This document shows, in pieces, positions 1-64,000 of a stretch of 64,000 nucleotides of DNA. Under the pieces are notes generated by a model. The model made no database searches and had not been told where the DNA came from. It saw only the letters and a program-made list of their open reading frames with translations. Origin of the DNA: Prevotella sp. (GTDB taxonomy: Bacteria; Bacteroidota; Bacteroidia; Bacteroidales; Bacteroidaceae); assembly GCA_017538105.1 (NCBI GenBank), contig JAFYJN010000041.1, positions 124,001 through 188,000 of the forward strand, in the 5' to 3' direction. A program made the position numbers and the translations under genes. The first letter of the stretch is position 1; each line of letters starts with the position of its first letter.

Positions 1-1014
1 CTGCACATCATGGGCGGTCAGGGTGTTGCCGTCAAGCGTCCACACCTTGTTTTTACCTTTGCTGTCCACAATCTTCTTGTCGCCCACGGTCTCTTGCGTG
101 GGCGTGAACCTGAGGGCTTTGCTCGGTACGCTCAACACACCCTGGCGCTCGGCGGTGTAGATAGTAACGGAAGCGGTCAGACCGGGCTTCAGTTTCATGT
201 CGCCATTGGGGGCGCTGATGACCACCTCGTAGGTCACCACATTGTTCGTTGTCGTGGCTTCCTGACGCACTTGTGTGACATGACCCTCGAACACATCTTC
301 GGGGAAGGCGTCGACGGTGAAACTGACACGTTCGCCGGCTTTCACATTGCCGATATCGGCCTCGTCAACATTGGCCACTACCTGCATGTTGGTCAGGTCC
401 TTGGCAATCTTGAACAGTTCAGGGGTGTTGAAACTGGCCGCCACCGTTTGGCCTTCTTCCACTGATTTCGAGAGGACGATGCCGTCGATGGGCGATGTGA
501 TGGTGGCATAACTGAGGTTCGTCTGTGCCCTGCGCACCTGCTCCTGGGCCGTGGACACCTGTTCCTTGGCCTGTTGCCAACTCAGACGGGCCGATTCATA
601 GTCGGTGGCGGCTATCAGTCCTTTCTTGAAAAGGGTCTGGTAACGGTTGTAGTTGGCCAGTTGGTAATCCAACGCGCTCTGCGCACTCGATAGGTTGGCT
701 CTGGCCGTGTTCAATTCGCTCGTCAAATTGGTCTTGTCCAACTCGGCTATCACCTGTCCTTTCTTCACCTCGCTGTTGTAATCAACGTAGAGCTTGCTCA
801 CGATACCCGACACCTGGGTACCTACGGTGACGCTCGTTACCGGTTCTATGGTACCTGTGGCGGTGACACTGTTCTGGATGTTGGCGGGCTCAACCTTGGC
901 GGTGACGAACTCCACTTTTTCTTCTTTCTTCTTGCCGCTCAGCAACCACAGCGCGATGCCGACAGCCAAAAGAAGTCCCACGATAATCCAAATCTTACTA
1001 AATTTCTTTTTCAT
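1..1014 (-). CDS. Efflux pump periplasmic adaptor subunit (MacA/HlyD type), 3' end beyond window
   Basis: Membrane-fusion subunit of a tripartite efflux pump, bridging an inner-membrane permease and the TolC-like channel encoded just upstream. The N-terminus (MKKKFSKIWIIVGLLLAVG) is a membrane anchor. It is followed at about residues 45-75 by the first lipoyl-like half (VTATGTIEPVTSVTVGTQV), at about 95-170 by an Ala/Gln/Leu-rich coiled-coil hairpin, then by the second lipoyl half (TITSPIDGIVLSKSVEEGQT) and beta-barrel strands. The frame is open at the left edge after 338 codons, so the C-terminus is missing. The order channel then adaptor suggests that a MacB-like or RND permease follows to the left; that gene is not visible. 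The 132-base gap to the channel gene holds only degenerate low-complexity sequence. The family call is secure; MacA versus RND adaptor cannot be decided. Confidence 0.9.
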   Translation of the reverse strand, partial: MKKKFSKIWIIVGLLLAVGIALWLLSGKKKEEKVEFVTAKVEPANIQNSVTATGTIEPVTSVTVGTQVSGIVSKLYVDYNSEVKKGQVIAELDKTNLTSELNTARANLSSAQSALDYQLANYNRYQTLFKKGLIAATDYESARLSWQQAKEQVSTAQEQVRRAQTNLSYATITSPIDGIVLSKSVEEGQTVAASFNTPELFKIAKDLTNMQVVANVDEADIGNVKAGERVSFTVDAFPEDVFEGHVTQVRQEATTTNNVVTYEVVISAPNGDMKLKPGLTASVTIYTAERQGVLSVPSKALRFTPTQETVGDKKIVDSKGKNKVWTLDGNTLTAHDVQ

Positions 1015-1146
1015 ATTTTGAGTTGATGAGTTTTTGAGTTTATCAGTTAATGAGCTTTTGTTTTTTAAGTTTTTAGGAAGACCTAGGATGCCCTAAGAAA
1101 TTCTATGCAGTAGTAGGGTATTCTCTTGCCCCTTGTTCCTTGCTCC

Positions 1147-2469
1147 TTAATACCCCTGATAATACCTCAGCATATAGATGTTGAGTATGGCCATGTATTT
1201 GCTTTGCAGTTCATTTATCTGTGCCGTAACGAGGTTCGTCTTTCCTGTCATCAGTTCAATGATGTTTTTCAGTCCCAGACGGAACTGTTCGCTCAGCAGT
1301 TCATAACTCGTTTGTTCGCTTTGCAGTGCGGTGCGTGCCGCCTTGTAGCGTGCCTGGTTGTTCACTGCGCCAATCCAATAACCTTCAATGGTGGAGTAGA
1401 GCTGTTTCTCTTTGTCCTGTAGGTCGAGCAGACTGCTCTCACGTTGTAACAAGGCTTTGTTGATGGCCGTTTTCGTCTGTCGGTTGTCAAAAATGGGAAT
1501 GCTCAGGGTGGCGCCCACACCGAAGTCGAGGTTTGTCTTCAACTGAGTACCCCATGCGTTGTCCGACATGCTGGTGGTGTTTGTGCCCACACTTCCCTGC
1601 AAGCCGACGGTAGGTTTCCTGCCAGCTCGTGCTATATCAAGACTGATGTCGCTGCTGCTGATGGCCAGTCGGGCACTCTCAATCTCCGGTCGGTGCGCCA
1701 GAGCGCTGGCATACACGTCGGCCAGAGCCGGAATGGTCTGCAACGCTTCTTCGTCGGCCATGTCGGGCGAGGCGATGTCGAAAGGCGTGCCGTCACTCAG
1801 TTCCAACACCTGTTTCAGTTGGAAGAGGTAGTTGCGAACGTCGCTCTCCGCAGCCACGATGTTGTACTCGTCCATGGCGCGTTGAGCGGTGAGTTGTGCC
1901 AGGTCGGCCTTGCTCATCGTGCCCACCTGCACCATCGTCTGGCCCCGTTCCTCGTTCATCTTGCTGGCCCGCAGACTCTGTTCGTTCACCGTGATGCTCT
2001 CCTTGCTGTAGAGAATCTGTACGTACAGTTGTGTGATCTGTTCCTGGATGCTCTGTGCGGTGGCGGCGGAGTCCAGTTCCGCCATGCGGGCGCTCATCTC
2101 ATTCAGTTTGATGGTGTTCTTGCTGCGCATGCCGTCCCACACCGTCCAGTTGGCCGTCACTCCATAGCTGCCGTTGTAATACACTTTGTCAATGCTGCTC
2201 TGCACATAACCGTTGGCCACGGTGCTTTGTCCACTCTCCACAAAGGGGCGGTAGGTGAGACTTTGGTTTGTCGATGCGCTCAACGAGGGCAACAGGGCGG
2301 CCTTCGACTGAAGGATATCTTCCTGTGTGCTCAGTTGTGTAAGGTGGCTACGCTTCAATTGGATGTTATTGGCCAAAGCGTAACTGATGCAGTCATCCAA
2401 CGTCCAGCCACCAGTCTCCTGGGCAAACATGCTGACGGGGAAGAATAACAGCAAGGCAAATAGTTTCAT
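1147..2469 (-). CDS. TolC family outer-membrane efflux channel
   Basis: Outer-membrane channel of the pump whose adaptor follows. Starting at MKLF the product is 440 residues, with a signal peptide ending near MKLFALLLFFPVSMFAQ and then the family-typical WTLDDCISYALANNIQLK. Two OEP repeats rich in Ala, Gln and Leu follow (first half to about residue 230, second half containing ATLSIPIFDNRQTKTAINKA). The longest frame begins at 2511 and another ATG lies at 2490, but the promoter core at 2513-2521 would start transcription inside the first of these, so 2469 (or 2490) is the likely start. A 107-base near-copy of codons in this gene lies at 3589-3695. The pump substrate cannot be predicted. Confidence 0.88.
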   Translation of the reverse strand: MKLFALLLFFPVSMFAQETGGWTLDDCISYALANNIQLKRSHLTQLSTQEDILQSKAALLPSLSASTNQSLTYRPFVESGQSTVANGYVQSSIDKVYYNGSYGVTANWTVWDGMRSKNTIKLNEMSARMAELDSAATAQSIQEQITQLYVQILYSKESITVNEQSLRASKMNEERGQTMVQVGTMSKADLAQLTAQRAMDEYNIVAAESDVRNYLFQLKQVLELSDGTPFDIASPDMADEEALQTIPALADVYASALAHRPEIESARLAISSSDISLDIARAGRKPTVGLQGSVGTNTTSMSDNAWGTQLKTNLDFGVGATLSIPIFDNRQTKTAINKALLQRESSLLDLQDKEKQLYSTIEGYWIGAVNNQARYKAARTALQSEQTSYELLSEQFRLGLKNIIELMTGKTNLVTAQINELQSKYMAILNIYMLRYYQGY

Positions 2470-2512
2470 AGAAATATTATTCCTGTTCATAACAATTTGT
2501 TGGAAATTCATC

Positions 2513-2545
2513 GCAAAAATACCGTTTTTATCACGAAAAGCAAAA
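2513..2545 (-). promoter_or_regulatory. Promoter of the efflux operon
   Basis: TATTTTTGC at 2513-2521 with TTTTG at 2541-2545, 19 bases apart on the minus strand. Its position excludes the ATG at 2511 as translation start. Confidence 0.7.
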
Positions 2546-2632
2546 TATTTTCAATGATTATCCGAAAAAATAGATTAAAACAAGGAAAATAGAAGGCTTA
2601 TCGGAATGGCTCATCTCCGTGAAGATGCTTGT

Positions 2633-3550
2633 CTATTCTATCCATGTGAGTTTGCCGGAGATAATAGTCCATTCGCCATTCTGTTTTTCCATGATTACTT
2701 CACCGCCCTCGTAAACGAATCGGAAGAAAACAATAGCACGTTGCATTTGGGAATCAAAAACAATGGATGTGGCTTTGGGATAGGTTTCATATTGCCAATA
2801 GCCTCCCCAGTGTCCATAGAATATCTGAACGGCATTGTTGAAGAATTCCATCCTTTTTCGGCTTTCACCTTTTGAATAGGCGACTTGCATAATGCCTTCT
2901 TGTCCTAAGCCAACATGTATATTACCCAAAAAGTCATCTAACAACTGTTTGTACTCAGTGGTTAGATAGACAATTCTCTTGTTGGGAAAGTTTACAGGAG
3001 GACGAAACGAAATAGTTGAATCCACCTTGGTGGTAGGGATTTTTCCCCCAGAGAAACCATAGTAATCAAAATCAAATTTTAAGGACAACTCTCCTCTTTC
3101 TTTGAATCTTCGGAGCATATCCAGTTGTTTATTGCGAATAATGTCTTCCGAGTAAATCTGATTGATACGATTGGTGTAATAGGCCTCAAGTTCGTCGGGG
3201 CTGATAGGAATGGTATCCGTCACGTAAATTGCTTGCAATGTATCTTGTACTATAAAATACGGGATATTTTTATAAAGGTCTTGATCCTCACTTCTACACC
3301 CGATTCTATCCAGTTGGAGAGGTTGATAAAAAGCAGCAAAAACCTTATGGGCCTCGGCCACCCATTTGCTTTTTGCTTCGTTTTCGTTAGATGAAACAGC
3401 ATTGGACCAATTGTCAAAAAACTGATACAGCAACGATGTCGAGTTTTTATTATAGGCTTGTCTCAACAATTCTACCTGTGACGGGTCTTGTCCCCGAACG
3501 GCCGTGAACAAAAGCAAAAGGATGCATAAAAGACTCACTTTTCTTAGCAT
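2633..3550 (-). CDS. Secreted protein of unknown function
   Basis: I do not recognise the family. From MLRKVSLLCILLLLFTAVRG the product is 305 residues with a clear signal peptide ending before QDPSQVE, so it is probably periplasmic or outer-membrane associated. The body is a soluble mix of charged and aromatic residues, including a tyrosine-rich stretch near the C-terminus (FYGHWGGYWQYETYPK). The end, GGEVIMEKQNGEWTIISGKL, looks like the last strands of a nuclear-transport-factor-2-like or lipocalin-like fold, which is only an impression. The longest frame starts at 3595 but has a poor N-terminus that runs into the TolC scrap, so the start at 3550 is preferred. A weak promoter-like TATATTTCG lies at 3577-3585. 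Base usage is A/T-richer than in the flanking genes, and its insertion between tolC and ribE may be connected with the TolC remnant. Confidence 0.7.
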   Translation of the reverse strand: MLRKVSLLCILLLLFTAVRGQDPSQVELLRQAYNKNSTSLLYQFFDNWSNAVSSNENEAKSKWVAEAHKVFAAFYQPLQLDRIGCRSEDQDLYKNIPYFIVQDTLQAIYVTDTIPISPDELEAYYTNRINQIYSEDIIRNKQLDMLRRFKERGELSLKFDFDYYGFSGGKIPTTKVDSTISFRPPVNFPNKRIVYLTTEYKQLLDDFLGNIHVGLGQEGIMQVAYSKGESRKRMEFFNNAVQIFYGHWGGYWQYETYPKATSIVFDSQMQRAIVFFRFVYEGGEVIMEKQNGEWTIISGKLTWIE

Positions 3551-3588
3551 AGTAGATATTATTATCGTGAGTTTGACGAAATATAACT

Positions 3589-3695
3589 GTCCCACACCGT
3601 CCAGTTGGCCGTCACGCCATTGCTGCCGTAATACACTTTGTCAATGCTGCTCTGTACATAACCGTTGGTCACGGTGCTTTGTCCGCTCTCCACAG
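3589..3695 (-). pseudogene. 107-base remnant of a second TolC gene
   Basis: This stretch matches positions 2134-2243 of the complete TolC gene, in the same orientation, with about nine in ten bases identical and one in-frame three-base deletion. Translated, it reads VESGQSTVTNGYVQSSIDKV, then a VYYGSNGVTANW segment, against VESGQSTVANGYVQSSIDKV in the intact protein. It has no start, stop or flanking TolC sequence. It ends seven bases before the ribE stop and begins 38 bases from the start of the secreted-protein gene. Confidence 0.85.
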
Positions 3696-3701
3696 AGACC
3701 T

Positions 3702-4304
3702 CTATCTGAAATCCTGCAAGCGGGCGATGTATTTGCCTAAGATGTCGAACTCCAGGTTCACCACCGTACCTACGCGGATGTCGCGGAAATTGGTGTTCTC
3801 CATGGTGTAGGGGATGATGGCCACCTGGAAGGTGTTGTCTGTGGGGTTGCACACGGTGAGCGATACACCGTTCACTGTCACGCTGCCCTTGTCGACGGTG
3901 AAATAGCCACGGCGGGCCATCTCCTTGTCGGCTTTGTATTCAAAGGTGAAGTAGGTGCTTCCGGCGGCATCTTCCATGGTGATGCATCGGGCGGTCTCGT
4001 CGACATGTCCTTGAACGATGTGGCCATCCAAACGTCCCTGCATCATCATCGAACGTTCCACATTCACATGGTCGCCCACCTTGAGCAGACCAAGGTTTGA
4101 ACGGTCCAGCGTCTCCTTCATGGCCGTCACAGTATAGTTGTCGCCATCGATGCGCACCACGGTGAGGCACACACCGTTGTGGGCGATACTCTGGTCTATT
4201 TTCAACTCGCTCGTGAACGAGCAGGTGAGCGTCAGGTCGATATTTTCCTTGTCACGCATGATGGCAGTCACTGTGGCCATCTCTTCTACTATGCCTGAGA
4301 ACAT
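3702..4304 (-). CDS. ribE: Riboflavin synthase, alpha subunit
   Basis: Catalyses dismutation of two 6,7-dimethyl-8-ribityllumazine molecules to riboflavin in the cytosol. The 200-residue product begins with the diagnostic MFSGIVEE and contains two lumazine-binding repeats: about 1-97 with SIAHNGVCLTV, and about 98-195 with GSVTVNGVSLTVCN. Length is normal for the family. The longest frame extends to 4469, but the extra 55 residues are not family-like and fall within a folded leader, so the MFSGIVEE start is certain. It is a single gene here; no other rib genes are near. Its promoter lies about 240 bases upstream, leaving an unusually long leader (see 4351-4531). Confidence 0.96.
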   Translation of the reverse strand: MFSGIVEEMATVTAIMRDKENIDLTLTCSFTSELKIDQSIAHNGVCLTVVRIDGDNYTVTAMKETLDRSNLGLLKVGDHVNVERSMMMQGRLDGHIVQGHVDETARCITMEDAAGSTYFTFEYKADKEMARRGYFTVDKGSVTVNGVSLTVCNPTDNTFQVAIIPYTMENTNFRDIRVGTVVNLEFDILGKYIARLQDFR

Positions 4305-4350
4305 TCTTCTTGGTTTTAGATGTATGATAAATAGAATGGGGAAAAAGAGG

Positions 4351-4531
4351 GGGTCGTACCGATGATGTGATGAAAACTCCGAATGTATAAGTTTTGAGGG
4401 CTCCCCGCCTTTGTAATCCACCGGCATTACTGCTATCCCCTTGCGGAGAATGTGGCCCGCCATTGGCAAAGGATGCTTTCTCGGTTTTCATTATTATTTT
4501 GATGAGTATCCCGATCTAACCGATACGACCC
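4351..4531 (-). promoter_or_regulatory. Long foldable 5' leader of ribE; riboswitch or attenuator candidate
   Basis: The leader RNA is closed by a perfect 8-bp pair: GGGTCGTA in the RNA (from 4524-4531) with TACGACCC (from 4351-4358). Inside is a second pairing, TGAAAACCGA (4481-4490) with TCGGAGTTTTCA (4371-4382). Further in are a UCUCC-GCAA-GGGGA hairpin with a GNRA-type loop (4436-4449) and a GUAAU/AUUAC hairpin. I could not match it to the FMN aptamer consensus expected for riboflavin genes. A ligand-binding role is inferred from length, nested pairing and gene context. Confidence 0.45.
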
Positions 4532-4545
4532 AATGCTTTTATGGT

Positions 4546-4577
4546 GCAAAGATAGTGCAAGTTGAGCGAAAAGCAAA
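4546..4577 (-). promoter_or_regulatory. ribE promoter
   Basis: TATCTTTGC at 4546-4554 with TTTG at 4574-4577, 19 bases apart on the minus strand. It lies in the proximal copy of a tandemly duplicated segment. Confidence 0.65.
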
Positions 4578-4702
4578 GAAAAATCGAAGTTTTTTCTTTC
4601 TTTTCCGAAACGCCGCCTATCTTATGGAAAGATAGTGCAAATGGCGAAAAGCAAAGAAAAATCGAAGTTTTTTCTTTCTTTTCCGAAACGCCGCCTATCT
4701 TA
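4548..4702. repeat. Two tandem copies of a promoter-bearing segment
   Basis: Copies at 4548-4624 and 4628-4702 share aaagatagtgcaa at one end and the remaining stretch through ccgaaacgccgcctatctta almost base for base. The distal copy has lost the TTTGC core (it reads TATCTTTCC on the minus strand). A diverged pair with the same aaaggtagtgcaa head lies upstream of thrA. Confidence 0.85.
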
Positions 4703-4750
4703 GAAACGCTGGCCTATTTTATGAATAATTACAACAAATACGACTGACTG

Positions 4751-5284
4751 TTATTGAATACTGAACGTAAAGGCGTAATTAGCAAAGTAATAGTTATTAA
4801 CAATAGTAACAACACCATATTCCCCTTTATTCAATCCACTACAGTCTAACTCAATAAAATTATCATTGAGTTTTTTATAGGGCACAGTTACCCCTTTATT
4901 CATTTTTGAGTCTTTGAGATCTATTTCTTGCTTAATCTTGACTGTGGACAACTTGGCGACACGGTTCCCTTTCTTCACATCGAACTTAATCAATCTTATT
5001 TCATCGATAGATTGTGCTTGTGGACAAATTCTTAAATATTTGTCACCCTGTTGAAAAGTGGTTGTTGAGTGCTCACCTTTCAATACTCCCATGAGAATAG
5101 CCCGACCAAACCAAGGGTCTGTTTTTTGTTCGAGCAACAATTCTTCTTGAGCTATTGATTGGTTGTACATCATTTGCACAGCATGTCGATCTTGATTCAA
5201 TTGGCTAATGCTATCAATGGTTTCCTGCGCAAAAGAAAACTGACCAATCATTAAACAAAAACAAATACTAAATAGCTTTCTCAT
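4751..5284 (-). CDS. Small secreted protein of unknown function
   Basis: The 177-residue product has a signal peptide (MRKLFSICFCLMIGQFSFAQ), then a Gln/Asp-rich segment and a compact beta-rich C-terminal part (YGVVTIVNNYYFANYAFTFS). I do not recognise a family. It follows lpdA by 65 bases on the same strand but is A/T-rich and unrelated to glycine cleavage, so co-transcription would be incidental. No convincing promoter core was seen immediately upstream. The end at 4751 lies close to the duplicated segment upstream of ribE. Confidence 0.7.
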   Translation of the reverse strand: MRKLFSICFCLMIGQFSFAQETIDSISQLNQDRHAVQMMYNQSIAQEELLLEQKTDPWFGRAILMGVLKGEHSTTTFQQGDKYLRICPQAQSIDEIRLIKFDVKKGNRVAKLSTVKIKQEIDLKDSKMNKGVTVPYKKLNDNFIELDCSGLNKGEYGVVTIVNNYYFANYAFTFSIQ

Positions 5285-5349
5285 TTCCTTCGTTTATCGT
5301 TAAATAGAACCTACAGACAGTGTCTCAACCCTTGGCGGTAAGACTATTT

Positions 5350-6684
5350 TCAGAATGCCGCCGCCACTTCCTGCAGCATCTCGCCCAGGGTGGGGTGGAT
5401 ATGTACCATGTCGCGCAGTTCGCTGACAGTACAACCTTTGGCCATCAGACAGCTTATTTCCTGCACCATGTCGGCGGCATGAGCTCCGAGAACATGGCAG
5501 CCAAGGATATGGCCATCGGTCGAAGCAATCATCTTCACCAAACCTTCGCCCTCATTCATGGCCAGTGCCTTACCGTTGGCGCGGTAATAGCCTTTCTTGC
5601 ACACATAGTCCATGCCTGCATCTTTGCACTGTTCTTCAGTCACGCCCACACAGCCTGCTTCGGGGTGCGTGAAAACGGCGGCAGGGATGGTCTTTAAATC
5701 AAAATGGTCTTCGATACCCAGCAGACGATTCACCACATGCAGTCCTTGGCATGTGGCCGCATGGGCGAGCATGCAACGGCCATTCACATCGCCGATGGCA
5801 AAGACGTGAGGCACATTGGTCTGCATGTCGTCATCGACAACGATAGCGCCACGTTCCGTGGCGATGCCTGCGTTCTCCAAGCATAGACCATCAACACGTG
5901 GAGCGCGACCAGTAGCCACCAGCACCACGTCGGCTGCCACACGGCTCTCCTTGCCCTTACGCTCGAACACCACCTCGGTGGGCGTGATTTCTTTCACGCC
6001 TGACTGCATGAAAAACTCCACGCCGCGCTTCGACAGTTGCTGGCGCAAACGCTTGGCGATGTCGCCATCAAAGGGCGGCAGACACTCCTTGAGGAACTCC
6101 ACCACCGTCACCTCACTGCCCAGTGCATTGAAGATGGAGGCAAACTCCATGCCAATGACGCCGGCACCGATGATACACAACCGCTGGGGCAGATGGTCAA
6201 TGCTCAGCAGTTCGGTCGACGTGACGACATGCTTCTGGTCGATGCCCACGATGGGGGGCATCTTGGCATCGCTGCCTGTGGCGATGATGATGTCGGAAGC
6301 GGTGTAACGCTCGTCACCGCAGACGATGGTACGCTCATCTTCAAAACGGGCCTCGCCACGCACGAAGGTGATGCCGGGCAAGCCCATCAGCGTCTCCACA
6401 CCGCTACGCAGCTGTTCCACTACTTTTTGCTTACGCTCCATCACGGCAGCAAAATCAACATCATAATGCAAGTCGCGCAAACCATATACCTCGGCTTCGC
6501 GAAGTGTAAGCAGCACCTCGGCATTCCTGCACAGAGCTTTCGTGGGGATACACCCGCAGTTCAAACAGGTGCCTCCTGCTTCGGCACGCTCGAAGATGGT
6601 CACGTTAAGACCATGACGGGCAGCGTGTTCGGCGGCACGATAACCGCCGGGACCGCTGCCTATAATGATTAAATCAGAAGTCAT
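5350..6684 (-). CDS. lpdA: Dihydrolipoyl dehydrogenase (L-protein)
   Basis: Flavoprotein that reoxidises the dihydrolipoyl arm of GcvH using NAD+, in the cytosol. The 444-residue sequence has an N-terminal FAD-binding motif (IIGSGPGGYRAAEHA), the redox disulfide motif GGTCLNCGCIPTKA with Cys40 and Cys45, a second Rossmann motif for NAD (IIGAGVIGMEFASIF), the FAD-contacting ATGRAPRVDG and FAIGDVNG segments, and the dimer-interface catalytic HIHPTLGEMLQE at the C-terminus. It is the last core gene of the glycine-cleavage operon, 67 bases after gcvPB. Because 2-oxo-acid dehydrogenase genes are absent from the window, it is likely dedicated to glycine cleavage, although L-proteins are often shared. 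Confidence 0.96.
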   Translation of the reverse strand: MTSDLIIIGSGPGGYRAAEHAARHGLNVTIFERAEAGGTCLNCGCIPTKALCRNAEVLLTLREAEVYGLRDLHYDVDFAAVMERKQKVVEQLRSGVETLMGLPGITFVRGEARFEDERTIVCGDERYTASDIIIATGSDAKMPPIVGIDQKHVVTSTELLSIDHLPQRLCIIGAGVIGMEFASIFNALGSEVTVVEFLKECLPPFDGDIAKRLRQQLSKRGVEFFMQSGVKEITPTEVVFERKGKESRVAADVVLVATGRAPRVDGLCLENAGIATERGAIVVDDDMQTNVPHVFAIGDVNGRCMLAHAATCQGLHVVNRLLGIEDHFDLKTIPAAVFTHPEAGCVGVTEEQCKDAGMDYVCKKGYYRANGKALAMNEGEGLVKMIASTDGHILGCHVLGAHAADMVQEISCLMAKGCTVSELRDMVHIHPTLGEMLQEVAAAF

Positions 6685-6751
6685 TTTCTGTTAAGTTTCT
6701 AATTATCGTTATAGCGAAATAACGTAATAACGAAATCATAAATCTTACCTC

Positions 6752-8206
6752 TCACCCCTCACCTCTCATCGCTCGGAAGGTCAGTACCGGCTGCTTGGCG
6801 GCCAATACGTCATCGACACGTCCGATGGGGGTGGAGTGGGGTGCTCCCTTCACTGTCTCGGGGTCGGTAATGGCCTCTTCGGCAATACGGCGCATCACGG
6901 CGATGAAACCGTCGATGGTGTCCTTGCTCTCGCTTTCCGTTGGCTCAATCATCAGCGACTCGTGGAACAGGAGCGGGAAATAGATGGTGGGGGCGTGGTA
7001 GCCATAGTCCAACAGACGTTTGGCGATGTCCATGGTGGTCACTCCTGTTGACTTGTCTTTCAGTCCGTCGAACACAAACTCATGCTTGCACAGTGTGTCG
7101 ATGGGCAAGGCATACAGGTCTTTCAACGACTCCTTGATATAATTGGCGTTCAGTGTGGCCAACGGACCAACCATCTTCACCTCTTCCTTACCCAGACTGA
7201 GGATATAGGTGTATGCACGAACCATCACGGAGAAGTTGCCAACGGTGGCACCTACTTGGATGTTTTCATTACGCACCAGATGGTAAGTGTCGTCCTCGCC
7301 CTTCACTACTCGGCAGGGCAACAGTTCTTCCATACCGGCACGCACACCCACGGGACCGCAACCGGGACCTCCGCCACCGTGAGGGGTGGAGAACGTCTTG
7401 TGCAGGTTGATGTGCATCACGTCGAATCCCATGTCGCCGGGACGACACTTGCCCAATAACGGATTCAAGTTGGCTCCATCGTAATACAGCAAGGCTCCGC
7501 TGCCATGCACGGCCTCGGCTATCTCTGGTATCTGACGCTCGAACAGTCCGAGGGTGTTGGGGTTGGTCATCATCACGGCGGCGATGGTGTCGTCGAGTTT
7601 CTCACGCAGGTCGTCCACATCGACCATGCCGTCTTGTGTGCTCTTCACCTCCACCACCTCCAGACCGCAGACGGCGGCACTGGCGGGATTGGTGCCATGT
7701 GCTGAGTCGGGCACGATGACCTTCGTGCGCTGGTCGTCACCACGTTGCTGGTGATAGGCGCGGATAATCATCAGTCCGGTCAGCTCACCATGAGCCCCTG
7801 CGAAGGGGTTCAACGTGAAATCACTCAGACCGGTAAGGGCAGCCAGTGAACGTTGCAAGCCGAACATCAGCTCCAAGGCTCCTTGACAGGTGTCCTCCGG
7901 CTGTGAAGGATGTAATGCCTGAAAACCAGGCAGCAGGGCGGTCTCCTCGTTCAGTACGGGGTTGTATTTCATCGTGCAGCTGCCAAGGGGATAGAAACCG
8001 TTGTTCACACCGAAATTGTTGGCACTATGGTTCGTATAATGACGTACCACGGTCAGCTCGTCACATTCGGGCAACTGAGCGTCTTCAGCGCGTCGCTGTG
8101 TGGCGGGTACCTCATGGTGACCAAACTCGTTGGCGGGCAAGCTGTAACCCTTGCGACCTGGGTGCGACAGTTCAAATATCAGGTTGCCGTATAACTGGTT
8201 GTTCAT
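6752..8206 (-). CDS. gcvPB: Glycine dehydrogenase (decarboxylating) subunit 2
   Basis: C-terminal half of the P-protein, which decarboxylates glycine using PLP and passes the aminomethyl group to the lipoyl arm of GcvH. It has 484 residues, normal for the separate PB subunit. The PLP lysine is Lys270 in HINLHKTFSTPHGGGGPG, and SAHGTNPASAA and TNPNTLGLFE are conserved cofactor-side loops. Its ATG overlaps the stop of gcvPA by four bases (ATGA), so the two halves are translationally coupled, as expected of an obligate heteromer. The split form is the layout known from Firmicutes and Thermotogota, whereas the Bacteroides examples I recall carry one long gcvP. Confidence 0.95.
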   Translation of the reverse strand: MNNQLYGNLIFELSHPGRKGYSLPANEFGHHEVPATQRRAEDAQLPECDELTVVRHYTNHSANNFGVNNGFYPLGSCTMKYNPVLNEETALLPGFQALHPSQPEDTCQGALELMFGLQRSLAALTGLSDFTLNPFAGAHGELTGLMIIRAYHQQRGDDQRTKVIVPDSAHGTNPASAAVCGLEVVEVKSTQDGMVDVDDLREKLDDTIAAVMMTNPNTLGLFERQIPEIAEAVHGSGALLYYDGANLNPLLGKCRPGDMGFDVMHINLHKTFSTPHGGGGPGCGPVGVRAGMEELLPCRVVKGEDDTYHLVRNENIQVGATVGNFSVMVRAYTYILSLGKEEVKMVGPLATLNANYIKESLKDLYALPIDTLCKHEFVFDGLKDKSTGVTTMDIAKRLLDYGYHAPTIYFPLLFHESLMIEPTESESKDTIDGFIAVMRRIAEEAITDPETVKGAPHSTPIGRVDDVLAAKQPVLTFRAMRGEG

Positions 8207-9531
8207 AGTGTGTCCTCCTTCGTTAATGCTACAAATCGGTCTATCTCTTCTTTCGTTCGTTTCTCCGTGCAGGCAATCATCAAGGTGTTGTCGTTGACTT
8301 TTACGCCACCGAGGATTCCATGTTGGAGCAGACGGCGCTGCAATGTGTCCACATCACCGTCGTAACGCACGCAGAACTCATTGAAGAACGGCTGGTCGAA
8401 GGCCATCGTGAAACGGCCGGTAGCTACCAACTCGTCGGCCATGTAATGGGCGGCATCGTAGGAACGCTGTGCCACTTCCTTCAGTCCTTCCTTACCCATC
8501 AGCGAGAGGTAGATGGTCACGAAGAGTGCCATCAGACTCTGGTTGGAACAGATGTTCGACGTGGCTTTCTGTCGACGGATATGCTGTTCGCGGGCTTGCA
8601 GGGTGAGCACAAAGGCACGCTGGCCACGACTGTCCTTGGTCATGCCGACAATACGTCCGGGCATCTTACGCATCAGCTTGTCGGTGCAGCAGAGATAACC
8701 CACACTCGGGCCACCATAGCACATCGGTATGCCCAACGACTGGCCGTCGCCCACGGCGATGTCGGCTCCCCATTCGCCGGGAGTCTTCAACAGGGCGAGG
8801 TCACTGATAACTGAGTTGACGATGAACAGAGCTTTCTGCTCATGGCATAGGTCGGCCCATCCGGTGAAGTCCTCGATGATACCGTAGAAATTGGGTTGTT
8901 GCACCAAGACACCGGCAATGCCGCCTGCTGCCAGACGCTCACGCAGGTCATCCATATCAGTCACGCCGTCACGTTCCTTAAGATAGACAATCTCCACGCC
9001 GTGGAAATGGGCGTAGGTCTCCACCACACGTTTCACCTTGGGGTCGAGACAGTTGCTCACCAACACGGTGTTGGCTTTCTTCGACTGCGCGGCGGCCATC
9101 ATCACAGCCTCGGCGGTGGCGGTGCTGCCGTCGTACATCGATGCATTGCTGATGGCCATGCCTGTCAACTCTGTCATCATACTCTGGAATTCGAAGATGT
9201 AATGCAGCGTTCCTTGTGAGATCTCGGCCTGATAGGGAGTGTAGCTGGTCAGGAACTCGGAACGCTCGGTGAGGTTCGGCACGATGCTCGGCGTGTAGTG
9301 GTCATAGACACCGGCTCCGGCGAATACCGTCAGCGAAGTGTTTCGGCTGCACAGACGGTCGAAATAACGACGTACCTCCAACTCGCTCATCGACGAGGGC
9401 AGGTCGTATTCGCCCTTGAACCGTACCGCTTCGGGAATCTCGGCGAAGAGGTCATCCAGCCGCTCGGCACCAATCTTGTCGAGCATCTGCCGGATGTCTT
9501 CTTCGGTATGGGGAAAATATTTATAAGCCAT
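8203..9531 (-). CDS. gcvPA: Glycine dehydrogenase (decarboxylating) subunit 1
   Basis: N-terminal half of the glycine decarboxylase, partner of GcvPB. It is a 442-residue PLP-fold protein without its own PLP lysine, as is usual for PA. It begins MAYKYFPHTEEDIRQMLDKI, a typical N-terminus, and includes SLTVFAGAGVYDHYTPS and ISNASMYDGSTATAEA. The longest frame starts at 9570 inside gcvH and adds 13 implausible residues; the ATG at 9531, four bases after the gcvH stop, is preferred. It is sandwiched between gcvH and gcvPB with no internal promoter. Confidence 0.95.
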   Translation of the reverse strand: MAYKYFPHTEEDIRQMLDKIGAERLDDLFAEIPEAVRFKGEYDLPSSMSELEVRRYFDRLCSRNTSLTVFAGAGVYDHYTPSIVPNLTERSEFLTSYTPYQAEISQGTLHYIFEFQSMMTELTGMAISNASMYDGSTATAEAVMMAAAQSKKANTVLVSNCLDPKVKRVVETYAHFHGVEIVYLKERDGVTDMDDLRERLAAGGIAGVLVQQPNFYGIIEDFTGWADLCHEQKALFIVNSVISDLALLKTPGEWGADIAVGDGQSLGIPMCYGGPSVGYLCCTDKLMRKMPGRIVGMTKDSRGQRAFVLTLQAREQHIRRQKATSNICSNQSLMALFVTIYLSLMGKEGLKEVAQRSYDAAHYMADELVATGRFTMAFDQPFFNEFCVRYDGDVDTLQRRLLQHGILGGVKVNDNTLMIACTEKRTKEEIDRFVALTKEDTL

Positions 9532-9535
9532 ATTT

Positions 9536-9916
9536 TTACTCCTTGCACATTTCGGCGTAGGCTTCGGCATCCATCAGGTTGTCCAACTCGGTCTTGTCGG
9601 TCAGTTCCACCTTGATGATCCAGTTGGCAAAGGCATCCGTGTTCACCAGACCGGGCTCGTCTTCCAAAGCCTCGTTCACCTCAACCACGGTGCCACTGAC
9701 AGGGGCTATCAGGTCGCTGGCGGCTTTCACGCTTTCAACGGCGCCGAACTCGCTGCCGGCTTCCACCTCATCGTCCACTTCGGGCATGTCTACATACACC
9801 ACCTCACCCAAAGCATGCTGGGCATAGTCGGTGATACCAATGTAACCATACTCGCCTTCTACTTTCACATACTCATGCGTCTCTGAATAATAGAGTCCTT
9901 CAATTACTTTTGCCAT
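9536..9916 (-). CDS. gcvH: Glycine cleavage system H protein
   Basis: Lipoyl carrier shuttling the aminomethyl group between P-, T- and L-proteins. It has 126 residues with the lipoylation site Lys64 in FGAVESVKAASDL and the flanking strands GYIGITDYAQHALGEVVYVD. The acidic surface is normal for the family. The 128-base gap to gcvT is a pyrimidine-rich low-complexity run on the plus strand (ttttacttccttttataac and variants) without a promoter core, so gcvH is probably expressed from the lplA promoter. The lipoate ligase that modifies it is encoded upstream in the same transcript. Confidence 0.96.
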   Translation of the reverse strand: MAKVIEGLYYSETHEYVKVEGEYGYIGITDYAQHALGEVVYVDMPEVDDEVEAGSEFGAVESVKAASDLIAPVSGTVVEVNEALEDEPGLVNTDAFANWIIKVELTDKTELDNLMDAEAYAEMCKE

Positions 9917-10044
9917 AATTTGATTTTTTTATTTTACCTTTTTACTCTTCTTTTACTATTCAAAGCTATTGTCCTGCACGAAGTGCATAACTTCCTTTTA
10001 TAACTTCCCTTTTTACTTCCTTTTATAACTCCCTCTACCTTCCT

Positions 10045-11136
10045 TTACCTTTTATAGTTTTTCTCGTAGAAACGTTTCTTCACCACCACGCCGGGGAAGG
10101 TTTTCTTCCTGATTTGAATCATCACCTCAGTGCCCAACTTGGCAAAACGGCTGTCGACAAGTGCCATGCACACGCTCTTGTCGGTAGAGATGGTGTGATA
10201 GCCGGTGGTCACCTCTCCAATCACCTCTCCGTCCTTCAACACGGCATAGCCATGGCGGGGAATGGCGCGGTCGCTCAGCTCAATGCCGATAACACGCTTG
10301 GCCACACCTTCTTCTTTCTGGCGAACCAATGCCTCTTTACCGATGAACTCGGGCTTGTCCAACTTGCAGAACATTGACAGGCCGGCCATCACAGGCGAGA
10401 TGTCTGCAGACAGTTCGTCGCCATACAACGGCAGGCCCACCTCGAAACGAAGGGTGTCGCGACAGCCCAAACCACATGGCTTGCAACGGCCACTCGCCAT
10501 CAGTTTGTCCCAAGCCCCCTGGATATAGGCATGACTGCCGTAAATCTCGAAACCATCTTCGCCTGTGTAGCCCGTGCGGCTCAGCACCAATGTCTCACCG
10601 TCCACGTCCACTCGTTTTGTGGTGTAAAACACCAGGTCCTGGCACGGCAGACCGAGCACCTGCTCCACCACCTGTTCCGATTCGGGACCTTGTACAGCCA
10701 ACTGACCGTAATAGTCGCTCTCGTGCTTCAGCTCGATATCGAAACCGTCCATGTGGGCCTCCATCCAAGCCACGTCCTTGTCGATGTTGGCGGCATTGAT
10801 GACGAGGAAGAAATCGTTTTCGCCCATCTTATAAACCAACAGGTCGTCAACGGTGCCACCGTCTTCATACAACATCATGCCGTAATAGACCTTGCCCACG
10901 GGGGCATCGGTGATGTCGTTGGTGAAGATATGGTTCACGTAACGCTCGGCATCGCGACCGCGAACGGTCACCTCGCCCATATGCGACACGTCGAACACGC
11001 CGCAGTGCTGGCGCACGGCATTGTGCTCGTCGATGATGTTACTATACTGAATGGGCATGTCAAATCCGCCGAAAGGCTGTATCAATGCGCCTAACTGCAC
11101 GTGTCTGTCATACAGACAGGTTCTCTTGTTTTCCAT
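10045..11136 (-). CDS. gcvT: Aminomethyltransferase (T-protein)
   Basis: Transfers the methylene group from aminomethylated GcvH to tetrahydrofolate, releasing ammonia. The 363-residue product has the N-terminal FGGFDMPIQYSN, where folate and the methylene donor bind, the catalytic region VFDVSHMGEVTVRG with the conserved Asp, the folate-contacting LSRTGYTGEDGFEIY, and the C-terminal barrel with TTGYHTISTDKSVCMALVD. Length is normal. It lies 30 bases after lplA and leads the gcv genes proper. Confidence 0.95.
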   Translation of the reverse strand: MENKRTCLYDRHVQLGALIQPFGGFDMPIQYSNIIDEHNAVRQHCGVFDVSHMGEVTVRGRDAERYVNHIFTNDITDAPVGKVYYGMMLYEDGGTVDDLLVYKMGENDFFLVINAANIDKDVAWMEAHMDGFDIELKHESDYYGQLAVQGPESEQVVEQVLGLPCQDLVFYTTKRVDVDGETLVLSRTGYTGEDGFEIYGSHAYIQGAWDKLMASGRCKPCGLGCRDTLRFEVGLPLYGDELSADISPVMAGLSMFCKLDKPEFIGKEALVRQKEEGVAKRVIGIELSDRAIPRHGYAVLKDGEVIGEVTTGYHTISTDKSVCMALVDSRFAKLGTEVMIQIRKKTFPGVVVKKRFYEKNYKR

Positions 11137-11166
11137 TTCTATGAATTTAGGGTTCTTGTTTTGTCT

Positions 11167-12141
11167 TCAAGGGTTGATGAGCAGGTTGATGAACGACGGT
11201 TTGTCTAAATGCAGGATGATGTCGTCCAAATGGTCTGGCAGTGTGGAGTCCAAGGCCGAACGCTCCAATGCCACGTTGCGGAGTCTATGGGTGATGGTGT
11301 TCAGGTCGCCCACGACAAAGAAGTCTCCCAGCAGCTCCATCTGTTTGATGATGCCGTTCTTCAATTCCATACGAGCCTCGATGTCACCCACGCCGTCGAT
11401 ACGTTTCCTGCGCACCACACTATAACGTGGATTATGTCCGTAGATGAAGGCGTCGTCCAGATAGCCGCGCTCGATATGTTCTATCTCGTTGATGGCCTCG
11501 TTGTCGAGCGTCATCTCTCCATGGCACAGGTGGTTTCGGAAGAACGTCATGATGTCAGTCAGACGCATTGTGGTGTAATCTTTTAATAGCGCCACATGCT
11601 GGCGTACGCTCTCCACCCCTTTGCTCTCGAGTTTGGCCAGGCTGGGCGTGATGGCGGCCGCCATGTGCTCCATATGAGTGTCATAGAGTAGGGTGCCGTG
11701 AACGATGCTGCGTCCGGGGATATGGTAGAAGGCGTTGCCCGACACTTTTCGTCCGTTGATGAGGATATCGTTGCGTCCGGTGGCCTTCGCCTCGATGCCC
11801 ATCTTGTAGAGCACCAGCACCAACATGTTCATATAGCGGTTAAAGGTGAAGTTTACGTTCTCCTCACGTGTGATATAGCTAAGCATCACATTGCCCATGT
11901 CGGCATATACACACCCCCCACCACTCTTGCGGCGGTACATCCTGATGCCATGTTCACGACAGTAATCAGTGTTCACCTCATTCTCAATCAGTTGGTTGCG
12001 TCCGAAGATTACCGACGGTTCCACCCGCCACATGAAAAAGCAGTCGTCTGCTTCCACATGGCGGGCTACGTATTCTTCCGCCGCCAGATAGAAACTCAAT
12101 GGGCGGCCATCGTTATCAGGACCGAAGCTGATGTACTCCAT
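11167..12141 (-). CDS. lplA: Lipoate-protein ligase family protein
   Basis: BPL/LplA-fold enzyme expected to attach lipoate (via lipoyl-AMP) to GcvH. The 324-residue product contains FMWRVEPSVIFGRNQLIENE, the signature RRKSGGGCVYADMGNVMLSY and the lysine-bearing GRNDILINGRKVSGNAFY, followed by a C-terminal accessory domain. The start at 12141 (MEYISFGPD) is chosen because the promoter core at 12190-12198 lies downstream of the longest-frame ATG at 12213. The leader is only about 40 bases, so no glycine riboswitch can precede the operon. Placing the ligase first in the glycine-cleavage transcript links lipoate scavenging to synthesis of its acceptor. Confidence 0.92.
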   Translation of the reverse strand: MEYISFGPDNDGRPLSFYLAAEEYVARHVEADDCFFMWRVEPSVIFGRNQLIENEVNTDYCREHGIRMYRRKSGGGCVYADMGNVMLSYITREENVNFTFNRYMNMLVLVLYKMGIEAKATGRNDILINGRKVSGNAFYHIPGRSIVHGTLLYDTHMEHMAAAITPSLAKLESKGVESVRQHVALLKDYTTMRLTDIMTFFRNHLCHGEMTLDNEAINEIEHIERGYLDDAFIYGHNPRYSVVRRKRIDGVGDIEARMELKNGIIKQMELLGDFFVVGDLNTITHRLRNVALERSALDSTLPDHLDDIILHLDKPSFINLLINP

Positions 12142-12189
12142 CCGATGTGTGTTCGATTCGAGGTTAAAAAAGGTCGGTCGTTCTTGATT

Positions 12190-12220
12190 GCAAATATAAT
12201 GATTTCCCGTCATCCTGCAA
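12190..12220 (-). promoter_or_regulatory. Promoter of the lplA-gcv-lpdA operon
   Basis: TATATTTGC at 12190-12198 with TTG at 12218-12220, 19 bases apart on the minus strand. It decides the lplA start. Confidence 0.7.
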
Positions 12221-12264
12221 TGGAAAAAATGATGAAAAATCGCCCATTTTAAGAAATTTAAACA

Positions 12265-12295
12265 GGGCCGTTTCAGATTGCTTCCAAAACGGCCC
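12265..12295 (-). terminator. Terminator after thrC
   Basis: GGGCCGTTT and AAACGGCCC form a 9-bp stem with a 13-base loop, followed on the minus strand by TGTTTAAATTT. The U-run is weak, so termination may be partial. Confidence 0.6.
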
Positions 12296-12387
12296 CGTTG
12301 CTTTTATTCTCTAAGAAAAACGCCCATAAAAGTGAAGAATTGTTTCGGCGGTCTCTATAGCTTCTATAGTATCAGCCCAATCTCTTT

Positions 12388-13710
12388 CTATTCTCCCATC
12401 AAGAATGCCTTGAAATCGCAATAATCTTTCGAGAGAGGAATGCTCTGCTTCTTGCCGCGCATGAAGGCGGCAAGGCGGTCGGGGATGGCCACGTCGGTGT
12501 GGCAAATCTCATCCACTTTCTCCTTGAACTTGGCAGGATGGGCAGTCTCGCAAAATACGCCCACCTCGTCGTCAGCAAGTTGCTCTTGAAGAGCGCGATA
12601 ACCGCATGCTCCGTGGGGGTCGAGCTGGTAGCCGGTGCGGTTCAGACAGTCGCGCATTGTCTCTTTGATTTGCTCATCACTGTATGTGGCTCCGCTGATG
12701 AGGGCGGTGATACGCTCGTGGCTGTGGCCATAGAGGTCGAGTATACGGGCGAAATTGCTGGGGTCGCCCACGTCCATGGCGTTAGCCAGTGTCTGCTTGC
12801 TGGGCTGCGGGGTATAGACCCCCGTCTGCAAATATTGGTAGAAGATGTCGTTGGCGTTATTCGCGGCAATAAACCGCTTGACGGGCAGCCCCATGCGATG
12901 ACCGAACAGTCCGGCAGTGATGTTGCCGAAGTTGCCGCTCGGCACACAAATCACCAGGTTGCTCTTCCCTTCCTTGTCGAAGGTAAGCATACCTTGTTCC
13001 TTCATCCGCGCGTAGGCGTTGAAATAATAGAAGGCCTGGGGGAGGAAACGGGCCACATTGATACTGTTGGCACTTGTCAAGCGCATGTGATGGTTTAGTT
13101 CCTCATCCATAAAGGCATTCTTCACCAATGCCTGACAGTTGTCGAACACACCATCCACCTCGATGGCTGTGATGTTCCGGCCTAAAGTTGTGAACTGGCT
13201 CTCTTGGATGCGGCTCACTTTACCCTTGGGATAGAGCACATACACATGTATGCCATCGACGCCCAGAAAACCATTGGCTACTGCTGAGCCGGTGTCACCA
13301 CTCGTTGCTACAAGCACGTTCACACGCTCCTGACTCTCTTGACGGATGAAATATTGCAGCAGACGGGCCATGAAACGGGCACCCACATCCTTGAAAGCGA
13401 GCGTCGGACCATGGAACAACTCCAATGAATGGATGTTCTTCTCCACTGCTACCACGGGACAGTCGAAGGCAAGTGTGTCGTAAACGATATTCCTCAAAGC
13501 ATCATCATCCACATCGCCGCCGAAGAAGGCCTTGGCCACTTCATAGGCAATCTCTTGGAATGTGAGCGTGTCGATGCGCTCGAAAAACGATGGCTCCATC
13601 GTGTTGATTTGCTCGGGCATGTATAGACCCCTATCTTCTGCCAATCCCTTCACCACGGCTTTCTTTAAAGTAGCCATGGGGGCCTGTTGGTTGGTGCTGT
13701 AATACTGCAT
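12388..13710 (-). CDS. thrC: Threonine synthase
   Basis: PLP enzyme converting O-phosphohomoserine to threonine, the last step of the pathway begun by thrA at 18.9 kb. The 440-residue product has the PLP lysine Lys107 in FHGPTLAFKDVGARF, the phosphate-binding NVLVATSGDTGSAVANGF, the ICVPSGNFGNITAGLFGHRM loop, and the C-terminal CETAHPAKFKEKV. It has its own promoter (13739-13771). In related genomes thrC normally follows thrA and the mutase-like gene in one operon. Here an oppositely oriented gene sits between. Confidence 0.96.
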   Translation of the reverse strand: MQYYSTNQQAPMATLKKAVVKGLAEDRGLYMPEQINTMEPSFFERIDTLTFQEIAYEVAKAFFGGDVDDDALRNIVYDTLAFDCPVVAVEKNIHSLELFHGPTLAFKDVGARFMARLLQYFIRQESQERVNVLVATSGDTGSAVANGFLGVDGIHVYVLYPKGKVSRIQESQFTTLGRNITAIEVDGVFDNCQALVKNAFMDEELNHHMRLTSANSINVARFLPQAFYYFNAYARMKEQGMLTFDKEGKSNLVICVPSGNFGNITAGLFGHRMGLPVKRFIAANNANDIFYQYLQTGVYTPQPSKQTLANAMDVGDPSNFARILDLYGHSHERITALISGATYSDEQIKETMRDCLNRTGYQLDPHGACGYRALQEQLADDEVGVFCETAHPAKFKEKVDEICHTDVAIPDRLAAFMRGKKQSIPLSKDYCDFKAFLMGE

Positions 13711-13738
13711 ACTGATACTATTCGATAACTTTTGGAGG

Positions 13739-13771
13739 GCAAAGGTAACGATTTTTCAACTCTTAGCCAAA
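13739..13771 (-). promoter_or_regulatory. thrC promoter
   Basis: TACCTTTGC at 13739-13747 with TTTG at 13768-13771, 20 bases apart on the minus strand. It is divergent from the promoter of the neighbouring plus-strand gene. Confidence 0.7.
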
Positions 13772-13826
13772 GAAACCACTTAAAAACTCATCAACCTAAA
13801 AATACACAAACTAAAAATCTTTTTCG

Positions 13827-13835
13827 TATCTTTGC
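13827..13835 (+). promoter_or_regulatory. Promoter core for the 13860 gene
   Basis: TATCTTTGC about 25 bases before the ATG. No clear TTG element was found at the expected distance upstream. Confidence 0.6.
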
Positions 13836-13859
13836 AGACGAAAAGATAAATGCTACATC

Positions 13860-15095
13860 ATGAACGTGAAATTCAAAATGCCTAAATTTGGCAGGGTGCT
13901 CACAGGCAAGGGATTCCTCAAGGAACTCGGCCTCACTATTCTTGCCACCACCATATCTATCATCCTCACCTTTGGTACGGCTCATCTCATCGAACAGCGA
14001 CAGAAGAAACATGCAGGTCGACAGACTGCCATGATGGTAATTCACGACATCGACGAGAACGTTCAACTCATGCGCGACCTGGCCAAGAACGAGGTTGCCA
14101 ATTTTGAGTTGTCACAGTATATCATGAACCACCTTGACAGCATCGACAAGATTTCCTTCGATACGCTGAACGCGGTGTACAACTTCATCTGCAAATCCGA
14201 GGACTTCCAGTTGCAAGACTCGAAGGAGAAAATATTCCATAGTAGCCAAGACTCTTGGAAGAACATCGACAACACACAGTTCATCGACGTGGTACAGACG
14301 TTTTTCTATGAACGGAGGTATTACCAAGACTATTTCAACAACGACTACCATTTCCAGCAGCCGCTCTCACGTGAAAAACAGTATGAGATTTACATGGCCC
14401 ATGCGCCATCGTATAATATCTACGAATTCTTGCCTGCGGTCATCAAAGAGTACCTTCCCACCAACGATGTGCAGTTCTTCCTGATGTTCTCACCCACACG
14501 TAGCAGGGTATACAACTCCATCGCCGACTCGTGGAAACAGAAGAGCGACCAGTGTAAGTTCATCATGGGCATCACCGACGAGGAGATGGCGGAATACATC
14601 AAAACGAAAAACCGTTCTGGAAAACCCGCAAAAAAACGGAATCTCGTGGGTAAATGGGTAGGCCTCTCGTCGGAAGACACTACCGAGGAAGTGGAATTTA
14701 TGAGCGACAACACCTTCAAGCATATTACCACCATGAAAACGGTCAATCCCTTCTACAGTGGACGACTGCTTTCTTTCACTACTTTGACGGGTACTTGGGA
14801 GATAGAGGGCGATTCGCTCATCCGACATTACAATAAAGACATATCGATAAAGTTCGATAGGTCGCAGATGACCTATCAACCGGAAATGAAAGATTCGGTG
14901 GACAGCTACATTGCCAATTCCGATAAGATAGCTCGTGAGACTTGGCGGAAAGATAGTAACAATCCAGAACTCTCTCATTTCTCCATGGCGGTTTACATCG
15001 ATGATTCGGGCGATAAACTGGAATTGACAAGGACGCAGACGGATGACCAAGGCAAGGAAACGGTCACCGCTATCTATATGACGAGGATAAAATAG
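13860..15095 (+). CDS. Membrane-anchored protein with lipocalin-like C-terminal part, unknown function
   Basis: The 411-residue product has one transmembrane helix near the N-terminus (about residues 23-44, LGLTILATTISIILTFGTAH). A basic flank and a long, mostly helical, extracytoplasmic or cytoplasmic segment follow (HDIDENVQLMRDLAKNE). The last 140 residues look like a beta-barrel of the kind LVGKWVGLSSEDTTEEVEF ... LTGTWEIEGDSLIRHYN, reminiscent of lipocalin-like domains in Bacteroidota. The N-terminal layout resembles DUF6090-type proteins, but I am unsure. It runs against the thr genes, splitting them, and has its own promoter. No partner gene is adjacent. Confidence 0.8.
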   Translation: MNVKFKMPKFGRVLTGKGFLKELGLTILATTISIILTFGTAHLIEQRQKKHAGRQTAMMVIHDIDENVQLMRDLAKNEVANFELSQYIMNHLDSIDKISFDTLNAVYNFICKSEDFQLQDSKEKIFHSSQDSWKNIDNTQFIDVVQTFFYERRYYQDYFNNDYHFQQPLSREKQYEIYMAHAPSYNIYEFLPAVIKEYLPTNDVQFFLMFSPTRSRVYNSIADSWKQKSDQCKFIMGITDEEMAEYIKTKNRSGKPAKKRNLVGKWVGLSSEDTTEEVEFMSDNTFKHITTMKTVNPFYSGRLLSFTTLTGTWEIEGDSLIRHYNKDISIKFDRSQMTYQPEMKDSVDSYIANSDKIARETWRKDSNNPELSHFSMAVYIDDSGDKLELTRTQTDDQGKETVTAIYMTRIK

Positions 15096-15117
15096 AGGAA
15101 GATAGCCTGGCATTAGT

Positions 15118-15249
15118 AGTTAAGAAGTTAAGAAGTTAACGCTTCGCTCGGAAGTTAAGCCATTACCTGCATCCTTCCCAATTCTCTTCTGCATATGGCT
15201 TAACTCCTTTAACTTCTTTAACTCCTATAACTCCTTCCACTACCTCCCT
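15118..15249. repeat. Low-complexity intergenic repeat between convergent genes
   Basis: Runs of agttaagaagttaag, an inverted gagcgaagcg-type core (gttaacgcttcgctc, 15136-15150), then tgcatatggcttaactcc followed by tttaacttctttaactcc. The second part recurs near 21130 and the core recurs near 30235 and 55149. No gene or clear terminator was seen here. Confidence 0.6.
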
Positions 15250-16488
15250 TTATCTCAATTTCATCAGTTCTTCCATGAACTGGCGTAGGCGCAGCAGGCC
15301 ATAGCTGCCGCTGACGCAACTCACTTCGTCGTAAACCTGTACCTCGTCGGCCTCGATACCACGGTGCCAGATGACGAAAGGCACCGGTTCGCTCACGTGG
15401 ATGCGTTGTTCCACGGGCGTGGGGTGGTCGGGCAGCACGGCGATACACACATCATCATCCCACGTCTTCACTTCTTCATAGATGGGACCTATCATGCGAC
15501 TGTCCAACTGCTCGATGGTGCGCAATTTCAGCTCCAGGTCACCGTCGTGACCGGCCTCGTCGCTGGCTTCCACATGCACAAAAACAAAATCTTGTTCACG
15601 CAACGCGTCAAGGGCTGCCTGTGTCTTGCCCTCATAGTTGGTGTCGGCAAGTCCCGTGGCACCCTCCACCTCAATGACGTCCAGACCAGCGTAACGGCCG
15701 ATGCCTCGGATGAGGTCAACGGCACTGATGACCGAACCGCTCTTCAGCTGTGGAAATTGTGCCTGCAACGGCTGCATATCCGGACGGTAACCGCCGCTCC
15801 AGGGCCAGATACTATTGGCCTGACGTTCGCCCTTTGCGGCTCGCTCGATATTGAAAGGATGTTTGGATAGCAGCTCTTGCGAACGCAATATGAGGTCGTT
15901 TATCAGGTCGGCGGTCTCCTGGGCGCTCATCCGTCCTTCTTCTTGGGGGGCGTTTTCTTCGGCTTTCACCAACAGCGGGCGCCACGGCTCATTGGGGTGG
16001 TCATGGGGTGGGGCACAGATGATATGTTTGTTGCCGCCACGGATAACCAACAGGTGGCGATACTGTATGCCGGTGATGAACTGCACGCGGTCGTTGCCCA
16101 GATGCTCGTTCAGATAACGGATGAGCGCGTCGCCATCGGCGGTCTGCAGGTTACCCCCGTTATGGGTGATAATCTTCCCATTTTCCAGGGTGATGATGTT
16201 ACAGCGGATGGCGAAGTCGTCGGGGCGCATCTCATAACCGATGGAAGCGGCCTCCAACGGTCCGCGACCCTCATACACTTCGTTCAGATCGTAGCCCAAA
16301 ATGGCGGTGTTGGCTACTTCCGAACCAGGAGGAAAACCCTCGGGAACGGTAATCAACCGGCCGCAACGTCCTTGGCGGGCCAACAGGTCCATATAAGGGG
16401 TCTTGGCATGTTGCAACAGTGTCTTTCCTCCTAATCGTTTCACGGCATGGTCGGCCATGCCGTCGCCTAATATGATAATATGTTTCAT
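15250..16488 (-). CDS. apgM: Phosphoglycerate-mutase-like protein, proposed homoserine kinase
   Basis: Alkaline-phosphatase-superfamily protein of the archaeal cofactor-independent phosphoglycerate mutase type. The 412-residue product starts MKHIIILGDGMADHAVKRLG (metal-binding Asp) and carries TAILGYDLNEVYEGRGPLEA, VEASDEAGHDGDLELKLRTI and AVLPDHPTPVEQRIHVSEPV, all metal-ligand regions. In thr operons lacking thrB this subfamily (TIGR02535) is proposed to phosphorylate homoserine. Here it lies 11 bases after thrA, no thrB is visible in the window, and thrC needs O-phosphohomoserine. The homoserine-kinase role is therefore an inference from context; mutase activity is the alternative. Confidence 0.9.
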   Translation of the reverse strand: MKHIIILGDGMADHAVKRLGGKTLLQHAKTPYMDLLARQGRCGRLITVPEGFPPGSEVANTAILGYDLNEVYEGRGPLEAASIGYEMRPDDFAIRCNIITLENGKIITHNGGNLQTADGDALIRYLNEHLGNDRVQFITGIQYRHLLVIRGGNKHIICAPPHDHPNEPWRPLLVKAEENAPQEEGRMSAQETADLINDLILRSQELLSKHPFNIERAAKGERQANSIWPWSGGYRPDMQPLQAQFPQLKSGSVISAVDLIRGIGRYAGLDVIEVEGATGLADTNYEGKTQAALDALREQDFVFVHVEASDEAGHDGDLELKLRTIEQLDSRMIGPIYEEVKTWDDDVCIAVLPDHPTPVEQRIHVSEPVPFVIWHRGIEADEVQVYDEVSCVSGSYGLLRLRQFMEELMKLR

Positions 16489-16499
16489 CTCAATCTCTT

Positions 16500-18935
16500 C
16501 TACACATTCGCTACCGACATGATATTGGCGAAGACACCGGCGGCGGTCACGCTGGCACCGGCTCCATAGCCTTGAATCTGCATGGGATATTCCTTGTAAC
16601 GCTCGGTGGTGAGCATGACGATGTTGTTCGACCCCTCCAGGTTGTAGAAGGGATGGCCCTTGCCTACTTCTTGCAGACTGACCTTCGCCTGACCGTGGTC
16701 CATCGTGGCCACGAAACGCCAGTGCTTACCCTCGCGCTCCAACTTCTCACGACGGGCCTCGAAGTCGGCATCCAACAGGGGTAGGTCTTTCCAGAATGTG
16801 TCCAGACTGCCCTCGAAATAGCTTTGGGGGATGAACAGCTCGCGCTTCACATCATCCTGTTCGATGCGATAGCCGGCCTCGCGTGTCAAGATGACGAGTT
16901 TACGTACCACGTCCATGCCGCTCAGGTCGATACGTGGGTCGGGTTCACTGTATCCTTGCTCCTTGGCGTGACGAACGGTTGCGGAGAAAGGCACGTCGGC
17001 GGCGATGTCGTTGAAGATGAAGTTCAGCGTGCCGCTCAGTACGGCCTCAATCTTCAGGATACGGTCGCCGGAGTTGCGCAGGTCGTTGATGGTGCCGATG
17101 ATAGGCAGTCCGGCACCTACATTGGTCTCAAAGCGGAATTTCACACCGCGCGCCAGGGCCGTCTCCTTCAGTCGCTCATATTTCTCGTAGTCCGACGAGG
17201 CGGCTATCTTATTGGCGGCGATGACGCTGATGTTATGCTCGAGGAAATCCTGATAGAGCGAGGCCACTTCATGGCTGGCGGTGCAGTCCACGAATACGCT
17301 GTTGAAGATGTTCATGCCTATCACCTCGTCGCGCAGACGACTGATATTACTCGGAGCCGAAGCCTTCAACTGCTCGCGGTAGGTCGTCAGGTCTATACCG
17401 TCGCGGGTGAAGATGGCATTCTTCGAACTGGCGATACCCACAACATTGAGCTTCAGTCGGTTACGCTCCTTCAACGTCTCATACTGACTGCTGATTTGCT
17501 CGATGAGCTTGCTGCCCACGGTACCAACACCGCAGATGAACAGGTTCAGCACCTTATATTCGGAGAGGAAGAACGAGTCGTGCAGCACATTGAGCGACTT
17601 TCGCAGGTAACGGGAATCGACGACAAAAGAGATGTTAGTCTCTGAGGCGCCCTGTGCACATGCTATCACGCTGATACCGCTGCGACCGAGGGTGCCGAAC
17701 AACTTGCCGGCGATACCTGGGGTATGCTTCATGTTCTCGCCTACGATGGCGATGGTGGCAAGTCCCGTCTCGGCATGCATGGGGAACATGGCACCGGTAT
17801 GTATCTCTTTCGCAAATTCTTCGTTCAGCACGGCCACAGCACGCTCGGCATCCTCGTCACGCACACCGATGGAGGTGGAGTTTTCCGATGATGCCTGTGA
17901 CACCATGAACACGCTGATGCCATTGTCGGCGAGGGCGGTGAAGATACGGCGGTTGACACCAATCACACCCACCATCGACAGACCAGTGACGGTAATCAGT
18001 GTGGTGCCGGCGATGCTCGAGATGCCCTTGATGGGCTTGCGGTCGTTGTCTATCTTATCCTTGATGATGGTACCGGGACCTTCAGGATTGAAGGTGTTCT
18101 TTACCAGGATGGGAATGTTCTTGACGCATACGGGGTATATGGTCGGGGGATATATCACCTTTGCGCCGAAGTTGCAGAGCTCCATGGCCTCCACGTAACT
18201 CAGCTCGTTGATGGTGTAAGCTGTCTTGATGACACGAGGGTCGGCGGTCATGAACCCGTCAACGTCGGTCCATATCTCCAGTACCTCGGCATCGAGGGCG
18301 GCGGCGATGATGGCGGCGGTGTAGTCGCTGCCGCCGCGTCCCAGGTTGGTTGTCTCACCGCTGTCTTTGTCGCGGCTGATGAAACCGGGAACGACACTGA
18401 TGCGCGGCATGTCGGCGAATGTCTCGCGTGTCAGGCGCATAGTCAGGTCACTGCTGAGTATATGACGGCCGTTCTTCTTCTCCGTACGGATGAAGTCGCG
18501 TGCATTAACACGACGTGCACCGCGTATCAGCGTGGCCACTATATGACTGCTTAGACGCTCACCGTAACTGACGATGGCATCTTGGGTCTTCTCACTCAGG
18601 TCATGTATTAGAAAAACGCCGAAATAGATACTTTTCAACTGGTCGAACAACTGGTCGACGGTGGAGAAAAGCTGTTCTCTTTTCTTCGGCTCGGTGATGA
18701 TGGTGTCTATCATCTGGTGATGACGGTGCACTATCTCTTCAAACTCGGTCTTGTAACGCTCATCGCCCTGCAAGGCCATCTTCGATGTGGAGAGCAGTTT
18801 GTCGGTGATGCCGTTCAGGGCGCTCACTGTTACTACTACGGGCTGTTTCTTCGCCTCACGCTCCACAATTTTTTTTAAGCACAGGATGCTCTTTACGGAA
18901 CCAACAGATGTTCCGCCAAATTTCATTACTTTCAT
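16500..18935 (-). CDS. thrA: Bifunctional aspartokinase / homoserine dehydrogenase
   Basis: Catalyses the first and third steps from aspartate to threonine. The 811-residue fusion has an aspartokinase domain from MKVMKFGGTSVGSVKSI to about residue 280 with NLGRGGSDYTAAIIA. Regulatory ACT domains follow at about 305-450 (TVTGLSMVGVIGVNRRIFTA; AIVGENMKHTPGIAGKLFG), then homoserine dehydrogenase from about 455 (NLFICGVGTVGSKLIEQ) with NVGAGLPIIGTINDLRNSGD and the catalytic-lysine side YSEPDPRIDLSGMDVVRKL. The longest frame adds 24 residues from 19007; the family start is at 18935, consistent with the promoter at 18993. The leader contains a CCCCC-GTTGTGA-GGGGG hairpin but is too short for a classical leader-peptide attenuator. 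Confidence 0.96.
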   Translation of the reverse strand: MKVMKFGGTSVGSVKSILCLKKIVEREAKKQPVVVTVSALNGITDKLLSTSKMALQGDERYKTEFEEIVHRHHQMIDTIITEPKKREQLFSTVDQLFDQLKSIYFGVFLIHDLSEKTQDAIVSYGERLSSHIVATLIRGARRVNARDFIRTEKKNGRHILSSDLTMRLTRETFADMPRISVVPGFISRDKDSGETTNLGRGGSDYTAAIIAAALDAEVLEIWTDVDGFMTADPRVIKTAYTINELSYVEAMELCNFGAKVIYPPTIYPVCVKNIPILVKNTFNPEGPGTIIKDKIDNDRKPIKGISSIAGTTLITVTGLSMVGVIGVNRRIFTALADNGISVFMVSQASSENSTSIGVRDEDAERAVAVLNEEFAKEIHTGAMFPMHAETGLATIAIVGENMKHTPGIAGKLFGTLGRSGISVIACAQGASETNISFVVDSRYLRKSLNVLHDSFFLSEYKVLNLFICGVGTVGSKLIEQISSQYETLKERNRLKLNVVGIASSKNAIFTRDGIDLTTYREQLKASAPSNISRLRDEVIGMNIFNSVFVDCTASHEVASLYQDFLEHNISVIAANKIAASSDYEKYERLKETALARGVKFRFETNVGAGLPIIGTINDLRNSGDRILKIEAVLSGTLNFIFNDIAADVPFSATVRHAKEQGYSEPDPRIDLSGMDVVRKLVILTREAGYRIEQDDVKRELFIPQSYFEGSLDTFWKDLPLLDADFEARREKLEREGKHWRFVATMDHGQAKVSLQEVGKGHPFYNLEGSNNIVMLTTERYKEYPMQIQGYGAGASVTAAGVFANIMSVANV

Positions 18936-18992
18936 GTTTCTTTTTTGCGTTTGTGGTACCCCCTCACAACGGGGGATTCTTCCATTCCGCCT

Positions 18993-19024
18993 GCAAAGGT
19001 AGTGCAAACCGAAGACAATACAAA
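18993..19024 (-). promoter_or_regulatory. thrA promoter
   Basis: TACCTTTGC at 18993-19001 with TTTG at 19021-19024, 19 bases apart on the minus strand. A similar but promoter-dead block headed aaaggtagtgcaa lies at 19070-19082. Confidence 0.7.
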
Positions 19025-19035
19025 AGAAACTTGTT

Positions 19036-19330
19036 TATTTTTATTGTTGAGGTGCCGCGTAATTTATTTAAAGGTAGTGCAAGGCGAGTGAAATACAAAA
19101 CAAAATACAAAGTTTTTGTTTTTATTCCCAGATGGCTTGTCAAACACAGTCCCAACATAATTCTCTCACAGATATCACGGAAATGCACAGAAATGGGTGG
19201 TTTATTAAACTTTGTCCCAACCTCATTTTATAATCTTTTAATTTTTAATCTTCTCGGGAGAAGAGTATAACCGCGGATGTAAGGTAGGCCCAGCCGATAT
19301 TTGTATTCAGACTAAAGTTGAAAAGATAGT
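19036..19330. other. Gene-free stretch upstream of thrA and the ATPase gene
   Basis: About 300 bases with no credible reading frame. It holds the decayed second copy of the thrA promoter segment (19070-19130), then degenerate ctcacagatatcacgg-like low-complexity sequence (19160-19190) and A/T-rich filler. Nothing else was recognised. Confidence 0.5.
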
Positions 19331-19334
19331 AAAT

Positions 19335-19381
19335 AAAGTTCCGCCAAAGTTGTTAAATATTACGAACTTTGGCGGAACTTT
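19335..19381. promoter_or_regulatory. Perfect 17-base inverted repeat upstream of the ATPase gene
   Basis: AAAGTTCCGCCAAAGTT (19335-19351) and AACTTTGGCGGAACTTT (19365-19381) are exact reverse complements separated by 13 bases. The right arm ends 13 bases before the promoter core of the gene. A third, direct copy with one mismatch follows the gene at 20868-20884. It could be an operator or the ends of a mobile unit. Confidence 0.75.
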
Positions 19382-19394
19382 TGAAAGAAATCGT

Positions 19395-19403
19395 TACCTT
19401 TGC
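19395..19403 (+). promoter_or_regulatory. Promoter core of the ATPase gene
   Basis: TACCTTTGC placed 14 bases before the ATG at 19418. The first in-frame TTG start (19400) lies within it and is excluded. The transcript leader must be very short. Confidence 0.65.
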
Positions 19404-19417
19404 GGAAAAATACGCAC

Positions 19418-20845
19418 ATGGACAAAATAATAGGAAGAGACTATCAGTTTGCCAAGCTCAAGAGCTATGAAGGGAGTGGCAAGAGTGAATTCATTGCTCT
19501 GTATGGCCGAAGGCGTGTTGGTAAGACATCCTTGATTAGATACTATTTCAAAGATAAATTCGACTTCTTTGTAAGTGGTGTTTTGGAAGGTGTGCGTGAA
19601 GACCAGAAGACAGCTTTCCTTGCCGCACTACAGAAATATGGCTACAAGGGACCAAAACCACAAAACTGGCATGAGGCCTTTGAAGCACTTGGAACCATCG
19701 TAACTCGATGTAAAAGAAAGAAACGCTGTGTCATTTTTATCGATGAAATATCGTGCTTCGATATAGAATACTCCAGGTTTGTGAAAGAGCTTGGCATTTT
19801 CTGGAACAATATAGCCTCATGGCAGGATAATGTCTTTCTTGTCATCTGCGGATCGGCTACATCGTGGATGATTCGCAATGTGATAGACAACCGTGGGGGG
19901 CTGCACCGCCGCGTTACTCATGAAATGCATCTGAGGCCTTTCAGCCTCTATCAGTCAGAGGCGTATTTCAAAGCAAAGCATTTCAGGTGGGACCGCATGA
20001 CCATCCTACAGTTGTATATGGCCTTGGGAGGCGTTCCTTACTACTTCTCATTGCTTGACCCTGCAAAGAGTGCAGCAGAGAACATTGATAAACTATATTT
20101 CGCTACAGACCCTGAACTGAAGGATGAGTTTCATAGGCTTTACAGGTCGCTATTCAATAATCCAGAGAAATACATGGATGTGATACGCCTTCTCTTGAAG
20201 AGCCGACAGGGAATGACTCGTAAGGAAATATCTGAGAAACTGCGTATATCATCAGGGGAAGACCTTTCAAAAATGCTGGCAGACCTTGTCTTTTGCGATT
20301 TGATTTCACACCACAGCAATGGTGGGAAGATCAACTCAAGTATATACCGACTGACGGACTTCTTCACAATCTTTTATCTCACGTTCTGTAACGGAACTGT
20401 AACAGACCGTGCTTTTTGGCGACATACCATCAACACGCCCGTTCAGAACACATGGTACGGACTGGCATTCGAGCGTGTCTGTATATGTCACATATGGGAA
20501 ATTATCCAGTCGCTCAGATTGGACACTATCCTAACTAAGTTCTATTCGTGGCGCAGCAAGAAATCAGAAGTAGGTGCTCAGATAGACATGCTGATTGAGC
20601 GGGCTGACGGGATCATCGATGTCTGTGAAATGAAATACTCTCGCTATGAATATCGTCAGGATAAGGATGACAGCAGGAATCTCGCAAACAAAATTGCGGA
20701 TTTCGAAGAGGAGACAAACACCAAGTATAACATACAAACGGTGTTGATAACGACATGGGGACTGAAGGATAATCTGCATAGTGATGAATTTCAGAAGGTG
20801 TTGACAATGAATGACTTATTTGTTGAAAATACTGAAGATTCTTAA
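19418..20845 (+). CDS. Archaeal-type AAA+ ATPase with C-terminal PD-(D/E)XK-like domain (DUF234)
   Basis: The 475-residue product has a Walker A motif at residues 30-38 (GRRRVGKTS), Walker B at 105-110 (VIFIDE) and a sensor-like LVICGSATSWM, as in COG1672-type ATPases. A winged-helix region follows (RQGMTRKEISEKLRISSGED). The C-terminal domain carries the nuclease-type pattern Asp390 (GAQIDMLIE), then Glu404 and Lys406 (DVCEMKYS). Such ATPases are multi-copy in many Bacteroidota, and their role is unknown; a nucleic-acid target is inferred from the nuclease signature. It is a single gene flanked by copies of a 17-base repeat. Codon use is A/T-richer than in thrA, consistent with acquisition. 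Confidence 0.88.
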   Translation: MDKIIGRDYQFAKLKSYEGSGKSEFIALYGRRRVGKTSLIRYYFKDKFDFFVSGVLEGVREDQKTAFLAALQKYGYKGPKPQNWHEAFEALGTIVTRCKRKKRCVIFIDEISCFDIEYSRFVKELGIFWNNIASWQDNVFLVICGSATSWMIRNVIDNRGGLHRRVTHEMHLRPFSLYQSEAYFKAKHFRWDRMTILQLYMALGGVPYYFSLLDPAKSAAENIDKLYFATDPELKDEFHRLYRSLFNNPEKYMDVIRLLLKSRQGMTRKEISEKLRISSGEDLSKMLADLVFCDLISHHSNGGKINSSIYRLTDFFTIFYLTFCNGTVTDRAFWRHTINTPVQNTWYGLAFERVCICHIWEIIQSLRLDTILTKFYSWRSKKSEVGAQIDMLIERADGIIDVCEMKYSRYEYRQDKDDSRNLANKIADFEEETNTKYNIQTVLITTWGLKDNLHSDEFQKVLTMNDLFVENTEDS

Positions 20846-20867
20846 GCCAAAACAATCTTTATTATGA

Positions 20868-20884
20868 AACTTTGGCAGAACTTT
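20868..20884 (+). repeat. Downstream copy of the 17-base ATPase-flanking repeat
   Basis: AACTTTGGCAGAACTTT, one mismatch from the right arm at 19365-19381 and in direct orientation to it. It lies 22 bases after the stop codon. Confidence 0.75.
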
Positions 20885-20940
20885 TTTTGAAGCCGAAAGA
20901 AGAGACCGTTAATCCTTTCTCTATTCGTTTACGTCCATCA

Positions 20941-21006
20941 AACCGCCAAATTTATACCAAATTCAGTGGTTATAACCGCCAATTTTATGCCAAATTCAGC
21001 GGTTAC
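20941..21006. repeat. Two tandem 33-base palindromic units
   Basis: Units at 20941-20973 and 20974-21006 each start AACCGCCAA and end near CAGCGGTTA or CAGTGGTTA, so each could form a stem AACCGC/GCGGTT. They differ at five positions. The TTTGGCGG core resembles the 17-base repeat around the ATPase gene. Confidence 0.7.
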
Positions 21007-21020
21007 CATCACTTTTTCTT

Positions 21021-21097
21021 CCCTCCCTTCGGGAGGGTCAGGGTGGGTATTAGGTTGTTTTTTCTTCCCTCCCTTTGGGAGGGTCAGGGTGGGTATT
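21021..21097 (+). repeat. Hairpin/G-quadruplex repeat, two copies
   Basis: Copies at 21021-21051 and 21067-21097, each with CCCTCCC-TTY-GGGAGGG, then TCAGGGTGGGTATT. They are 46 bases apart and preceded by the same tttttctt. Here they do not follow a stop codon, unlike most other copies. Confidence 0.85.
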
Positions 21098-21208
21098 TTA
21101 TCCCTTCCCTTGCAGTCCTTTTGGGTATCTTTTGCATATGGCTTCACTCCTTTAACTCCTTAACTTCTTAACTTCTAAACTTCTCAACATAATAGTTGAG
21201 AATTTTTA

Positions 21209-21241
21209 TTTGCATTTTTCAATATTTCTTTTTATATTTGC
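21209..21241 (+). promoter_or_regulatory. Promoter of a structured RNA
   Basis: TATATTTGC at 21233-21241 with TTTG at 21209-21212, 20 bases apart. The next protein start is about 340 bases downstream, so the transcript begins with a long non-coding part. Confidence 0.65.
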
Positions 21242-21247
21242 ATCCGA

Positions 21248-21520
21248 GAGTATTACGACTTGTGGGGAAAGAGTCCTCATGTTGGTCTTTACCTCTGGTT
21301 TGAAGTGGAATAATTCACTGATAACCAATATCTTATCGTTATAAGGAGCGTTATGCTTTTCTTGTTGAACAGAAACCTGAGAAATTTCTAAGAATAACAA
21401 GAGAGGGCATGATGGTTCTCACGCGTATGCGTGGGGCTGCTGTCATTGCATCTAGTTATTCGGGTTTTCTCAGGACCTCTGTTCGAAGGTGTGGGCATAC
21501 AGTGCCACGCTTCTTCGTAT
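21248..21520 (+). ncRNA. Candidate structured non-coding RNA (rod-like fold)
   Basis: Long-range pairings form a rod. GAACAGA (21367-21373) pairs with TCTGTTC (21478-21484). CCTGAGAAA (21376-21384) pairs with TTTCTCAGG (21466-21474). GAATAAC (21392-21398) pairs with GTTATTC (21455-21461). A CACGC-GTAT-GCGTG hairpin sits near the tip. Immediately after comes GAAGGTGTGG/CCACGCTTC (21485-21513), a possible terminator although its U-run is poor. Upstream are two smaller hairpins. The rod with internal loops recalls 6S RNA, but I cannot match a conserved 6S sequence; it could also be the regulatory leader of the two small genes that follow. Confidence 0.5.
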
Positions 21521-21585
21521 ATATATTATTAACCTAAACTAGGCTTTCTATTGGCACATGGGAGAGCTGTTTAAAGAATTAAATA

Positions 21586-21915
21586 ATGCATTATCTTTTA
21601 TTATTATCTGATACAACAGGCTGGATAGGCTTGGTTGTTGGCATTCTCGGTGTTATTGCCGCTATCATCTGGGGATATATACCCAAAAAGCGCAATGAAA
21701 CTATTGAGGGGTTAACAAGTAAACTGAACAATACCCGAAAAGAACTGCTATCCTTATACGAGGATGTTTACCAATTAATCCAAATAGAGGACTTTCTAGA
21801 AAAGGATTCTGGTATTTCAAAACAACAAGCAAGAAAAGGCTTTACTTTAAGTAATCGCTGTGAACGTGCCAGAATTGAGAGAAGGATAGACGATTTAAAG
21901 AAAGGGCTGGACTAA
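21586..21915 (+). CDS. Small membrane protein with coiled coil, unknown function
   Basis: The 109-residue product has one N-terminal transmembrane helix (about 12-31, WIGLVVGILGVIAAIIWGYI), a basic stop-transfer PKKR, and then a charged helical cytoplasmic part likely to form a coiled coil (KLNNTRKELLSLYEDVYQL), ending RIDDLKKGLD. No family was recognised. Its stop TAA overlaps the next ATG by one base (TAATG), so the pair is translationally coupled. It lies 65 bases after the folded RNA. Low G+C compared with housekeeping neighbours suggests an accessory origin. The layout (RNA, TM helix plus coiled coil, small soluble protein) would suit a toxin-antitoxin or defence pair, but nothing in the sequence proves it. 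Confidence 0.7.
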   Translation: MHYLLLLSDTTGWIGLVVGILGVIAAIIWGYIPKKRNETIEGLTSKLNNTRKELLSLYEDVYQLIQIEDFLEKDSGISKQQARKGFTLSNRCERARIERRIDDLKKGLD

Positions 21916-22232
21916 TGTGCGAATCATTGAATGAAGGTTGCTGTAGAACCATTATTGAAATAATCAACAGTGTCTTGTTTGCTGAGGGGTATGAAGTACA
22001 ATTGTCATATTCTCATTATCAGTTTAAAGAGATTCTTCACCATATTTTTATAAACGAAACCACCTTTACAAATAAGAAAGGAAAAAAGAGAACGATAAAT
22101 TGTGTTCAATTTAAGACTCTCCAAATATTTGAAGAGTTCAAAAGTAATTGTGAGCATATACACCAAAAAGCTTATAATGATTTGAAAGAATTAATTGAAG
22201 GCGATTCTTTCTTAATCTATATTTTATTCTAA
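21915..22232 (+). CDS. Small soluble protein coupled to the membrane protein, unknown function
   Basis: The 105-residue product (MCESLNEGCCRTIIEIINSV start) has no signal peptide or transmembrane helix. It is helical at both ends with a central beta-like stretch around GYEVQLSYSHYQFKEILHHI and a Lys-rich loop TNKKGKKRTINC. Cysteines at positions 2, 9, 10 and in the centre are not arranged as a recognisable metal site. The coupling to the preceding gene implies that the two work together. No homologue was recognised. Confidence 0.65.
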   Translation: MCESLNEGCCRTIIEIINSVLFAEGYEVQLSYSHYQFKEILHHIFINETTFTNKKGKKRTINCVQFKTLQIFEEFKSNCEHIHQKAYNDLKELIEGDSFLIYILF

Positions 22233-22307
22233 AAAGATATCTATAAACAAATCAACTCTTCAACTCATCAACTTATAAACTCAAATAACACCAAAAACTC
22301 AAACAAT

Positions 22308-25300
22308 ATGAAAAAACTATTACTATTAGCCCTTTTGCTCTGCGGTATATCCCAAGCATGGGCTGCCGAATGGACTGACAGCAATGGAATAAGCTGGACC
22401 TTTACTGTTAGTGGCGCAAATGCAACTAATATCGTGCCATATGATAAGTCCAGTATTTCAGGCGAGGTGTTGATTCCTAGCAAAGTGAATAATGGTATAA
22501 GGGATTTGACCGTGACGAGCATCGGCAGATCTGCGTTCTCCGACTGCTCCGGTCTGACGAGCGTTACCATCCCCGAAGGTGTGAGCATCGGCATGTCTGC
22601 GTTCTCAGGCTGCACGGGCCTGACGAGCGTGATCATCCCCGAAGGTGTGAGCATCGGTTCATCTGCGTTTTCCGGCTGCACCGGCCTGACGAGCGTGACT
22701 TTCCCCTCGACTTTGACGAACATTAGTGATTTTGCGTTTCAAGGTTGTACTGGCCTGACGAGCGTGACTATCCCCTCAAGCGTGACATCCATTGGCAATG
22801 CTGCGTTCCAAAACTGCCATATGACCAAAGTAATTGTGCCTGATCTTTCAGCATGGTGCAATATCAATTTTAGTGGTGATTCTGCAAATCCTCTCATATA
22901 TGCAGATCATTTATATAGTGATGAGAATACGGAAATAACCGAATTGATGATTCCCAATGGAGTCATAACCATCAGACACCATGCGTTCCAGGGATGCTCT
23001 AGCCTGACTAGCATAACCATCCCTGAGAGTGTGACGAGCATCGAAAACGTAGCCTTTAATGGTTGCTCCGGGATGACGAGTATTACCATCCCTCAGAGCG
23101 TAACGAGTATCGGTAGCTATGTTTTCGATAATTGCCCTAGCTTGACAACGGTGAAAGTTTCCGTTACTGACCTAGCCGCTTTCTGCAACAATACAATAGT
23201 CAATCTAATTCGTAATTATTCTACTATCAGTTCTAAGACTGTGATATTTATTGATGAAGAGGGAAACGAAATCACTGAATGTGCCATCCCGGAGGGTGTG
23301 ACGAGCATAGGCTCTTTTGCGTTCTATAAATGCCGCAGCCTGACGAGCTTGATCATCCCCTCGAGTGTGACGAGCATCGGCAATAATGCGTTCTATGACT
23401 GCTCCAGCTTGGCGAGCTTGACCATTCCCGAGGGTGTGACGAGCATCGGCAATCAGGCTTTTTCTAGCTGTACCAGTCTGACAAGTGTTACCATTCCCTC
23501 TAGTATGACAAATATCGGAGAAAAAGTGTTTGAATCTATCAACTTGACGTTTGTGACCATTAACGCGACGAACGTCCCTTCATTGAATAATACCAATTCT
23601 TTCCCGAGTCCAATGGTAGTTCTTGTTCCAGAATCTGCATTAAACGATTATCTTGCTGCGGATGTTTGGAAAGATATGACAGACCGAATTACGTCTATAA
23701 GTCCATATAATGATTATTCCGCAACTGTTTCTGCTCAAGAAACTTCTTCTGGCATTCATGCAGCTATAGGTGAGGAGAATCTCAACAAAGTAATTAGTCT
23801 GAAAATATCAGGAACAATCAATAGTTACGACATCATGGTTATCCGTAACAAAATGCTTTGTCTCCGACATCTTGACCTTTCTGATGCAACCATTGTTGCC
23901 AGTGATTATGAATACGTTTCAGGTTGTAAGACGGAGGACAATAAGATTGGGAATAAAATGTTTAATGGATTGTCGAGATTTAAAACAATTCAATTGCCAT
24001 TAAGCGTAACGAGCATCGGCGATTATGCGTTCTCTGGTTGCTCTGGCCTGACGAGCGTGACCATCCCCTCGAGCGTAACGAGCATCGGCGATTATGCGTT
24101 CACTCGTTGCTCTGGCCTGACGAGTGTGACCATCCCCGAGGGCGTGACGAGCATAGGCACTAGTGCGTTCTATAACTGCTCCGGCCTGACGAGCGTTACC
24201 ATCCTCGAGGGTGTGACGAGCATCGGCGGTTATGCGTTTTATGGTTGCTCCGGCCTGACGAGCGTTACCATCCTCGAGGGTGTGACGAGCATCGGCGGTT
24301 ATGCGTTTTCTGGTTGCTCTGGCCTGACGAGCGTGACCATCCCTGAAGGAGTGACGAGCATTGGCGAATATGCGTTCTCTCGTTGCTCTGGCCTGACAAA
24401 CATTGTCCTCCCTTCCACCTTGACAGGGCCTATACGTTCTTATTGTTTTCAAGGTTGCAGTGGACTCACAGAGATTCGCATTCCACCGATGGTAACCAGC
24501 GTAGGAAGTTCTGCATTTAGTGGTTGTTCAGCCCTGAAAGACTACTACGTTTATGTGGTGGATCCCTTCAGTATCGACATGGGCAGTTTCGCCAACTATA
24601 CCACCGCTACGTTGCATGTGCCTACACAAAGCTATTACAACTACTATTGGAACACGCAATGGAGCCAGTTTGCCAACCTTGTGGAGTTCGATGAGCCTTA
24701 CTCCCGTTTCTATCTCCAGAACGACTACACGCTGGCTGACGACAAACGCTTCGACGGCGAGCCAGATGCCGACTTCCACGAGAACTCGGGCTTTATCGTT
24801 GATGGTAACGACAGCCAGGATTTGGGCGATGTGCACGTCATCGGCAACGGCACCGATGCCGCGAGCATCATCGACGACGGCAACATCACGGCGCAGAACG
24901 TCTTTTTCGACATCACCATAGCCGCCAACAAGTGGTACTTCTTCGCCTTCCCCTTCCGCGTGAAGGTGAGCGACATCGTGGCACCGGGATACTATGCTCT
25001 GCGCTGGTACGACGGTGAGGCACGCGCCGCCAACGGACAAGGAGGCTGGAAAGACTTCACGGGCGAATACCTGGAGCCGGGCATCGGATACATCATCCAA
25101 TGCAACGCGGCGGGCACGCTCAACATCCCGTCCACCAACCCGACATTCGACGGTCAGGATAAGGACAACACACTCTCCATGCACCACTCCGACAACGGAC
25201 AGCACGCATCGTGGAACTTCATGGGTAACCCGTGGCTGAGCTACTTCGACATCAACGACTGCGGCTTCGACGCACCGTTCACTATCTGGAACGGCAGCGG

Positions 25301-26087
25301 TTACGATGCATACCGTCCGGGCGACGACGACTACCTACTACATCCCTTCCAGGCGTTCTTCGTGCAAAAGCCCGAGGGAACGGGCGGCATGCACTTCGGA
25401 CATGGCGACCGCTACACCTATCACCAGGGACAGAACCACCAGGCGGCGGCGCATGCCAAACGCATGGCCAAGGGCATCAACCCGCAACGACTGATGCTGA
25501 ACCTGACCATCAGCGATGGCACGAAAAGCGACCGCACGCGCGTGGTGTTTAACGCCGACAAGCAGAACGCCTACGAGGTGGGTACCGACGCGGCGAAATT
25601 CATGACAGCCGACATGCCGCAGCTCTATACCCTTGACGGCACGAACACTCGCTACGCCATCAACGAACGGCCGCAGGGTGAGGTGAAGCTGGGCTTCAAC
25701 GCACCCACGGCGGGCACCTACACCATTGCCATGCAGCGCATGGACCAGCCGATGTTGCTGCGCGACATGCTGACAGGACGCACGGTGAGCCTGACAGACG
25801 GCGACTATTCTTTCGACAGCGAGGCGGGCACGTTCGACAACCGCTTTATGCTGGTGATGGACAATGGCACGACGGGCATCGCACAGCTCTTTGCCGAGAC
25901 GGGCGTAAGCGTGATAGGTGCTGACGGCGGCCTCTACATCAGCGGTGCCGAGAAGGGCGAGGTGAACGTGTACAACACCGCCGGTTCACTGGTGGCGCAG
26001 CAGGCGGGCAACGGTCATACGGCACTGCCGCGCGGCGCGTATATCGTGAAGGTGAACGGCGTGAGCGTGAAAGTAGCGGTGAAATAG
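22308..26087 (+). CDS. BspA-like surface protein with LRR_5 repeats
   Basis: The 1259-residue secreted protein begins with a signal peptide (MKKLLLLALLLCGISQAWA). Leucine-rich repeats of about 23 residues with the frame TSIGxxAFxxCSGLTSVTIP fill about residues 65-430 and 560-740, in two blocks separated by a non-repeat segment. This is the arrangement of BspA-type adhesins. The C-terminal 500 residues form beta-rich modules (NKWYFFAFPFRVKVSD; HASWNFMGNPWLSYFD) and end in a sorting-type tail (NVYNTAGSLVAQ ... LPRGAYIVKVNGVSVKVAVK) typical of type IX secretion cargo. The repeat part is A/T-rich and the C-terminal part G/C-rich, suggesting module joining near 24690. The locus continues with dockerin and cohesin-like genes. 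Binding to host or matrix proteins is a family-level inference. Confidence 0.92.
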   Translation: MKKLLLLALLLCGISQAWAAEWTDSNGISWTFTVSGANATNIVPYDKSSISGEVLIPSKVNNGIRDLTVTSIGRSAFSDCSGLTSVTIPEGVSIGMSAFSGCTGLTSVIIPEGVSIGSSAFSGCTGLTSVTFPSTLTNISDFAFQGCTGLTSVTIPSSVTSIGNAAFQNCHMTKVIVPDLSAWCNINFSGDSANPLIYADHLYSDENTEITELMIPNGVITIRHHAFQGCSSLTSITIPESVTSIENVAFNGCSGMTSITIPQSVTSIGSYVFDNCPSLTTVKVSVTDLAAFCNNTIVNLIRNYSTISSKTVIFIDEEGNEITECAIPEGVTSIGSFAFYKCRSLTSLIIPSSVTSIGNNAFYDCSSLASLTIPEGVTSIGNQAFSSCTSLTSVTIPSSMTNIGEKVFESINLTFVTINATNVPSLNNTNSFPSPMVVLVPESALNDYLAADVWKDMTDRITSISPYNDYSATVSAQETSSGIHAAIGEENLNKVISLKISGTINSYDIMVIRNKMLCLRHLDLSDATIVASDYEYVSGCKTEDNKIGNKMFNGLSRFKTIQLPLSVTSIGDYAFSGCSGLTSVTIPSSVTSIGDYAFTRCSGLTSVTIPEGVTSIGTSAFYNCSGLTSVTILEGVTSIGGYAFYGCSGLTSVTILEGVTSIGGYAFSGCSGLTSVTIPEGVTSIGEYAFSRCSGLTNIVLPSTLTGPIRSYCFQGCSGLTEIRIPPMVTSVGSSAFSGCSALKDYYVYVVDPFSIDMGSFANYTTATLHVPTQSYYNYYWNTQWSQFANLVEFDEPYSRFYLQNDYTLADDKRFDGEPDADFHENSGFIVDGNDSQDLGDVHVIGNGTDAASIIDDGNITAQNVFFDITIAANKWYFFAFPFRVKVSDIVAPGYYALRWYDGEARAANGQGGWKDFTGEYLEPGIGYIIQCNAAGTLNIPSTNPTFDGQDKDNTLSMHHSDNGQHASWNFMGNPWLSYFDINDCGFDAPFTIWNGSGYDAYRPGDDDYLLHPFQAFFVQKPEGTGGMHFGHGDRYTYHQGQNHQAAAHAKRMAKGINPQRLMLNLTISDGTKSDRTRVVFNADKQNAYEVGTDAAKFMTADMPQLYTLDGTNTRYAINERPQGEVKLGFNAPTAGTYTIAMQRMDQPMLLRDMLTGRTVSLTDGDYSFDSEAGTFDNRFMLVMDNGTTGIAQLFAETGVSVIGADGGLYISGAEKGEVNVYNTAGSLVAQQAGNGHTALPRGAYIVKVNGVSVKVAVK
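24000..24400 (+). repeat. Near-identical 69-base LRR units inside the BspA-like gene
   Basis: Six successive 69-base units encode TSIGxYAFxxCSGLTSVTI. Two neighbouring units share the change CCC to CTC (ILEGV instead of IPEGV) and almost all third-base choices, pointing to very recent unit duplication or conversion. Confidence 0.8.
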
Positions 26088-26184
26088 TTTACTCAACAAC
26101 GAATTACACTAATTTCACGAATATATAATTAAGAGTTTAGGATTAAGTGATAAGTGATGAGGGAAAAAATCCACAGACTATTGT

Positions 26185-26266
26185 CTACACTCCCACACTC
26201 CTACACTCCCATACTCCTACACTCCTACACTCCTACACTCCCACACTCCTAAACTCCTACACTCCC
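26185..26266. repeat. Octamer tandem repeat before the dockerin gene
   Basis: About ten units of actcctac / actcccac (8 bases each) end a few bases before the ATG at 26274, so they would form the leader of that gene. Copy-number slippage could affect its expression. Confidence 0.8.
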
Positions 26267-26273
26267 AAAAAGT

Positions 26274-27125
26274 ATGAAAATATCAAAATATATAGGACTG
26301 CTCCTGATGCTGGTGCTCGCGGTGCGGGCATCGGCGCAGGGCGGTTTCAATCCCGACAATCCCCCGGAGCCACTGGCACAGTACAAGGTGTCGCTGGCAT
26401 GTACGCCGCCGGAGGCGGCCTACACCTCTGGAGCGGGGAAATATACGACTGGCACGACAGTGAACATACGCACGTCGGCGCGTGGCAGCAACTACACCTT
26501 TGAACACTGGCTGAAAGATGGTGCGGTGTACACCACCGACATGAACTTCACCTACACGGTGGAGGCACGCAACGTGACGTTTACGGCGGTATGGCGTTTC
26601 AACCCCAACAGCCCGCCGGAGCCGATGGCGAAGAATGAATACCGCCTCTACTTGGAACAGAACATGAATGGTGCGGGGTCGTTCAACCGCACCAGCGGAG
26701 CGAAGGCGGAAGCCGGCAGCAGCGTCTATCTGAGGGCCTACAACAACCAGGGCTTCGTGTTTGAAGGCTGGTACGAAGGAGAGACGTTGGTCAACAGCAA
26801 CGCCACGTTCTATTACACCATGCCGGCACACCACGTGACACTCACCGCCCACTACAGATACGACCCCAACAGCCCCGCCGACCCGCAATCGTCGCAGACA
26901 GACATCGACAACCGACTCATCGGCGACGTGAACGGCGACGGAGTAATCACCAGTGCCGATGCGGTGTGCATCATCAACTACGTGGTGCGCAAGGAGAACG
27001 CGGTGTTCATCGAGGCGAACGCAGATGTGAACGGCGACGGGGTAATCACCAGTGCTGATGCTGTGTGCATCATCAACATAGTGGTGAGAAAGGATGATGA
27101 ATCTGGACCTGTCAATCCCGACTGA
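26274..27125 (+). CDS. Secreted dockerin-bearing protein with two InlB-B-like repeats
   Basis: The 283-residue product has a signal peptide (MKISKYIGLLLMLVLAVRASA). Two related beta modules of about 75 residues follow (YTFEHWLKDGAVYTTDMNFT and FVFEGWYEGETLVNSNATFY), like Listeria-Bacteroides InlB_B repeats. A type-I-dockerin-like tail begins at about residue 217, with two copies of DVNGDGVITSADAVCIIN at about 218 and 251. Each has the DxNxDGxI calcium loop and a following F-helix. Dockerins dock onto cohesins, and the next gene encodes a cohesin-like domain. The two calcium-loop copies are nearly identical at DNA level. A role in building a surface complex with the neighbouring BspA-like protein is inferred. 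Confidence 0.88.
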   Translation: MKISKYIGLLLMLVLAVRASAQGGFNPDNPPEPLAQYKVSLACTPPEAAYTSGAGKYTTGTTVNIRTSARGSNYTFEHWLKDGAVYTTDMNFTYTVEARNVTFTAVWRFNPNSPPEPMAKNEYRLYLEQNMNGAGSFNRTSGAKAEAGSSVYLRAYNNQGFVFEGWYEGETLVNSNATFYYTMPAHHVTLTAHYRYDPNSPADPQSSQTDIDNRLIGDVNGDGVITSADAVCIINYVVRKENAVFIEANADVNGDGVITSADAVCIINIVVRKDDESGPVNPD

Positions 27126-27151
27126 CAAAACAAAAAACAACCATAGGAAAA

Positions 27152-28402
27152 ATGAAAAAGACATTTGCTTTGATTGCCCTGCTAGCCGTTTGTGGCTGGA
27201 CTAGGGCAGACGACAAAATTTCGGTAGAGGATGTGACCGTGCCTCAAGGTGGTGCGACGGCGCTTAATGTAATCTACCATTTCGACGTAGAAGGTGCATA
27301 TACTTCATATCAGTTCGACATCGACCTGCCAGAGGGGGTGGAACTGGAGATGAACGGCAACAACGTGGTATATACGCTTGGCGATTGCCACACCAGCACA
27401 CACATGCTCTCAACCAATTACGTAGCAGCTGAGGATGTGTATGCATTTACGAGCTTATCGATGAATAGCGACCCGTTGTCAGGACAAGATGGTGTGCTCC
27501 TGACGCTGAGGGTGACGGCAGACGCGGCGTTGGAGGTGGGAACGCCGCTGACGGGCACCATCCAGGCGGTGTCGGTGAACACGCTCCAGGGAACGAGCGT
27601 GCCATTGCCCAACCAGACGTTCACCATCACCATCGGTGAGCCGGTGGACCCGAGAACCATTCTCGACGAACTGTCGGAAACGCCGCCGACAGCTTCCGAC
27701 GGACCTGTGGACATACTCGTAAAAAGAACCATCAAGGCAGGTCAGTGGAGTACCATCTGTCTGCCGTTCGATATGACTGAACAACAGGTGTATGATGCTT
27801 TCGGCGACGATGTGGAACTGATGGATTTCGTCAGCTATGATACGGTGGAGGATGATGCTACGGAAGAGATCTTCGAAATCATCGTCAACTTCGAGTCCGT
27901 CGATTTGAGCGGTGGCTTCGAGGCCAACCATCCCTACGTGATCAAGGTGTCGGCAAACAAGGGTGACATCACGGAGTTTGAGGTGAACAGCACCATCGAC
28001 CCCGACGAGGAGGATGCCTGCGTGATATACGACAACGGATTGACAGGAAAGAAACGTATCATCTACGGATGGCTCCAAGGTACCTACCATAACAGAACGG
28101 TGGTGCCGGAGAACGGCTTGTTCATCAGCGAAAACAAGTTCTGGTACTCCACGGGTGCCACGAAGATGAAAGGATACCGCGCCTACTTCGAACTGACAGA
28201 TGTGCTCTCCTCAGTTGAAAGCGCGGGAACCAACATCTCGATGACCTTCGACGGGACGACAGTAATAGTAAGCCTCACCCCCAGCCCCTCTCCAGAGGGC
28301 GAGGGGAGTGGATACTACATGCTCGACGGACGTAGAATCGATGGAATGCCCACACAGAAAGGCGTGTATATAGTGAATGGTAAAAAAATAGTGATTAGAT
28401 AA
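27152..28402 (+). CDS. Secreted protein with cohesin-like domain and sorting-type C-terminus
   Basis: The 416-residue product has a signal peptide (MKKTFALIALLAVCGWTRA). Residues about 22-148 read like a cohesin: VTVPQGGATALNVIYHFD, then AYTSYQFDIDLPEGVELEM, and the later strand pair DGVLLTLRVTADAALEVGTP. A central segment (TIKAGQWSTICLPFDMTEQQ) is common in Prevotella surface proteins. The C-terminus (YYMLDGRRIDGMPTQKGVYI, then VNGKKIVIR) is a short sorting-type motif. The linker LTPSPSPEGEGSG is encoded by an inserted palindromic repeat (28274-28307). The gene starts 26 bases after the dockerin gene and is three bases from the small-peptide gene, so all belong to one operon. Single cohesin, no scaffoldin array. 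Confidence 0.82.
   Translation: MKKTFALIALLAVCGWTRADDKISVEDVTVPQGGATALNVIYHFDVEGAYTSYQFDIDLPEGVELEMNGNNVVYTLGDCHTSTHMLSTNYVAAEDVYAFTSLSMNSDPLSGQDGVLLTLRVTADAALEVGTPLTGTIQAVSVNTLQGTSVPLPNQTFTITIGEPVDPRTILDELSETPPTASDGPVDILVKRTIKAGQWSTICLPFDMTEQQVYDAFGDDVELMDFVSYDTVEDDATEEIFEIIVNFESVDLSGGFEANHPYVIKVSANKGDITEFEVNSTIDPDEEDACVIYDNGLTGKKRIIYGWLQGTYHNRTVVPENGLFISENKFWYSTGATKMKGYRAYFELTDVLSSVESAGTNISMTFDGTTVIVSLTPSPSPEGEGSGYYMLDGRRIDGMPTQKGVYIVNGKKIVIR
28274..28307 (-). repeat. C-rich palindromic repeat inserted in coding sequence
   Basis: CTCACCCCCAGCCCCTCTCC followed by AGAGGGCGAGGGGAG; CCCCTC and GAGGGG can pair. It is read in frame as TPSPSPEGEGS between the body and sorting tail of the cohesin-like protein. 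Confidence 0.75.
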
Positions 28403-28404
28403 TA

Positions 28405-28611
28405 ATGAAAAAAGCATATATACAACCACAGGTGGAAGTTTATACTTGGACCAGCGATATGACGATGGCTGGCAGTGGCGTGACGGGCGACAACGGCATC
28501 GGCTGGGGTGGCGTGGATGAAGAAGGCAACAAGGATCCTGACGCCAACAGTTTCGCTACTTGGGAAACAGAAGATGAAGTCGTCCCCGTTTCCTCCTCTA
28601 TCGACTGGTAA
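28405..28611 (+). CDS. 68-residue peptide of unknown function, Prevotella type
   Basis: MKKAYIQPQVEVYTW is followed by a Gly/Asp-rich segment (GSGVTGDNGIGWGGVDEEGN) and an acidic end. There is no classical signal peptide, although the K-K-x-Y-I-x-P-x-x-E head recurs in small proteins of Bacteroides and Prevotella that I have seen next to surface genes. It starts two bases after the stop of the cohesin-like gene and is clearly in the same transcript. It could be a precursor peptide or a small structural component; no modification enzyme is nearby. Function unknown. Confidence 0.75.
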   Translation: MKKAYIQPQVEVYTWTSDMTMAGSGVTGDNGIGWGGVDEEGNKDPDANSFATWETEDEVVPVSSSIDW

Positions 28612-28703
28612 AGAGGATGGATTCCATCTGTATTATTTGAACAAGCCCACGCTTTGTTCATAAGCCATTATTGTGTGGCCAGCACTGAAGTTGATGGTAT
28701 TTC

Positions 28704-29942
28704 CTAGACCTCTATTGGCGGTGCTGCGCCACTCTTTTTTTGTTTAGTATTGGTATTTTGCCCCCTCCCTTTGGGAGGGTCAGGGTGGGTATTCCCCAGC
28801 CACTTATCGAAGAACCTCATCATCATCTCCTGATCGGCCAAGGGACAACCGTGGGGATGGTCAAGAATCAATGTTTCTAACCGGTCGTCAACACCTTGGC
28901 TGCGCCATACCTCATGCATCGTGGCAAATGCCGCTTCTACACCGGGCAGGGGGAAAAGTTTGTCGGTGCGCCCGGCAATGAGAAGCATGGGCCGGGGACA
29001 AGCCAACGAGGCGATGTGAGGGTAGTCGAGGTATTGCCGCAAACCGGGAATGCAGTTGGCGAAACCGCCGTTCTCCTTCCTGCCGTAGCGATGGGTGAGT
29101 TGTGCTTCGGTGGTCACCATCCAACAGATGGTGCAAGAAGCTTTGATGCGGTCGCTCAGCGCGGCAAGCATCCACGCACGGTAACCGCCCATCGAACAGC
29201 CGGCACATCCGATACGTTCCGCGTCAACTTCTGGCAAGGAGGCCAGGAACTCCGTGCCGGCAATGTCGTCGTAGGTCATCATCGCCGACAGGTCGCGACC
29301 TAGCATCATCATGTTACCGGCGATGATGTCGTACTTGCTGCGGTCCACACCCTCCCGACGGCCGCGCTCACCCCACAAAGGGGCATCGGCGCAAAACACC
29401 ACGTAACCTCGTTTCGCCAACTCGTCACCAAGATATCGACCGTCGTACAGGTTGGCTACCCACGTATCGGCATCCTTCACTACGGCACTGTCCACAGCGA
29501 AGGGCTTCACCATCTTCTCCTTGCCGATGCTCAGGTGGGCGCCATGGTCATGTAATAGGTTGATGGCGGGAAAAGGTCCCTTGCCATCGGGCACGAGCAG
29601 GTAGGCCTTCACACGGTAGTAACGTGATAGCGAAAACTCTATCTTCCTGGTGGTATAACCGTCACGTCGCTCTTCGCCAAGCACCGTCATGGCATAGTCC
29701 TCAGCGACGGGAGGCGCTGTCATCATGCACTCCAGAACCTTGGCCCTGGCTTTCTTCTTCCATTTAGAAAAGCGTTTTTCCTTGTCATGTCCCCATGCCA
29801 GGGGATAGGTAAGGTCGGCCTGCAACTGCTCTACCCATGTGGGAATCTCATTTTGGTATTCGTACCCCCATGTGTCAGTTTGCGCATACCCAGAGAGAAG
29901 CGACATACAGGCTGCTATGAAGAAAAAGACGGCTTTTTTCAT
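28704..29942 (-). CDS. Secreted alpha/beta hydrolase (acetyl-xylan-esterase-like)
   Basis: The 412-residue product has a signal peptide (MKKAVFFFIAACMSLLSGYA) and a serine-hydrolase fold. The nucleophile is Ser250 in GCAGCSMGGYRAW, the acid probably Asp327 in AGRTDKLFP, and the base His362 or His364 in LDHPHGCPLAD. LLHDHGAHLSIG supplies the oxyanion region. The family deacetylates or otherwise de-esterifies glycans or xenobiotics; the substrate is unknown. The last 30 residues are unusual: NTHPDPPKGRG is encoded by a hairpin/G-quadruplex repeat (28763-28793), followed by QNTNTKQKKSGAAPPIEV. The original protein probably ended at FFDKWLG, and the repeat extended the frame. It is convergent with the surface operon. 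Confidence 0.85.
   Translation of the reverse strand: MKKAVFFFIAACMSLLSGYAQTDTWGYEYQNEIPTWVEQLQADLTYPLAWGHDKEKRFSKWKKKARAKVLECMMTAPPVAEDYAMTVLGEERRDGYTTRKIEFSLSRYYRVKAYLLVPDGKGPFPAINLLHDHGAHLSIGKEKMVKPFAVDSAVVKDADTWVANLYDGRYLGDELAKRGYVVFCADAPLWGERGRREGVDRSKYDIIAGNMMMLGRDLSAMMTYDDIAGTEFLASLPEVDAERIGCAGCSMGGYRAWMLAALSDRIKASCTICWMVTTEAQLTHRYGRKENGGFANCIPGLRQYLDYPHIASLACPRPMLLIAGRTDKLFPLPGVEAAFATMHEVWRSQGVDDRLETLILDHPHGCPLADQEMMMRFFDKWLGNTHPDPPKGRGQNTNTKQKKSGAAPPIEV
28763..28793 (+). repeat. Hairpin/G-quadruplex repeat inside the hydrolase 3' end
   Basis: CCCTCCCTTTGGGAGGG then TCAGGGTGGGTATT. It is translated on the minus strand as part of NTHPDPPKGRG. Confidence 0.85.
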
Positions 29943-29963
29943 GGAAAATCGTTGTTTGTGGTT

Positions 29964-29972
29964 ACAAAAATA
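29964..29972 (-). promoter_or_regulatory. Promoter core of the hydrolase gene
   Basis: TATTTTTGT on the minus strand, the T variant of the core, 22 bases before the start codon. Confidence 0.5.
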
Positions 29973-30051
29973 GTGTTTTTTGCGCTTTTCGTGTTAATTT
30001 TCTTTGAAAAACCGAAAATTATCATTTATTTTGCAAACAAATCAAATGAAA

Positions 30052-30321
30052 GGTAAAAGGGTAAAAAAGTAAAAAGGTAAAAAGGGAAGTGATAGAAGGA
30101 AGTAAAAGGAAGTTAGAAGGAGAATAAACCCACCCCCGACCCCTCCCCAAGGGAGGGGAGATGAATAGCAGGGAAGAGTAAAAAGGAAAGAGGTGGTCAG
30201 AGTAATGTCCATTTTAACTTCCACTTTAACTCCCATGAGCGAAGCGAATTAACTCCCACTTTAACTCTCAATTAAGCTAAACTCCCATTTGAAATAACTA
30301 TAACCAAAAAAACAATACGTG
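30052..30321. repeat. Composite repeat leader before the outer-membrane protein gene
   Basis: In order: a purine run of aaaaggtaaaaagg-type units (30052-30120), an inverted hairpin/G-quadruplex element (30129-30158), a tgtccattttaacttcc block, the core atgagcgaagcgaattaac (30235-30253), and ttaactcccactttaactc units. The same order of blocks is present at 55060-55277. No gene was seen. Confidence 0.65.
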
Positions 30322-30936
30322 ATGAAAAAAATCTTTATGGCTTTGGCAATGGCCGCACTCTCCGTGCCTTCTTTCGCACAGACAAGTGGCGGCGGTTTCT
30401 CGCTCGACGAGGAACATCTTTACTATGGTGTTCGTATCGGTTTCAACGTTTCGGGCATCAGTGGTGAGAAAGATATCAATGACTATTCCGATTCTAAGGC
30501 GGGCATGGTGCTCGGAGGTGTTGTTGGTCTCAGAGTGTCAAACACCTCTCCTGTATTCCTCGAGAGTGGTCTCTACTATTCCGAGAGAGGTGGCAAGAAA
30601 GGTAATGAAAAGGTGAGCCTTAATTACCTCGAGATACCCATATTGATTAAATACGGATTTATGGCAACTGATGAAATATCCGTCATCCCTCTTATCGGAC
30701 CTTATTTCTCCATGGCTATCGGCGGGAAAGCAAAGACCGATGAAGGCAAGCACAGCTCATTCAACGACGGGTGGTTCCGCCATCCCGACATGGGCTTCAA
30801 GATTGGCTGCGGTGCGGAATACAGCAACCTGTATCTGGAGATGGGCTACCAGTTCGGTATCGCCGACATCAGCGATGCTGACAACTATTCGGCTCACGGA
30901 CACAATTTCTTCATGAACTTTGGTGTGAATTTCTAA
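30322..30936 (+). CDS. Outer-membrane beta-barrel protein (porin-like, PorT family type)
   Basis: The 204-residue product has a signal peptide (MKKIFMALAMAALSVPSFAQ) and alternating amphipathic strands: YYGVRIGFNVSG, GMVLGGVVGLRVSN, PVFLESGLYYSERGG, LYLEMGYQFGIAD, and a C-terminal Phe (FMNFGVNF) as needed for barrel assembly. It looks like an eight-strand barrel of the type annotated as PorT-like or OmpW-like in Bacteroidota. The GTG three bases before the ATG is not needed. Expression is probably from the repeat-rich leader. A strong terminator follows. Confidence 0.85.
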   Translation: MKKIFMALAMAALSVPSFAQTSGGGFSLDEEHLYYGVRIGFNVSGISGEKDINDYSDSKAGMVLGGVVGLRVSNTSPVFLESGLYYSERGGKKGNEKVSLNYLEIPILIKYGFMATDEISVIPLIGPYFSMAIGGKAKTDEGKHSSFNDGWFRHPDMGFKIGCGAEYSNLYLEMGYQFGIADISDADNYSAHGHNFFMNFGVNF

Positions 30937-30959
30937 ACGTATTTCGACAAGATACAAAT

Positions 30960-30987
30960 AAAGAGGCGGAAACTATTCCGCCTCTTT
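30960..30987. terminator. Bidirectional terminator
   Basis: AAAGAGGCGGAA-acta-TTCCGCCTCTTT, a perfect 12-bp stem with A and T flanks, between convergent genes. Confidence 0.9.
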
Positions 30988-31011
30988 ATTGTTGGTTATG
31001 GTGCTGAATGA

Positions 31012-31434
31012 TTAGTTCAGAGTGGCTTTGTCCACCGTAGTCTTGCCTCGTTTGACGGCAACCTGAGCTCCATTGGGGAGGGCTTCCTTGGTGCTTGCCG
31101 ACAGATTGTAGAGCACTTCGTTGAAAGCAATCTTTACCAACTGGTCGTTGGTGATATCGGTACCACCAGTGACAATGAATTTCCTTTCTGCTTTGGTGGC
31201 CGTCCAACCCTTACCGTTGAACTTGTTATAGAGAGCTTCGTCGATGGCCTGCTCAGCTTGGGCGGCGGCAATCTTCACTTCAGAGGTAGCACTGCCCGGA
31301 GGGGTAGTATTGATCAGTTCCCAATTGTAGGTGGTTTTCTTCGGACCTTCATCATCGTCACTACCGCAGGATGTGAATGCAAATGGCAGGCAGATTACTA
31401 CCAATGCCATCATGATTTTGAAATAGTTTTTCAT
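31012..31434 (-). CDS. Surface-exposed lipoprotein, unknown function
   Basis: The 140-residue product has a lipoprotein signal ending FAFTSC with the acylated Cys at residue 23. The next residues, GSDDDEG, are an acidic run like the lipoprotein export signal that sends Bacteroidota lipoproteins to the cell surface. The mature part has an Ala/Glu-rich helix (AAAQAEQAIDEALYNKF) and a beta segment. I do not recognise the family. It stands alone with its own promoter and shares a terminator with the outer-membrane barrel gene. Confidence 0.8.
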   Translation of the reverse strand: MKNYFKIMMALVVICLPFAFTSCGSDDDEGPKKTTYNWELINTTPPGSATSEVKIAAAQAEQAIDEALYNKFNGKGWTATKAERKFIVTGGTDITNDQLVKIAFNEVLYNLSASTKEALPNGAQVAVKRGKTTVDKATLN

Positions 31435-31478
31435 CTTTTTCGTTTAGTTATTAGTTAATGATTCATTAGTTACTTTCG

Positions 31479-31487
31479 GCAAAAGTA
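31479..31487 (-). promoter_or_regulatory. Promoter core of the surface lipoprotein
   Basis: TACTTTTGC on the minus strand, 45 bases before the start codon. Confidence 0.6.
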
Positions 31488-31600
31488 GGTATTATTTTCC
31501 GTTTCGCCAAAAAAAACACTATTTTTCTTCCATTTCGTCGTTCTTCGCACGTCGCTCATCGTTTTTTATGCCCATTCTCCTTTATCTCCGTTTTTTATTG

Positions 31601-31609
31601 TAATTTTGC
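31601..31609 (+). promoter_or_regulatory. Promoter core of the FAD oxidoreductase gene
   Basis: TAATTTTGC about 128 bases before the ATG. The leader between holds only the CT-rich repeat. Confidence 0.55.
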
Positions 31610-31651
31610 AAACAAATAGATTATCAATAAATCTATAATCAGCAAAGTAAT

Positions 31652-31731
31652 CTCTCACCCCTCACCCCTCACCTCTTACCTCTTACTTTTCACCTCTCAC
31701 TCCTCACTACTTACCCCTCATCCCTCACCAC
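31652..31731 (+). repeat. CT-rich degenerate repeat in a leader
   Basis: Units of ctcacccctcac / ctcttacctctta continue to within six bases of the ATG at 31737. Related sequence occurs near 6750 and, inverted, near 63000. Confidence 0.65.
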
Positions 31732-31736
31732 ATAAC

Positions 31737-33329
31737 ATGCTCAAAGAAAAACAGCTCAGACTTTTGCCACAACAAGCCGTCTCTGAAGCCACTATCCGCG
31801 AGACGGTAGCCCGCGATATGGCCATCGACGCACGAACCATCACCCACGTCAGGGTGCTCAAACGTAGCATCGATGCGCGCCACCGCACCATTTTCGTCAA
31901 CCTCACAGTGCGTGTATATATCAATGAGACACCTAAAGACGATGCATTTCCTCTGACAATTTATCCCGACGTGTCGGCCAGACCGCAGGTGGTGGTGGTT
32001 GGTGCCGGACCGGCAGGCCTTTTCGCCGCCCTGCGTCTCATAGAACTGGGATACCGGCCCGTTGTGCTGGAACGCGGTAAAAATGTCCGCGAACGGAAAA
32101 CAGACTTGGCGCGTATAACCAAGACGCAAAAAGTGGCCCCCGAGAGCAATTATTGTTTCGGCGAAGGGGGAGCGGGGGCATACTCTGACGGCAAACTGTA
32201 CACACGCTCTAAGAAACGGGGCAACACGGAGAAAATCCTCCATGTGTTCTGCCAACACGGGGCTTCCACGAACATCCTTTCCGATGCCCATCCGCATATC
32301 GGCACTGATAAACTGCCGTCCGTCATCGAGAACATGCGTAATACCATCCTGCAATCGGGTGGCGCGGTGCATTTCCAAACCAAGATGACATCACTAATCA
32401 TAGAACACGGAAAGGTGAAGGGCGTGGTGGCGAAACGTCTCGATAGTGGCGATGAAATGACATTCTCCGGTCCAGTTATACTCGCTACCGGCCATTCGGC
32501 GCGTGACGTCTATCGCTATCTTGACCAAGCCGACATAACCATCGAACCGAAAGGCATCGCCGTGGGGGTGCGCCTGGAGCATCCCTCACAACTCATCGAC
32601 AGTATACAATACCACAACCCCAATGGACGGGGAAAATACTTGCCGGCGGCGGAATACAGCTTCGTCACACAAGTAGAAGGGAGAGGGGTGTATTCTTTCT
32701 GTATGTGTCCGGGTGGCTTCGTTATCCCGGCGGCCACGGGACCACAACAGGTGGTGGTCAATGGTATGAGCCCGAGCAACCGGGGCACGAAATGGTCAAA
32801 TAGTGGCATGGTGGTGGAAACATCGCCGGAAGATGCGTCGGCTTTCCTGAATGAGATGGGGCACCCCGTCGACCGTCCAAACCTCGCTGTCATGGAATAT
32901 CAGGAATACCTCGAACAAATGTGTTGGCAACAGGCTAACCGCTCACAGAAAGCGCCGGCACAACGTATGGCCGACTTCGTGAAAGGACGTCTCAGCTACG
33001 ACCTGCCTGCCAGTTCCTATGCACCTGGTCTCATCTCCTCACCCTTGCATTTCTGGATGCCCAAACCCATCGTTTTCCGACTGCAAAAGGCATTCACGGA
33101 ATTCGGACGGAAAAGCCATGGCTTCCTCACCAACGAGGCTACGCTCATCGCCATAGAGACGCGCACATCGTCACCCATACGTATCCTCCGCGACAACGCC
33201 ACACTTTCCCACATTCAGCTTCAGGGACTCTTCCCCTGTGGCGAAGGGGCAGGCTATGCCGGTGGTATCGTTTCAGCGGCCGTCGATGGCGAACGCTGCG
33301 CCGAGCAGTGCGTTTCCTTTTTTACATGA
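31737..33329 (+). CDS. FAD-dependent oxidoreductase (COG2509 family)
   Basis: The 530-residue cytosolic flavoprotein has an N-terminal domain of about 75 residues (THVRVLKRSIDARHRTIFVN). Then come the dinucleotide motif VVVVGAGPAGLFAALRLIEL, the family stretch ESNYCFGEGGAGAYSDGKLY, a second nucleotide-contact region VILATGHSARDVYRYLDQAD, and the C-terminal LFPCGEGAGYAGGIVSAAVDG that completes the FAD site. The architecture matches uncharacterised FAD dehydrogenases of COG2509; the substrate is unknown. It is monocistronic, with promoter at 31601 and terminator at 33398. Confidence 0.93.
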   Translation: MLKEKQLRLLPQQAVSEATIRETVARDMAIDARTITHVRVLKRSIDARHRTIFVNLTVRVYINETPKDDAFPLTIYPDVSARPQVVVVGAGPAGLFAALRLIELGYRPVVLERGKNVRERKTDLARITKTQKVAPESNYCFGEGGAGAYSDGKLYTRSKKRGNTEKILHVFCQHGASTNILSDAHPHIGTDKLPSVIENMRNTILQSGGAVHFQTKMTSLIIEHGKVKGVVAKRLDSGDEMTFSGPVILATGHSARDVYRYLDQADITIEPKGIAVGVRLEHPSQLIDSIQYHNPNGRGKYLPAAEYSFVTQVEGRGVYSFCMCPGGFVIPAATGPQQVVVNGMSPSNRGTKWSNSGMVVETSPEDASAFLNEMGHPVDRPNLAVMEYQEYLEQMCWQQANRSQKAPAQRMADFVKGRLSYDLPASSYAPGLISSPLHFWMPKPIVFRLQKAFTEFGRKSHGFLTNEATLIAIETRTSSPIRILRDNATLSHIQLQGLFPCGEGAGYAGGIVSAAVDGERCAEQCVSFFT

Positions 33330-33397
33330 ATTGCCATGGAAAGATTCAAGAATTACCATGAATTTTCCAATCCATTTTTGGTAATTGCCCATAAAAA

Positions 33398-33427
33398 TAG
33401 GGCTTAGTGTTCACGCACTAAGCCCTA
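33398..33427. terminator. Bidirectional terminator
   Basis: TAGGGCTTAGTG-ttcacg-CACTAAGCCCTA, a perfect 12-bp stem flanked by A-rich and T-rich sequence, between convergent genes. Confidence 0.88.
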
Positions 33428-33454
33428 AATATTTGACATTCAATGTTCAAAGTC

Positions 33455-34324
33455 TTACAGGCTCTCGTAGCTGCCGTTAAACGTGGTGGTGTTCATGTCG
33501 CCTGTTTGGTAGCCGCGTTTTAGCCAGCGCATACGCTGCTGGGCAGTACCGTGGGTGAAACTCTCTGGCTGCGAATAACCCTGTGCCTGTTTCTGCAGGT
33601 AGTCGTCGCCGATATGCTGGGCGCAGTTGATGGCCTCCTGTAAGTCAGTGTCATCGAGCGAATCGAAATTCTTGTCTTCGTAGTGGGCCCACACACCAGC
33701 GTAGTAGTCGGCCAGCAGCTCCAGGCGCACACTAATCTGGTTGGCTTTCGTCTTGTTCGACGACTGCATCTGGGAATGAGCCTGTCCTAACGATCCCAAC
33801 AGGTTCTCCACATGATGACCCACCTCATGCGCAATCACATAAGCCCGTGCAAAGTCGCCACCTGACTTCAGCTGAGTCTCCATCTGCTTGAAGAAGCTCA
33901 AGTCGATATACAGTTTCTGGTCGCCCGAGCAATAGAAGGGTCCCACGGCTGCCGTGGCGCCGCCACAGTTGGTCTGCACCGCCCCGCTGAACACCACCAA
34001 CGTGGGAGGAGTGTATTTGCGTCCCATTTTCTGGAACACCTGTGTCCATACATCCTCTGTGCTGGCCAGAATCTGCTTGCAGAACTTCACCTGCTCCGCT
34101 TCCTCTGCCGTTTCTTGATAAGGCTCCGAAGAGGCTTCCGTCTCTTGAGTGCCTATTCCCATACTACCTGCGTTCTGGAGCACCTCCAATGGGTTGCCGC
34201 CCATCAACAGGGTAATCAGACCTACAAGAATCAGACCGCCGATACCCATGCCGGCTTTCGAAGAGCCACTCATGCCTCTCCTGTCTTCAAAATTGTCGCT
34301 CTCTCTGCGTCCGTCAAGTTTCAT
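33455..34324 (-). CDS. Neutral zinc metallopeptidase (YpfJ family)
   Basis: The 289-residue membrane-anchored protein starts MKLDGRRESDNFEDRRG, the conserved YpfJ-type head, followed by one transmembrane helix (about 27-42). The zinc site is HEVGHH with His166, Glu167 and His170; ELLADYYAGVWAHY lies downstream and may hold the third ligand. CGGATAAVGPFYCSGDQKLY is a conserved disulfide-bearing loop. The family is widespread and its substrate is unknown. It is monocistronic with its own promoter, convergent to the FAD oxidoreductase. Confidence 0.94.
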   Translation of the reverse strand: MKLDGRRESDNFEDRRGMSGSSKAGMGIGGLILVGLITLLMGGNPLEVLQNAGSMGIGTQETEASSEPYQETAEEAEQVKFCKQILASTEDVWTQVFQKMGRKYTPPTLVVFSGAVQTNCGGATAAVGPFYCSGDQKLYIDLSFFKQMETQLKSGGDFARAYVIAHEVGHHVENLLGSLGQAHSQMQSSNKTKANQISVRLELLADYYAGVWAHYEDKNFDSLDDTDLQEAINCAQHIGDDYLQKQAQGYSQPESFTHGTAQQRMRWLKRGYQTGDMNTTTFNGSYESL

Positions 34325-34360
34325 ATCGAAAAATTTATAGGTTTTTAGTTCGTTTAGGCT

Positions 34361-34369
34361 GCAAATATA
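34361..34369 (-). promoter_or_regulatory. Promoter core of the metallopeptidase gene
   Basis: TATATTTGC on the minus strand, 37 bases before the start codon. No clear TTG was found upstream. Confidence 0.55.
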
Positions 34370-34491
34370 ATAAATATTTTGATGTTTTCACATCTTTGTC
34401 CTTTTTTTTTGTTTTTTTTCTGTTGATAAGGTCTTTTTCCCTTTTGTGTGTGCGATAACAGGTTGCCCGCCATAAAAAAAATCGTGTTTTA

Positions 34492-34524
34492 TTTGCAGAA
34501 ATCGTTAAAAAGCGTTATTTTTGC
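34492..34524 (+). promoter_or_regulatory. Promoter of the cytidylate-kinase-like gene
   Basis: TATTTTTGC at 34516-34524 with TTTG at 34492-34495, 20 bases apart. It rules out the TTG start at 34521. Confidence 0.7.
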
Positions 34525-34559
34525 GGAAAAGAAAGTCTAACATTTTTACCTTACCGACC

Positions 34560-35189
34560 ATGAACACAAAAGATAAATTCGTCATCACCATCAACCGTCA
34601 GTTTGGCACCGGAGGTCATGAGGTGGGTGCCGAACTCGCCAGTCGGTTGAACGTGAAAATTCTTGACCGCCAGATTCTCAAGGCGGTGGCCGAACATTTC
34701 GATGCCGACGAGGCGGCCACAGAGAAACTCAATGCCAGGAACATCTCTTGGCGCGATGATTTCTCCGCTTTTTACCAGCAGTACGTTGCGGAGCATGAGT
34801 ATAGGGGTAGTGACAACGACAACACTTCGCGCAAGTTGTTCCGCGAGCAGGCGGAGGTGATACGGAAGATAGCTGCCCACGAGTCGTGCATCATCATTGG
34901 ACGTTGTGCCTTCGACATTTTCAAAGACCATCCCAATGCCCTCAAGATTTTCATCCATAGTCCCATGGAGGTGCGCATCCGTCGCATCGTGGAAAAATAC
35001 GGCGTCACCGAAGGAGATGCCAAACTGATGATTGTCGACAACGACTGTACGCGCGAACTGTACACCAAGACGTTTACCGGCACGGAGTGGTATGATGCCC
35101 GCAACTACGACATCTGTCTCGATGTGAGCAAGTTCGGTGTCAATGGTGCCGTTGATTACATCATGCGGCTCATCGGAGAGAATGAGTGA
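34560..35189 (+). CDS. Cytidylate-kinase-like family protein
   Basis: The 209-residue P-loop protein of the Cytidylate_kin2 type has RQFGTGGHEVG at residues 13-23 for nucleotide binding, an AESCIIIGRCAF-like segment (HESCIIIGRCAFDIF), and the lid region MEVRIRRIVEKYGVTEGDAK. It is distinct from true Cmk in length and order, and its substrate is unproven. The longest frame begins with a TTG inside the promoter core; the ATG at 34560 fits the family. It precedes pheT but has its own promoter, and pheT does too. Confidence 0.9.
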   Translation: MNTKDKFVITINRQFGTGGHEVGAELASRLNVKILDRQILKAVAEHFDADEAATEKLNARNISWRDDFSAFYQQYVAEHEYRGSDNDNTSRKLFREQAEVIRKIAAHESCIIIGRCAFDIFKDHPNALKIFIHSPMEVRIRRIVEKYGVTEGDAKLMIVDNDCTRELYTKTFTGTEWYDARNYDICLDVSKFGVNGAVDYIMRLIGENE

Positions 35190-35248
35190 TGCCCAACACT
35201 ATACACTCAACATTCAACACCCAACACTCAACATTCAACACTCATACT

Positions 35249-35279
35249 CCCTCCCTTTGGGAGGGGTGGGGTGGGTATT
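35249..35279 (+). repeat. Hairpin/G-quadruplex repeat upstream of pheT
   Basis: CCCTCCCTTTGGGAGGGG then TGGGGTGGGTATT. It is preceded by caacactcaacattc low-complexity units (35200-35245). Its polarity is opposite to the gene that ends upstream. Confidence 0.85.
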
Positions 35280-35293
35280 TTTTTACCCATTCT

Positions 35294-35326
35294 TTTGGGG
35301 ATTTGCTTGAAAATGCGTAATTTTGC
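35294..35326 (+). promoter_or_regulatory. pheT promoter
   Basis: TAATTTTGC at 35318-35326 with TTTG at 35294-35297, 20 bases apart. The core sits inside a loose palindrome, CTTGAAAA ... TTTTTCAAG. Confidence 0.65.
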
Positions 35327-35359
35327 ACGATTTTTCAAGCAAAACAAATAATTCCGATA

Positions 35360-37822
35360 ATGAATATTTCTTATAAATGGCTGAAGGAGTATGTTGATGT
35401 CAACCTGTCGGCAGAGCAGGTGGCGGCGGCGCTCACTTCAGTGGGTCTCGAGGTGGGTGCCCTCGAAGAAGTGCAAAGCATCAAGGGCGGACTGAAAGGT
35501 CTTTATGTGGGACAGGTGCTCACCTGTGAGCCGCATCCCAATTCCGACCATCTCCATGTCACCACCGTCGACCTGGGTCGTGAGACTCCTTCGCAAATCG
35601 TCTGCGGAGCCCCCAACGTGGCTGCGGGACAGAAAGTGATTGTGGCTGATTTGGGCTGCGTGCTCTACGACGGTGACAAGGAATTTGTTATCAAGAAGTC
35701 GAAATTACGCGGCGTGGAGTCGAACGGCATGATTTGCGCCGAAGACGAGATCGGCGTGGGAACCAGTCACGATGGAATCATTGTCTTGCCCGATGATGCC
35801 GTGGTGGGTACCCCTGCCGCAGAATACTATCACTTGGAGAGCGACTGGCTCATTGAGGTGGACATCACAGCCAACCATGCTGACGCCCTCTCGCACTGGG
35901 GCGTGGCACGCGACCTCTATGCCTGGCTGCGTCAGAATGGATATGAGACCAGTCTGCACCGTCCGTCGTGCGACGAGTTCGTAGTCGACAATCTCGAATT
36001 GCCCATCCGCGTGACCATCGACAATGCCGAGGCATGCCGCCGCTATGCCTGTGTGAGTCTCACCGGCTGCGAGGTGAAGGAGTCGCCCGACTGGCTGAAG
36101 AACCGCCTCAACACCATAGGACTGCGCCCCATCAACAATATCGTCGACATCACCAATTATGTGATGATGGCTTACGGTCAGCCATTGCATTGTTTCGATG
36201 CCGACATGGTGACGGGAAACCATATCATCGTGAAGGACCAGAACGAGGGAAAACCGTTTGTCACCCTCGATGGTGTGGAGCATACGCTGGGAGCCCACGA
36301 CCTGGCCATCTGCAATGAGCAGGAGCCGATGTGCATCGCCGGTGTGTTCGGGGGTAAAGGCAGCGGCACTTATGAGACGACACACAGCGTGGTGCTCGAA
36401 AGCGCCTATTTCCATCCCACATGGATACGCAAGAGCGCGCGCCGCCACGGATTGAGTACCGATGCTTCTTTCCGTTTCGAACGTGGCATCGATCCCAATG
36501 GCGTCATCTATGCCCTGAAACAAGCGGCCATCCTTTGTAAGCAGTTGGCCGGGGCGAAGATAGCCATGGAGATATGCGATGAATATCCCAACCCCATAGC
36601 CAATGCCAAGGTTGATGTGACTTACGACTATGTCAATCAGCTCATCGGCAAGGACATAGAACCAGCGACGGTGAAAAGTATCGTGGAGAGTCTGGGCATG
36701 ACGGTGCTCGAGGAACGTGCCGACGGTCTGCTGCTCGAGGTGCCCGCCTACCGTGTTGATGTGCAGCAGCCCTGCGACGTGGTGGAGGAGATTCTCCGTA
36801 TCTACGGCTACAACAATGTGGAGATACCCACTCAGCTGAAAGGGTCGTTGGTCATCAAGGGCGACGAGGATATGAAACATCGGCTCCAGAATCTCGTGGC
36901 AGAGCAACTCGTGGGCTGCGGTTTCTATGAAATCATGAACAACTCCATCACGAAAGCCGCCTATTTCAGCGACATAGCATCGCTGCCCGAGGATCGTCAG
37001 GTGCGTATCATGAACCCCCTGAGCAATGACCTCAATGTGATGCGTCCCACGATGCTCTTCGGCGGACTGGAGAGCATACGCCATAACGCCAACCGTAAGA
37101 ACCCAGACCTCAGGTTCTTCGAATTCGGTAATTGCTATGACTACGACGCCTCGAAAGGCAATGACGATGACCCGCAGCGTGCTTATAGGGAGGAGAAACA
37201 CCTTGCATTGTGGGTTACTGGACGGAATGTGACGGGCAGCTGGATACACCCAGACGAGGATACCTCGTTCTACGTACTGAAAGCTTATGTCCAAAACATT
37301 CTGCTTAGGGTAGGGGTGAAAGAGGGTATGCTGGTAGGCCAACCTTATGAGGGTGACTTGTTCAGCCAGGCCCTTGCCTTCGACAACCGTGGTGGAAAGC
37401 GAATCATCGAGATGGGCCTCGTCAACACGAAGATACTCAAGACGATGGAGATAGAGCGTCCCGTCTATTATGCCGACATCAATTGGACGGCACTCATGAA
37501 ACTGGCCCTCAAAAACGTCGTTCATTTTGCCGAGATACCCAAGTTCCCGGCTGTCAGCCGCGACCTCGCCCTGCTCCTCGATGCTAATGTCGAGTTCGAG
37601 GCCGTGGAGCGCATCGCACGCCAGACGGAGAAGAAACTGCTCAAGAGCGTAGTGCTCTTCGATGTCTACGAGGGCAAGAACCTGCCCGAGGGAAAGAAGA
37701 GCTATGCCGTGAACTTCATCCTCCAGGATGAACAACGCACGCTCAACGACAAGCAGATAGATGCCATCATGCAGAAACTCATCGCCAACCTGAAAAAACA
37801 ACTCGGTGCAGAACTGAGATAA
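35360..37822 (+). CDS. pheT: Phenylalanyl-tRNA synthetase, beta subunit
   Basis: Charges tRNA-Phe together with PheS, which is not encoded nearby. The 820-residue protein has the N-terminal MNISYKWLKEYVDVNLSAEQ. Its EMAP-type tRNA-binding domain at about 40-150 includes TCEPHPNSDHLHVTTVDL and IVCGAPNVAAGQKV. The B3/B4 editing domain at about 215-380 includes NNIVDITNYVMMAYGQPLH, and a B5 domain lies at about 405-475. The C-terminal FDX-ACB domain occupies the last 95 residues (FPAVSRDLALLLDANVEFE). Length is normal. The YebC-family gene follows after 38 bases. Confidence 0.97.
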   Translation: MNISYKWLKEYVDVNLSAEQVAAALTSVGLEVGALEEVQSIKGGLKGLYVGQVLTCEPHPNSDHLHVTTVDLGRETPSQIVCGAPNVAAGQKVIVADLGCVLYDGDKEFVIKKSKLRGVESNGMICAEDEIGVGTSHDGIIVLPDDAVVGTPAAEYYHLESDWLIEVDITANHADALSHWGVARDLYAWLRQNGYETSLHRPSCDEFVVDNLELPIRVTIDNAEACRRYACVSLTGCEVKESPDWLKNRLNTIGLRPINNIVDITNYVMMAYGQPLHCFDADMVTGNHIIVKDQNEGKPFVTLDGVEHTLGAHDLAICNEQEPMCIAGVFGGKGSGTYETTHSVVLESAYFHPTWIRKSARRHGLSTDASFRFERGIDPNGVIYALKQAAILCKQLAGAKIAMEICDEYPNPIANAKVDVTYDYVNQLIGKDIEPATVKSIVESLGMTVLEERADGLLLEVPAYRVDVQQPCDVVEEILRIYGYNNVEIPTQLKGSLVIKGDEDMKHRLQNLVAEQLVGCGFYEIMNNSITKAAYFSDIASLPEDRQVRIMNPLSNDLNVMRPTMLFGGLESIRHNANRKNPDLRFFEFGNCYDYDASKGNDDDPQRAYREEKHLALWVTGRNVTGSWIHPDEDTSFYVLKAYVQNILLRVGVKEGMLVGQPYEGDLFSQALAFDNRGGKRIIEMGLVNTKILKTMEIERPVYYADINWTALMKLALKNVVHFAEIPKFPAVSRDLALLLDANVEFEAVERIARQTEKKLLKSVVLFDVYEGKNLPEGKKSYAVNFILQDEQRTLNDKQIDAIMQKLIANLKKQLGAELR

Positions 37823-37860
37823 ATTCATCTTAAAATATAAAAACTTATAATTCTACAATA

Positions 37861-38589
37861 ATGGGAAGAGCATTTGAATACCGTAAAGCTTCTAAGCTGA
37901 AGAGATGGGGCCACATGGCCCGTACGTTCACGAAAATAGGTAAGCAGATTGCCATCGCCGTCAAGGCTGGCGGTCCGGAGCCTGAGAATAATCCTACCTT
38001 GCGCGCCATCATCGCCAACGCCAAGCGCGAGAACATGCCCAAGGACAATATCGAGCGCGCCATCAAAAATGCCATGGGCAAAGACCAGAGCGAATACAAG
38101 GAAGTGTCCTACGAGGGATACGGTCCTCACGGCGTGGCCATCTTCGTTGACACCCTCACCGACAACACCACACGCACCGTGGCCGACGTTCGCTCGGTGT
38201 TCAACAAGTTCAGTGGCAACCTCGGCACACAGGGTTCACTGTCGTTCCTCTTCGACCATAAGTGTGTGTTCACGTTCAAGAAGAAAGACGGCATGGACAT
38301 GGACGAGATGATCCTCGACCTCATCGACTATGGCGTGGAGGATGAGTTCGACGACGACGAGGAGGCTGGCGAGATTACCATCTACGGCGACCCGAAGAGT
38401 TTCGGCGATATACAGAAACATCTCGAGAGTGAAGGCTACGAAGTGACTGGCGCCGAGTTCACCCGTATCCCCAACGACCTGAAGGACGTGAACGACGAGG
38501 CCCGTGAGACCATCGACAAGATGGTGGAAAAACTGGAGGAGTTCGATGATGTGCAGACGGTGTACACCAACATGAAACCCGCTGAATGA
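37861..38589 (+). CDS. YebC/PmpR-family transcriptional regulator or translation factor
   Basis: The 242-residue protein has the family head MGRAFEYRKASKLKRWGHMA, the conserved AGGPEPENNPTLRAIIANAK and ERAIKNAMGK, GYGPHGVAIFVDTLTDNTTR, and an acidic C-terminal domain (DEFDDDEEAGEITIYGD). Members bind DNA as regulators or, as shown for some paralogues, relieve ribosome stalling on proline runs; which applies here is unknown. It is co-directional with pheT, and the last bases of its gene overlap the next start (ATGA). Confidence 0.95.
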   Translation: MGRAFEYRKASKLKRWGHMARTFTKIGKQIAIAVKAGGPEPENNPTLRAIIANAKRENMPKDNIERAIKNAMGKDQSEYKEVSYEGYGPHGVAIFVDTLTDNTTRTVADVRSVFNKFSGNLGTQGSLSFLFDHKCVFTFKKKDGMDMDEMILDLIDYGVEDEFDDDEEAGEITIYGDPKSFGDIQKHLESEGYEVTGAEFTRIPNDLKDVNDEARETIDKMVEKLEEFDDVQTVYTNMKPAE

Positions 38590-38861
38590 CACATGCTATG
38601 GAAACTCGGCATATAACCTATAAGACAGAAGGCACTTGCTCACAGTTCATCGATGTGGACGTGGACGAGAACAATGTGATACAACAGGTGTTCTTCACGG
38701 GTGGTTGCAATGGCAACCTGCAGGGTATTTCCACCCTGGTCAAAGGGATGAAGGTCGACGATGTGATAGAAAAACTCAATGGCATCCGTTGCGGCTATAA
38801 GCCAACCAGTTGTCCCGACCAACTCTGTCGAGCGCTCGAACAGTTGAAACAGCAGTCATAA
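38586..38861 (+). CDS. TSCPD-domain protein (TIGR03905 type)
   Basis: The 91-residue protein has the signature GYKPTSCPDQLCRALEQL near its end and FFTGGCNGNLQGISTLVKGM, matching TIGR03905-like proteins related to the C-terminal domain of some ribonucleotide reductases. Conserved cysteines suggest metal or nucleotide binding; the role is unknown. The ATG at 38586 overlaps the previous stop, giving coupling; METRH at 38598 is an alternative start. It ends just before a strong terminator. Confidence 0.9.
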   Translation: MTHAMETRHITYKTEGTCSQFIDVDVDENNVIQQVFFTGGCNGNLQGISTLVKGMKVDDVIEKLNGIRCGYKPTSCPDQLCRALEQLKQQS

Positions 38862-38897
38862 GCAAACGGCTCTCCCTTGATGGAGAGCCGTTTGCTT
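38860..38897 (+). terminator. Terminator after the pheT-YebC-TSCPD transcript
   Basis: AAGCAAACGGCTCTCC-cttgat-GGAGAGCCGTTTGCTT, a perfect 16-bp stem. The left arm begins within the stop codon region of the TSCPD gene. Confidence 0.9.
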
Positions 38898-38969
38898 ATG
38901 ATGGCTTAGTGTTTAGTGTTGAGTGATGAGTGTTTAGTGTTTAGTGCTCACCCTATCATCTTTTCTATC

Positions 38970-39073
38970 CCCTCCCTTTGGGAGGGCTAGGGTGGGTTAT
39001 TCTATTCCCTCCCTTTGGGAGGGCCAGGGTAGGTTATTCTATCCCCTCCCTTTGGGAGGGCTAGGGTGGGTGT
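38970..39073 (+). repeat. Three tandem hairpin/G-quadruplex repeats
   Basis: Copies start at 38970, 39007 and 39044 (37-base period), each CCCTCCCTTTGGGAGGG plus a C-T/C-A variant of the tail. The middle copy reads AGGGTAGG, breaking the fourth G-tract. The array ends 14 bases from the stop of the lipoprotein gene at 39088. Confidence 0.9.
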
Positions 39074-39087
39074 CAGGGGGGTGTCAG

Positions 39088-39489
39088 TTACTTATAATCC
39101 ACTGGCTTCACCGTGTCACGATACAGCACCAGATGCTTGTTGCGCAGCGAGCGGTATTCATAGGCGAAGTTGAAGCCCGCATCTTTGTACATTTTGTTGC
39201 TCGTCTGGTTCTTGATGGCATCGGCCAGCGCCTCGTGCATCTCCGGATGGGAACCCTCGAAATGAGCCGTGTCGTCGGCGGCACCTGTCAGTGTGTAATA
39301 GTGGTTCAGCGTGCGGGTGGCACGGTCGTAATTGATGCTGTCCAAAATGCTGTTGTCGCGTTCCGGCGTGGGACAGTTCTTTTCTGTATATTCCCGGGCC
39401 TCGCGTTCGGCACGGTCGTCGATGTTCTCATGGCAGGCTGTCAGCGTGAGACAGATGAGAAGGGACAGACAAAAAACGTTCTTTTTCAT
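39088..39489 (-). CDS. Lipoprotein, unknown function
   Basis: The 133-residue product has a lipoprotein signal ending LTLTAC with Cys19. A Glu/Arg-rich helical segment follows ([14 protein letters not shown]), then a compact part with [16 protein letters not shown]. No acidic export run follows the Cys (HENIDDR), so it may stay on the periplasmic side. No family was recognised. It has its own promoter at 39508, divergent from lepA. Confidence 0.75.
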
Positions 39490-39507
39490 ATGGCATACTT
39501 TTTGTAT

Positions 39508-39516
39508 GCAAACATA
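39508..39516 (-). promoter_or_regulatory. Promoter core of the 39088 lipoprotein
   Basis: TATGTTTGC on the minus strand, 19 bases before the start codon. Confidence 0.6.
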
Positions 39517-39570
39517 CGATTTTTTTTTGTATTTCCGTCAAGGAGAAAGTGCTTTTTGGAAAATTATTCG

Positions 39571-39579
39571 TATTTTTGC
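39571..39579 (+). promoter_or_regulatory. lepA promoter core
   Basis: TATTTTTGC, 50 bases before the ATG at 39629. In-frame ATGs upstream (39332 on) are excluded by its position. Confidence 0.6.
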
Positions 39580-39628
39580 ATCGAAAGTGCGAGAATCCCC
39601 TTTTCTACGCACCAACAATGAACATAGA

Positions 39629-41410
39629 ATGGACCATATTAGGAATTTTTGTATCATAGCGCATATCGACCATGGGAAGTCCACCTTGGCCGACAGGTTG
39701 CTTGAACATACCAACACCATACAGATTACCCAGGGACAGATGCTCGACGATATGGACCTGGAGAAGGAACGTGGCATCACCATCAAGAGCCACGCCATAC
39801 AGATGGAATATGAGCTGGAAGGAAAAAAATACATCCTCAACCTCATCGACACTCCGGGACACGTCGACTTCTCCTATGAGGTGTCGCGCAGCATAGCGGC
39901 GTGTGAAGGAGCGCTGCTCGTGGTCGATGCCACGCAGGGTGTGCAGGCTCAGACCATCTCCAACCTCTATATGGCCATCGACCATAACCTCGAGATTATC
40001 CCCGTCATCAACAAGATAGACATGCCCTCGGCGATGCCCGATGAGGTGGAAGACGAGATTGTCGACCTGCTTGGTTGCGACCCCGACGACATCATCCGCG
40101 CCTCGGGAAAGACAGGCGAGGGCGTGGAGGATATCCTTCGTGCCGTGGTGGAACGTATCCCTCATCCGGAGGGTGACCCCAAGGCCCCGCTTCAGGCGCT
40201 CATCTTCGACTCCGTGTTCAACTCTTTCCGTGGCATCATCGCCTATTTCAAAATTGAGAACGGGAGTATCAGCAAGGGCGACAAGGTGAAGTTCTTTAAT
40301 ACTGGCATGGAATATGATGCCGACGAGGTGGGCGTGCTCAAGATGGACATGATTCCTCGACAGACACTCAGCACAGGCGAGGTGGGCTATATCATCAGTG
40401 GCATCAAGGACGCCAAGGAGGTAAAGGTGGGCGACACTATCACCCATATCGGCCGTCCGTGCGACAAGGCCATCGAGGGATTCCAGGAGGTGAAACCCAT
40501 GGTGTTCGCCGGCGTCTATCCCATCGACCCCACCGACTACGAGAATCTTCGTGCATCGCTCGAGAAATTGCAGCTGAACGATGCGTCGTTGTCGTTCTCG
40601 CCCGAGTCGTCGGTGGCGTTGGGCTTCGGTTTCCGTTGCGGCTTCCTCGGACTGCTCCACATGGAGATTATCCAGGAACGTCTTGACAGGGAATTCGACA
40701 TGGATGTCATCACCACCGTTCCCAACGTGTCGTACATGGTCTACGACAAACAGGGTGGGGAGAAGGAGGTGCATAACCCGTCGGGACTGCCCGAACAGAC
40801 GATGATTGACCATATTGAGGAGCCGTATATCAAAGCTTCGATCATCACCAACGCCAACTACATCGGACCCATCATGAAACTGTGCCTCGACAAGCGGGGC
40901 GAGCTCATCAAACAAGAATATGTGAGCGGCAACCGCGTGGAGTTGCATTTCTACCTGCCATTGGGTGAGATAGTCATCGATTTCTACGACAAGTTGAAAA
41001 GCATCTCCAAGGGATATGCGTCGTTCGACTACCATGTGTGCGGCTTCCGTCCCTCAAGGCTGGCCAAACTCGATATCCTGCTCAACGGTGAGCCCGTGGA
41101 CGCATTGTCAACGCTCACCCATCAGGACAATGCCGTGGCTTTTGGACGGCGTATGTGTGAGAAACTCAAGGAACTTATCCCTCGTCAACAGTTCGATATC
41201 GCCATTCAGGCGGCCATAGGCGCGAAGATTGTGGCTCGCGAGACGGTGAAGTGTGTGCGCAAAGACGTGACGGCGAAGTGCTATGGTGGTGACGTGAGCC
41301 GTAAGCGCAAACTGCTGGAGAAACAGAAACGAGGCAAGAAACGCATGAAACAGATTGGCAACGTGGAGGTGCCACAGAAAGCCTTCCTCGCCGTGCTGAA
41401 ACTCGATTGA
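39629..41410 (+). CDS. lepA: Elongation factor 4 (LepA)
   Basis: Translational GTPase that acts on ribosomes under stress and during initiation or biogenesis. The 593-residue protein has G1 AHIDHGKST at residues 11-19, switch [15 protein letters not shown]3 [15 protein letters not shown]4 NKIDMPSA, and the LepA-specific C-terminal domain beginning around [20 protein letters not shown] and ending [20 protein letters not shown]. Length is normal. The true start is MDHIRNF; the longer frame adds 99 unrelated residues overlapping the divergent promoter. A repeat begins right after the stop. Confidence 0.97.
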
Positions 41411-41441
41411 TACCCACCCCGGCCCTCTCGAAGAGAGGGAG
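41411..41441 (-). repeat. Hairpin/G-quadruplex repeat directly after the lepA stop
   Basis: TACCCACCCCGGCCCTCTC followed by GAAGAGAGGGAG. It begins on the base after the stop codon; the hairpin arms are CCCTCTC/GAGAGGG. Confidence 0.8.
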
Positions 41442-41495
41442 TAAGAAAGGTTTTAGAGCGAATCTTCAACCCTCAACTATTTAAACCCCAAAACA

Positions 41496-42092
41496 ATGAA
41501 AGGATTGACCAATACAACAAGAGACATTGCCAGGGAACTGGCTCGTAAATACAGTACCATGACGCACGACGAGCTCGACGTCTTGGAGAGTGTCCTTGTA
41601 CCCATGAAATTCGCAAAAGGCGAAATGATTCTCCGAGAAGGAGAGATATGCCGAAACATTTACCATATCGACAAAGGATTGGTACGCCAGTTCTATTACA
41701 AGGCCGACAAGGAGATGACGGAACACATCGGCGTCGACAATTCCATCGTCATGTGCATTGAGAGCCTATTCCGTGAGGAACCCACAAAATTGCTGATGGA
41801 GGCACTCGAACCCACTATCATTTACGCGTTGCCGAAACAGAAACTGGAAGAGGTGGCACTGCACAACGTGAACATCCAAATCCTTTATCGTAAGATTTTG
41901 GAAGAGTCGCTCATCCTCTCACAGGTGCATGCCGACCTGGTGAGGTTCGAGACGGCACAGGACCGTTACCGCAAGCTGTGCAAGCTCATGCCGCAGGTGG
42001 TGCTCCGCGCTCCCTTGGTTTATATCGCCAACTACCTGCAGATGACACCAGAGACACTCAGCCGCGTGCGTGCGGCCACACTCCTCGATTGA
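41496..42092 (+). CDS. Crp/Fnr-family transcriptional regulator
   Basis: The 198-residue protein has an N-terminal cyclic-nucleotide-binding fold (MKFAKGEMILREGEICRNIY; HIDKGLVRQFYYKADKEMTE) and a C-terminal helix-turn-helix (APLVYIANYLQMTPETLSRV). There is no Cys cluster for an iron-sulfur centre, so it is not an oxygen-sensing Fnr. It converges on the acyl-CoA ligase genes, whose promoter carries inverted repeats; control of them by this regulator is possible but unproven. No autoregulatory site was recognised upstream. Confidence 0.92.
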   Translation: MKGLTNTTRDIARELARKYSTMTHDELDVLESVLVPMKFAKGEMILREGEICRNIYHIDKGLVRQFYYKADKEMTEHIGVDNSIVMCIESLFREEPTKLLMEALEPTIIYALPKQKLEEVALHNVNIQILYRKILEESLILSQVHADLVRFETAQDRYRKLCKLMPQVVLRAPLVYIANYLQMTPETLSRVRAATLLD

Positions 42093-42095
42093 TGA

Positions 42096-42124
42096 TACCC
42101 ACCCCGGCCCTCCCAAAGGGAGGG
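42096..42124 (-). repeat. Hairpin/G-quadruplex repeat directly after the regulator stop
   Basis: TACCCACCCCGGCCCTCCC then AAAGGGAGGG, three bases after the stop. The stop context (ctcgattgat) is like that of the lepA copy. Confidence 0.85.
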
Positions 42125-42168
42125 TGAAGGGTGCTGTTTTGGGTTGCAGAAGTTTGATAGATAGAAAA

Positions 42169-42207
42169 AATCGTTATAACGTCATTCCTATTAACGTTAT
42201 AACGATT
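42169..42207. terminator. Bidirectional terminator
   Basis: AATCGTTATAACGT (42169-42182) and ACGTTATAACGATT (42194-42207), a perfect 14-bp stem with A-run and T-run flanks, between convergent genes. Confidence 0.92.
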
Positions 42208-42232
42208 TTTTCAAGTTTCAAATTTCAACTTC

Positions 42233-43903
42233 TTACAGCGCCTCCTGATACAGATAGCGTTTGATGCTCTTCTTCGGTGTCTTCTCAAACTCCTCTTTCT
42301 GCAAACGTATTGACGATAGCTTGCTGTACGAAGGTAATATCTCATTCAGTTCCTTGCGGTTCTGTTCCATGATATTGTTCAGGTCTTCGGTGGTGAAACC
42401 GAGATTTTTGGCCTCGTCGTAATCGGGATGAACCAGTCCCACCAGTTTCTCACCTTCCTGTATCACCACGCTCTCGTTCACCATCGCCATCGAGTTCAGT
42501 TTGTCTTCAATCTCTTCGGGGTAGATGTTCTGTCCGTTGGCGCCCAGCAGCATGTTCTTGCTGCGTCCTTTGATGAACACGTTGCCATCGGCATCCATTG
42601 TGCCCAGGTCACCCGTATGATACCATCCGTTCTCATCGATGGTCTGTGCCGTGGCCACCTCGTTTTTGTAATAACCCAGCATCACGTTCAGTCCGCGAGC
42701 CAATATTTCGCCGGGCACATGCTCTGGGTCAACACTGTCAATCTTCACTTCCATGTGTACCACTGCGCGGCCACAGGATCCCTGCTTGAACGTCTTGTAG
42801 TCGCTGTAGCAGATGATGGGGGCGCATTCTGTCGCTCCGTAACCAACGGTATAGGGGAAGTCGATGCGGCGCATGAACGCCTCCACCTCTTGGTTGAATG
42901 CCGCTCCGCCAATGATTACTTGGTAGAAATTGCCGCCGAAGGCTTCCGTTACCTGTTGGCATATCAGTTGCCGCACTCTTCTGCTCACCACAGGCATGCT
43001 TAGTAACAGGCGCATGCGGTTGTTCTGTATCTTCGGGAACACTTTCTTGCGGATGATTTTCTCAATGATGAGCGGCACGGCGATGATGATCGATGGCCGT
43101 ATGTCGGAGAAAGCCTGTGCGATGATGGCCGGTGACGGCACGCGTGTGAGGAAGAAGATGTGGCATCCCGTGAGGAATTCGAAAAGGAATTCGAAAGCCA
43201 TGCCGTACATATGTGCCATAGGGAGTATCGACAGCACATGGTCGCCTTGTTTCATCTCCTTGCCCAACACTTGGCAAGCGAAGTCGAAGTTGCTCCACAT
43301 GGCACGGTAGGGAATCATCACACCCTTTGAGAACCCTGTGGTACCACTGGTGTAGTTGATGATGCACAACTCGTCGGGCGACTGCTCCTTGTAGTAAGTC
43401 ACATGCTCCTTGCGGAAATATTTCGGGTATTTCTTGCCGAACATCTCATTCAGGTGCTCACGGGCGAAGGTCAGTTTTTCGCTGCGCGAGAAGAGCACCG
43501 AATAGTCGGGGTTGTAGATGATGCCTTCCAGACTGGGCATCTTTGTCGGGTCGATGCCCTTGGCCACCACGTCGCCCACGAAGAGCAGCTTGGCGTCACT
43601 GTGGTTCACGATGTTGTGAACCTGATCGGGCGTGAACTCATGCAGGATGGGCACGCACACCGCCCCGTAGGTCAGCGTGGCCCAGAAAGCCACGGCCCAG
43701 TGGGCGCAGTTCCTTCCACAGATGGCAATCTTGTCACCGCGTTGCACACCGCTGTTCTCGAACATTATATGCAACTTCTCTATTTTCCGGGCCACATCGT
43801 GATACTGCAGCGTGATGCCCTTATAGTCGGTCAGAGCGTCGAGGTCCCAATGGGCGATGATGCTCTTCTCCATGATTTCGTTGAAGCTGGGAATGTTTTC
43901 CAT
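42233..43903 (-). CDS. AMP-dependent acyl-CoA ligase, copy 2
   Basis: Adenylate-forming enzyme, probably long-chain fatty acid-CoA ligase. The 556-residue protein has the P-loop LCIINYTSGTTGFSKGVMIP, GYGATECAPIICYS, the ARGLNVMLGYYKNE loop, the hinge Asp in GWYHTGDLGTMDADGNVFIK, and the catalytic-Lys side PKKSIKRYLYQEAL at the very end. The start at 43903 (MENIPSFNEIMEKSI) matches the N-terminus of its neighbour; the longer frame runs into that gene. It is a tandem paralogue of the gene at 43917-45581 and follows it by 13 bases. Confidence 0.93.
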   Translation of the reverse strand: MENIPSFNEIMEKSIIAHWDLDALTDYKGITLQYHDVARKIEKLHIMFENSGVQRGDKIAICGRNCAHWAVAFWATLTYGAVCVPILHEFTPDQVHNIVNHSDAKLLFVGDVVAKGIDPTKMPSLEGIIYNPDYSVLFSRSEKLTFAREHLNEMFGKKYPKYFRKEHVTYYKEQSPDELCIINYTSGTTGFSKGVMIPYRAMWSNFDFACQVLGKEMKQGDHVLSILPMAHMYGMAFEFLFEFLTGCHIFFLTRVPSPAIIAQAFSDIRPSIIIAVPLIIEKIIRKKVFPKIQNNRMRLLLSMPVVSRRVRQLICQQVTEAFGGNFYQVIIGGAAFNQEVEAFMRRIDFPYTVGYGATECAPIICYSDYKTFKQGSCGRAVVHMEVKIDSVDPEHVPGEILARGLNVMLGYYKNEVATAQTIDENGWYHTGDLGTMDADGNVFIKGRSKNMLLGANGQNIYPEEIEDKLNSMAMVNESVVIQEGEKLVGLVHPDYDEAKNLGFTTEDLNNIMEQNRKELNEILPSYSKLSSIRLQKEEFEKTPKKSIKRYLYQEAL

Positions 43904-43916
43904 CGTCTGTGTGCGG

Positions 43917-45581
43917 TTATATAGATTGGTATAGATAGCGTTTGATACTGCGTTTCGGCGTTTTGGCAAACTCTTTGTCATGGATAATGATAGATGAAAC
44001 ATGGCAATATGTGGGGATAAGGTTGTTCAGGTCTTTTCTGTTTTGCTCCATGATGTTCTCGATGTCGTCGCGTGTGAATCCCATCGCCGTGGCCTCGTCG
44101 AAGTCGGGATACACCAGACCCACCAGTTTGTTGTCGCGGCTGACGACAACGCTCTCGCTCACCATGGGCAGTGAGTTGAGCTTGTCTTCTATTTCTTCGG
44201 GATAGATGTTCTGGCCACTGGCTCCGAGAATCATACTCTTGATACGTCCTCGGATGAACACATGGCCGTCGGAACTCATCGTGCCAAGGTCGCCGGTGTG
44301 GTACCATCCGTCATCATCGATGGCCTCGCGTGTGGCTTCCTCGTTCTTGTAATACCCCAGCATCACGTTGGTGCCGCGCGTGATAATCTCGCCCGGTATG
44401 TGCTCGGGGTCGCTGCTCAGTATCTTCACCTCCATGCGTGCCGCCGGCGTGCCGCAACTACCTGGGACAAACTGGTCGTAGTTGCTGAACGAGATGAGCG
44501 GGGCGCATTCCGTGGCGCCATAGCCCACGGTCACGGGGAAATCGATGCTCTTCAGGAATTGTTCTATCTCTTGGTTCAGTGCCGCACCGCCAACAATCAC
44601 CTGGTAGGCCTTGCCTCCCAAAGCCATCAGCACCTGCTCGCAAATCTTCTGCTTCACCTTCCTGCTCACGATGGGCATGTTCAGCAGGATGCGCATGCGG
44701 TTGGTTTGTATGACGGGGAACACACGTTTGCGGATGATTTTCTCCAACACCAAAGGTACGCAAATCACTATGGCGGGCTTTACCTGTGCCATCGCCTCGG
44801 CGATGAGAGAGGGCGAGGGGATGCGGTTGAGGAAATAGTTGTGGCATCCTTGGCAGAAGTCGTATAAAAACTCTATCGACAGCCCGTACATATGGGCCAT
44901 GGGCAATATCGACAGCGTGTTGCAGCCGTGCTTCATATGCGGTCCCAACACCTCCATGCAATAGTCCACATTGCTCCAGATGGCACGGTAGGGCAGCATC
45001 ACTCCCTTCGAGAACCCCGTCGTGCCACTGGTGTAGTTGATCAGTGCCAGCTCTTCGGCTTCATCCTTGTGGTAATGCACATCCTCCTTACGGAACGCCT
45101 CGGGATATTTTTTGCCGAACAGTTCGTTCAGGTGTTGGCGTGCGTATGTCAGTTTTTCGCTGCGGGTCACAAGAATGGAGAAGTCGGGAAGCGCTATCAT
45201 TCCCTCCAGCGTAGGCATCTCCTCGGCGTCGACAATCTTCATCACATGGTCGCCAACGAAGAGGAAACGTGCGTCGCTGTGGTTCACGATGTTGTGTATC
45301 TGTTCGGCGTTGAACTCATGCAGTATAGGCACTATCACCGCTCCGTAGGTGATGGTGCTAAGAAATACTGTGGCCCAATGTGCACTATTTCTTCCACAAA
45401 TGGCAATTTTGTCGCCTTTGTGGATTCCTACTTGTTCAAACATGATATGCAACTTCGCTATCTTGCGAGCTACATCTTTGTATTGGAGAGTAATGCCTTT
45501 GAAATCTGTCAGCGCATCCAAGTGCCAATTCTCTTTGATGCTCTTTTCTATATAGGCATTGAAACTGGGTATGTTTCCCAT
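43917..45581 (-). CDS. AMP-dependent acyl-CoA ligase, copy 1
   Basis: Same family as the next gene, 554 residues. It has NYTSGTTGFSKGVMLPYRA, VGYGATECAPLISFS, TRGTNVMLGYYKNEEAT, GWYHTGDLGTMSSDGHVFIR and C-terminal TPKRSIKRYLYQSI. MGNIPSFNAYIEKSIKENWH is the family start at 45581; the in-frame ATG at 45596 lies at the predicted transcription start and is unlikely to be used. The gene is first in the pair and is controlled by a promoter with symmetrical sites. Two diverged copies suggest two chain lengths or substrates. Confidence 0.93.
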   Translation of the reverse strand: MGNIPSFNAYIEKSIKENWHLDALTDFKGITLQYKDVARKIAKLHIMFEQVGIHKGDKIAICGRNSAHWATVFLSTITYGAVIVPILHEFNAEQIHNIVNHSDARFLFVGDHVMKIVDAEEMPTLEGMIALPDFSILVTRSEKLTYARQHLNELFGKKYPEAFRKEDVHYHKDEAEELALINYTSGTTGFSKGVMLPYRAIWSNVDYCMEVLGPHMKHGCNTLSILPMAHMYGLSIEFLYDFCQGCHNYFLNRIPSPSLIAEAMAQVKPAIVICVPLVLEKIIRKRVFPVIQTNRMRILLNMPIVSRKVKQKICEQVLMALGGKAYQVIVGGAALNQEIEQFLKSIDFPVTVGYGATECAPLISFSNYDQFVPGSCGTPAARMEVKILSSDPEHIPGEIITRGTNVMLGYYKNEEATREAIDDDGWYHTGDLGTMSSDGHVFIRGRIKSMILGASGQNIYPEEIEDKLNSLPMVSESVVVSRDNKLVGLVYPDFDEATAMGFTRDDIENIMEQNRKDLNNLIPTYCHVSSIIIHDKEFAKTPKRSIKRYLYQSI

Positions 45582-45607
45582 TGCACAAATTTTCAAATTT
45601 TGTGCAA
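45581..45607. promoter_or_regulatory. Inverted repeat at the acyl-CoA ligase transcription start (operator candidate)
   Basis: TTGCACAAA (45581-45589) and TTTGTGCAA (45599-45607), perfect 9-base arms with a 9-base spacer. The right arm overlaps the promoter core. Confidence 0.65.
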
Positions 45608-45636
45608 AGGTAATATGTTATTTGCACATTTCAAAA
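45604..45636 (-). promoter_or_regulatory. Promoter of the acyl-CoA ligase pair
   Basis: TACCTTTGC at 45604-45612 with TTTTG at 45632-45636, 19 bases apart on the minus strand. It is bracketed by two inverted repeats. Confidence 0.7.
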
Positions 45637-45648
45637 CTTTTTGTGCAA
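45622..45648. promoter_or_regulatory. Second inverted repeat upstream of the acyl-CoA ligase promoter
   Basis: TTGCACA (45622-45628) and TGTGCAA (45642-45648), covering the upstream promoter element. It carries the same half-site as the first repeat. Confidence 0.6.
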
Positions 45649-45751
45649 TATTTTTTGTTTTATCTACATTTTCATGCAAAATAGTAAAAAAATGCCAATT
45701 TGTAGGATTGAGGGTGTGGCTTTTGGGAGAATTTGTCCCCTGCCAGACTAT

Positions 45752-48700
45752 CTATTCCAACCCATCCAATAAGATGAAGGCGGCCCAATATTTCGGGTCG
45801 TCCCATCCTTTTTCCTCATGCGCTCTAACGGCCCGTTTCGCTTGTTCCAAGGCTTCATGTTTGGACATGCCGCCTAACCAATTTTTATAGAACTCTTTCA
45901 TGAGGAAACAAGTGGCCTCGTCATCCACCTTCCACAATGACATGATAAGACTTTGGGCGCCTGCTTTCTTAAAACCTCGTTGCAATCCGAAGACTCCCTC
46001 GCTCCTTGACACATCACCGAGTGCGGTCTCGCAAGCGGAGAGGACAACCAATTGCAAAGTGGAAAGGTCAAGTTGGGCTATCTCTTGGGCTGTGAGCACC
46101 CCATCTTCTACCCCATTTGGCAATTTGCCTAAGATGGCATTGTCTGCACCGGACATGAGCAGACCGCAGCGACTCAATGCTTTGTCCTCGTTGGAACGTT
46201 GGTATTCACCAAACATAATATCTGGTTCAGTATCGTTGTCTTCACGTTCTTCGCTTCTGTAGAAACCATGGGTTGCGATATGCAGAAGTTGGATGTCGCT
46301 ACCACTCAAGCCCTTGAACGACTCTTCGTTGCCTTTGCTTCCTGTAAAAGAGGAGGTCTTGATGTGGTTGTCCTTTGTCATCATACTGATGGCCTCCACC
46401 TCATTGTTGGTTCCTTCGAGGTAGGGCAACCTTGAAAGGGCTCCTCTGCTCACAAGGTCATCGACCATGCTTCGGCTGTTGAAGGCCTGATGGTCTTCAT
46501 CTATCTCATAAGCCCGACTTTCCGCTTCCATCTCTTCCGGGTTGACGTTGTAATACAAACCGCCGTACAATGCGGCTTGCCTGACCTTTTCATGCTCACG
46601 ACGGGCAACCAACTCTCTTGTAGACGATAAACGGTAGAAGTTATATGCTTCGCATCCGGGAAGATTTTCTATACTTAGGCTATGGAGAAAGCCTGAAGGA
46701 GAAAAATAGATGTTCTTGATACCGTTAAGACGATTTCCTAAATTTCCCCAGCTCATTTCGAAATAGATAATGGGTTTTTGGGAGATGGCATCCATGTCAA
46801 TGCCTCTCAGAAAATTGGAATCGAACAACATCTGTATCTGAGGATATGCGTCGTCACTCCTTAAAGTGATGGCCAGAGTAATCAGATCACCAAGCGAGGT
46901 GGTGAAGGTGATGAATTCAACGGCGATATCTTGCTTCCCCAGTACAGCCTTGACGTCGCGCCAAGTGGTTTTAAGCATACCGGTATAATCATATCCCGCA
47001 TCTTTCAGCTTCAGCACCAACTCTTTCTCGCCTTGTTCTATTTCCCGACTCAACTGCGTGACCTCGTTCGACCGTTGAGTGTCGGGATTTTGGTAAAACC
47101 GCTCAAGTCGTTCCCGCTTTTCCTGGATGCCCGACAATTGCATGACTAACTCCTGACTTTCCGTTCGTCTCACCATATCAGCGATACTGGTCTCGGCCGA
47201 CAACAACAATCCTTTGGCGAAAAGGGCGGAATAATCGTAAAGTAAGCCTCCTATTTCCGCTTCATCGCGGTAAAAATGATTCTCTATGACAAACCGGGGA
47301 TAAGAATCTACAAAGAGATGCTCCACGCTCTTCCATGTCTTCTGTCTCTCGGAAGGAGACTTCATGGAGAAATCCAGAAGAACAAGTTGCTTGATGGTCG
47401 CCATCGACTCGTTATAGTTCATGATGGCGGCTGGTTCCATGCCTGACATGACTTGCGCCTTGGCCAACTGCTGTTGGCAATAGGCAAAGGATGAGGTATT
47501 CTTGCCTTTATGCCGACCAATGATGTCGAGTGCTTTTCGCAGCAAACCTGACGCTTGTTCCATCTCTCCTGTTTCACTTAGGTATTCCGACTGGATTCTG
47601 AGCGACAACGCATAGGTGAGGTTGTCTGTTCCTTGCTCGGGGTTGTTTTCCAGTATTTCCATTCCTTTGCGTGCAAAGGCACCGGCGTATTCTGGCAAAT
47701 CCAACCGATAGTGGCATATAGCCAATGTGTTCAGTAAGTCCACATAGGTCGTATCCTTGTTCAGATGATAGGAATCCCATATATTACAAGCCTCGGTGGC
47801 GGCTTCAATGGCTTCATGATATTTTCTTCCTTCCTGACAGCATTTGGAGAGTCGTGTGGCGGCTTGGGCAATAAACATGCTGTCTACGAATGACGGCTCA
47901 CGGGTCTGTTCTAGAGTGTTATTCTTGTAGATGTCGAGAATCCTCTCACACAATGGGATGGCCAAATCGAATCGGCCTTGGGCTTCATAGGCGTATGCCA
48001 GTTCGGAAAGGGGTTCTACGTAGTAAAGGTCGGAACTACCTATCTCTGCCTGGCTCGTCAACTGGTTGGCTTCATTTTGTAATTGGTATGCTTTTAACTC
48101 ATCTCCAACATGACGATAATAAGAGGCGAGGTCTCTCATGGTCTTGATGGTGGATTTATGCTCTTTTCCTAGTATTCTTTTCTTTAACTCGAGTAGTTCG
48201 GCCATGCTGGCAATGCCCTCGTCGTGTCTCCCACAGCGTCTGCATATCGACATAAGTCGGTTGAGTGCATTGCCTAATTCTTTGGCATGGGTATCTTCAT
48301 GTCCACGAAGAACACTTATGGCCTCTGTGAGTAAAGAAATAGCCTCGTCATAGTGTTGCTCGTCATCGTAACAATCTGCCAAGATGGCCAATGAGTGGGC
48401 ATAATCAGGATGTTGTGTACCCAGTACCTTTTTGCGGATATCTACCGCTTGTTGGGCGAAATCCTTTTTTAAAAGACTGTCATTGTACTCATAATCAGCA
48501 TAGATGGTCAACAACTGGGCATATTCATCGCACTGTACCCCTTTCGCCTCGGAAATAATATACAGACCTTCTTTCAATGGCTTTTCCCAATCATAGTCAG
48601 AGGCGAATAGATATGGAGCCACACGGCCAAGGGCCATGCCATATTCCAAACTCTCCTTTCCATAACTGTCAGCATAGTATGAGGCGCCGAGGATGGCGCT

Positions 48701-48850
48701 TACGGCTGCATCGTTGTCTTCATGTAGTGATTTCAAACTGTCGGCTTCATGAAACAACTCTTCCGCCATGGGTATCAACTGCGACGCAGTCTGGCCCAGG
48801 CAGAGGAAGGACAGATGGAAAAGTAAGCAGCAAAGAATGGCTCTTTTCAT
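45752..48850 (-). CDS. Secreted TPR-CHAT protein (caspase-like protease candidate)
   Basis: The 1032-residue protein has a signal peptide (MKRAILCCLLFHLSFLCLGQ). A long tetratricopeptide-repeat array fills about residues 60-500 (PDYAHSLAILADCYDDEQHY; DEAISLLTEAISVLRGH). A helical linker follows to about 620. A C-terminal CHAT domain contains the caspase-type dyad His861 (IQLLHIATHGFYRS) and Cys940 (LVVLSACETALGD), and ends WAAFILLDG as CHAT domains do. Cytosolic TPR-CHAT proteins take part in defence and programmed cleavage. A signal peptide would put this one in the periplasm, where its target is unknown. It follows a small secreted partner gene by nine bases. Confidence 0.92.
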   Translation of the reverse strand: MKRAILCCLLFHLSFLCLGQTASQLIPMAEELFHEADSLKSLHEDNDAAVSAILGASYYADSYGKESLEYGMALGRVAPYLFASDYDWEKPLKEGLYIISEAKGVQCDEYAQLLTIYADYEYNDSLLKKDFAQQAVDIRKKVLGTQHPDYAHSLAILADCYDDEQHYDEAISLLTEAISVLRGHEDTHAKELGNALNRLMSICRRCGRHDEGIASMAELLELKKRILGKEHKSTIKTMRDLASYYRHVGDELKAYQLQNEANQLTSQAEIGSSDLYYVEPLSELAYAYEAQGRFDLAIPLCERILDIYKNNTLEQTREPSFVDSMFIAQAATRLSKCCQEGRKYHEAIEAATEACNIWDSYHLNKDTTYVDLLNTLAICHYRLDLPEYAGAFARKGMEILENNPEQGTDNLTYALSLRIQSEYLSETGEMEQASGLLRKALDIIGRHKGKNTSSFAYCQQQLAKAQVMSGMEPAAIMNYNESMATIKQLVLLDFSMKSPSERQKTWKSVEHLFVDSYPRFVIENHFYRDEAEIGGLLYDYSALFAKGLLLSAETSIADMVRRTESQELVMQLSGIQEKRERLERFYQNPDTQRSNEVTQLSREIEQGEKELVLKLKDAGYDYTGMLKTTWRDVKAVLGKQDIAVEFITFTTSLGDLITLAITLRSDDAYPQIQMLFDSNFLRGIDMDAISQKPIIYFEMSWGNLGNRLNGIKNIYFSPSGFLHSLSIENLPGCEAYNFYRLSSTRELVARREHEKVRQAALYGGLYYNVNPEEMEAESRAYEIDEDHQAFNSRSMVDDLVSRGALSRLPYLEGTNNEVEAISMMTKDNHIKTSSFTGSKGNEESFKGLSGSDIQLLHIATHGFYRSEEREDNDTEPDIMFGEYQRSNEDKALSRCGLLMSGADNAILGKLPNGVEDGVLTAQEIAQLDLSTLQLVVLSACETALGDVSRSEGVFGLQRGFKKAGAQSLIMSLWKVDDEATCFLMKEFYKNWLGGMSKHEALEQAKRAVRAHEEKGWDDPKYWAAFILLDGLE

Positions 48851-48859
48851 GGGGTTTGA

Positions 48860-49648
48860 CTAAAACTGGTCGGTAGGTGAAAGGTTTTTGAGCATGCCCG
48901 CTGTGATATAGTTCTGGCAGGGTTTGCCGTCTTTTATGATGGCTTTTTTGAGCGTCTCCCAATCGTCTTTGGTTAACTTGTTCGTGTCGAAGGAGTCGAT
49001 GGTCATCGTCTCATCTATGATTTTTTCTATTCTCCGTGTGTTCCATCGTTCTCCATAGTATAGGTTGAATAGTTTCACACCATCGCGTTCTCTATATAAT
49101 TGGAAAGCCAGTTCTGTCCGGTCCGCCTCATATTCGGCAAATTTTACCATGATGCCATGGGTAGTCTCAATCATGTCGTCATGTCGTTTGGCCATACAAA
49201 ATAATCTGGTATCTGGAAGATAAACAATGACGAAGGCATCACCATTGTTTTCTTCGGGGACGATGACTTGCAGACCGAAATAAACGGTGTCACCGGTCTC
49301 CTCATATTTGCCGAAATTACCCATATAGGTCTTTTCCAACATTTCGGCTGTGATAGGCTCTTTCTCAGTCTTTTTCACGTCGTTTTCTTGTACCCATCCC
49401 ATAGGCAACTTGAGCCATCCGTTTTGTCTTTCCAATACGCGCTGGGTAAAGGGCGGAGGTAGCACGTTGTCATTGAAAACAGTTTTGAACAAAAACTGAA
49501 AGTCTCCAGTTACTATACTGCTTCCTGTTGAAGGGCTTTGATATAACTTGGTTTTTGACGATGACTCCACCAATTCTTTGGATTGGGCCAGAACACATGT
49601 GGTTGAAACAAACATCAAGGTGATAAAAATGAATAGTCTTTTCTTCAT
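48860..49648 (-). CDS. Secreted SH3-like protein, partner of the TPR-CHAT protein
   Basis: The 262-residue product has a signal peptide (MKKRLFIFITLMFVSTTCVL then AQ). A segment resembling a bacterial SH3 domain follows (KTKLYQSPSTGSSIVTGDFQ to NGWLKLPMGWVQENDV). The C-terminal two thirds have no clear family and include an acidic-basic alternation (DETMTIDSFDTNKLTKDDWE). The nine-base gap to the CHAT gene shows a single transcript. SH3-like domains commonly bind cell-wall peptides, so a sensing role for the pair is conceivable. No promoter core of the usual kind was found upstream. Confidence 0.8.
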   Translation of the reverse strand: MKKRLFIFITLMFVSTTCVLAQSKELVESSSKTKLYQSPSTGSSIVTGDFQFLFKTVFNDNVLPPPFTQRVLERQNGWLKLPMGWVQENDVKKTEKEPITAEMLEKTYMGNFGKYEETGDTVYFGLQVIVPEENNGDAFVIVYLPDTRLFCMAKRHDDMIETTHGIMVKFAEYEADRTELAFQLYRERDGVKLFNLYYGERWNTRRIEKIIDETMTIDSFDTNKLTKDDWETLKKAIIKDGKPCQNYITAGMLKNLSPTDQF

Positions 49649-49744
49649 GGTAAGCTATGTTAAAGGTTTGATTTTTTATTCGATTTTGAAAATAGATAAT
49701 GGTAGTGGAGTCTTGTCTTGAGCCATCGAGGCAATTGGGAATAC

Positions 49745-50992
49745 TTACTCGTACCGCATCGACTTCGAGGGGTGGATGTGTGAGATGAGGTAGCTCGGAC
49801 CGATGAGCACGAGCACGCTCAACAGGAGGGTGGCGATGTTCAGCAACAGGATGAGGGGGATGTTGATTTCCACGGGGACAGTCTCCACATAATAGGCGGC
49901 CGCATCGAGTTTCACGAAACCGGTGAAGTGCTGCAGCAGGCAAAGGCCCAGGCCTATGATGTTGCCGATGATGAGACCCTTGCCGATGATGAAGGCGGCA
50001 AACCACAGGAAGGTGTGGCGTACGGTGCTGTTCTTCGCGCCCAATGCTTTCAGGATGCCTATCATCTGCGTGCGTTCGAGGATGATGATGAGCAGTCCGC
50101 TGATCATCGTGAACGCCGCCACGGCCACCATCAGTCCCAAAATTATCCACACGTTGAGGTCGAGCAGGTCGAGCCAACTGAATATCTGCGGGTTAGCGGC
50201 GGTCACCGTGCGCGAGCTGTAGGTGTTGCCGTAGCTGTCCTGCGTACGGTCTATCTCACGCGTCACGTCACGTGCCACTTGGTCCAGCGCATCGAAATCG
50301 TTCAGCGTCAGTTCGGCACCACTGGCTTGGTCGCTTTCCCAACCGTTCAGTTTCACCGTGCTGTATAGATCGACGAGACAGATGCTCTCATCGAATTGTC
50401 TTAGGTTGGTGGCATAGATGCCCGCGATGGTGAAGCGTCGCGTACGCACGTCGTCGGTGCCGAGGAAATAGGCGAAGATGCGGTCGCCGGCCTTCACACG
50501 TAATTTGTCGGCCATCAGTCGCGAGATGACCAGTTGGTTGGTGCTTATGCTGTCGCTGAACACGGGCATGTGTCCCTCTACCATGTTCGAGGAGATGAAG
50601 GTGCTGTCAAACTCGGGGCCTACACCCTTGAACATCACGCCGAGGAAGTCTTCGTCGGTCTTCAGGATACCCTGCTTCAAGGCGTAGCGTTGGACGTGGG
50701 CTATACCCGAGATGGAAGCCAGGCGATGCATCATGCTGTCGTCAAAACAGACAGGGTTGTTGTTGCTCTCCTGCATCGACTGGAATTCGTTCACCGTGAT
50801 ATGGCTGCCAAACCCAATGACCTTGTCGCGTATGGTATGCTTGAAACCGATGACCACACAAACCGAAATGATCATCACGGCCAATCCGATGGCGACGCCC
50901 CACATGCCGATTTTGATGGCGGGACGACTCACCTTTCGGGTGGCGGTATGGTCTTTGTTGATGCGGCTGGCAAGGAAATAGGGTAGGTTCAC
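49745..50992 (-). CDS. LolC/E-like ABC transporter permease (FtsX family)
   Basis: The 415-residue inner-membrane protein has an N-terminal helix (KIGMWGVAIGLAVMIISVCV), a large periplasmic MacB-like domain (about 60-270), and three C-terminal helices with TMISGLLIIILERTQMIGIL, the family motif ERTQMIGILKALGAKNSTVR, and FLWFAAFIIGKGLIIGNIIG. This matches the permease of lipoprotein-release or MacB-type transporters. No ATPase gene is adjacent. It is followed on the minus strand by an unrelated gene. Confidence 0.92.
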   Translation of the reverse strand: MNLPYFLASRINKDHTATRKVSRPAIKIGMWGVAIGLAVMIISVCVVIGFKHTIRDKVIGFGSHITVNEFQSMQESNNNPVCFDDSMMHRLASISGIAHVQRYALKQGILKTDEDFLGVMFKGVGPEFDSTFISSNMVEGHMPVFSDSISTNQLVISRLMADKLRVKAGDRIFAYFLGTDDVRTRRFTIAGIYATNLRQFDESICLVDLYSTVKLNGWESDQASGAELTLNDFDALDQVARDVTREIDRTQDSYGNTYSSRTVTAANPQIFSWLDLLDLNVWIILGLMVAVAAFTMISGLLIIILERTQMIGILKALGAKNSTVRHTFLWFAAFIIGKGLIIGNIIGLGLCLLQHFTGFVKLDAAAYYVETVPVEINIPLILLLNIATLLLSVLVLIGPSYLISHIHPSKSMRYE

Positions 50993-51002
50993 TCTAGTAA
51001 TG

Positions 51003-51060
51003 TTTAGGGTTGAGCGTTGAGTGTTTAGTGTTGAGTGCTTAGTGTTGAGTGTTCACTCTG
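51003..51060. repeat. Degenerate gttgagtgtttagt repeat
   Basis: Units of gttgagtgtttagt and gttgagtgctt precede the hairpin repeat at 51075. The same family occurs near 35200, 38925, 60690 and 63070. Confidence 0.55.
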
Positions 51061-51074
51061 ACACCTTTTCTTCT

Positions 51075-51103
51075 CCCTCCCTGGGGGTGGGCTGGGGTGG
51101 GTT
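51075..51103 (+). repeat. Hairpin/G-quadruplex repeat after the aminotransferase stop
   Basis: CCCTCCCTGGGGGTGGG then CTGGGGTGGGTT, ending two bases from the stop codon of the minus-strand gene. The loop is shortened, but the G-tracts are intact. Confidence 0.8.
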
Positions 51104-51105
51104 CC

Positions 51106-52308
51106 TCACGTAGTTTGTCTTCCAGGATAACTTTCCAGGGCTTTGCGGAGTACGGTGAGGGCATGCACCAAGTCTTCTTTCTTCAGCACGTAGGCGATGC
51201 GCACCTGGTCGATGCCGGCACCCGGGGTGGTGTAGAATCCCGAGGCGGGAGCCATCATCACCGTGCAACCCTCGTAGCTGAATTCCTCGAGACACCAGCG
51301 ACAGAACCGCTCGGCATCGTCGACTGGCAGCTTGGCCACGGTGTAGAAAGCACCCATGGGAATGGGGGAATAAACGCCGGGTATGCGGTTCAGTCCGTCG
51401 ATGAGGCATTTGCGGCGCTCCACATATTCGTCGTACACCTCACGGTAGTATTCTTCGGGAGCGTCCAACGACGCCTCGGCCACTATCTGGCCGATGAGGG
51501 GTGGCGACAGACGGGCCTGGCAGAATTTCATCACCGCGGCGCGCACGGCAGCATTCTTCGTGATGAGTGCGCCGATGCGGATGCCACATTCGCTGTAACG
51601 CTTCGACACGGAGTCGATGAGAATGACGTTCTGTTCGATGCCTTCCAGATGGCATGCGCTGATATAGGGCGAGCCGGTGTAGATATATTCGCGGTACACC
51701 TCGTCGGAGAAGAGATACAGGTCATATTTCTTCACCAAGTCACGTATCTGGTTCATCTCGCGACGGGTGTAGAGATAACCCGTGGGGTTGTTGGGGTTGC
51801 AAATCATGATGGCGCGGGTGCGCTCGTTGATCAGCTCCTCGAATTTCTCCACCTTGGGCAGCGAGAAACCCTCGTCGATGGTGGTGGCGATGGTGCGTAT
51901 CTTCGCGCCGGCGCTGATGGCGAAGGCCATGTAGTTGGCGTAAGCGGGCTCGGGCACGATAATCTCGTCGCCGGGGTTCAGGCAACTGAGGAAAGCGAAG
52001 AGCACTGCCTCGCTGCCGCCCGAAGTAATGATGATATCGTCGGGGGTGACGTGGATATTATACTTCGCGTAATAACCCACCAGTTTCTCGCGGTAGCTCA
52101 GGTAGCCCTGCGAGGGAGAATATTCCAGAATGTCGCGGTCGATGCTCTTCAGTGCCGCCAACCCTTCTCGTGGGGTAGGCAGGTCGGGCTGGCCAATGTT
52201 CAGATGATAGACCTTTGTACCGCGCTTCTTGGCTGCCATGGCCAAAGGAGCGAGCTTGCGTATGGGCGATTCGGGCATCTCTACGCCGCGAAGGGATATG
52301 TCTGGCAT
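51106..52308 (-). CDS. Class I/II PLP-dependent aminotransferase
   Basis: Aspartate/aromatic-type aminotransferase, cytosolic. The 400-residue protein has NIGQPDLPTPREGL, SGGSEAVLFAFLSCLNPGDE, ICNPNNPTGYLYTRREM, the PLP lysine Lys236 in LIDSVSKRYSECGIRIG, and a C-terminal small domain with VRIAYVLKKEDL. The exact donor is uncertain. The promoter is at 52333. The long antisense reading frame on the other strand is a shadow. Confidence 0.93.
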   Translation of the reverse strand: MPDISLRGVEMPESPIRKLAPLAMAAKKRGTKVYHLNIGQPDLPTPREGLAALKSIDRDILEYSPSQGYLSYREKLVGYYAKYNIHVTPDDIIITSGGSEAVLFAFLSCLNPGDEIIVPEPAYANYMAFAISAGAKIRTIATTIDEGFSLPKVEKFEELINERTRAIMICNPNNPTGYLYTRREMNQIRDLVKKYDLYLFSDEVYREYIYTGSPYISACHLEGIEQNVILIDSVSKRYSECGIRIGALITKNAAVRAAVMKFCQARLSPPLIGQIVAEASLDAPEEYYREVYDEYVERRKCLIDGLNRIPGVYSPIPMGAFYTVAKLPVDDAERFCRWCLEEFSYEGCTVMMAPASGFYTTPGAGIDQVRIAYVLKKEDLVHALTVLRKALESYPGRQTT

Positions 52309-52332
52309 TTTTATTTGGAAGTTAGAGTGGGT

Positions 52333-52341
52333 GCAAAGGTA
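52333..52341 (-). promoter_or_regulatory. Aminotransferase promoter core
   Basis: TACCTTTGC on the minus strand, 25 bases before the start. A tandem attcgtgta repeat lies upstream (52345-52367). Confidence 0.6.
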
Positions 52342-52387
52342 ATTATTTTTCGTGTAATTCGTGTAATTTGGCGTTCTTTTTTAGAGT

Positions 52388-54493
52388 TCAGAAGAACATC
52401 GTCACTTTCATCACCACATTGCGGCCCATGTTGTACACGCCGCGGCGACCCGTTACGGGGTTCACGTCGGCATATTTCAGGCGGCTCAGGTGACTCTGGT
52501 AGGCACGGTCGGTCAAGTTGGTGCCGCAGACGCTCACCTCGGCCCATTTCTTCCCTTTCACCATAATGTCGGCTCCGGCGGAAAGGTTCAGCAGCGTATA
52601 TGCCGGCGTGGCCGTCTCGGTGCCGTCGGCTTCGTAATAATGATTCTGACGGAAATTCTGGTCCACCTCAAACGACAAGTAGCTGTTGTTCAGAACCTTG
52701 CCGTGGTGGTTGATTTCCCATTTCACTTCCGACAGCCAACGGGGGGCGGGGGTGAAGGGCAACCAACGGCGGTCGGCGGGCTGGTGCATCTGTCGGGCGG
52801 AGACCATCGAGAAACTGTTGCCGAAGTGCAGACTGTGGATGGGGTGGAAATCAACCTTGGCCTCCAGACCCATCAGCAGGGCGTCACCTTGGCGGAACGC
52901 ATACACGGCATGACCCTCGTCGGACAACGCACTGGTCTTGCTGGCGTAGATATAATGGTCGATGCGGCTGGCGAAAAGGGCCAGCTCGGCACTCATGAGA
53001 TGACCGCTATAGTCCATGCCGAGGTCAGCCTGCCAACTGTTTTCTGCCTTTAGCGACGAGTTGCCCACCTCATAACGTAGGGTGCCTTCATGCTCACCGT
53101 TCGAGGCCAACTCGCTCAGGTTGGGAGCACGGAAGCCACGGGCGAGATTCATGCGGATGTTCAACTGTTGACTGGCGTTGAACACCGCTCCCACACTGCC
53201 GCTCAAACCGTTGAAATGACGGTGGAAAGACTCGAAGCGCACTTCTCCGTCTTCTTCCAAATGTTCGCTGTGCAGCCAACGGCGGTCAACACGCAGACCG
53301 CCATTGACGGTCCATCGGTCGAGGGTGCGCGAGAGGGTGGCCGACAAACCGATGTCGAACAGATGGTAGGCGGGGATGAGAAATTCGTCTCCTTTGTTCA
53401 AAGAACGTTGGTACATGCCGTTCAAACCGAAGTTGTAACGCCATCCCGATCGTTCTTCCGACAGATAACGGAAATCATATCCCATTGTGTGTGTCTGGAA
53501 ATACAACCCATATTCGTCGGCCGACTCCTCATATTCCTGGCGTTGGTTCTGCTGGTACGACAGGTTGGCTTTCAACTGGCCATCGCCGATATGCAGGCTG
53601 TTGTCCCATACGGCCTTGTAATGTTTCACTTGTTGGAAAGGCAAGGCCTTGGCATAGGTCTTCACATCGGCGGTGACACACTCCAACGCGCCAGTCTCCT
53701 CGTCGCGCTCACCTTCTACGATGCTTGGCGTGAGGTGGTAATAACTCAACGTCAGACGACTCTGGCCCCACTGGCGCATCACGCCGAACATGCCTTTCAC
53801 GGCTTGTTCACGGAACTGGGAGCCTGCCACATAGCCATCGTATTTGTTCTTGTAGGCGTGGGCCCACTTGCCACTGTAGCGGATGTCCCACAGCCATCCT
53901 TTTTGGTTGCCGCCGAAACGGAGGGAATAGTCCACCAGACCGTTGTTCGTCTGGTATTCCGTGGATACGTTGCCGCCGATCTCGCCCTCGGGCAACAGCG
54001 GGGTGGTGTGGAGGATGACGACACCGGCCAGGGCGTCGGAGCCATAGAGCAGACTGGCGGGACCTTTCAAAATCTCCACGGAGTGGACGCTGGCGCCATC
54101 AACTTCCAGACCATGCTCGTCGCCCCATTGCTGCCCTTCCTGGCGTACGCCGTCGACGCTCACCACCACACGGTTGTAGCCCAATCCGCGAATCACGGGC
54201 TTGCTGATGCCGCCACCGGTGGTGATTTGCGACAGACCGGGCATCTTGGCGATGGCATCGACGATGTTGGTCGAGGGGGTCTGCCGAAGGTCTTTGCTGC
54301 GGAGCAGACTAACAGCGGAAGGGGTGTGTTTCAATTTGGTGTCGCCGGTGACACCGGTCACCACCACTTCGTTCAGTTGTAGGTGTCGCCAGAATATGTC
54401 GGTGCTGTCGGTGACCTCCTGGGCCGATCCAGTGATGGATATGGATAATAATATGGTGGCCAATAGGATGGCACGTGTAGTTTGCTTGTTCAT
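52388..54493 (-). CDS. TonB-dependent outer-membrane receptor
   Basis: The 701-residue protein has a signal peptide (MNKQTTRAILLATILLSISI then TGSAQ), a possible TonB box (LQLNEVVVTG), a plug domain (SAVSLLRSKDLRQTPSTNIV; KPVIRGLGYNRVVVSVDGVR; SVEILKGPASLLYGSDALAG), a 22-strand-type barrel and a C-terminal Phe. It lacks the long SusC N-terminal extension and has no SusD partner. It is probably a siderophore, vitamin or metal receptor. It is preceded by a small His/Cys-rich gene, pointing towards metal uptake. Confidence 0.94.
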   Translation of the reverse strand: MNKQTTRAILLATILLSISITGSAQEVTDSTDIFWRHLQLNEVVVTGVTGDTKLKHTPSAVSLLRSKDLRQTPSTNIVDAIAKMPGLSQITTGGGISKPVIRGLGYNRVVVSVDGVRQEGQQWGDEHGLEVDGASVHSVEILKGPASLLYGSDALAGVVILHTTPLLPEGEIGGNVSTEYQTNNGLVDYSLRFGGNQKGWLWDIRYSGKWAHAYKNKYDGYVAGSQFREQAVKGMFGVMRQWGQSRLTLSYYHLTPSIVEGERDEETGALECVTADVKTYAKALPFQQVKHYKAVWDNSLHIGDGQLKANLSYQQNQRQEYEESADEYGLYFQTHTMGYDFRYLSEERSGWRYNFGLNGMYQRSLNKGDEFLIPAYHLFDIGLSATLSRTLDRWTVNGGLRVDRRWLHSEHLEEDGEVRFESFHRHFNGLSGSVGAVFNASQQLNIRMNLARGFRAPNLSELASNGEHEGTLRYEVGNSSLKAENSWQADLGMDYSGHLMSAELALFASRIDHYIYASKTSALSDEGHAVYAFRQGDALLMGLEAKVDFHPIHSLHFGNSFSMVSARQMHQPADRRWLPFTPAPRWLSEVKWEINHHGKVLNNSYLSFEVDQNFRQNHYYEADGTETATPAYTLLNLSAGADIMVKGKKWAEVSVCGTNLTDRAYQSHLSRLKYADVNPVTGRRGVYNMGRNVVMKVTMFF

Positions 54494-54579
54494 GTGATAA
54501 ATCGTTTGAATGGATAATGCGATGATGGCAAGGCGCCGTCATCTTGGGTGATAAAGGAAAATGGGGAGGAGTAAACGGT

Positions 54580-54927
54580 TTATCGCACGGGGGGAGCGCG
54601 TAAAGAGATGACGACGTGGGCGCAACGCCTCACATGGTCGATAGGTAGAAAGGGGGATTTGTGCCTGCCACAGATGGAGCGAAGGGCCGTCACGGCTATG
54701 GGCGACAGATAAATGAGACTCAGGAAATGGCAGAACACGCAGTCGAGGGTGGGACCTGCCGAGGCGTTGATGTGCGCCACGTGGGGCAGATGGGCCGCAC
54801 ATTCCACACATTCGTCTTCCACTGCATCCTCTGTGGCATGATGATGAAATGACGAAAGCAACAACGCTGGCAGGAAGACTGCCAACAAAAACTTGGATAT
54901 GATGCTGTTGCGCCGCTTTTTATTCAC
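54580..54927 (-). CDS. Small membrane protein with His/Cys motifs, linked to the TonB receptor
   Basis: The 115-residue product (GTG start, MNKKRRNSIISKFLLAVFLP) has a transmembrane helix, then SSFHHHATED, ECVECAAHLPHVAHIN and TLDCVFCHFLSLIYLSP: a His cluster and two CxxC pairs suited to metal binding. Similar short proteins often precede TonB receptors in Bacteroidota. The GTG lies three bases after the TTTGC promoter core, so the mRNA would be leaderless. It is 86 bases before the receptor gene on the same strand, so co-transcription is likely. Metal type unknown. Confidence 0.75.
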   Translation of the reverse strand: MNKKRRNSIISKFLLAVFLPALLLSSFHHHATEDAVEDECVECAAHLPHVAHINASAGPTLDCVFCHFLSLIYLSPIAVTALRSICGRHKSPFLPIDHVRRCAHVVISLRAPPVR

Positions 54928-54930
54928 GCT

Positions 54931-54939
54931 GCAAAAGTA
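54931..54939 (-). promoter_or_regulatory. Promoter core of the small His/Cys protein and TonB receptor
   Basis: TACTTTTGC on the minus strand, followed directly by agcGTG. It is divergent from the promoter at 55026. Confidence 0.6.
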
Positions 54940-55025
54940 ATCATTTTTTTCATTTCGTTTCACGATTAAACAAAAAAAGAAATAATTAGTGTTGGTTTTT
55001 CTTTCGCCCATTCATAATTATTTTG

Positions 55026-55034
55026 TACTTTTGC
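55026..55034 (+). promoter_or_regulatory. Promoter core of the DUF4494 gene
   Basis: TACTTTTGC, about 240 bases before the ATG at 55278. The intervening leader is repeat sequence. Confidence 0.55.
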
Positions 55035-55059
55035 TCCCCGAAATCTTAGTTTATTAAAG

Positions 55060-55277
55060 GACGGAATAAAAAGTAAAAGAGTAAAAAAGTAAATGAGTAA
55101 AAGCCGTGGACAGAGTTTTGTCCATTTTGACTCCCTCTTTAACTCCCATGAGCGAAGCGAATTAACTCCCATTTTACTCCCGATTAAATAAACTTCCATG
55201 AGCGAAGCGAATTAACATCAACTTTAACTCCCCTTTTAACTTTCGATTAAACCAAAAACGCCCAAAATACAAAAAAA
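55060..55277. repeat. Composite repeat leader before DUF4494
   Basis: Blocks in order: aaaagtaaaagagtaaaaaa purine run, gtggacagagttttgtccat block, then two copies of atgagcgaagcgaattaac (55149-55167 and 55198-55216) separated by ttaactcccattttactccc. The order matches the leader at 30052-30321. Confidence 0.65.
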
Positions 55278-55736
55278 ATGAGATCAAGAACAGCTATTTG
55301 GTTCGAAACCAAAGTGAGGTATGAAAAAACCATCGACGATGGCTCGCAGAAGAAAGTGACGGAACAATATACGGTCGATGCGCTGAGCTTCACCGAGGCC
55401 GAGGCAACCATCATCGATGAGATGTCATCGTATATCAGCGGCGAATTCGAGGTGTCCGACATCAAGAAGGCTACTTATAAGGAGGTGTTCTTCAGCGAGG
55501 CCGATACTGACGACCGTTGGTACAAGGTGAAACTGCAGTTCATCACCATCGACGAGAAGACGGAGAAAGAGAAACGCACGAACAACTATTTCCTCGTGCA
55601 GGCCGCCACGCTGCATGGTGCCGTGAAGTACATCGAAGAGGCCATGAGTAAGACCATGATCGATTATGTCATCGCCCAGGTGGCGGAGACGCAGATCATG
55701 GATGTCTTTGAACACCAGACGAAAACAGAGGGTTGA
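55278..55736 (+). CDS. DUF4494 domain protein
   Basis: The 152-residue cytosolic protein has the family-typical opening AIWFETKVRYEKTIDDGSQK and the central ALSFTEAEATIIDEMSSYIS. The function is unknown. The same family occurs beside core genes in many Bacteroidota. The gene before YggS-type genes is a common neighbour. Expression is from the promoter at 55026 through a repeat-rich leader. Confidence 0.88.
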   Translation: MRSRTAIWFETKVRYEKTIDDGSQKKVTEQYTVDALSFTEAEATIIDEMSSYISGEFEVSDIKKATYKEVFFSEADTDDRWYKVKLQFITIDEKTEKEKRTNNYFLVQAATLHGAVKYIEEAMSKTMIDYVIAQVAETQIMDVFEHQTKTEG

Positions 55737-55808
55737 ACCTCTCTCATGTCCCATCCTTTGGAGGAGGTGAAGAGAAGTGGAAGACGATGAGTAACAAGTG
55801 ACGAATGA

Positions 55809-56483
55809 ATGATGCAAACCATACAGGAAAATCTTCAACATGTCCAGGCCCAGTTGCCTGAGGGTGTCGCCCTCGTGGCAGTGAGCAAGTTCCATCCCCA
55901 TGAACGGCTCATGGAGGCTTATGAGGCTGGTCAACGCGTCTTCGGCGAGAGTCACGAGCGTGAGATGACCGAGAAGCATGAGGTGTTGCCCGCCGACATC
56001 GAGTGGCATTTCATCGGGCATCTGCAGACGAACAAGGTGAAATATATCGCTCCTTATGTGGGAATGATAGATGCCGTCGATTCGCTGCGGCTACTCCGCG
56101 AGATAGAGAAGCAGGCGGCGCGGTGCCAACGTGTCATCCCTGTTCTCCTCGAGCTGCATATCGCCCAGGAAGCCACGAAATATGGTCTCACCCTTGACGA
56201 CTGCCGTCAACTGCTCGCCGATGGTGAGTGGCGCTCCATGACCCATGTGAGTATCCAGGGCTTGATGATGATGGCGTCGTTCACCGACGACCACGAGCAG
56301 ATACGTCGTGAGTTCCTCACCGCCAAGGCGTTCTTCGACGAGGTGAAACACGACTATTTCGCCGACGACGACCATTTCCGCATCCGTTCCTGGGGCATGA
56401 GCGACGATTTCCCCATCGCCGTGGAATGTGGCAGCACCATGGTGCGCGTAGGCACCTCCATCTTCGGCCCCAGGGAGTATTAG
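55809..56483 (+). CDS. YggS-family PLP-binding protein (PLPBP)
   Basis: The 224-residue protein maintains pyridoxal phosphate homeostasis in the cytosol. The PLP lysine is Lys27 in VALVAVSKFHPHE, with FGESHEREMTEKH, IEWHFIGHLQTNKVKYIAPY, ELHIAQEATKYGL, and the phosphate-side SWGMSDDFPIAVECGSTMVR. Length is normal. An in-frame second ATG is immediately adjacent. It follows DUF4494 after 72 bases on the same strand. Confidence 0.95.
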   Translation: MMQTIQENLQHVQAQLPEGVALVAVSKFHPHERLMEAYEAGQRVFGESHEREMTEKHEVLPADIEWHFIGHLQTNKVKYIAPYVGMIDAVDSLRLLREIEKQAARCQRVIPVLLELHIAQEATKYGLTLDDCRQLLADGEWRSMTHVSIQGLMMMASFTDDHEQIRREFLTAKAFFDEVKHDYFADDDHFRIRSWGMSDDFPIAVECGSTMVRVGTSIFGPREY

Positions 56484-56585
56484 CGCCCTCCCTTGAAACG
56501 AGAAGGAAGGTAAAGGAAGATAGATGAAGATAGAATCTGCGAAAGTCAAAGAAAATTATTAACCAATTAAGTATCAATAAGAAAT

Positions 56586-57071
56586 ATGAAAAAAGGAATA
56601 GTCATTTCTTCTGCATTTCTACTTTTGTTCTTTTGCTCATGCAGCAAGAGCAAAACGGATGTGCAATCCACTGATTTGCAAACGGAAACGCAAGACTCTC
56701 TAAGTGCTACGCATGATTCGAAAAAGGATAGCGTAACAGAAAGTGTCGGTATCACCAACCCTTCAGAGAGAAAGATAACGCCAGAAATGGCCTATGAAGG
56801 AGTAAACAACTATTGCCATAGCGAGTATGACTGGAGTGCGGCCGAAAAGGATTCCACCATCATGTATGTGACGATGGGAGAAGAGACGGCATCTGAGTAT
56901 GAAGTGATATTCCGTAGTTATACGGGTGCATTTGTCCATTTTTATGTCGGAAAAACCAATGGCACTACCAGAAAGGTTGAGGTTGTCCCATCTCTTGATG
57001 TCGAAAACGAAGTGGGGACCTTTGACTTGTTCGATTACTTAAAGAAAAAACAACCAGGGGCTGGACAATAA
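56586..57071 (+). CDS. Lipoprotein, unknown function
   Basis: The 161-residue product has a lipoprotein signal ending LFFCSC, with Cys19 as the likely acylated residue and SKSKTDVQST after it. A low-complexity polar region follows (Gln/Ser/Asp), then a beta-rich domain (YEVIFRSYTGAFVHFYVG). No family was recognised. The codon use is A/T-richer than that of the upstream genes. It stands alone between YggS and a terminator. Confidence 0.75.
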   Translation: MKKGIVISSAFLLLFFCSCSKSKTDVQSTDLQTETQDSLSATHDSKKDSVTESVGITNPSERKITPEMAYEGVNNYCHSEYDWSAAEKDSTIMYVTMGEETASEYEVIFRSYTGAFVHFYVGKTNGTTRKVEVVPSLDVENEVGTFDLFDYLKKKQPGAGQ

Positions 57072-57107
57072 GTCTCATCAAATATGATGCGTGATGAGCG
57101 CAAAAGA

Positions 57108-57142
57108 AACGGGTCCTTATGGCAACTCCATAAGGACCCGTT
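57108..57142. terminator. Bidirectional terminator
   Basis: AACGGGTCCTTATGG (57108-57122) and CCATAAGGACCCGTT (57128-57142), a perfect 15-bp stem, between convergent genes. Confidence 0.9.
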
Positions 57143-57157
57143 GATGTTTTCCCTTCT

Positions 57158-57219
57158 CCCTCCCTTCGGTGGCTCTTTCGTGTCTTCAGCGCACCTTCTT
57201 GGGAGGGCAGGGGGTATTA
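57158..57219 (+). repeat. Elongated hairpin repeat overlapping the protease stop codon
   Basis: CCCTCCCTTC, then an insert ggtggctctttcgtgtcttc plus agcgcacc, then TTGGGAGGGCAGGGGGTATT. The insert could form its own GGTG/CACC stem. The final TTA serves as the stop of the minus-strand protease gene. Confidence 0.7.
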
Positions 57220-59712
57220 ATGTTTCAGCACCTTCCTCCAAGTGCCGTCGCCCATGCGGATGATGTTGATGCCACGGGTGAGACCATCCTGCTGACGGCC
57301 GTCGATGCTGTAGTAACGTGTCGGTCCGTTGTAGTTGGCGATGGTGGGTTGGCAGATGCCCGATGTCTCGTCGGGAGTACCGCCCAGGTTGTCCATACAG
57401 AAATAGCCCGGCGTGGTCATGCCCCAATCGTTGTTGCGTGAGCTGGTGATGTTGAAAGTCAGGTCTTTCACCGTGCCCAGTTCGGCGAGGCTCACCCACT
57501 GCCAACGGTCGATATAGTAGTGGTCGCTCTCCACCGATGAACGGTAGTCGGCGAGATACACCGATGTGGTGGCTTTGGTGTCGTCGGTGAGTGTGCCGGT
57601 GACGGTCAACAGGCACCAGTCGCCCGTGGTGAACGCGCCGGGTGTCATGCCATCGCCCTCGGTGTAGGCCTTCACGTTGTTGGCCGAGTTGGTCACATAC
57701 ATGCCGCTAATCTTCTTGCCGGCGGGATCGTTCACTGCCGCGGTCTCGCCATAGGCGCTGGGGTAGACCACCGCATAGTTGGAGGAGCCGCCGTAGCCGC
57801 TGCCCACGCAACTGTGGTATTGGTCCTCATAATCGTTGAACTCGGTGGATGTCTGGTTCGATATGGCATAGCCCGACCATGAGCCCCAGGCAGGGTTGTA
57901 CAGGGTGGTGAAGGTGTAGCCGCCACTCTTCAGCTCCACTTTCGTCGAGGTGGAACCGTAAGCGTCGGTAACCTCTTCGCCTTCCATGCCGGCACCGTTG
58001 ATAAAGCTCTCCGGCTCAAGGGCGATGTCCTCAAAATGAGCCATGCCTTCGTTGGCCACGTCGTTGATGAACTGCAAGGTCACCACGCCGTCGTTCTCCT
58101 CGATGTCATACAGTCCTTTGTTCAACCCTGTACCGGTATATACTTGGAAGTTGGGCAGTCCGCTGGCATCGTCAAGCATCGTCACGTTGCTTGTCCCCGG
58201 GAATGGGTCGCCGGCCAACTGGGCATAGTAATCGGCGTTTTTCACGGTCGTGCCGTTGATATATTTGTTGCTGAGGCACAACCCGTCGGCAGGAACGACA
58301 GCCATTCGGGGATGTCCCGTCTCGCTGTTGACATGGTTGGTGCCCAAAGAGAATAACGAGGCGTCGTAGTCGACGTGGTACACCAACAGTCCTTGCCCTT
58401 TTTGTGCGGCATTAAAGCCCGATTTCTGGATATTCTCAATGATGTAGTACTCGTTCTTCGAGTTGTTGTTGTCGTTGTAGATGCGGTAAGCTTTGCCGCC
58501 GGCATCCAGCGGTTTCAGTTCAAGGGCTGTTGTCTCCGTCAGGTCCTCAATAGTGGTCCATCCGAAGGCTTCGCGCTCCCATGCGGTGTAGGCGCAGGGG
58601 TAGTGGCCGTTCTGCAGGTAGTTGCCGTAGTCCATGACGCTCCATGTCTCCATCGACTGGTTGTTCTCCTTCTTCGATGTGGGAACGGGATAGAAATCGG
58701 GCAGGCCCATGCAATGCGAGAACTCATGGATGAACAGACCGATGCCGTTGATACGCTCATACGGCTGACTGCTGTAACTGCCAGGGAACCCGTTCAGCTC
58801 GTTGTTCACGCCATAGCGGCTCACCGTCTTGCCGTCGAACTTGCCGGCCGACACTGTTCCCGATTTGGGCCAGATGCACTCCACGCTGTTCTGTGAGTAG
58901 CTCTGGCTGTAACCAGCATAGATGACGTACACCAGGTCCACCTTGCCGTCGTTGTTTGAGTCATACTGCGTGAAGTCCACTTCGGCATCCACCTTCTGGC
59001 AGGCGTGTTTCAGCAAGTCGTCCATGTTCTCGCCGCTGCCTGTATGGTTGGGGTCGCTACTCTCCGAGCCACCGTAATACGACAGGTTATTGTCGAGAGT
59101 CACGGGACCATAGACATCGAATTGGGGAACGAACAGACCGCCGCTTATCTTGTTGAAGTAATAAGCCACACTGCATACGTTGGCGTTTTCGCGGTTGCCC
59201 AGGTCTTCCAACTTGCTCATGCTGTTGAGGTAAGGCTCAAACGACGCCTTGGGGTCGGGCAGCGTAAAAGGGCAGTCGGGGAAGTCAACCAGGATGACCA
59301 CCGCCTTCGGTGTCCCCATATGGGGGAAGAGGGTGCCGCCGCTGATAGGCTCGCGCTTCTGTGCACGGCGCGGTTGTTCGCGCTGGGCGTATTGCATGAA
59401 GCGGCTCATGTCCTGTCGGCTCGCCAATTGCTGTTCCGACACGGTGCGCAGCGATGGCTCATGTGCCAGCTGCGTGGTGGATTTCAACTCACCTTGGCCG
59501 TCAACCTCGGCCACGAAGAAGTCGGTGCCTTCGTGTACCAGTAACACGCCGTCGGTGGTGGTATAGTAGTGGAAATCTTCATCTCCATAACCCAAAACGG
59601 TCAATTGGGTGCCGTCACTCTGTGTAATCACCGCAGGTCCGGGATATACGGGGGCGCCCCATGTCGCGACCGACATGAGTGACAATAGGATGTAAGTAAA
59701 GATCTTTTTCAT
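57217..59712 (-). CDS. Secreted M6-family metalloprotease with DUF4465 and sorting tail
   Basis: The 831-residue protein has a signal peptide (MKKIFTYILLSLMSVATWGA), a pro-region, a peptidase domain with zinc site HEFSHCMGLPDFY (His329, Glu330, His333), and a calcium-binding-like stretch DSNNDGKVDLVYVIYAG. A C-terminal domain resembling DUF4465 follows (about 590-760; SGGYTFTTLYNPAWGSWSGY), then a short end (YYSIDGRQQDGLTRGINIIR) like the sorting tails of type IX cargo. M6 enzymes degrade host or matrix proteins. It is a secreted protease, and its substrate is unknown. It has no evident partner, and the stop lies within a repeat. Confidence 0.92.
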   Translation of the reverse strand: MKKIFTYILLSLMSVATWGAPVYPGPAVITQSDGTQLTVLGYGDEDFHYYTTTDGVLLVHEGTDFFVAEVDGQGELKSTTQLAHEPSLRTVSEQQLASRQDMSRFMQYAQREQPRRAQKREPISGGTLFPHMGTPKAVVILVDFPDCPFTLPDPKASFEPYLNSMSKLEDLGNRENANVCSVAYYFNKISGGLFVPQFDVYGPVTLDNNLSYYGGSESSDPNHTGSGENMDDLLKHACQKVDAEVDFTQYDSNNDGKVDLVYVIYAGYSQSYSQNSVECIWPKSGTVSAGKFDGKTVSRYGVNNELNGFPGSYSSQPYERINGIGLFIHEFSHCMGLPDFYPVPTSKKENNQSMETWSVMDYGNYLQNGHYPCAYTAWEREAFGWTTIEDLTETTALELKPLDAGGKAYRIYNDNNNSKNEYYIIENIQKSGFNAAQKGQGLLVYHVDYDASLFSLGTNHVNSETGHPRMAVVPADGLCLSNKYINGTTVKNADYYAQLAGDPFPGTSNVTMLDDASGLPNFQVYTGTGLNKGLYDIEENDGVVTLQFINDVANEGMAHFEDIALEPESFINGAGMEGEEVTDAYGSTSTKVELKSGGYTFTTLYNPAWGSWSGYAISNQTSTEFNDYEDQYHSCVGSGYGGSSNYAVVYPSAYGETAAVNDPAGKKISGMYVTNSANNVKAYTEGDGMTPGAFTTGDWCLLTVTGTLTDDTKATTSVYLADYRSSVESDHYYIDRWQWVSLAELGTVKDLTFNITSSRNNDWGMTTPGYFCMDNLGGTPDETSGICQPTIANYNGPTRYYSIDGRQQDGLTRGINIIRMGDGTWRKVLKH

Positions 59713-59777
59713 ATTTGTTTGGTTTTTGAGTTTCGTATTGTCTTTGTCTCAAATGGTCAACCTTCAACGTTCCATGG

Positions 59778-60554
59778 TCAACCTTCAACGTAATAGTATT
59801 GTCCCTTCTTCCTCGTCCTGCGTCCGTATTCAATGGCGTGGTGAGGACAGTGGTGGTAGAAGGCGAAACAACTCAGGCACTGACCGTCATGCGACCATTG
59901 CGGGTGGGCATTGTCGTCAATGGTGATGGTGTGCGTGGGGCATACCTTTTCGCACAGCCCACAGCCCACACAACGGTCGGCCTTCACATGGAACGGTCTG
60001 TCGGTTACCAGGTGTTTCACGAACACATGGCCAATGAAGCGACTGTTTACGCGGGGCCATCGTCCACGAACGATATGGCACTCGTCCTTTACCCTGTCTT
60101 TGATGAACTGGGCGTAACGCTCCAGGGTGGCAGCCGCTACCGCCTTCTTCTCGCATTCGCGTTCTGGCGTGTCCACATCCATAAATGGCAGACCGACATA
60201 CGACTCGGGCATCAACAGCGAATAGGTGCTGTTCACATAAATGTCCCGCGCCGCCAAGTCAGCGCACATCATATCCATGGCTTCACCCACGGTGTCGCCC
60301 GCGGTGCATAGCGCCCAACAGTGGTGACCTGTGGAATTGTTTATTCGCAGATGTCCCACAAAACGACGCACCGACAGTGGCGGACGCCATCCATGCACAG
60401 GAAAGCAAAAACCTACACGCTCGCCAGGTTCCAAGTCGTACGAGACGTCTTCTGCCTGCCGTGGCGACATGAAGACCAGACGTTCACCCAGGAGGGATGA
60501 CAATGTGCGTGCGGCCCATCGTGTGTTGCCTGTGCACGAAAAGTAGAATATCAC
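59778..60554 (-). CDS. EFR1-family flavodoxin-like ferredoxin
   Basis: The 258-residue protein has the family start MIFYFSCTGNTRWAARTL (flavodoxin-type phosphate loop) and C-terminal two [4Fe-4S] motifs: CVGCGLCEKVCP and CLSCFAFYHHCP. It is a two-domain electron carrier; its partner is unknown. The start codon is GTG at 60552-60554, three bases after the promoter core, so the mRNA should be leaderless. No ATG alternative gives the family N-terminus. Confidence 0.92.
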   Translation of the reverse strand: MIFYFSCTGNTRWAARTLSSLLGERLVFMSPRQAEDVSYDLEPGERVGFCFPVHGWRPPLSVRRFVGHLRINNSTGHHCWALCTAGDTVGEAMDMMCADLAARDIYVNSTYSLLMPESYVGLPFMDVDTPERECEKKAVAAATLERYAQFIKDRVKDECHIVRGRWPRVNSRFIGHVFVKHLVTDRPFHVKADRCVGCGLCEKVCPTHTITIDDNAHPQWSHDGQCLSCFAFYHHCPHHAIEYGRRTRKKGQYYYVEG

Positions 60555-60557
60555 GCT

Positions 60558-60566
60558 GCAAAAATA
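60558..60566 (-). promoter_or_regulatory. EFR1 promoter core
   Basis: TATTTTTGC on the minus strand, followed directly by agcGTG, the same arrangement as at 54931. Confidence 0.65.
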
Positions 60567-60660
60567 ACAATATTTCTCTAACCTACAAAGAATTTGCGAT
60601 GATTTGAACCTCTGTCGTGCTTTTTAACGTCAAATTGTTGCCCAATTCAGAAAAATGCCG

Positions 60661-60669
60661 TAATATTGC
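60661..60669 (+). promoter_or_regulatory. Possible paaK promoter core
   Basis: TAATATTGC, one mismatch from the usual core, 144 bases before the ATG. Confidence 0.4.
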
Positions 60670-60684
60670 AAAAAAATTGTTGAG

Positions 60685-60800
60685 GGTTTAGGGCTTAGTG
60701 TTTAGTGTTCTAGGAAAAACTTGGGAAATCCCAGGTAGCCATAGGACAATTTAGATAACCCTAAGCCGCTATAACACTAAACACTCGACACTCAACATTC
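60685..60800. repeat. Inverted gttgagtgtttagt-type repeats before paaK
   Basis: gggcttagtgtttagtgtt (about 60687-60706) and aacactaaacactcgacact (about 60773-60792) can pair, forming a long hairpin leader. Between them is a short CTTGGGA-AA-TCCCAGG hairpin. Confidence 0.55.
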
Positions 60801-60812
60801 AACATTACAAAC

Positions 60813-62141
60813 ATGGACATTTCCAAAAACGAATACTGGCAGCCGGAACTCGAGACGATGCCAAGGGAACAGCTCCGGGAGCTGCAGTTGAAAAAACTGA
60901 AACAGACGGTGGCCACCTGTCTTCGCGCCCCGTTCTATGCCAAACGCCTGGGCGAGTTGGGCATCACCCCTGAAAGCATCACCTCGCTCGACGACCTACG
61001 TCGCATACCTTTCACCGTGAAGAACGACCTCCGCGAGGCCTATCCTTTCGGTCTCGTTGCTGGCTCGCTCGACGATGCCGTACGTATCCACTCCTCGTCG
61101 GGTACGACGGGCCATCCCACGGTGGTGGCCTATAGCCGTCACGACATCGACTCGTGGGCGAACATGATTGCCCGCAGCATGTATATGGTGGGCTGCCGAC
61201 CCAGCGACGTGTTCCAGAACAGTTCGGGCTATGGCATGTTCACCGGTGGACTGGGCTTCCAATATGGTGCCGAGAAACTGGGATGTACCACCGTGCCCGC
61301 CGCGGCTGGTAACAGCAAACGACAGATCATGTTCATCCGCGACTTCGGCACCACGTGTCTGCACGCCATACCTTCCTACGCCATCCGTTTGGCAGAGGTG
61401 TTCAAGGACGAGGGCATTGACCCGCGAACCACGAAGCTGCACACCCTGTTCATCGGTGCCGAGCCCCATACCGAGGAGCAGCGGCAGCGCATAGAACGGA
61501 TGTTGGGCGTGAAAGCCTACAACTCCTTCGGTATGACCGAGATGAACGGTCCCGGCGTGGCTTTCGAATGTAAATACCAGAAGGGTATGCACCTTTGGGA
61601 GGACAACTATATCATAGAAATCGTCAACCCCGACACCCTTGAGCCCGTGCCCGACGGTGAGGTGGGCGAGATGGTGCTCACCACCCTCGACCGTACGCTG
61701 ATGCCTATCCTCAGGTACCGCACGCGCGACCTCACGCGTATCATCTCCGAGCCTTGTCCTTGCGGCCGTACCCATCGTCGCATCGACCGCATCCTCGGAC
61801 GTACCGACGACATGTTCATCATCAAGGGCGTGAACGTGTTCCCCATGCAGGTGGAGAAGATCCTCGTGCAGTTCCCGGGCTTGGCTTCCAACTACCTCAT
61901 CACCCTCGATACGGTCGACGACAACGACATCATGACCGTGCAGGTGGAGGTCGACGATATTCCCACCGATATCTATCCCGACATGCAGAAGATGGTGCGT
62001 GACATCCAGCGGGCACTCAAAGACGAGATACTCCTCACGCCGAAGGTGAAACTGGTGCAGAAAGGATCGTTGCCCGTGAGCGAGGGCAAAGCGGTGAGGG
62101 TTCACGACAACCGCGACAACAAGGCTAAACCCATGGCATGA
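60813..62141 (+). CDS. paaK: Phenylacetate-CoA ligase family protein
   Basis: The 442-residue adenylate-forming enzyme activates phenylacetate or related aryl acids to CoA thioesters. Motifs: VRIHSSSGTTGHPTVVAYS (P-loop), NSSGYGMFTGGLGFQYGAEK, YNSFGMTEMNGPGVAFE, YRTRDLTRI and the C-terminal LVQKGSLPVSEGKAVRV. Length is normal. In Bacteroides this gene often sits with indolepyruvate ferredoxin oxidoreductase genes. None is visible here; the next gene overlaps it. Confidence 0.93.
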   Translation: MDISKNEYWQPELETMPREQLRELQLKKLKQTVATCLRAPFYAKRLGELGITPESITSLDDLRRIPFTVKNDLREAYPFGLVAGSLDDAVRIHSSSGTTGHPTVVAYSRHDIDSWANMIARSMYMVGCRPSDVFQNSSGYGMFTGGLGFQYGAEKLGCTTVPAAAGNSKRQIMFIRDFGTTCLHAIPSYAIRLAEVFKDEGIDPRTTKLHTLFIGAEPHTEEQRQRIERMLGVKAYNSFGMTEMNGPGVAFECKYQKGMHLWEDNYIIEIVNPDTLEPVPDGEVGEMVLTTLDRTLMPILRYRTRDLTRIISEPCPCGRTHRRIDRILGRTDDMFIIKGVNVFPMQVEKILVQFPGLASNYLITLDTVDDNDIMTVQVEVDDIPTDIYPDMQKMVRDIQRALKDEILLTPKVKLVQKGSLPVSEGKAVRVHDNRDNKAKPMA

Positions 62142-62788
62142 AACACCTGACCCACATATCGGCGATGAGATGGCTCTGTGCGCTGGTCATGGCATGGGGC
62201 AGTGTCGCCATGGCTCCTGCCCAGGATGTCATGCGCCGCACGCTCATGACCATCCCCGACAGCATCGTGCCCTTCCTCAACCATAGTATGATAGGCGAGT
62301 TGGTGGAGTTCGCGGGCCGTGGTGGCACCGCCGAGGTGAAGAACAAACTCGACGGCATGTCGTCGCTCGATACGCTCACACAAAGCTATGCCGCCTTCAC
62401 CCTCACCAAGGTCGACAAGATGCAGCTCATGCTCCTGCCCAGGACGGCCGGCGACAGCATCATCTGTCTGTTGCACACCTACTACGGTCCCGAGCCGGAG
62501 AGCACGGTGCGGTTCTATTCGATGGGGTGGCAGCGGCTGTCTGACGATGAGTTCCTCACTCCCGTGACCTTCGACGAACTCGTGCACCGACCCGACACAA
62601 TGGATGCCGACAAGTTCATGGCTCTCCGAAAACTCTTCGACCCATGCCTCATCTCTGTTGTGGCAGACCCACGGGAACTGACGCTTACCTTCTCTTTGTC
62701 GAAACCGTTATTGAGCGAAGCCGATAAAAAGGCATTGGATCCAATCGTATTGCAAAAAACTGTTAAGTGGAGCGGAAAAACGTTTTAA
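62138..62788 (+). CDS. DUF3256 family secreted protein
   Basis: The 216-residue product has a signal peptide (AMRWLCALVMAWGSVAMAPA) and a compact domain (TIPDSIVPFLNHSMIGELVE; DTLTQSYAAFTLTKVDKMQL). It is specific to Bacteroidota and its function is unknown. Its ATG overlaps the paaK stop by four bases (ATGA), so the two are translationally coupled. Confidence 0.88.
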   Translation: MKHLTHISAMRWLCALVMAWGSVAMAPAQDVMRRTLMTIPDSIVPFLNHSMIGELVEFAGRGGTAEVKNKLDGMSSLDTLTQSYAAFTLTKVDKMQLMLLPRTAGDSIICLLHTYYGPEPESTVRFYSMGWQRLSDDEFLTPVTFDELVHRPDTMDADKFMALRKLFDPCLISVVADPRELTLTFSLSKPLLSEADKKALDPIVLQKTVKWSGKTF

Positions 62789-62846
62789 TAATGTTAAAAA
62801 TCACACATTTCGATGTATAATTATGCGTAGTTATGAAGAAACCGTG

Positions 62847-62855
62847 TAAATTTGC
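62847..62855 (+). promoter_or_regulatory. Promoter core of a candidate small RNA
   Basis: TAAATTTGC, 59 bases after the DUF3256 stop and about 42 bases before a strong terminator. There is no protein start between. Confidence 0.55.
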
Positions 62856-62861
62856 ATCGTG

Positions 62862-62928
62862 TTTTTCATGGTATTAGATTATTAAGGTTAATAAAGATTG
62901 GTTGTCGTGAGACAATCAATTTTTTTTG
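62862..62928 (+). ncRNA. Candidate small RNA of about 65 bases
   Basis: The predicted transcript from the core at 62847 ends with ATTGGTTGTC-gtga-GACAATCAAT (62897-62920, one G-T pair), followed by TTTTTTTTG. The 5' part has tggtattagattattaaggt. It has no start codon and no obvious target. The terminator could also serve the paaK-DUF3256 operon. Confidence 0.55.
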
Positions 62929-62962
62929 TGCCTACCTCTTCCTCATCATTCGTGTAATGTCC

Positions 62963-63198
62963 AAACTCCTTAACTCAACACTCAACATTCAAATAGAGGT
63001 GAGGGGTGAGAGGTGAGAGAAATGCCAGCAGGCTATTGTCCAAACTCCCAAACTCCTTGACTCCCAAACTCCTTAACTCAACACTCAACATTCAACACTT
63101 AAATAGAGGTGAGAAGTGAGAGGTGAGGGGTGAGAGAAATGCCAGCAGGCTATTGTCTAAACTCCCAAACTCCTTGACTCCCAAACTCCTTAACTCAT
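62963..63198. repeat. Large tandem repeat, 2.1 copies
   Basis: Copies at 62963-63065 and 63066-63182 share aaactccttaactcaacact, the ataga ggtgag block, aaatgccagcaggctattgt and the aactcccaaactccttgact end. A third, cut copy begins at 63183. The second copy has extra bases around cacttaa. The whole 62930-63200 stretch has no gene. Confidence 0.8.
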
Positions 63199-63204
63199 CC
63201 CTCT

Positions 63205-63576
63205 CTACAACGGTTCCAGTCTCCTTCGTAGGGCGCGGGTGCGTTGTATGTTGGCTTGTTCCTTCAGCTGTTGCTGCAGAGCCTCGCTCCGTTCCTTGTG
63301 CGGTGTAGCGTCGTCGGGACTGACCGTCAGCAGCCATCGCCAAAGGATGCGTTCCGTGAGGAAATCCACGAGTGTGTCGTGTGATACGTGCCATCGCAGC
63401 CAGGGCCTGGCCTCGTCGATCGCACTGTGGTAATAACGGTTGAGCAAATCGCCATCGTATTCGTTGACGGCGATACGTTCATATCGGTCGGGGGAGCCGT
63501 CATCTTGTCGGCTGCCTTGATACGCAGTGGCCATTGCCACCTGTCGCATCACTTTTTCTTTCAATGGTTTTTTCAT
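63205..63576 (-). CDS. Protein of unknown function next to the right-edge gene
   Basis: The 123-residue product (MKKPLKEKVMRQVAMATAYQ) is soluble, charged, and rich in Arg, Leu and Trp (LTERILWRWLLTV). A C-terminal helix EALQQQLKEQANIQRTRALR looks like a coiled coil. It overlaps the preceding gene by four bases (ATGA). I do not recognise it. Small overlapping genes with such composition occur in prophages and integrative elements, but nothing here proves that. Confidence 0.6.
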   Translation of the reverse strand: MKKPLKEKVMRQVAMATAYQGSRQDDGSPDRYERIAVNEYDGDLLNRYYHSAIDEARPWLRWHVSHDTLVDFLTERILWRWLLTVSPDDATPHKERSEALQQQLKEQANIQRTRALRRRLEPL

Positions 63577-64000
63577 GGTTCAAAATGGTATTTGCACCCT
63601 CCCTTTGGGAGGGTTGGGGTGGGTGTCCTAGCTATCACGTGGCTGATACGTTCGTCGGGCGCCATCCATCCCGCGATGGCCACGCGGTGCCAGCGCCATG
63701 GTGCGCCGGCAGGTCTGGAGAGCGTGGGACAACGGCTGCTGCCCAGCAGATGCCAGTGGTATTGGTCGTTGCTGCCCCAGAGCATGACGCAGAGCAGCGC
63801 CCCCTCCGTGCCATGTCTCTTGCGGAACAGGCCGCACACCTCCACGCGGCGCCATCGCTGTGGCGAGTGGTCCGGCGTGCCGATCTCACGTGTGAGGGCC
63901 ACCACGGGGATGCTGCCACTGCCGTTGTCGCTGTCACTCTCGTTGGTGTACGGGTCGGAAAAGCCCATCTCCGCCAGTCCCCAGCATCCGCTGTCGAGGT
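63573..64000 (-). CDS. Right-edge gene of unknown function, 5' end beyond window
   Basis: The frame is open at the right edge; an internal ATG at 63968 begins MGFSDPYTNE, and upstream in-frame codons LDSGCWGLAE continue it. Visible features: a low-complexity Asp/Ser stretch (NESDSDNGSGS), ALLCVMLWGSNDQYHWHLLG and WRWHRVAIAGWMAPDERISH. The last residues TPTPTLPKGG are encoded by a hairpin/G-quadruplex repeat (63597-63627), so the natural C-terminus was probably nearer RISHVIA. Unknown function; possibly part of a mobile element. Confidence 0.55.
   Translation of the reverse strand, partial: LDSGCWGLAEMGFSDPYTNESDSDNGSGSIPVVALTREIGTPDHSPQRWRRVEVCGLFRKRHGTEGALLCVMLWGSNDQYHWHLLGSSRCPTLSRPAGAPWRWHRVAIAGWMAPDERISHVIARTPTPTLPKGGCKYHFEP
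63597..63627 (+). repeat. Hairpin/G-quadruplex repeat within the right-edge gene
   Basis: CCCTCCCTTTGGGAGGG then TTGGGGTGGGTGT. It is translated on the minus strand as TPTPTLPKGG, in another frame than the copy in the hydrolase gene. Confidence 0.85.

Follow-up and report, generated by a model that had tools for sequence, protein, structure and literature searches.

A dockerin gene and a cohesin gene side by side in a conserved Prevotella cassette: a candidate way of anchoring tail-less adhesin-like proteins in trans

The closest known counterparts of the gene pair reported here are the type I cohesin-dockerin pairs of cellulosomes (the ScaB cohesin of Acetivibrio cellulolyticus, 5nrm; Clostridium thermocellum, 1ohz). 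The section of PMC6780208 drawn on here describes the type I dockerin as two repeats of about 22 residues with a calcium-loop pattern, and takes the symmetry of the two loops in cellulosomes to accompany two binding modes. For rumen Bacteroidetes, excerpts of PMC7260996 and PMC7480376 present dockerins as known, their role as unclear and cohesins as absent or unrecognisable; the former excerpt offers as alternatives that a cohesin is unneeded or that the cohesins have diverged too far for recognition. Cohesins are tabled for two Bacteroidetes bins in an excerpt of PMC6071333. A literature search found no published description of the cassette considered below.

The pair lies in a stretch of 64,000 nucleotides of a gut Prevotella genome (hereafter, the window) and is one instance of a cassette conserved in Prevotella (Table 1). 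The cellulosome relies on a multi-cohesin scaffold recruiting carbohydrate-active enzymes, whereas here a single cohesin sits on a tailed protein, the cargo is mostly adhesin-like, the anchor is encoded beside its partner and the genome has type IX secretion; the cassette is not a cellulosome. It resembles the proposal for Ruminococcus albus, where one cohesin would hold dockerin proteins at the surface (PMC6118326, in the part used here); unlike that cohesin, which according to the same part serves many enzymes, the present one is adjacent to its partner and belongs to a tailed protein. A cohesin fold outside cellulosomes is also shared with Clostridium perfringens (2jh2, 2vo8, 2w1n) and Archaeoglobus fulgidus (2xdh); 2vo8 and 2w1n are glycoside hydrolases by title, whereas the C-terminal domain of our cohesin protein has no PDB match. 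The organisms are similar to the rumen Bacteroidetes MAGs of PMC7260996, which, in the excerpt at hand, also have much non-carbohydrate cargo. Those MAGs are described there as having no recognisable cohesin, whereas here a cohesin is found in the next gene and is invisible to Pfam in 64 of the 67 members of its alignment (PF00963 matches the other 3 at E <= 0.001). This supports the diverged-cohesin alternative as worded in that excerpt.

Table 1. Features of the locus (positions are those of the window)
Feature	Position	Strand	Evidence or remark
Upstream neighbour: BspA-type LRR surface protein of 1259 aa whose C-terminal end is of the sorting type	22308..26087	+	PF13306 E 2.8e-151
Octamer tandem repeat CTACACTC, 10.1 copies	26185..26265	+	Tandem Repeats Finder
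P0002, dockerin-bearing adhesin-like protein	26274..27125	+	begins like a signal peptide; carries two InlB-type B-repeats and, at the C-terminus, a type I dockerin; lacks a sorting-type tail
Two B-repeats of P0002 (residues 48-117, 133-204)	26415..26885	+	PF18998 E 3.5e-17, two stretches; local profile
Type I dockerin of P0002 (residues 217-269)	26922..27080	+	PF00404; same place in whole-genome search
Dockerin loops DVNGDGVITSAD, twice	26925-26960 and 27024-27059	+	
P0001, with a signal-peptide-like start, a cohesin at the N-terminus and a C-terminal domain ending in a sorting-type tail	27152..28402	+	
Cohesin domain of P0001 (residues 21-162), unseen by Pfam	27212..27637	+	
C-terminal domain "CTD244" of P0001 (residues 166-416), ends in KGVYIVNGKKIVIR	27647..28399	+	
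68-residue companion peptide, motif GGVDEEGNKDPDA, without obvious signal peptide	28405..28611	+	

The preliminary description of this DNA had reported adjacent dockerin and cohesin-like genes between a BspA-like LRR adhesin and a 68-residue peptide. All of these are present, the three open reading frames being separated by 26 bases (P0002 to P0001) and 2 bases (P0001 to the peptide). The upstream neighbour has the BspA-type repeats of PF13306, and its tail scores 19.2 bits with DUF6383 and 16.3 bits with TIGR04183, both under the cut-off.

P0002 (283 aa) carries two divergent B-repeats and a dockerin that passes the gathering threshold of PF00404 (51.1 bits; cut-off 22.9). Both of its loops have Asp or Asn at positions 1, 3 and 5 and Asp at position 12; position 9 is Thr, and the two loops are identical across DVNGDGVITSADAVCIIN. 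The two type I calcium-loop repeats noted earlier are thereby borne out, by profile and by pattern. Since both loops are intact, docking would be expected to depend on calcium.

In P0001 (416 aa) no Pfam or NCBIfam family, PF00963 included, exceeds its cut-off, so that the profile search recovers the dockerin of the pair but, as far as Pfam is concerned, not the cohesin. The earlier assignment of a cohesin-like domain holds nonetheless: the predicted structure of the N-terminal domain has the cohesin beta-sandwich fold. Sequence profiles give a mixed picture: P0001 itself is missed by PF00963, PDB profile matches fall within the residue range of this domain (best E 0.0028), and a paralogue in the same genome (on contig C5), 41% identical to P0001, passes the PF00963 cut-off. 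What had been overlooked is the C-terminal sorting-type domain. Its model is confident, yet has no PDB match, and the fold is possibly new. We take the tail to be of the kind used by type IX secretion cargo; in the TIGR04183 search P0001 has no match, and weak matches at E <= 0.1 are confined to 5 of the 67 alignment members (best 0.0014). The type IX machinery is encoded in the genome (SprA, 2656.5 bits; PorU, 871.5 bits; both above cut-off).

Relatives were collected by a contig scan with two DNA patterns inside the C-terminal domain. The best 80 of 191 confirmed relatives, ranked by tblastn with the whole P0001, were kept and make 81 loci together with the window; the ranking favours cohesin-bearing loci, and neither selection step sees the dockerin or the peptide. 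By title they belong to Prevotella, Prevotellaceae, Bacteroidaceae or Bacteroidales, and many come from ruminant stomachs. The gene order is conserved in other Prevotella genomes: a dockerin is directly upstream or fused in 68 of the 81 loci (an upstream gene in 59, a fusion within the same frame in 10, both in one), and the peptide profile matches directly downstream in 76. Of the other 13 loci, L105 and L150 end, on visual inspection, in a decayed dockerin-like sequence, L079 and L140 begin at the edge of a contig, and nine have none; the five loci outside the peptide count include two with a peptide by eye (L075, L115), one with an internal stop (L134), one cut (L096) and one without a peptide (L108). 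Nine of the ten fusions are ordered cohesin-dockerin-cohesin-C-terminal domain, and L116 has the same order without the first cohesin. Among the 59 upstream proteins, a second cohesin (coh1) stands immediately ahead of the dockerin in 39 and a cohesin is found anywhere in 45; the earlier statement that there is only a single cohesin is wrong for the genome as a whole. As a side observation, the end of contig C88 and the start of contig C51 (L050, L048) resemble halves of one gene of the form LRR-cohesin-(dockerin)-cohesin-C-terminal domain, judged by neighbours common with L065.

A larger set was made by adding 100 stretches fetched from the top peptide-profile matches to the earlier loci, giving 206 stretches, 185 focal proteins and, after removal of near-duplicates, 146. 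With 9 upstream-cut loci dropped, a dockerin accompanies the cohesin in 105 loci and is missing in 17; where the cohesin is absent, it is found in 2 and missing in 13 (Fisher p 1.8e-8). Some loci (L068, L069, L127 and others) have the C-terminal domain and the peptide together without any cohesin, and the cohesin may therefore be an add-on to that core.

The preliminary description had found no cellulases here, and this agrees with the cargo of the relatives: no catalytic glycoside-hydrolase Pfam domain was found in the 44 upstream partners scanned (of 59) or in 9 further proteins. Pfam assigns those 44 to LRR (17), B-repeats (7), Big_2 alone (6), GLUG (3), Cthe_2159 (2), RCC1 repeats (1), Hydin-type Ig domains (1) and peptidase C10 (1), and 6 have only dockerin, cohesin or weak matches; in three of the 44 (L098, L124, L130) the dockerin call comes from the local profile alone. 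Other dockerin proteins of the genome include an endonuclease I and a subtilase. The endonuclease (contig C67, L051) has its dockerin at the C-terminus, and this nuclease may be surface-docked.

Dockerin and sorting-type tail nearly exclude each other. A tail is found in 1 of 97 upstream dockerin proteins, 96 being without it. Among the 45 LRR proteins of the loci, which were not de-duplicated, it occurs in 0 of 29 with a C-terminal dockerin and in 8 of 16 others (p 6e-5). The eight LRR proteins with neither a dockerin nor a tail match include five with tail-like ends by eye, the window LRR protein among them, and two (L166) that resemble degraded dockerins. The exceptions that combine dockerin and tail are the subtilase on contig C30 and the fused proteins. 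On the side of the C-terminal-domain proteins, the motif finds a tail in 113 and the profile in 145 of 146, the latter count being circular because the profile was built from those proteins.

We believe that docking gives the tail-less adhesin a sorting and anchoring tail in trans, so that P0002 reaches the surface, and we consider this the probable reading. P0002 has a signal-peptide-like start, the dockerin at its end and no sorting-type tail of its own; the dockerin would plug into the P0001 cohesin, presumably in a calcium-dependent manner, and P0001 would therefore supply the tail that sorts and anchors P0002, possibly by the type IX route. The pair might cross the outer membrane jointly or meet outside. 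A rival explanation is that the two modules do not bind functionally and are structural parts inherited as one block, the correlations being linkage. The genes are indeed contiguous. Over 101 loci, however, the distance matrices of dockerin and cohesin correlate at 0.648, while other adjacent pairs barely do (cohesin with its own C-terminal domain 0.169; C-terminal domain with peptide 0.174; dockerin with C-terminal domain 0.128). For the 34 loci of the window type, without a cohesin beside the dockerin, the values are 0.767 for dockerin-cohesin and 0.201 for cohesin-C-terminal domain; after collapsing to 68 loci they are 0.483 vs 0.065. Cohesin and dockerin are also lost together, which counts against this rival. 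The residue tests are divided. The published dockerin recognition positions (10, 11, 17, 18 and 22) couple to the cohesin at 3.37 vs 2.61 for other variable positions (9 vs 32 columns, p 3.5e-4); a second test on this side yields a weaker signal, equalled by 4.4% of randomly drawn column sets, and the strongest single columns, positions 13 and 6, are both outside the published set. The hand-mapped binding face of the cohesin, set against the dockerin recognition positions, gives r 0.287 vs a mean of 0.349 for other variable cohesin columns, and no consistent coupling signal was found on the cohesin side across tests. This failure therefore leaves some room for linked inheritance of the two modules, which we nevertheless regard as improbable.

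The same docking evidence fits equally the view that P0002 reaches the exterior in some other way and P0001 does no more than tether it to the surface, as in the single-cohesin proposal for R. albus (PMC6118326, same part). This view leaves unexplained both the outer-membrane crossing of tail-less proteins and the near-exclusion of dockerin and tail, and to us it looks unlikely, though less so than linkage. A somewhat better case, still a doubtful one, can be made for a self-assembling chain, in which coh1, placed ahead of the dockerin and predicted to share the specificity of the anchor cohesin, would let a fibre grow head to tail from the anchor. It draws on the position of coh1 described above (the linker to the dockerin is mostly 2-5 residues), on the identity of coh1 and coh2 within a locus (0.335 vs 0.227 across loci, permutation p 2e-4, 45 loci) and on joint divergence (dockerin-coh1 0.571, coh1-coh2 0.610; N 67); if coh1 arose by local duplication, or if it acts as a stabiliser next to the dockerin, similar numbers would be expected. 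Moreover, when 12 dockerin-distant cohesins are set against the anchor cohesin, the best take ranks 6, 11 and 14 of 105 and the other nine 31 to 88, and the window protein has no coh1 at all; on the chain reading it would form a single-membered chain or cap a longer one. A broader form of the sorting-in-trans reading adds that tail-less adhesins, and some proteases and nucleases, dock onto the carrier and are taken across, or kept on the outside, by type IX secretion, that subunits with a matched coh1 chain into surface fibres, and that the C-terminal domain and the peptide are dedicated parts; we offer it tentatively and with about as much reservation as the chain.

Specificity inside the genome was approached by a pairing score, in which distance profiles against 103 reference loci served to compare 7 dockerins with 8 cohesins (these include one incomplete cohesin and one incomplete dockerin; the dockerin on contig C76 was below the filter). 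On known neighbours the score is imprecise, with an AUC of 0.766, a median rank of 14 of 103 and the true pair first in 4. The window dockerin scores 0.57 with the window cohesin and <=0.10 with every other cohesin of the genome; the C5 dockerin scores 0.61 and 0.64 with the two C5 cohesins, 0.62 with that of C51 and 0.58 with that of C88. By these profiles the cassettes appear to differ in predicted specificity, the genome's other cassettes forming a putative second group. The window cohesin is also the best-scoring partner of the dockerins of the three-cohesin protein on C30 (0.43) and of the C67 endonuclease (0.37), and it may serve some unpaired dockerins as well. The preliminary description had proposed a minimal two-part surface complex. 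A matched, non-cellulosomal surface complex with adhesin-like cargo is well supported computationally, by the predicted fold, gene order, co-occurrence, joint divergence, pairing and the cargo scan of 44 of 59 partners; since other dockerins score fairly with the window cohesin, "two-part" may be too narrow. The C30 protein itself (L049; 1005 aa) combines Hydin-type Ig domains and a dockerin at its C-terminus with three cohesins, as counted by the local profile, and adjoins the dockerin subtilase, possibly as a small branched scaffold.

If sorting in trans is true, it would be a modular route for displaying proteins on the Gram-negative surface, and the diverse dockerin-cohesin pairs could serve as tools. 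The cassette may also explain why rumen Prevotella have dockerins but few recognised cohesins, and with named pairs the puzzle of dockerins without cohesins becomes testable.

The peptide had been noted earlier as a follower of the pair, while its near-constant membership of the cassette was missed. It is a part of the cassette unit, and we guess that it is a helper for the C-terminal domain. Two close paralogues of it in the genome sit behind two close paralogues of P0001. In the larger set it is present in 142 of 146 loci, a circular count because 100 stretches were chosen via the peptide. Its profile matches 247 of 398 same-genus genomes at E <= 0.001, the weak matches including a wider peptide family; across the order it is seldom seen, with 3 of 295 genomes matching at E <= 1e-5 and the source genome among these. 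Genomes G508 and G690, from a different family of the order (f111), have it too, perhaps by transfer. Distant relatives are found in the source genome at C97:130575, C82:22737, C53 and C45; the one on C82 follows, after 73 bp, a protein whose tail is of the sorting type, and the peptide family may therefore extend beyond the cassette.

The octamer repeat stops 8 bp ahead of the ATG of the dockerin gene, and a 25-base version of its pattern occurs in the whole genome only at this site (2 overlapping matches). Tandem Repeats Finder reports an octamer tandem repeat also at 22251-22283, about 25 bp ahead of the LRR gene, and others in the window; those directly ahead of surface-protein genes are a possible slipped-strand control.
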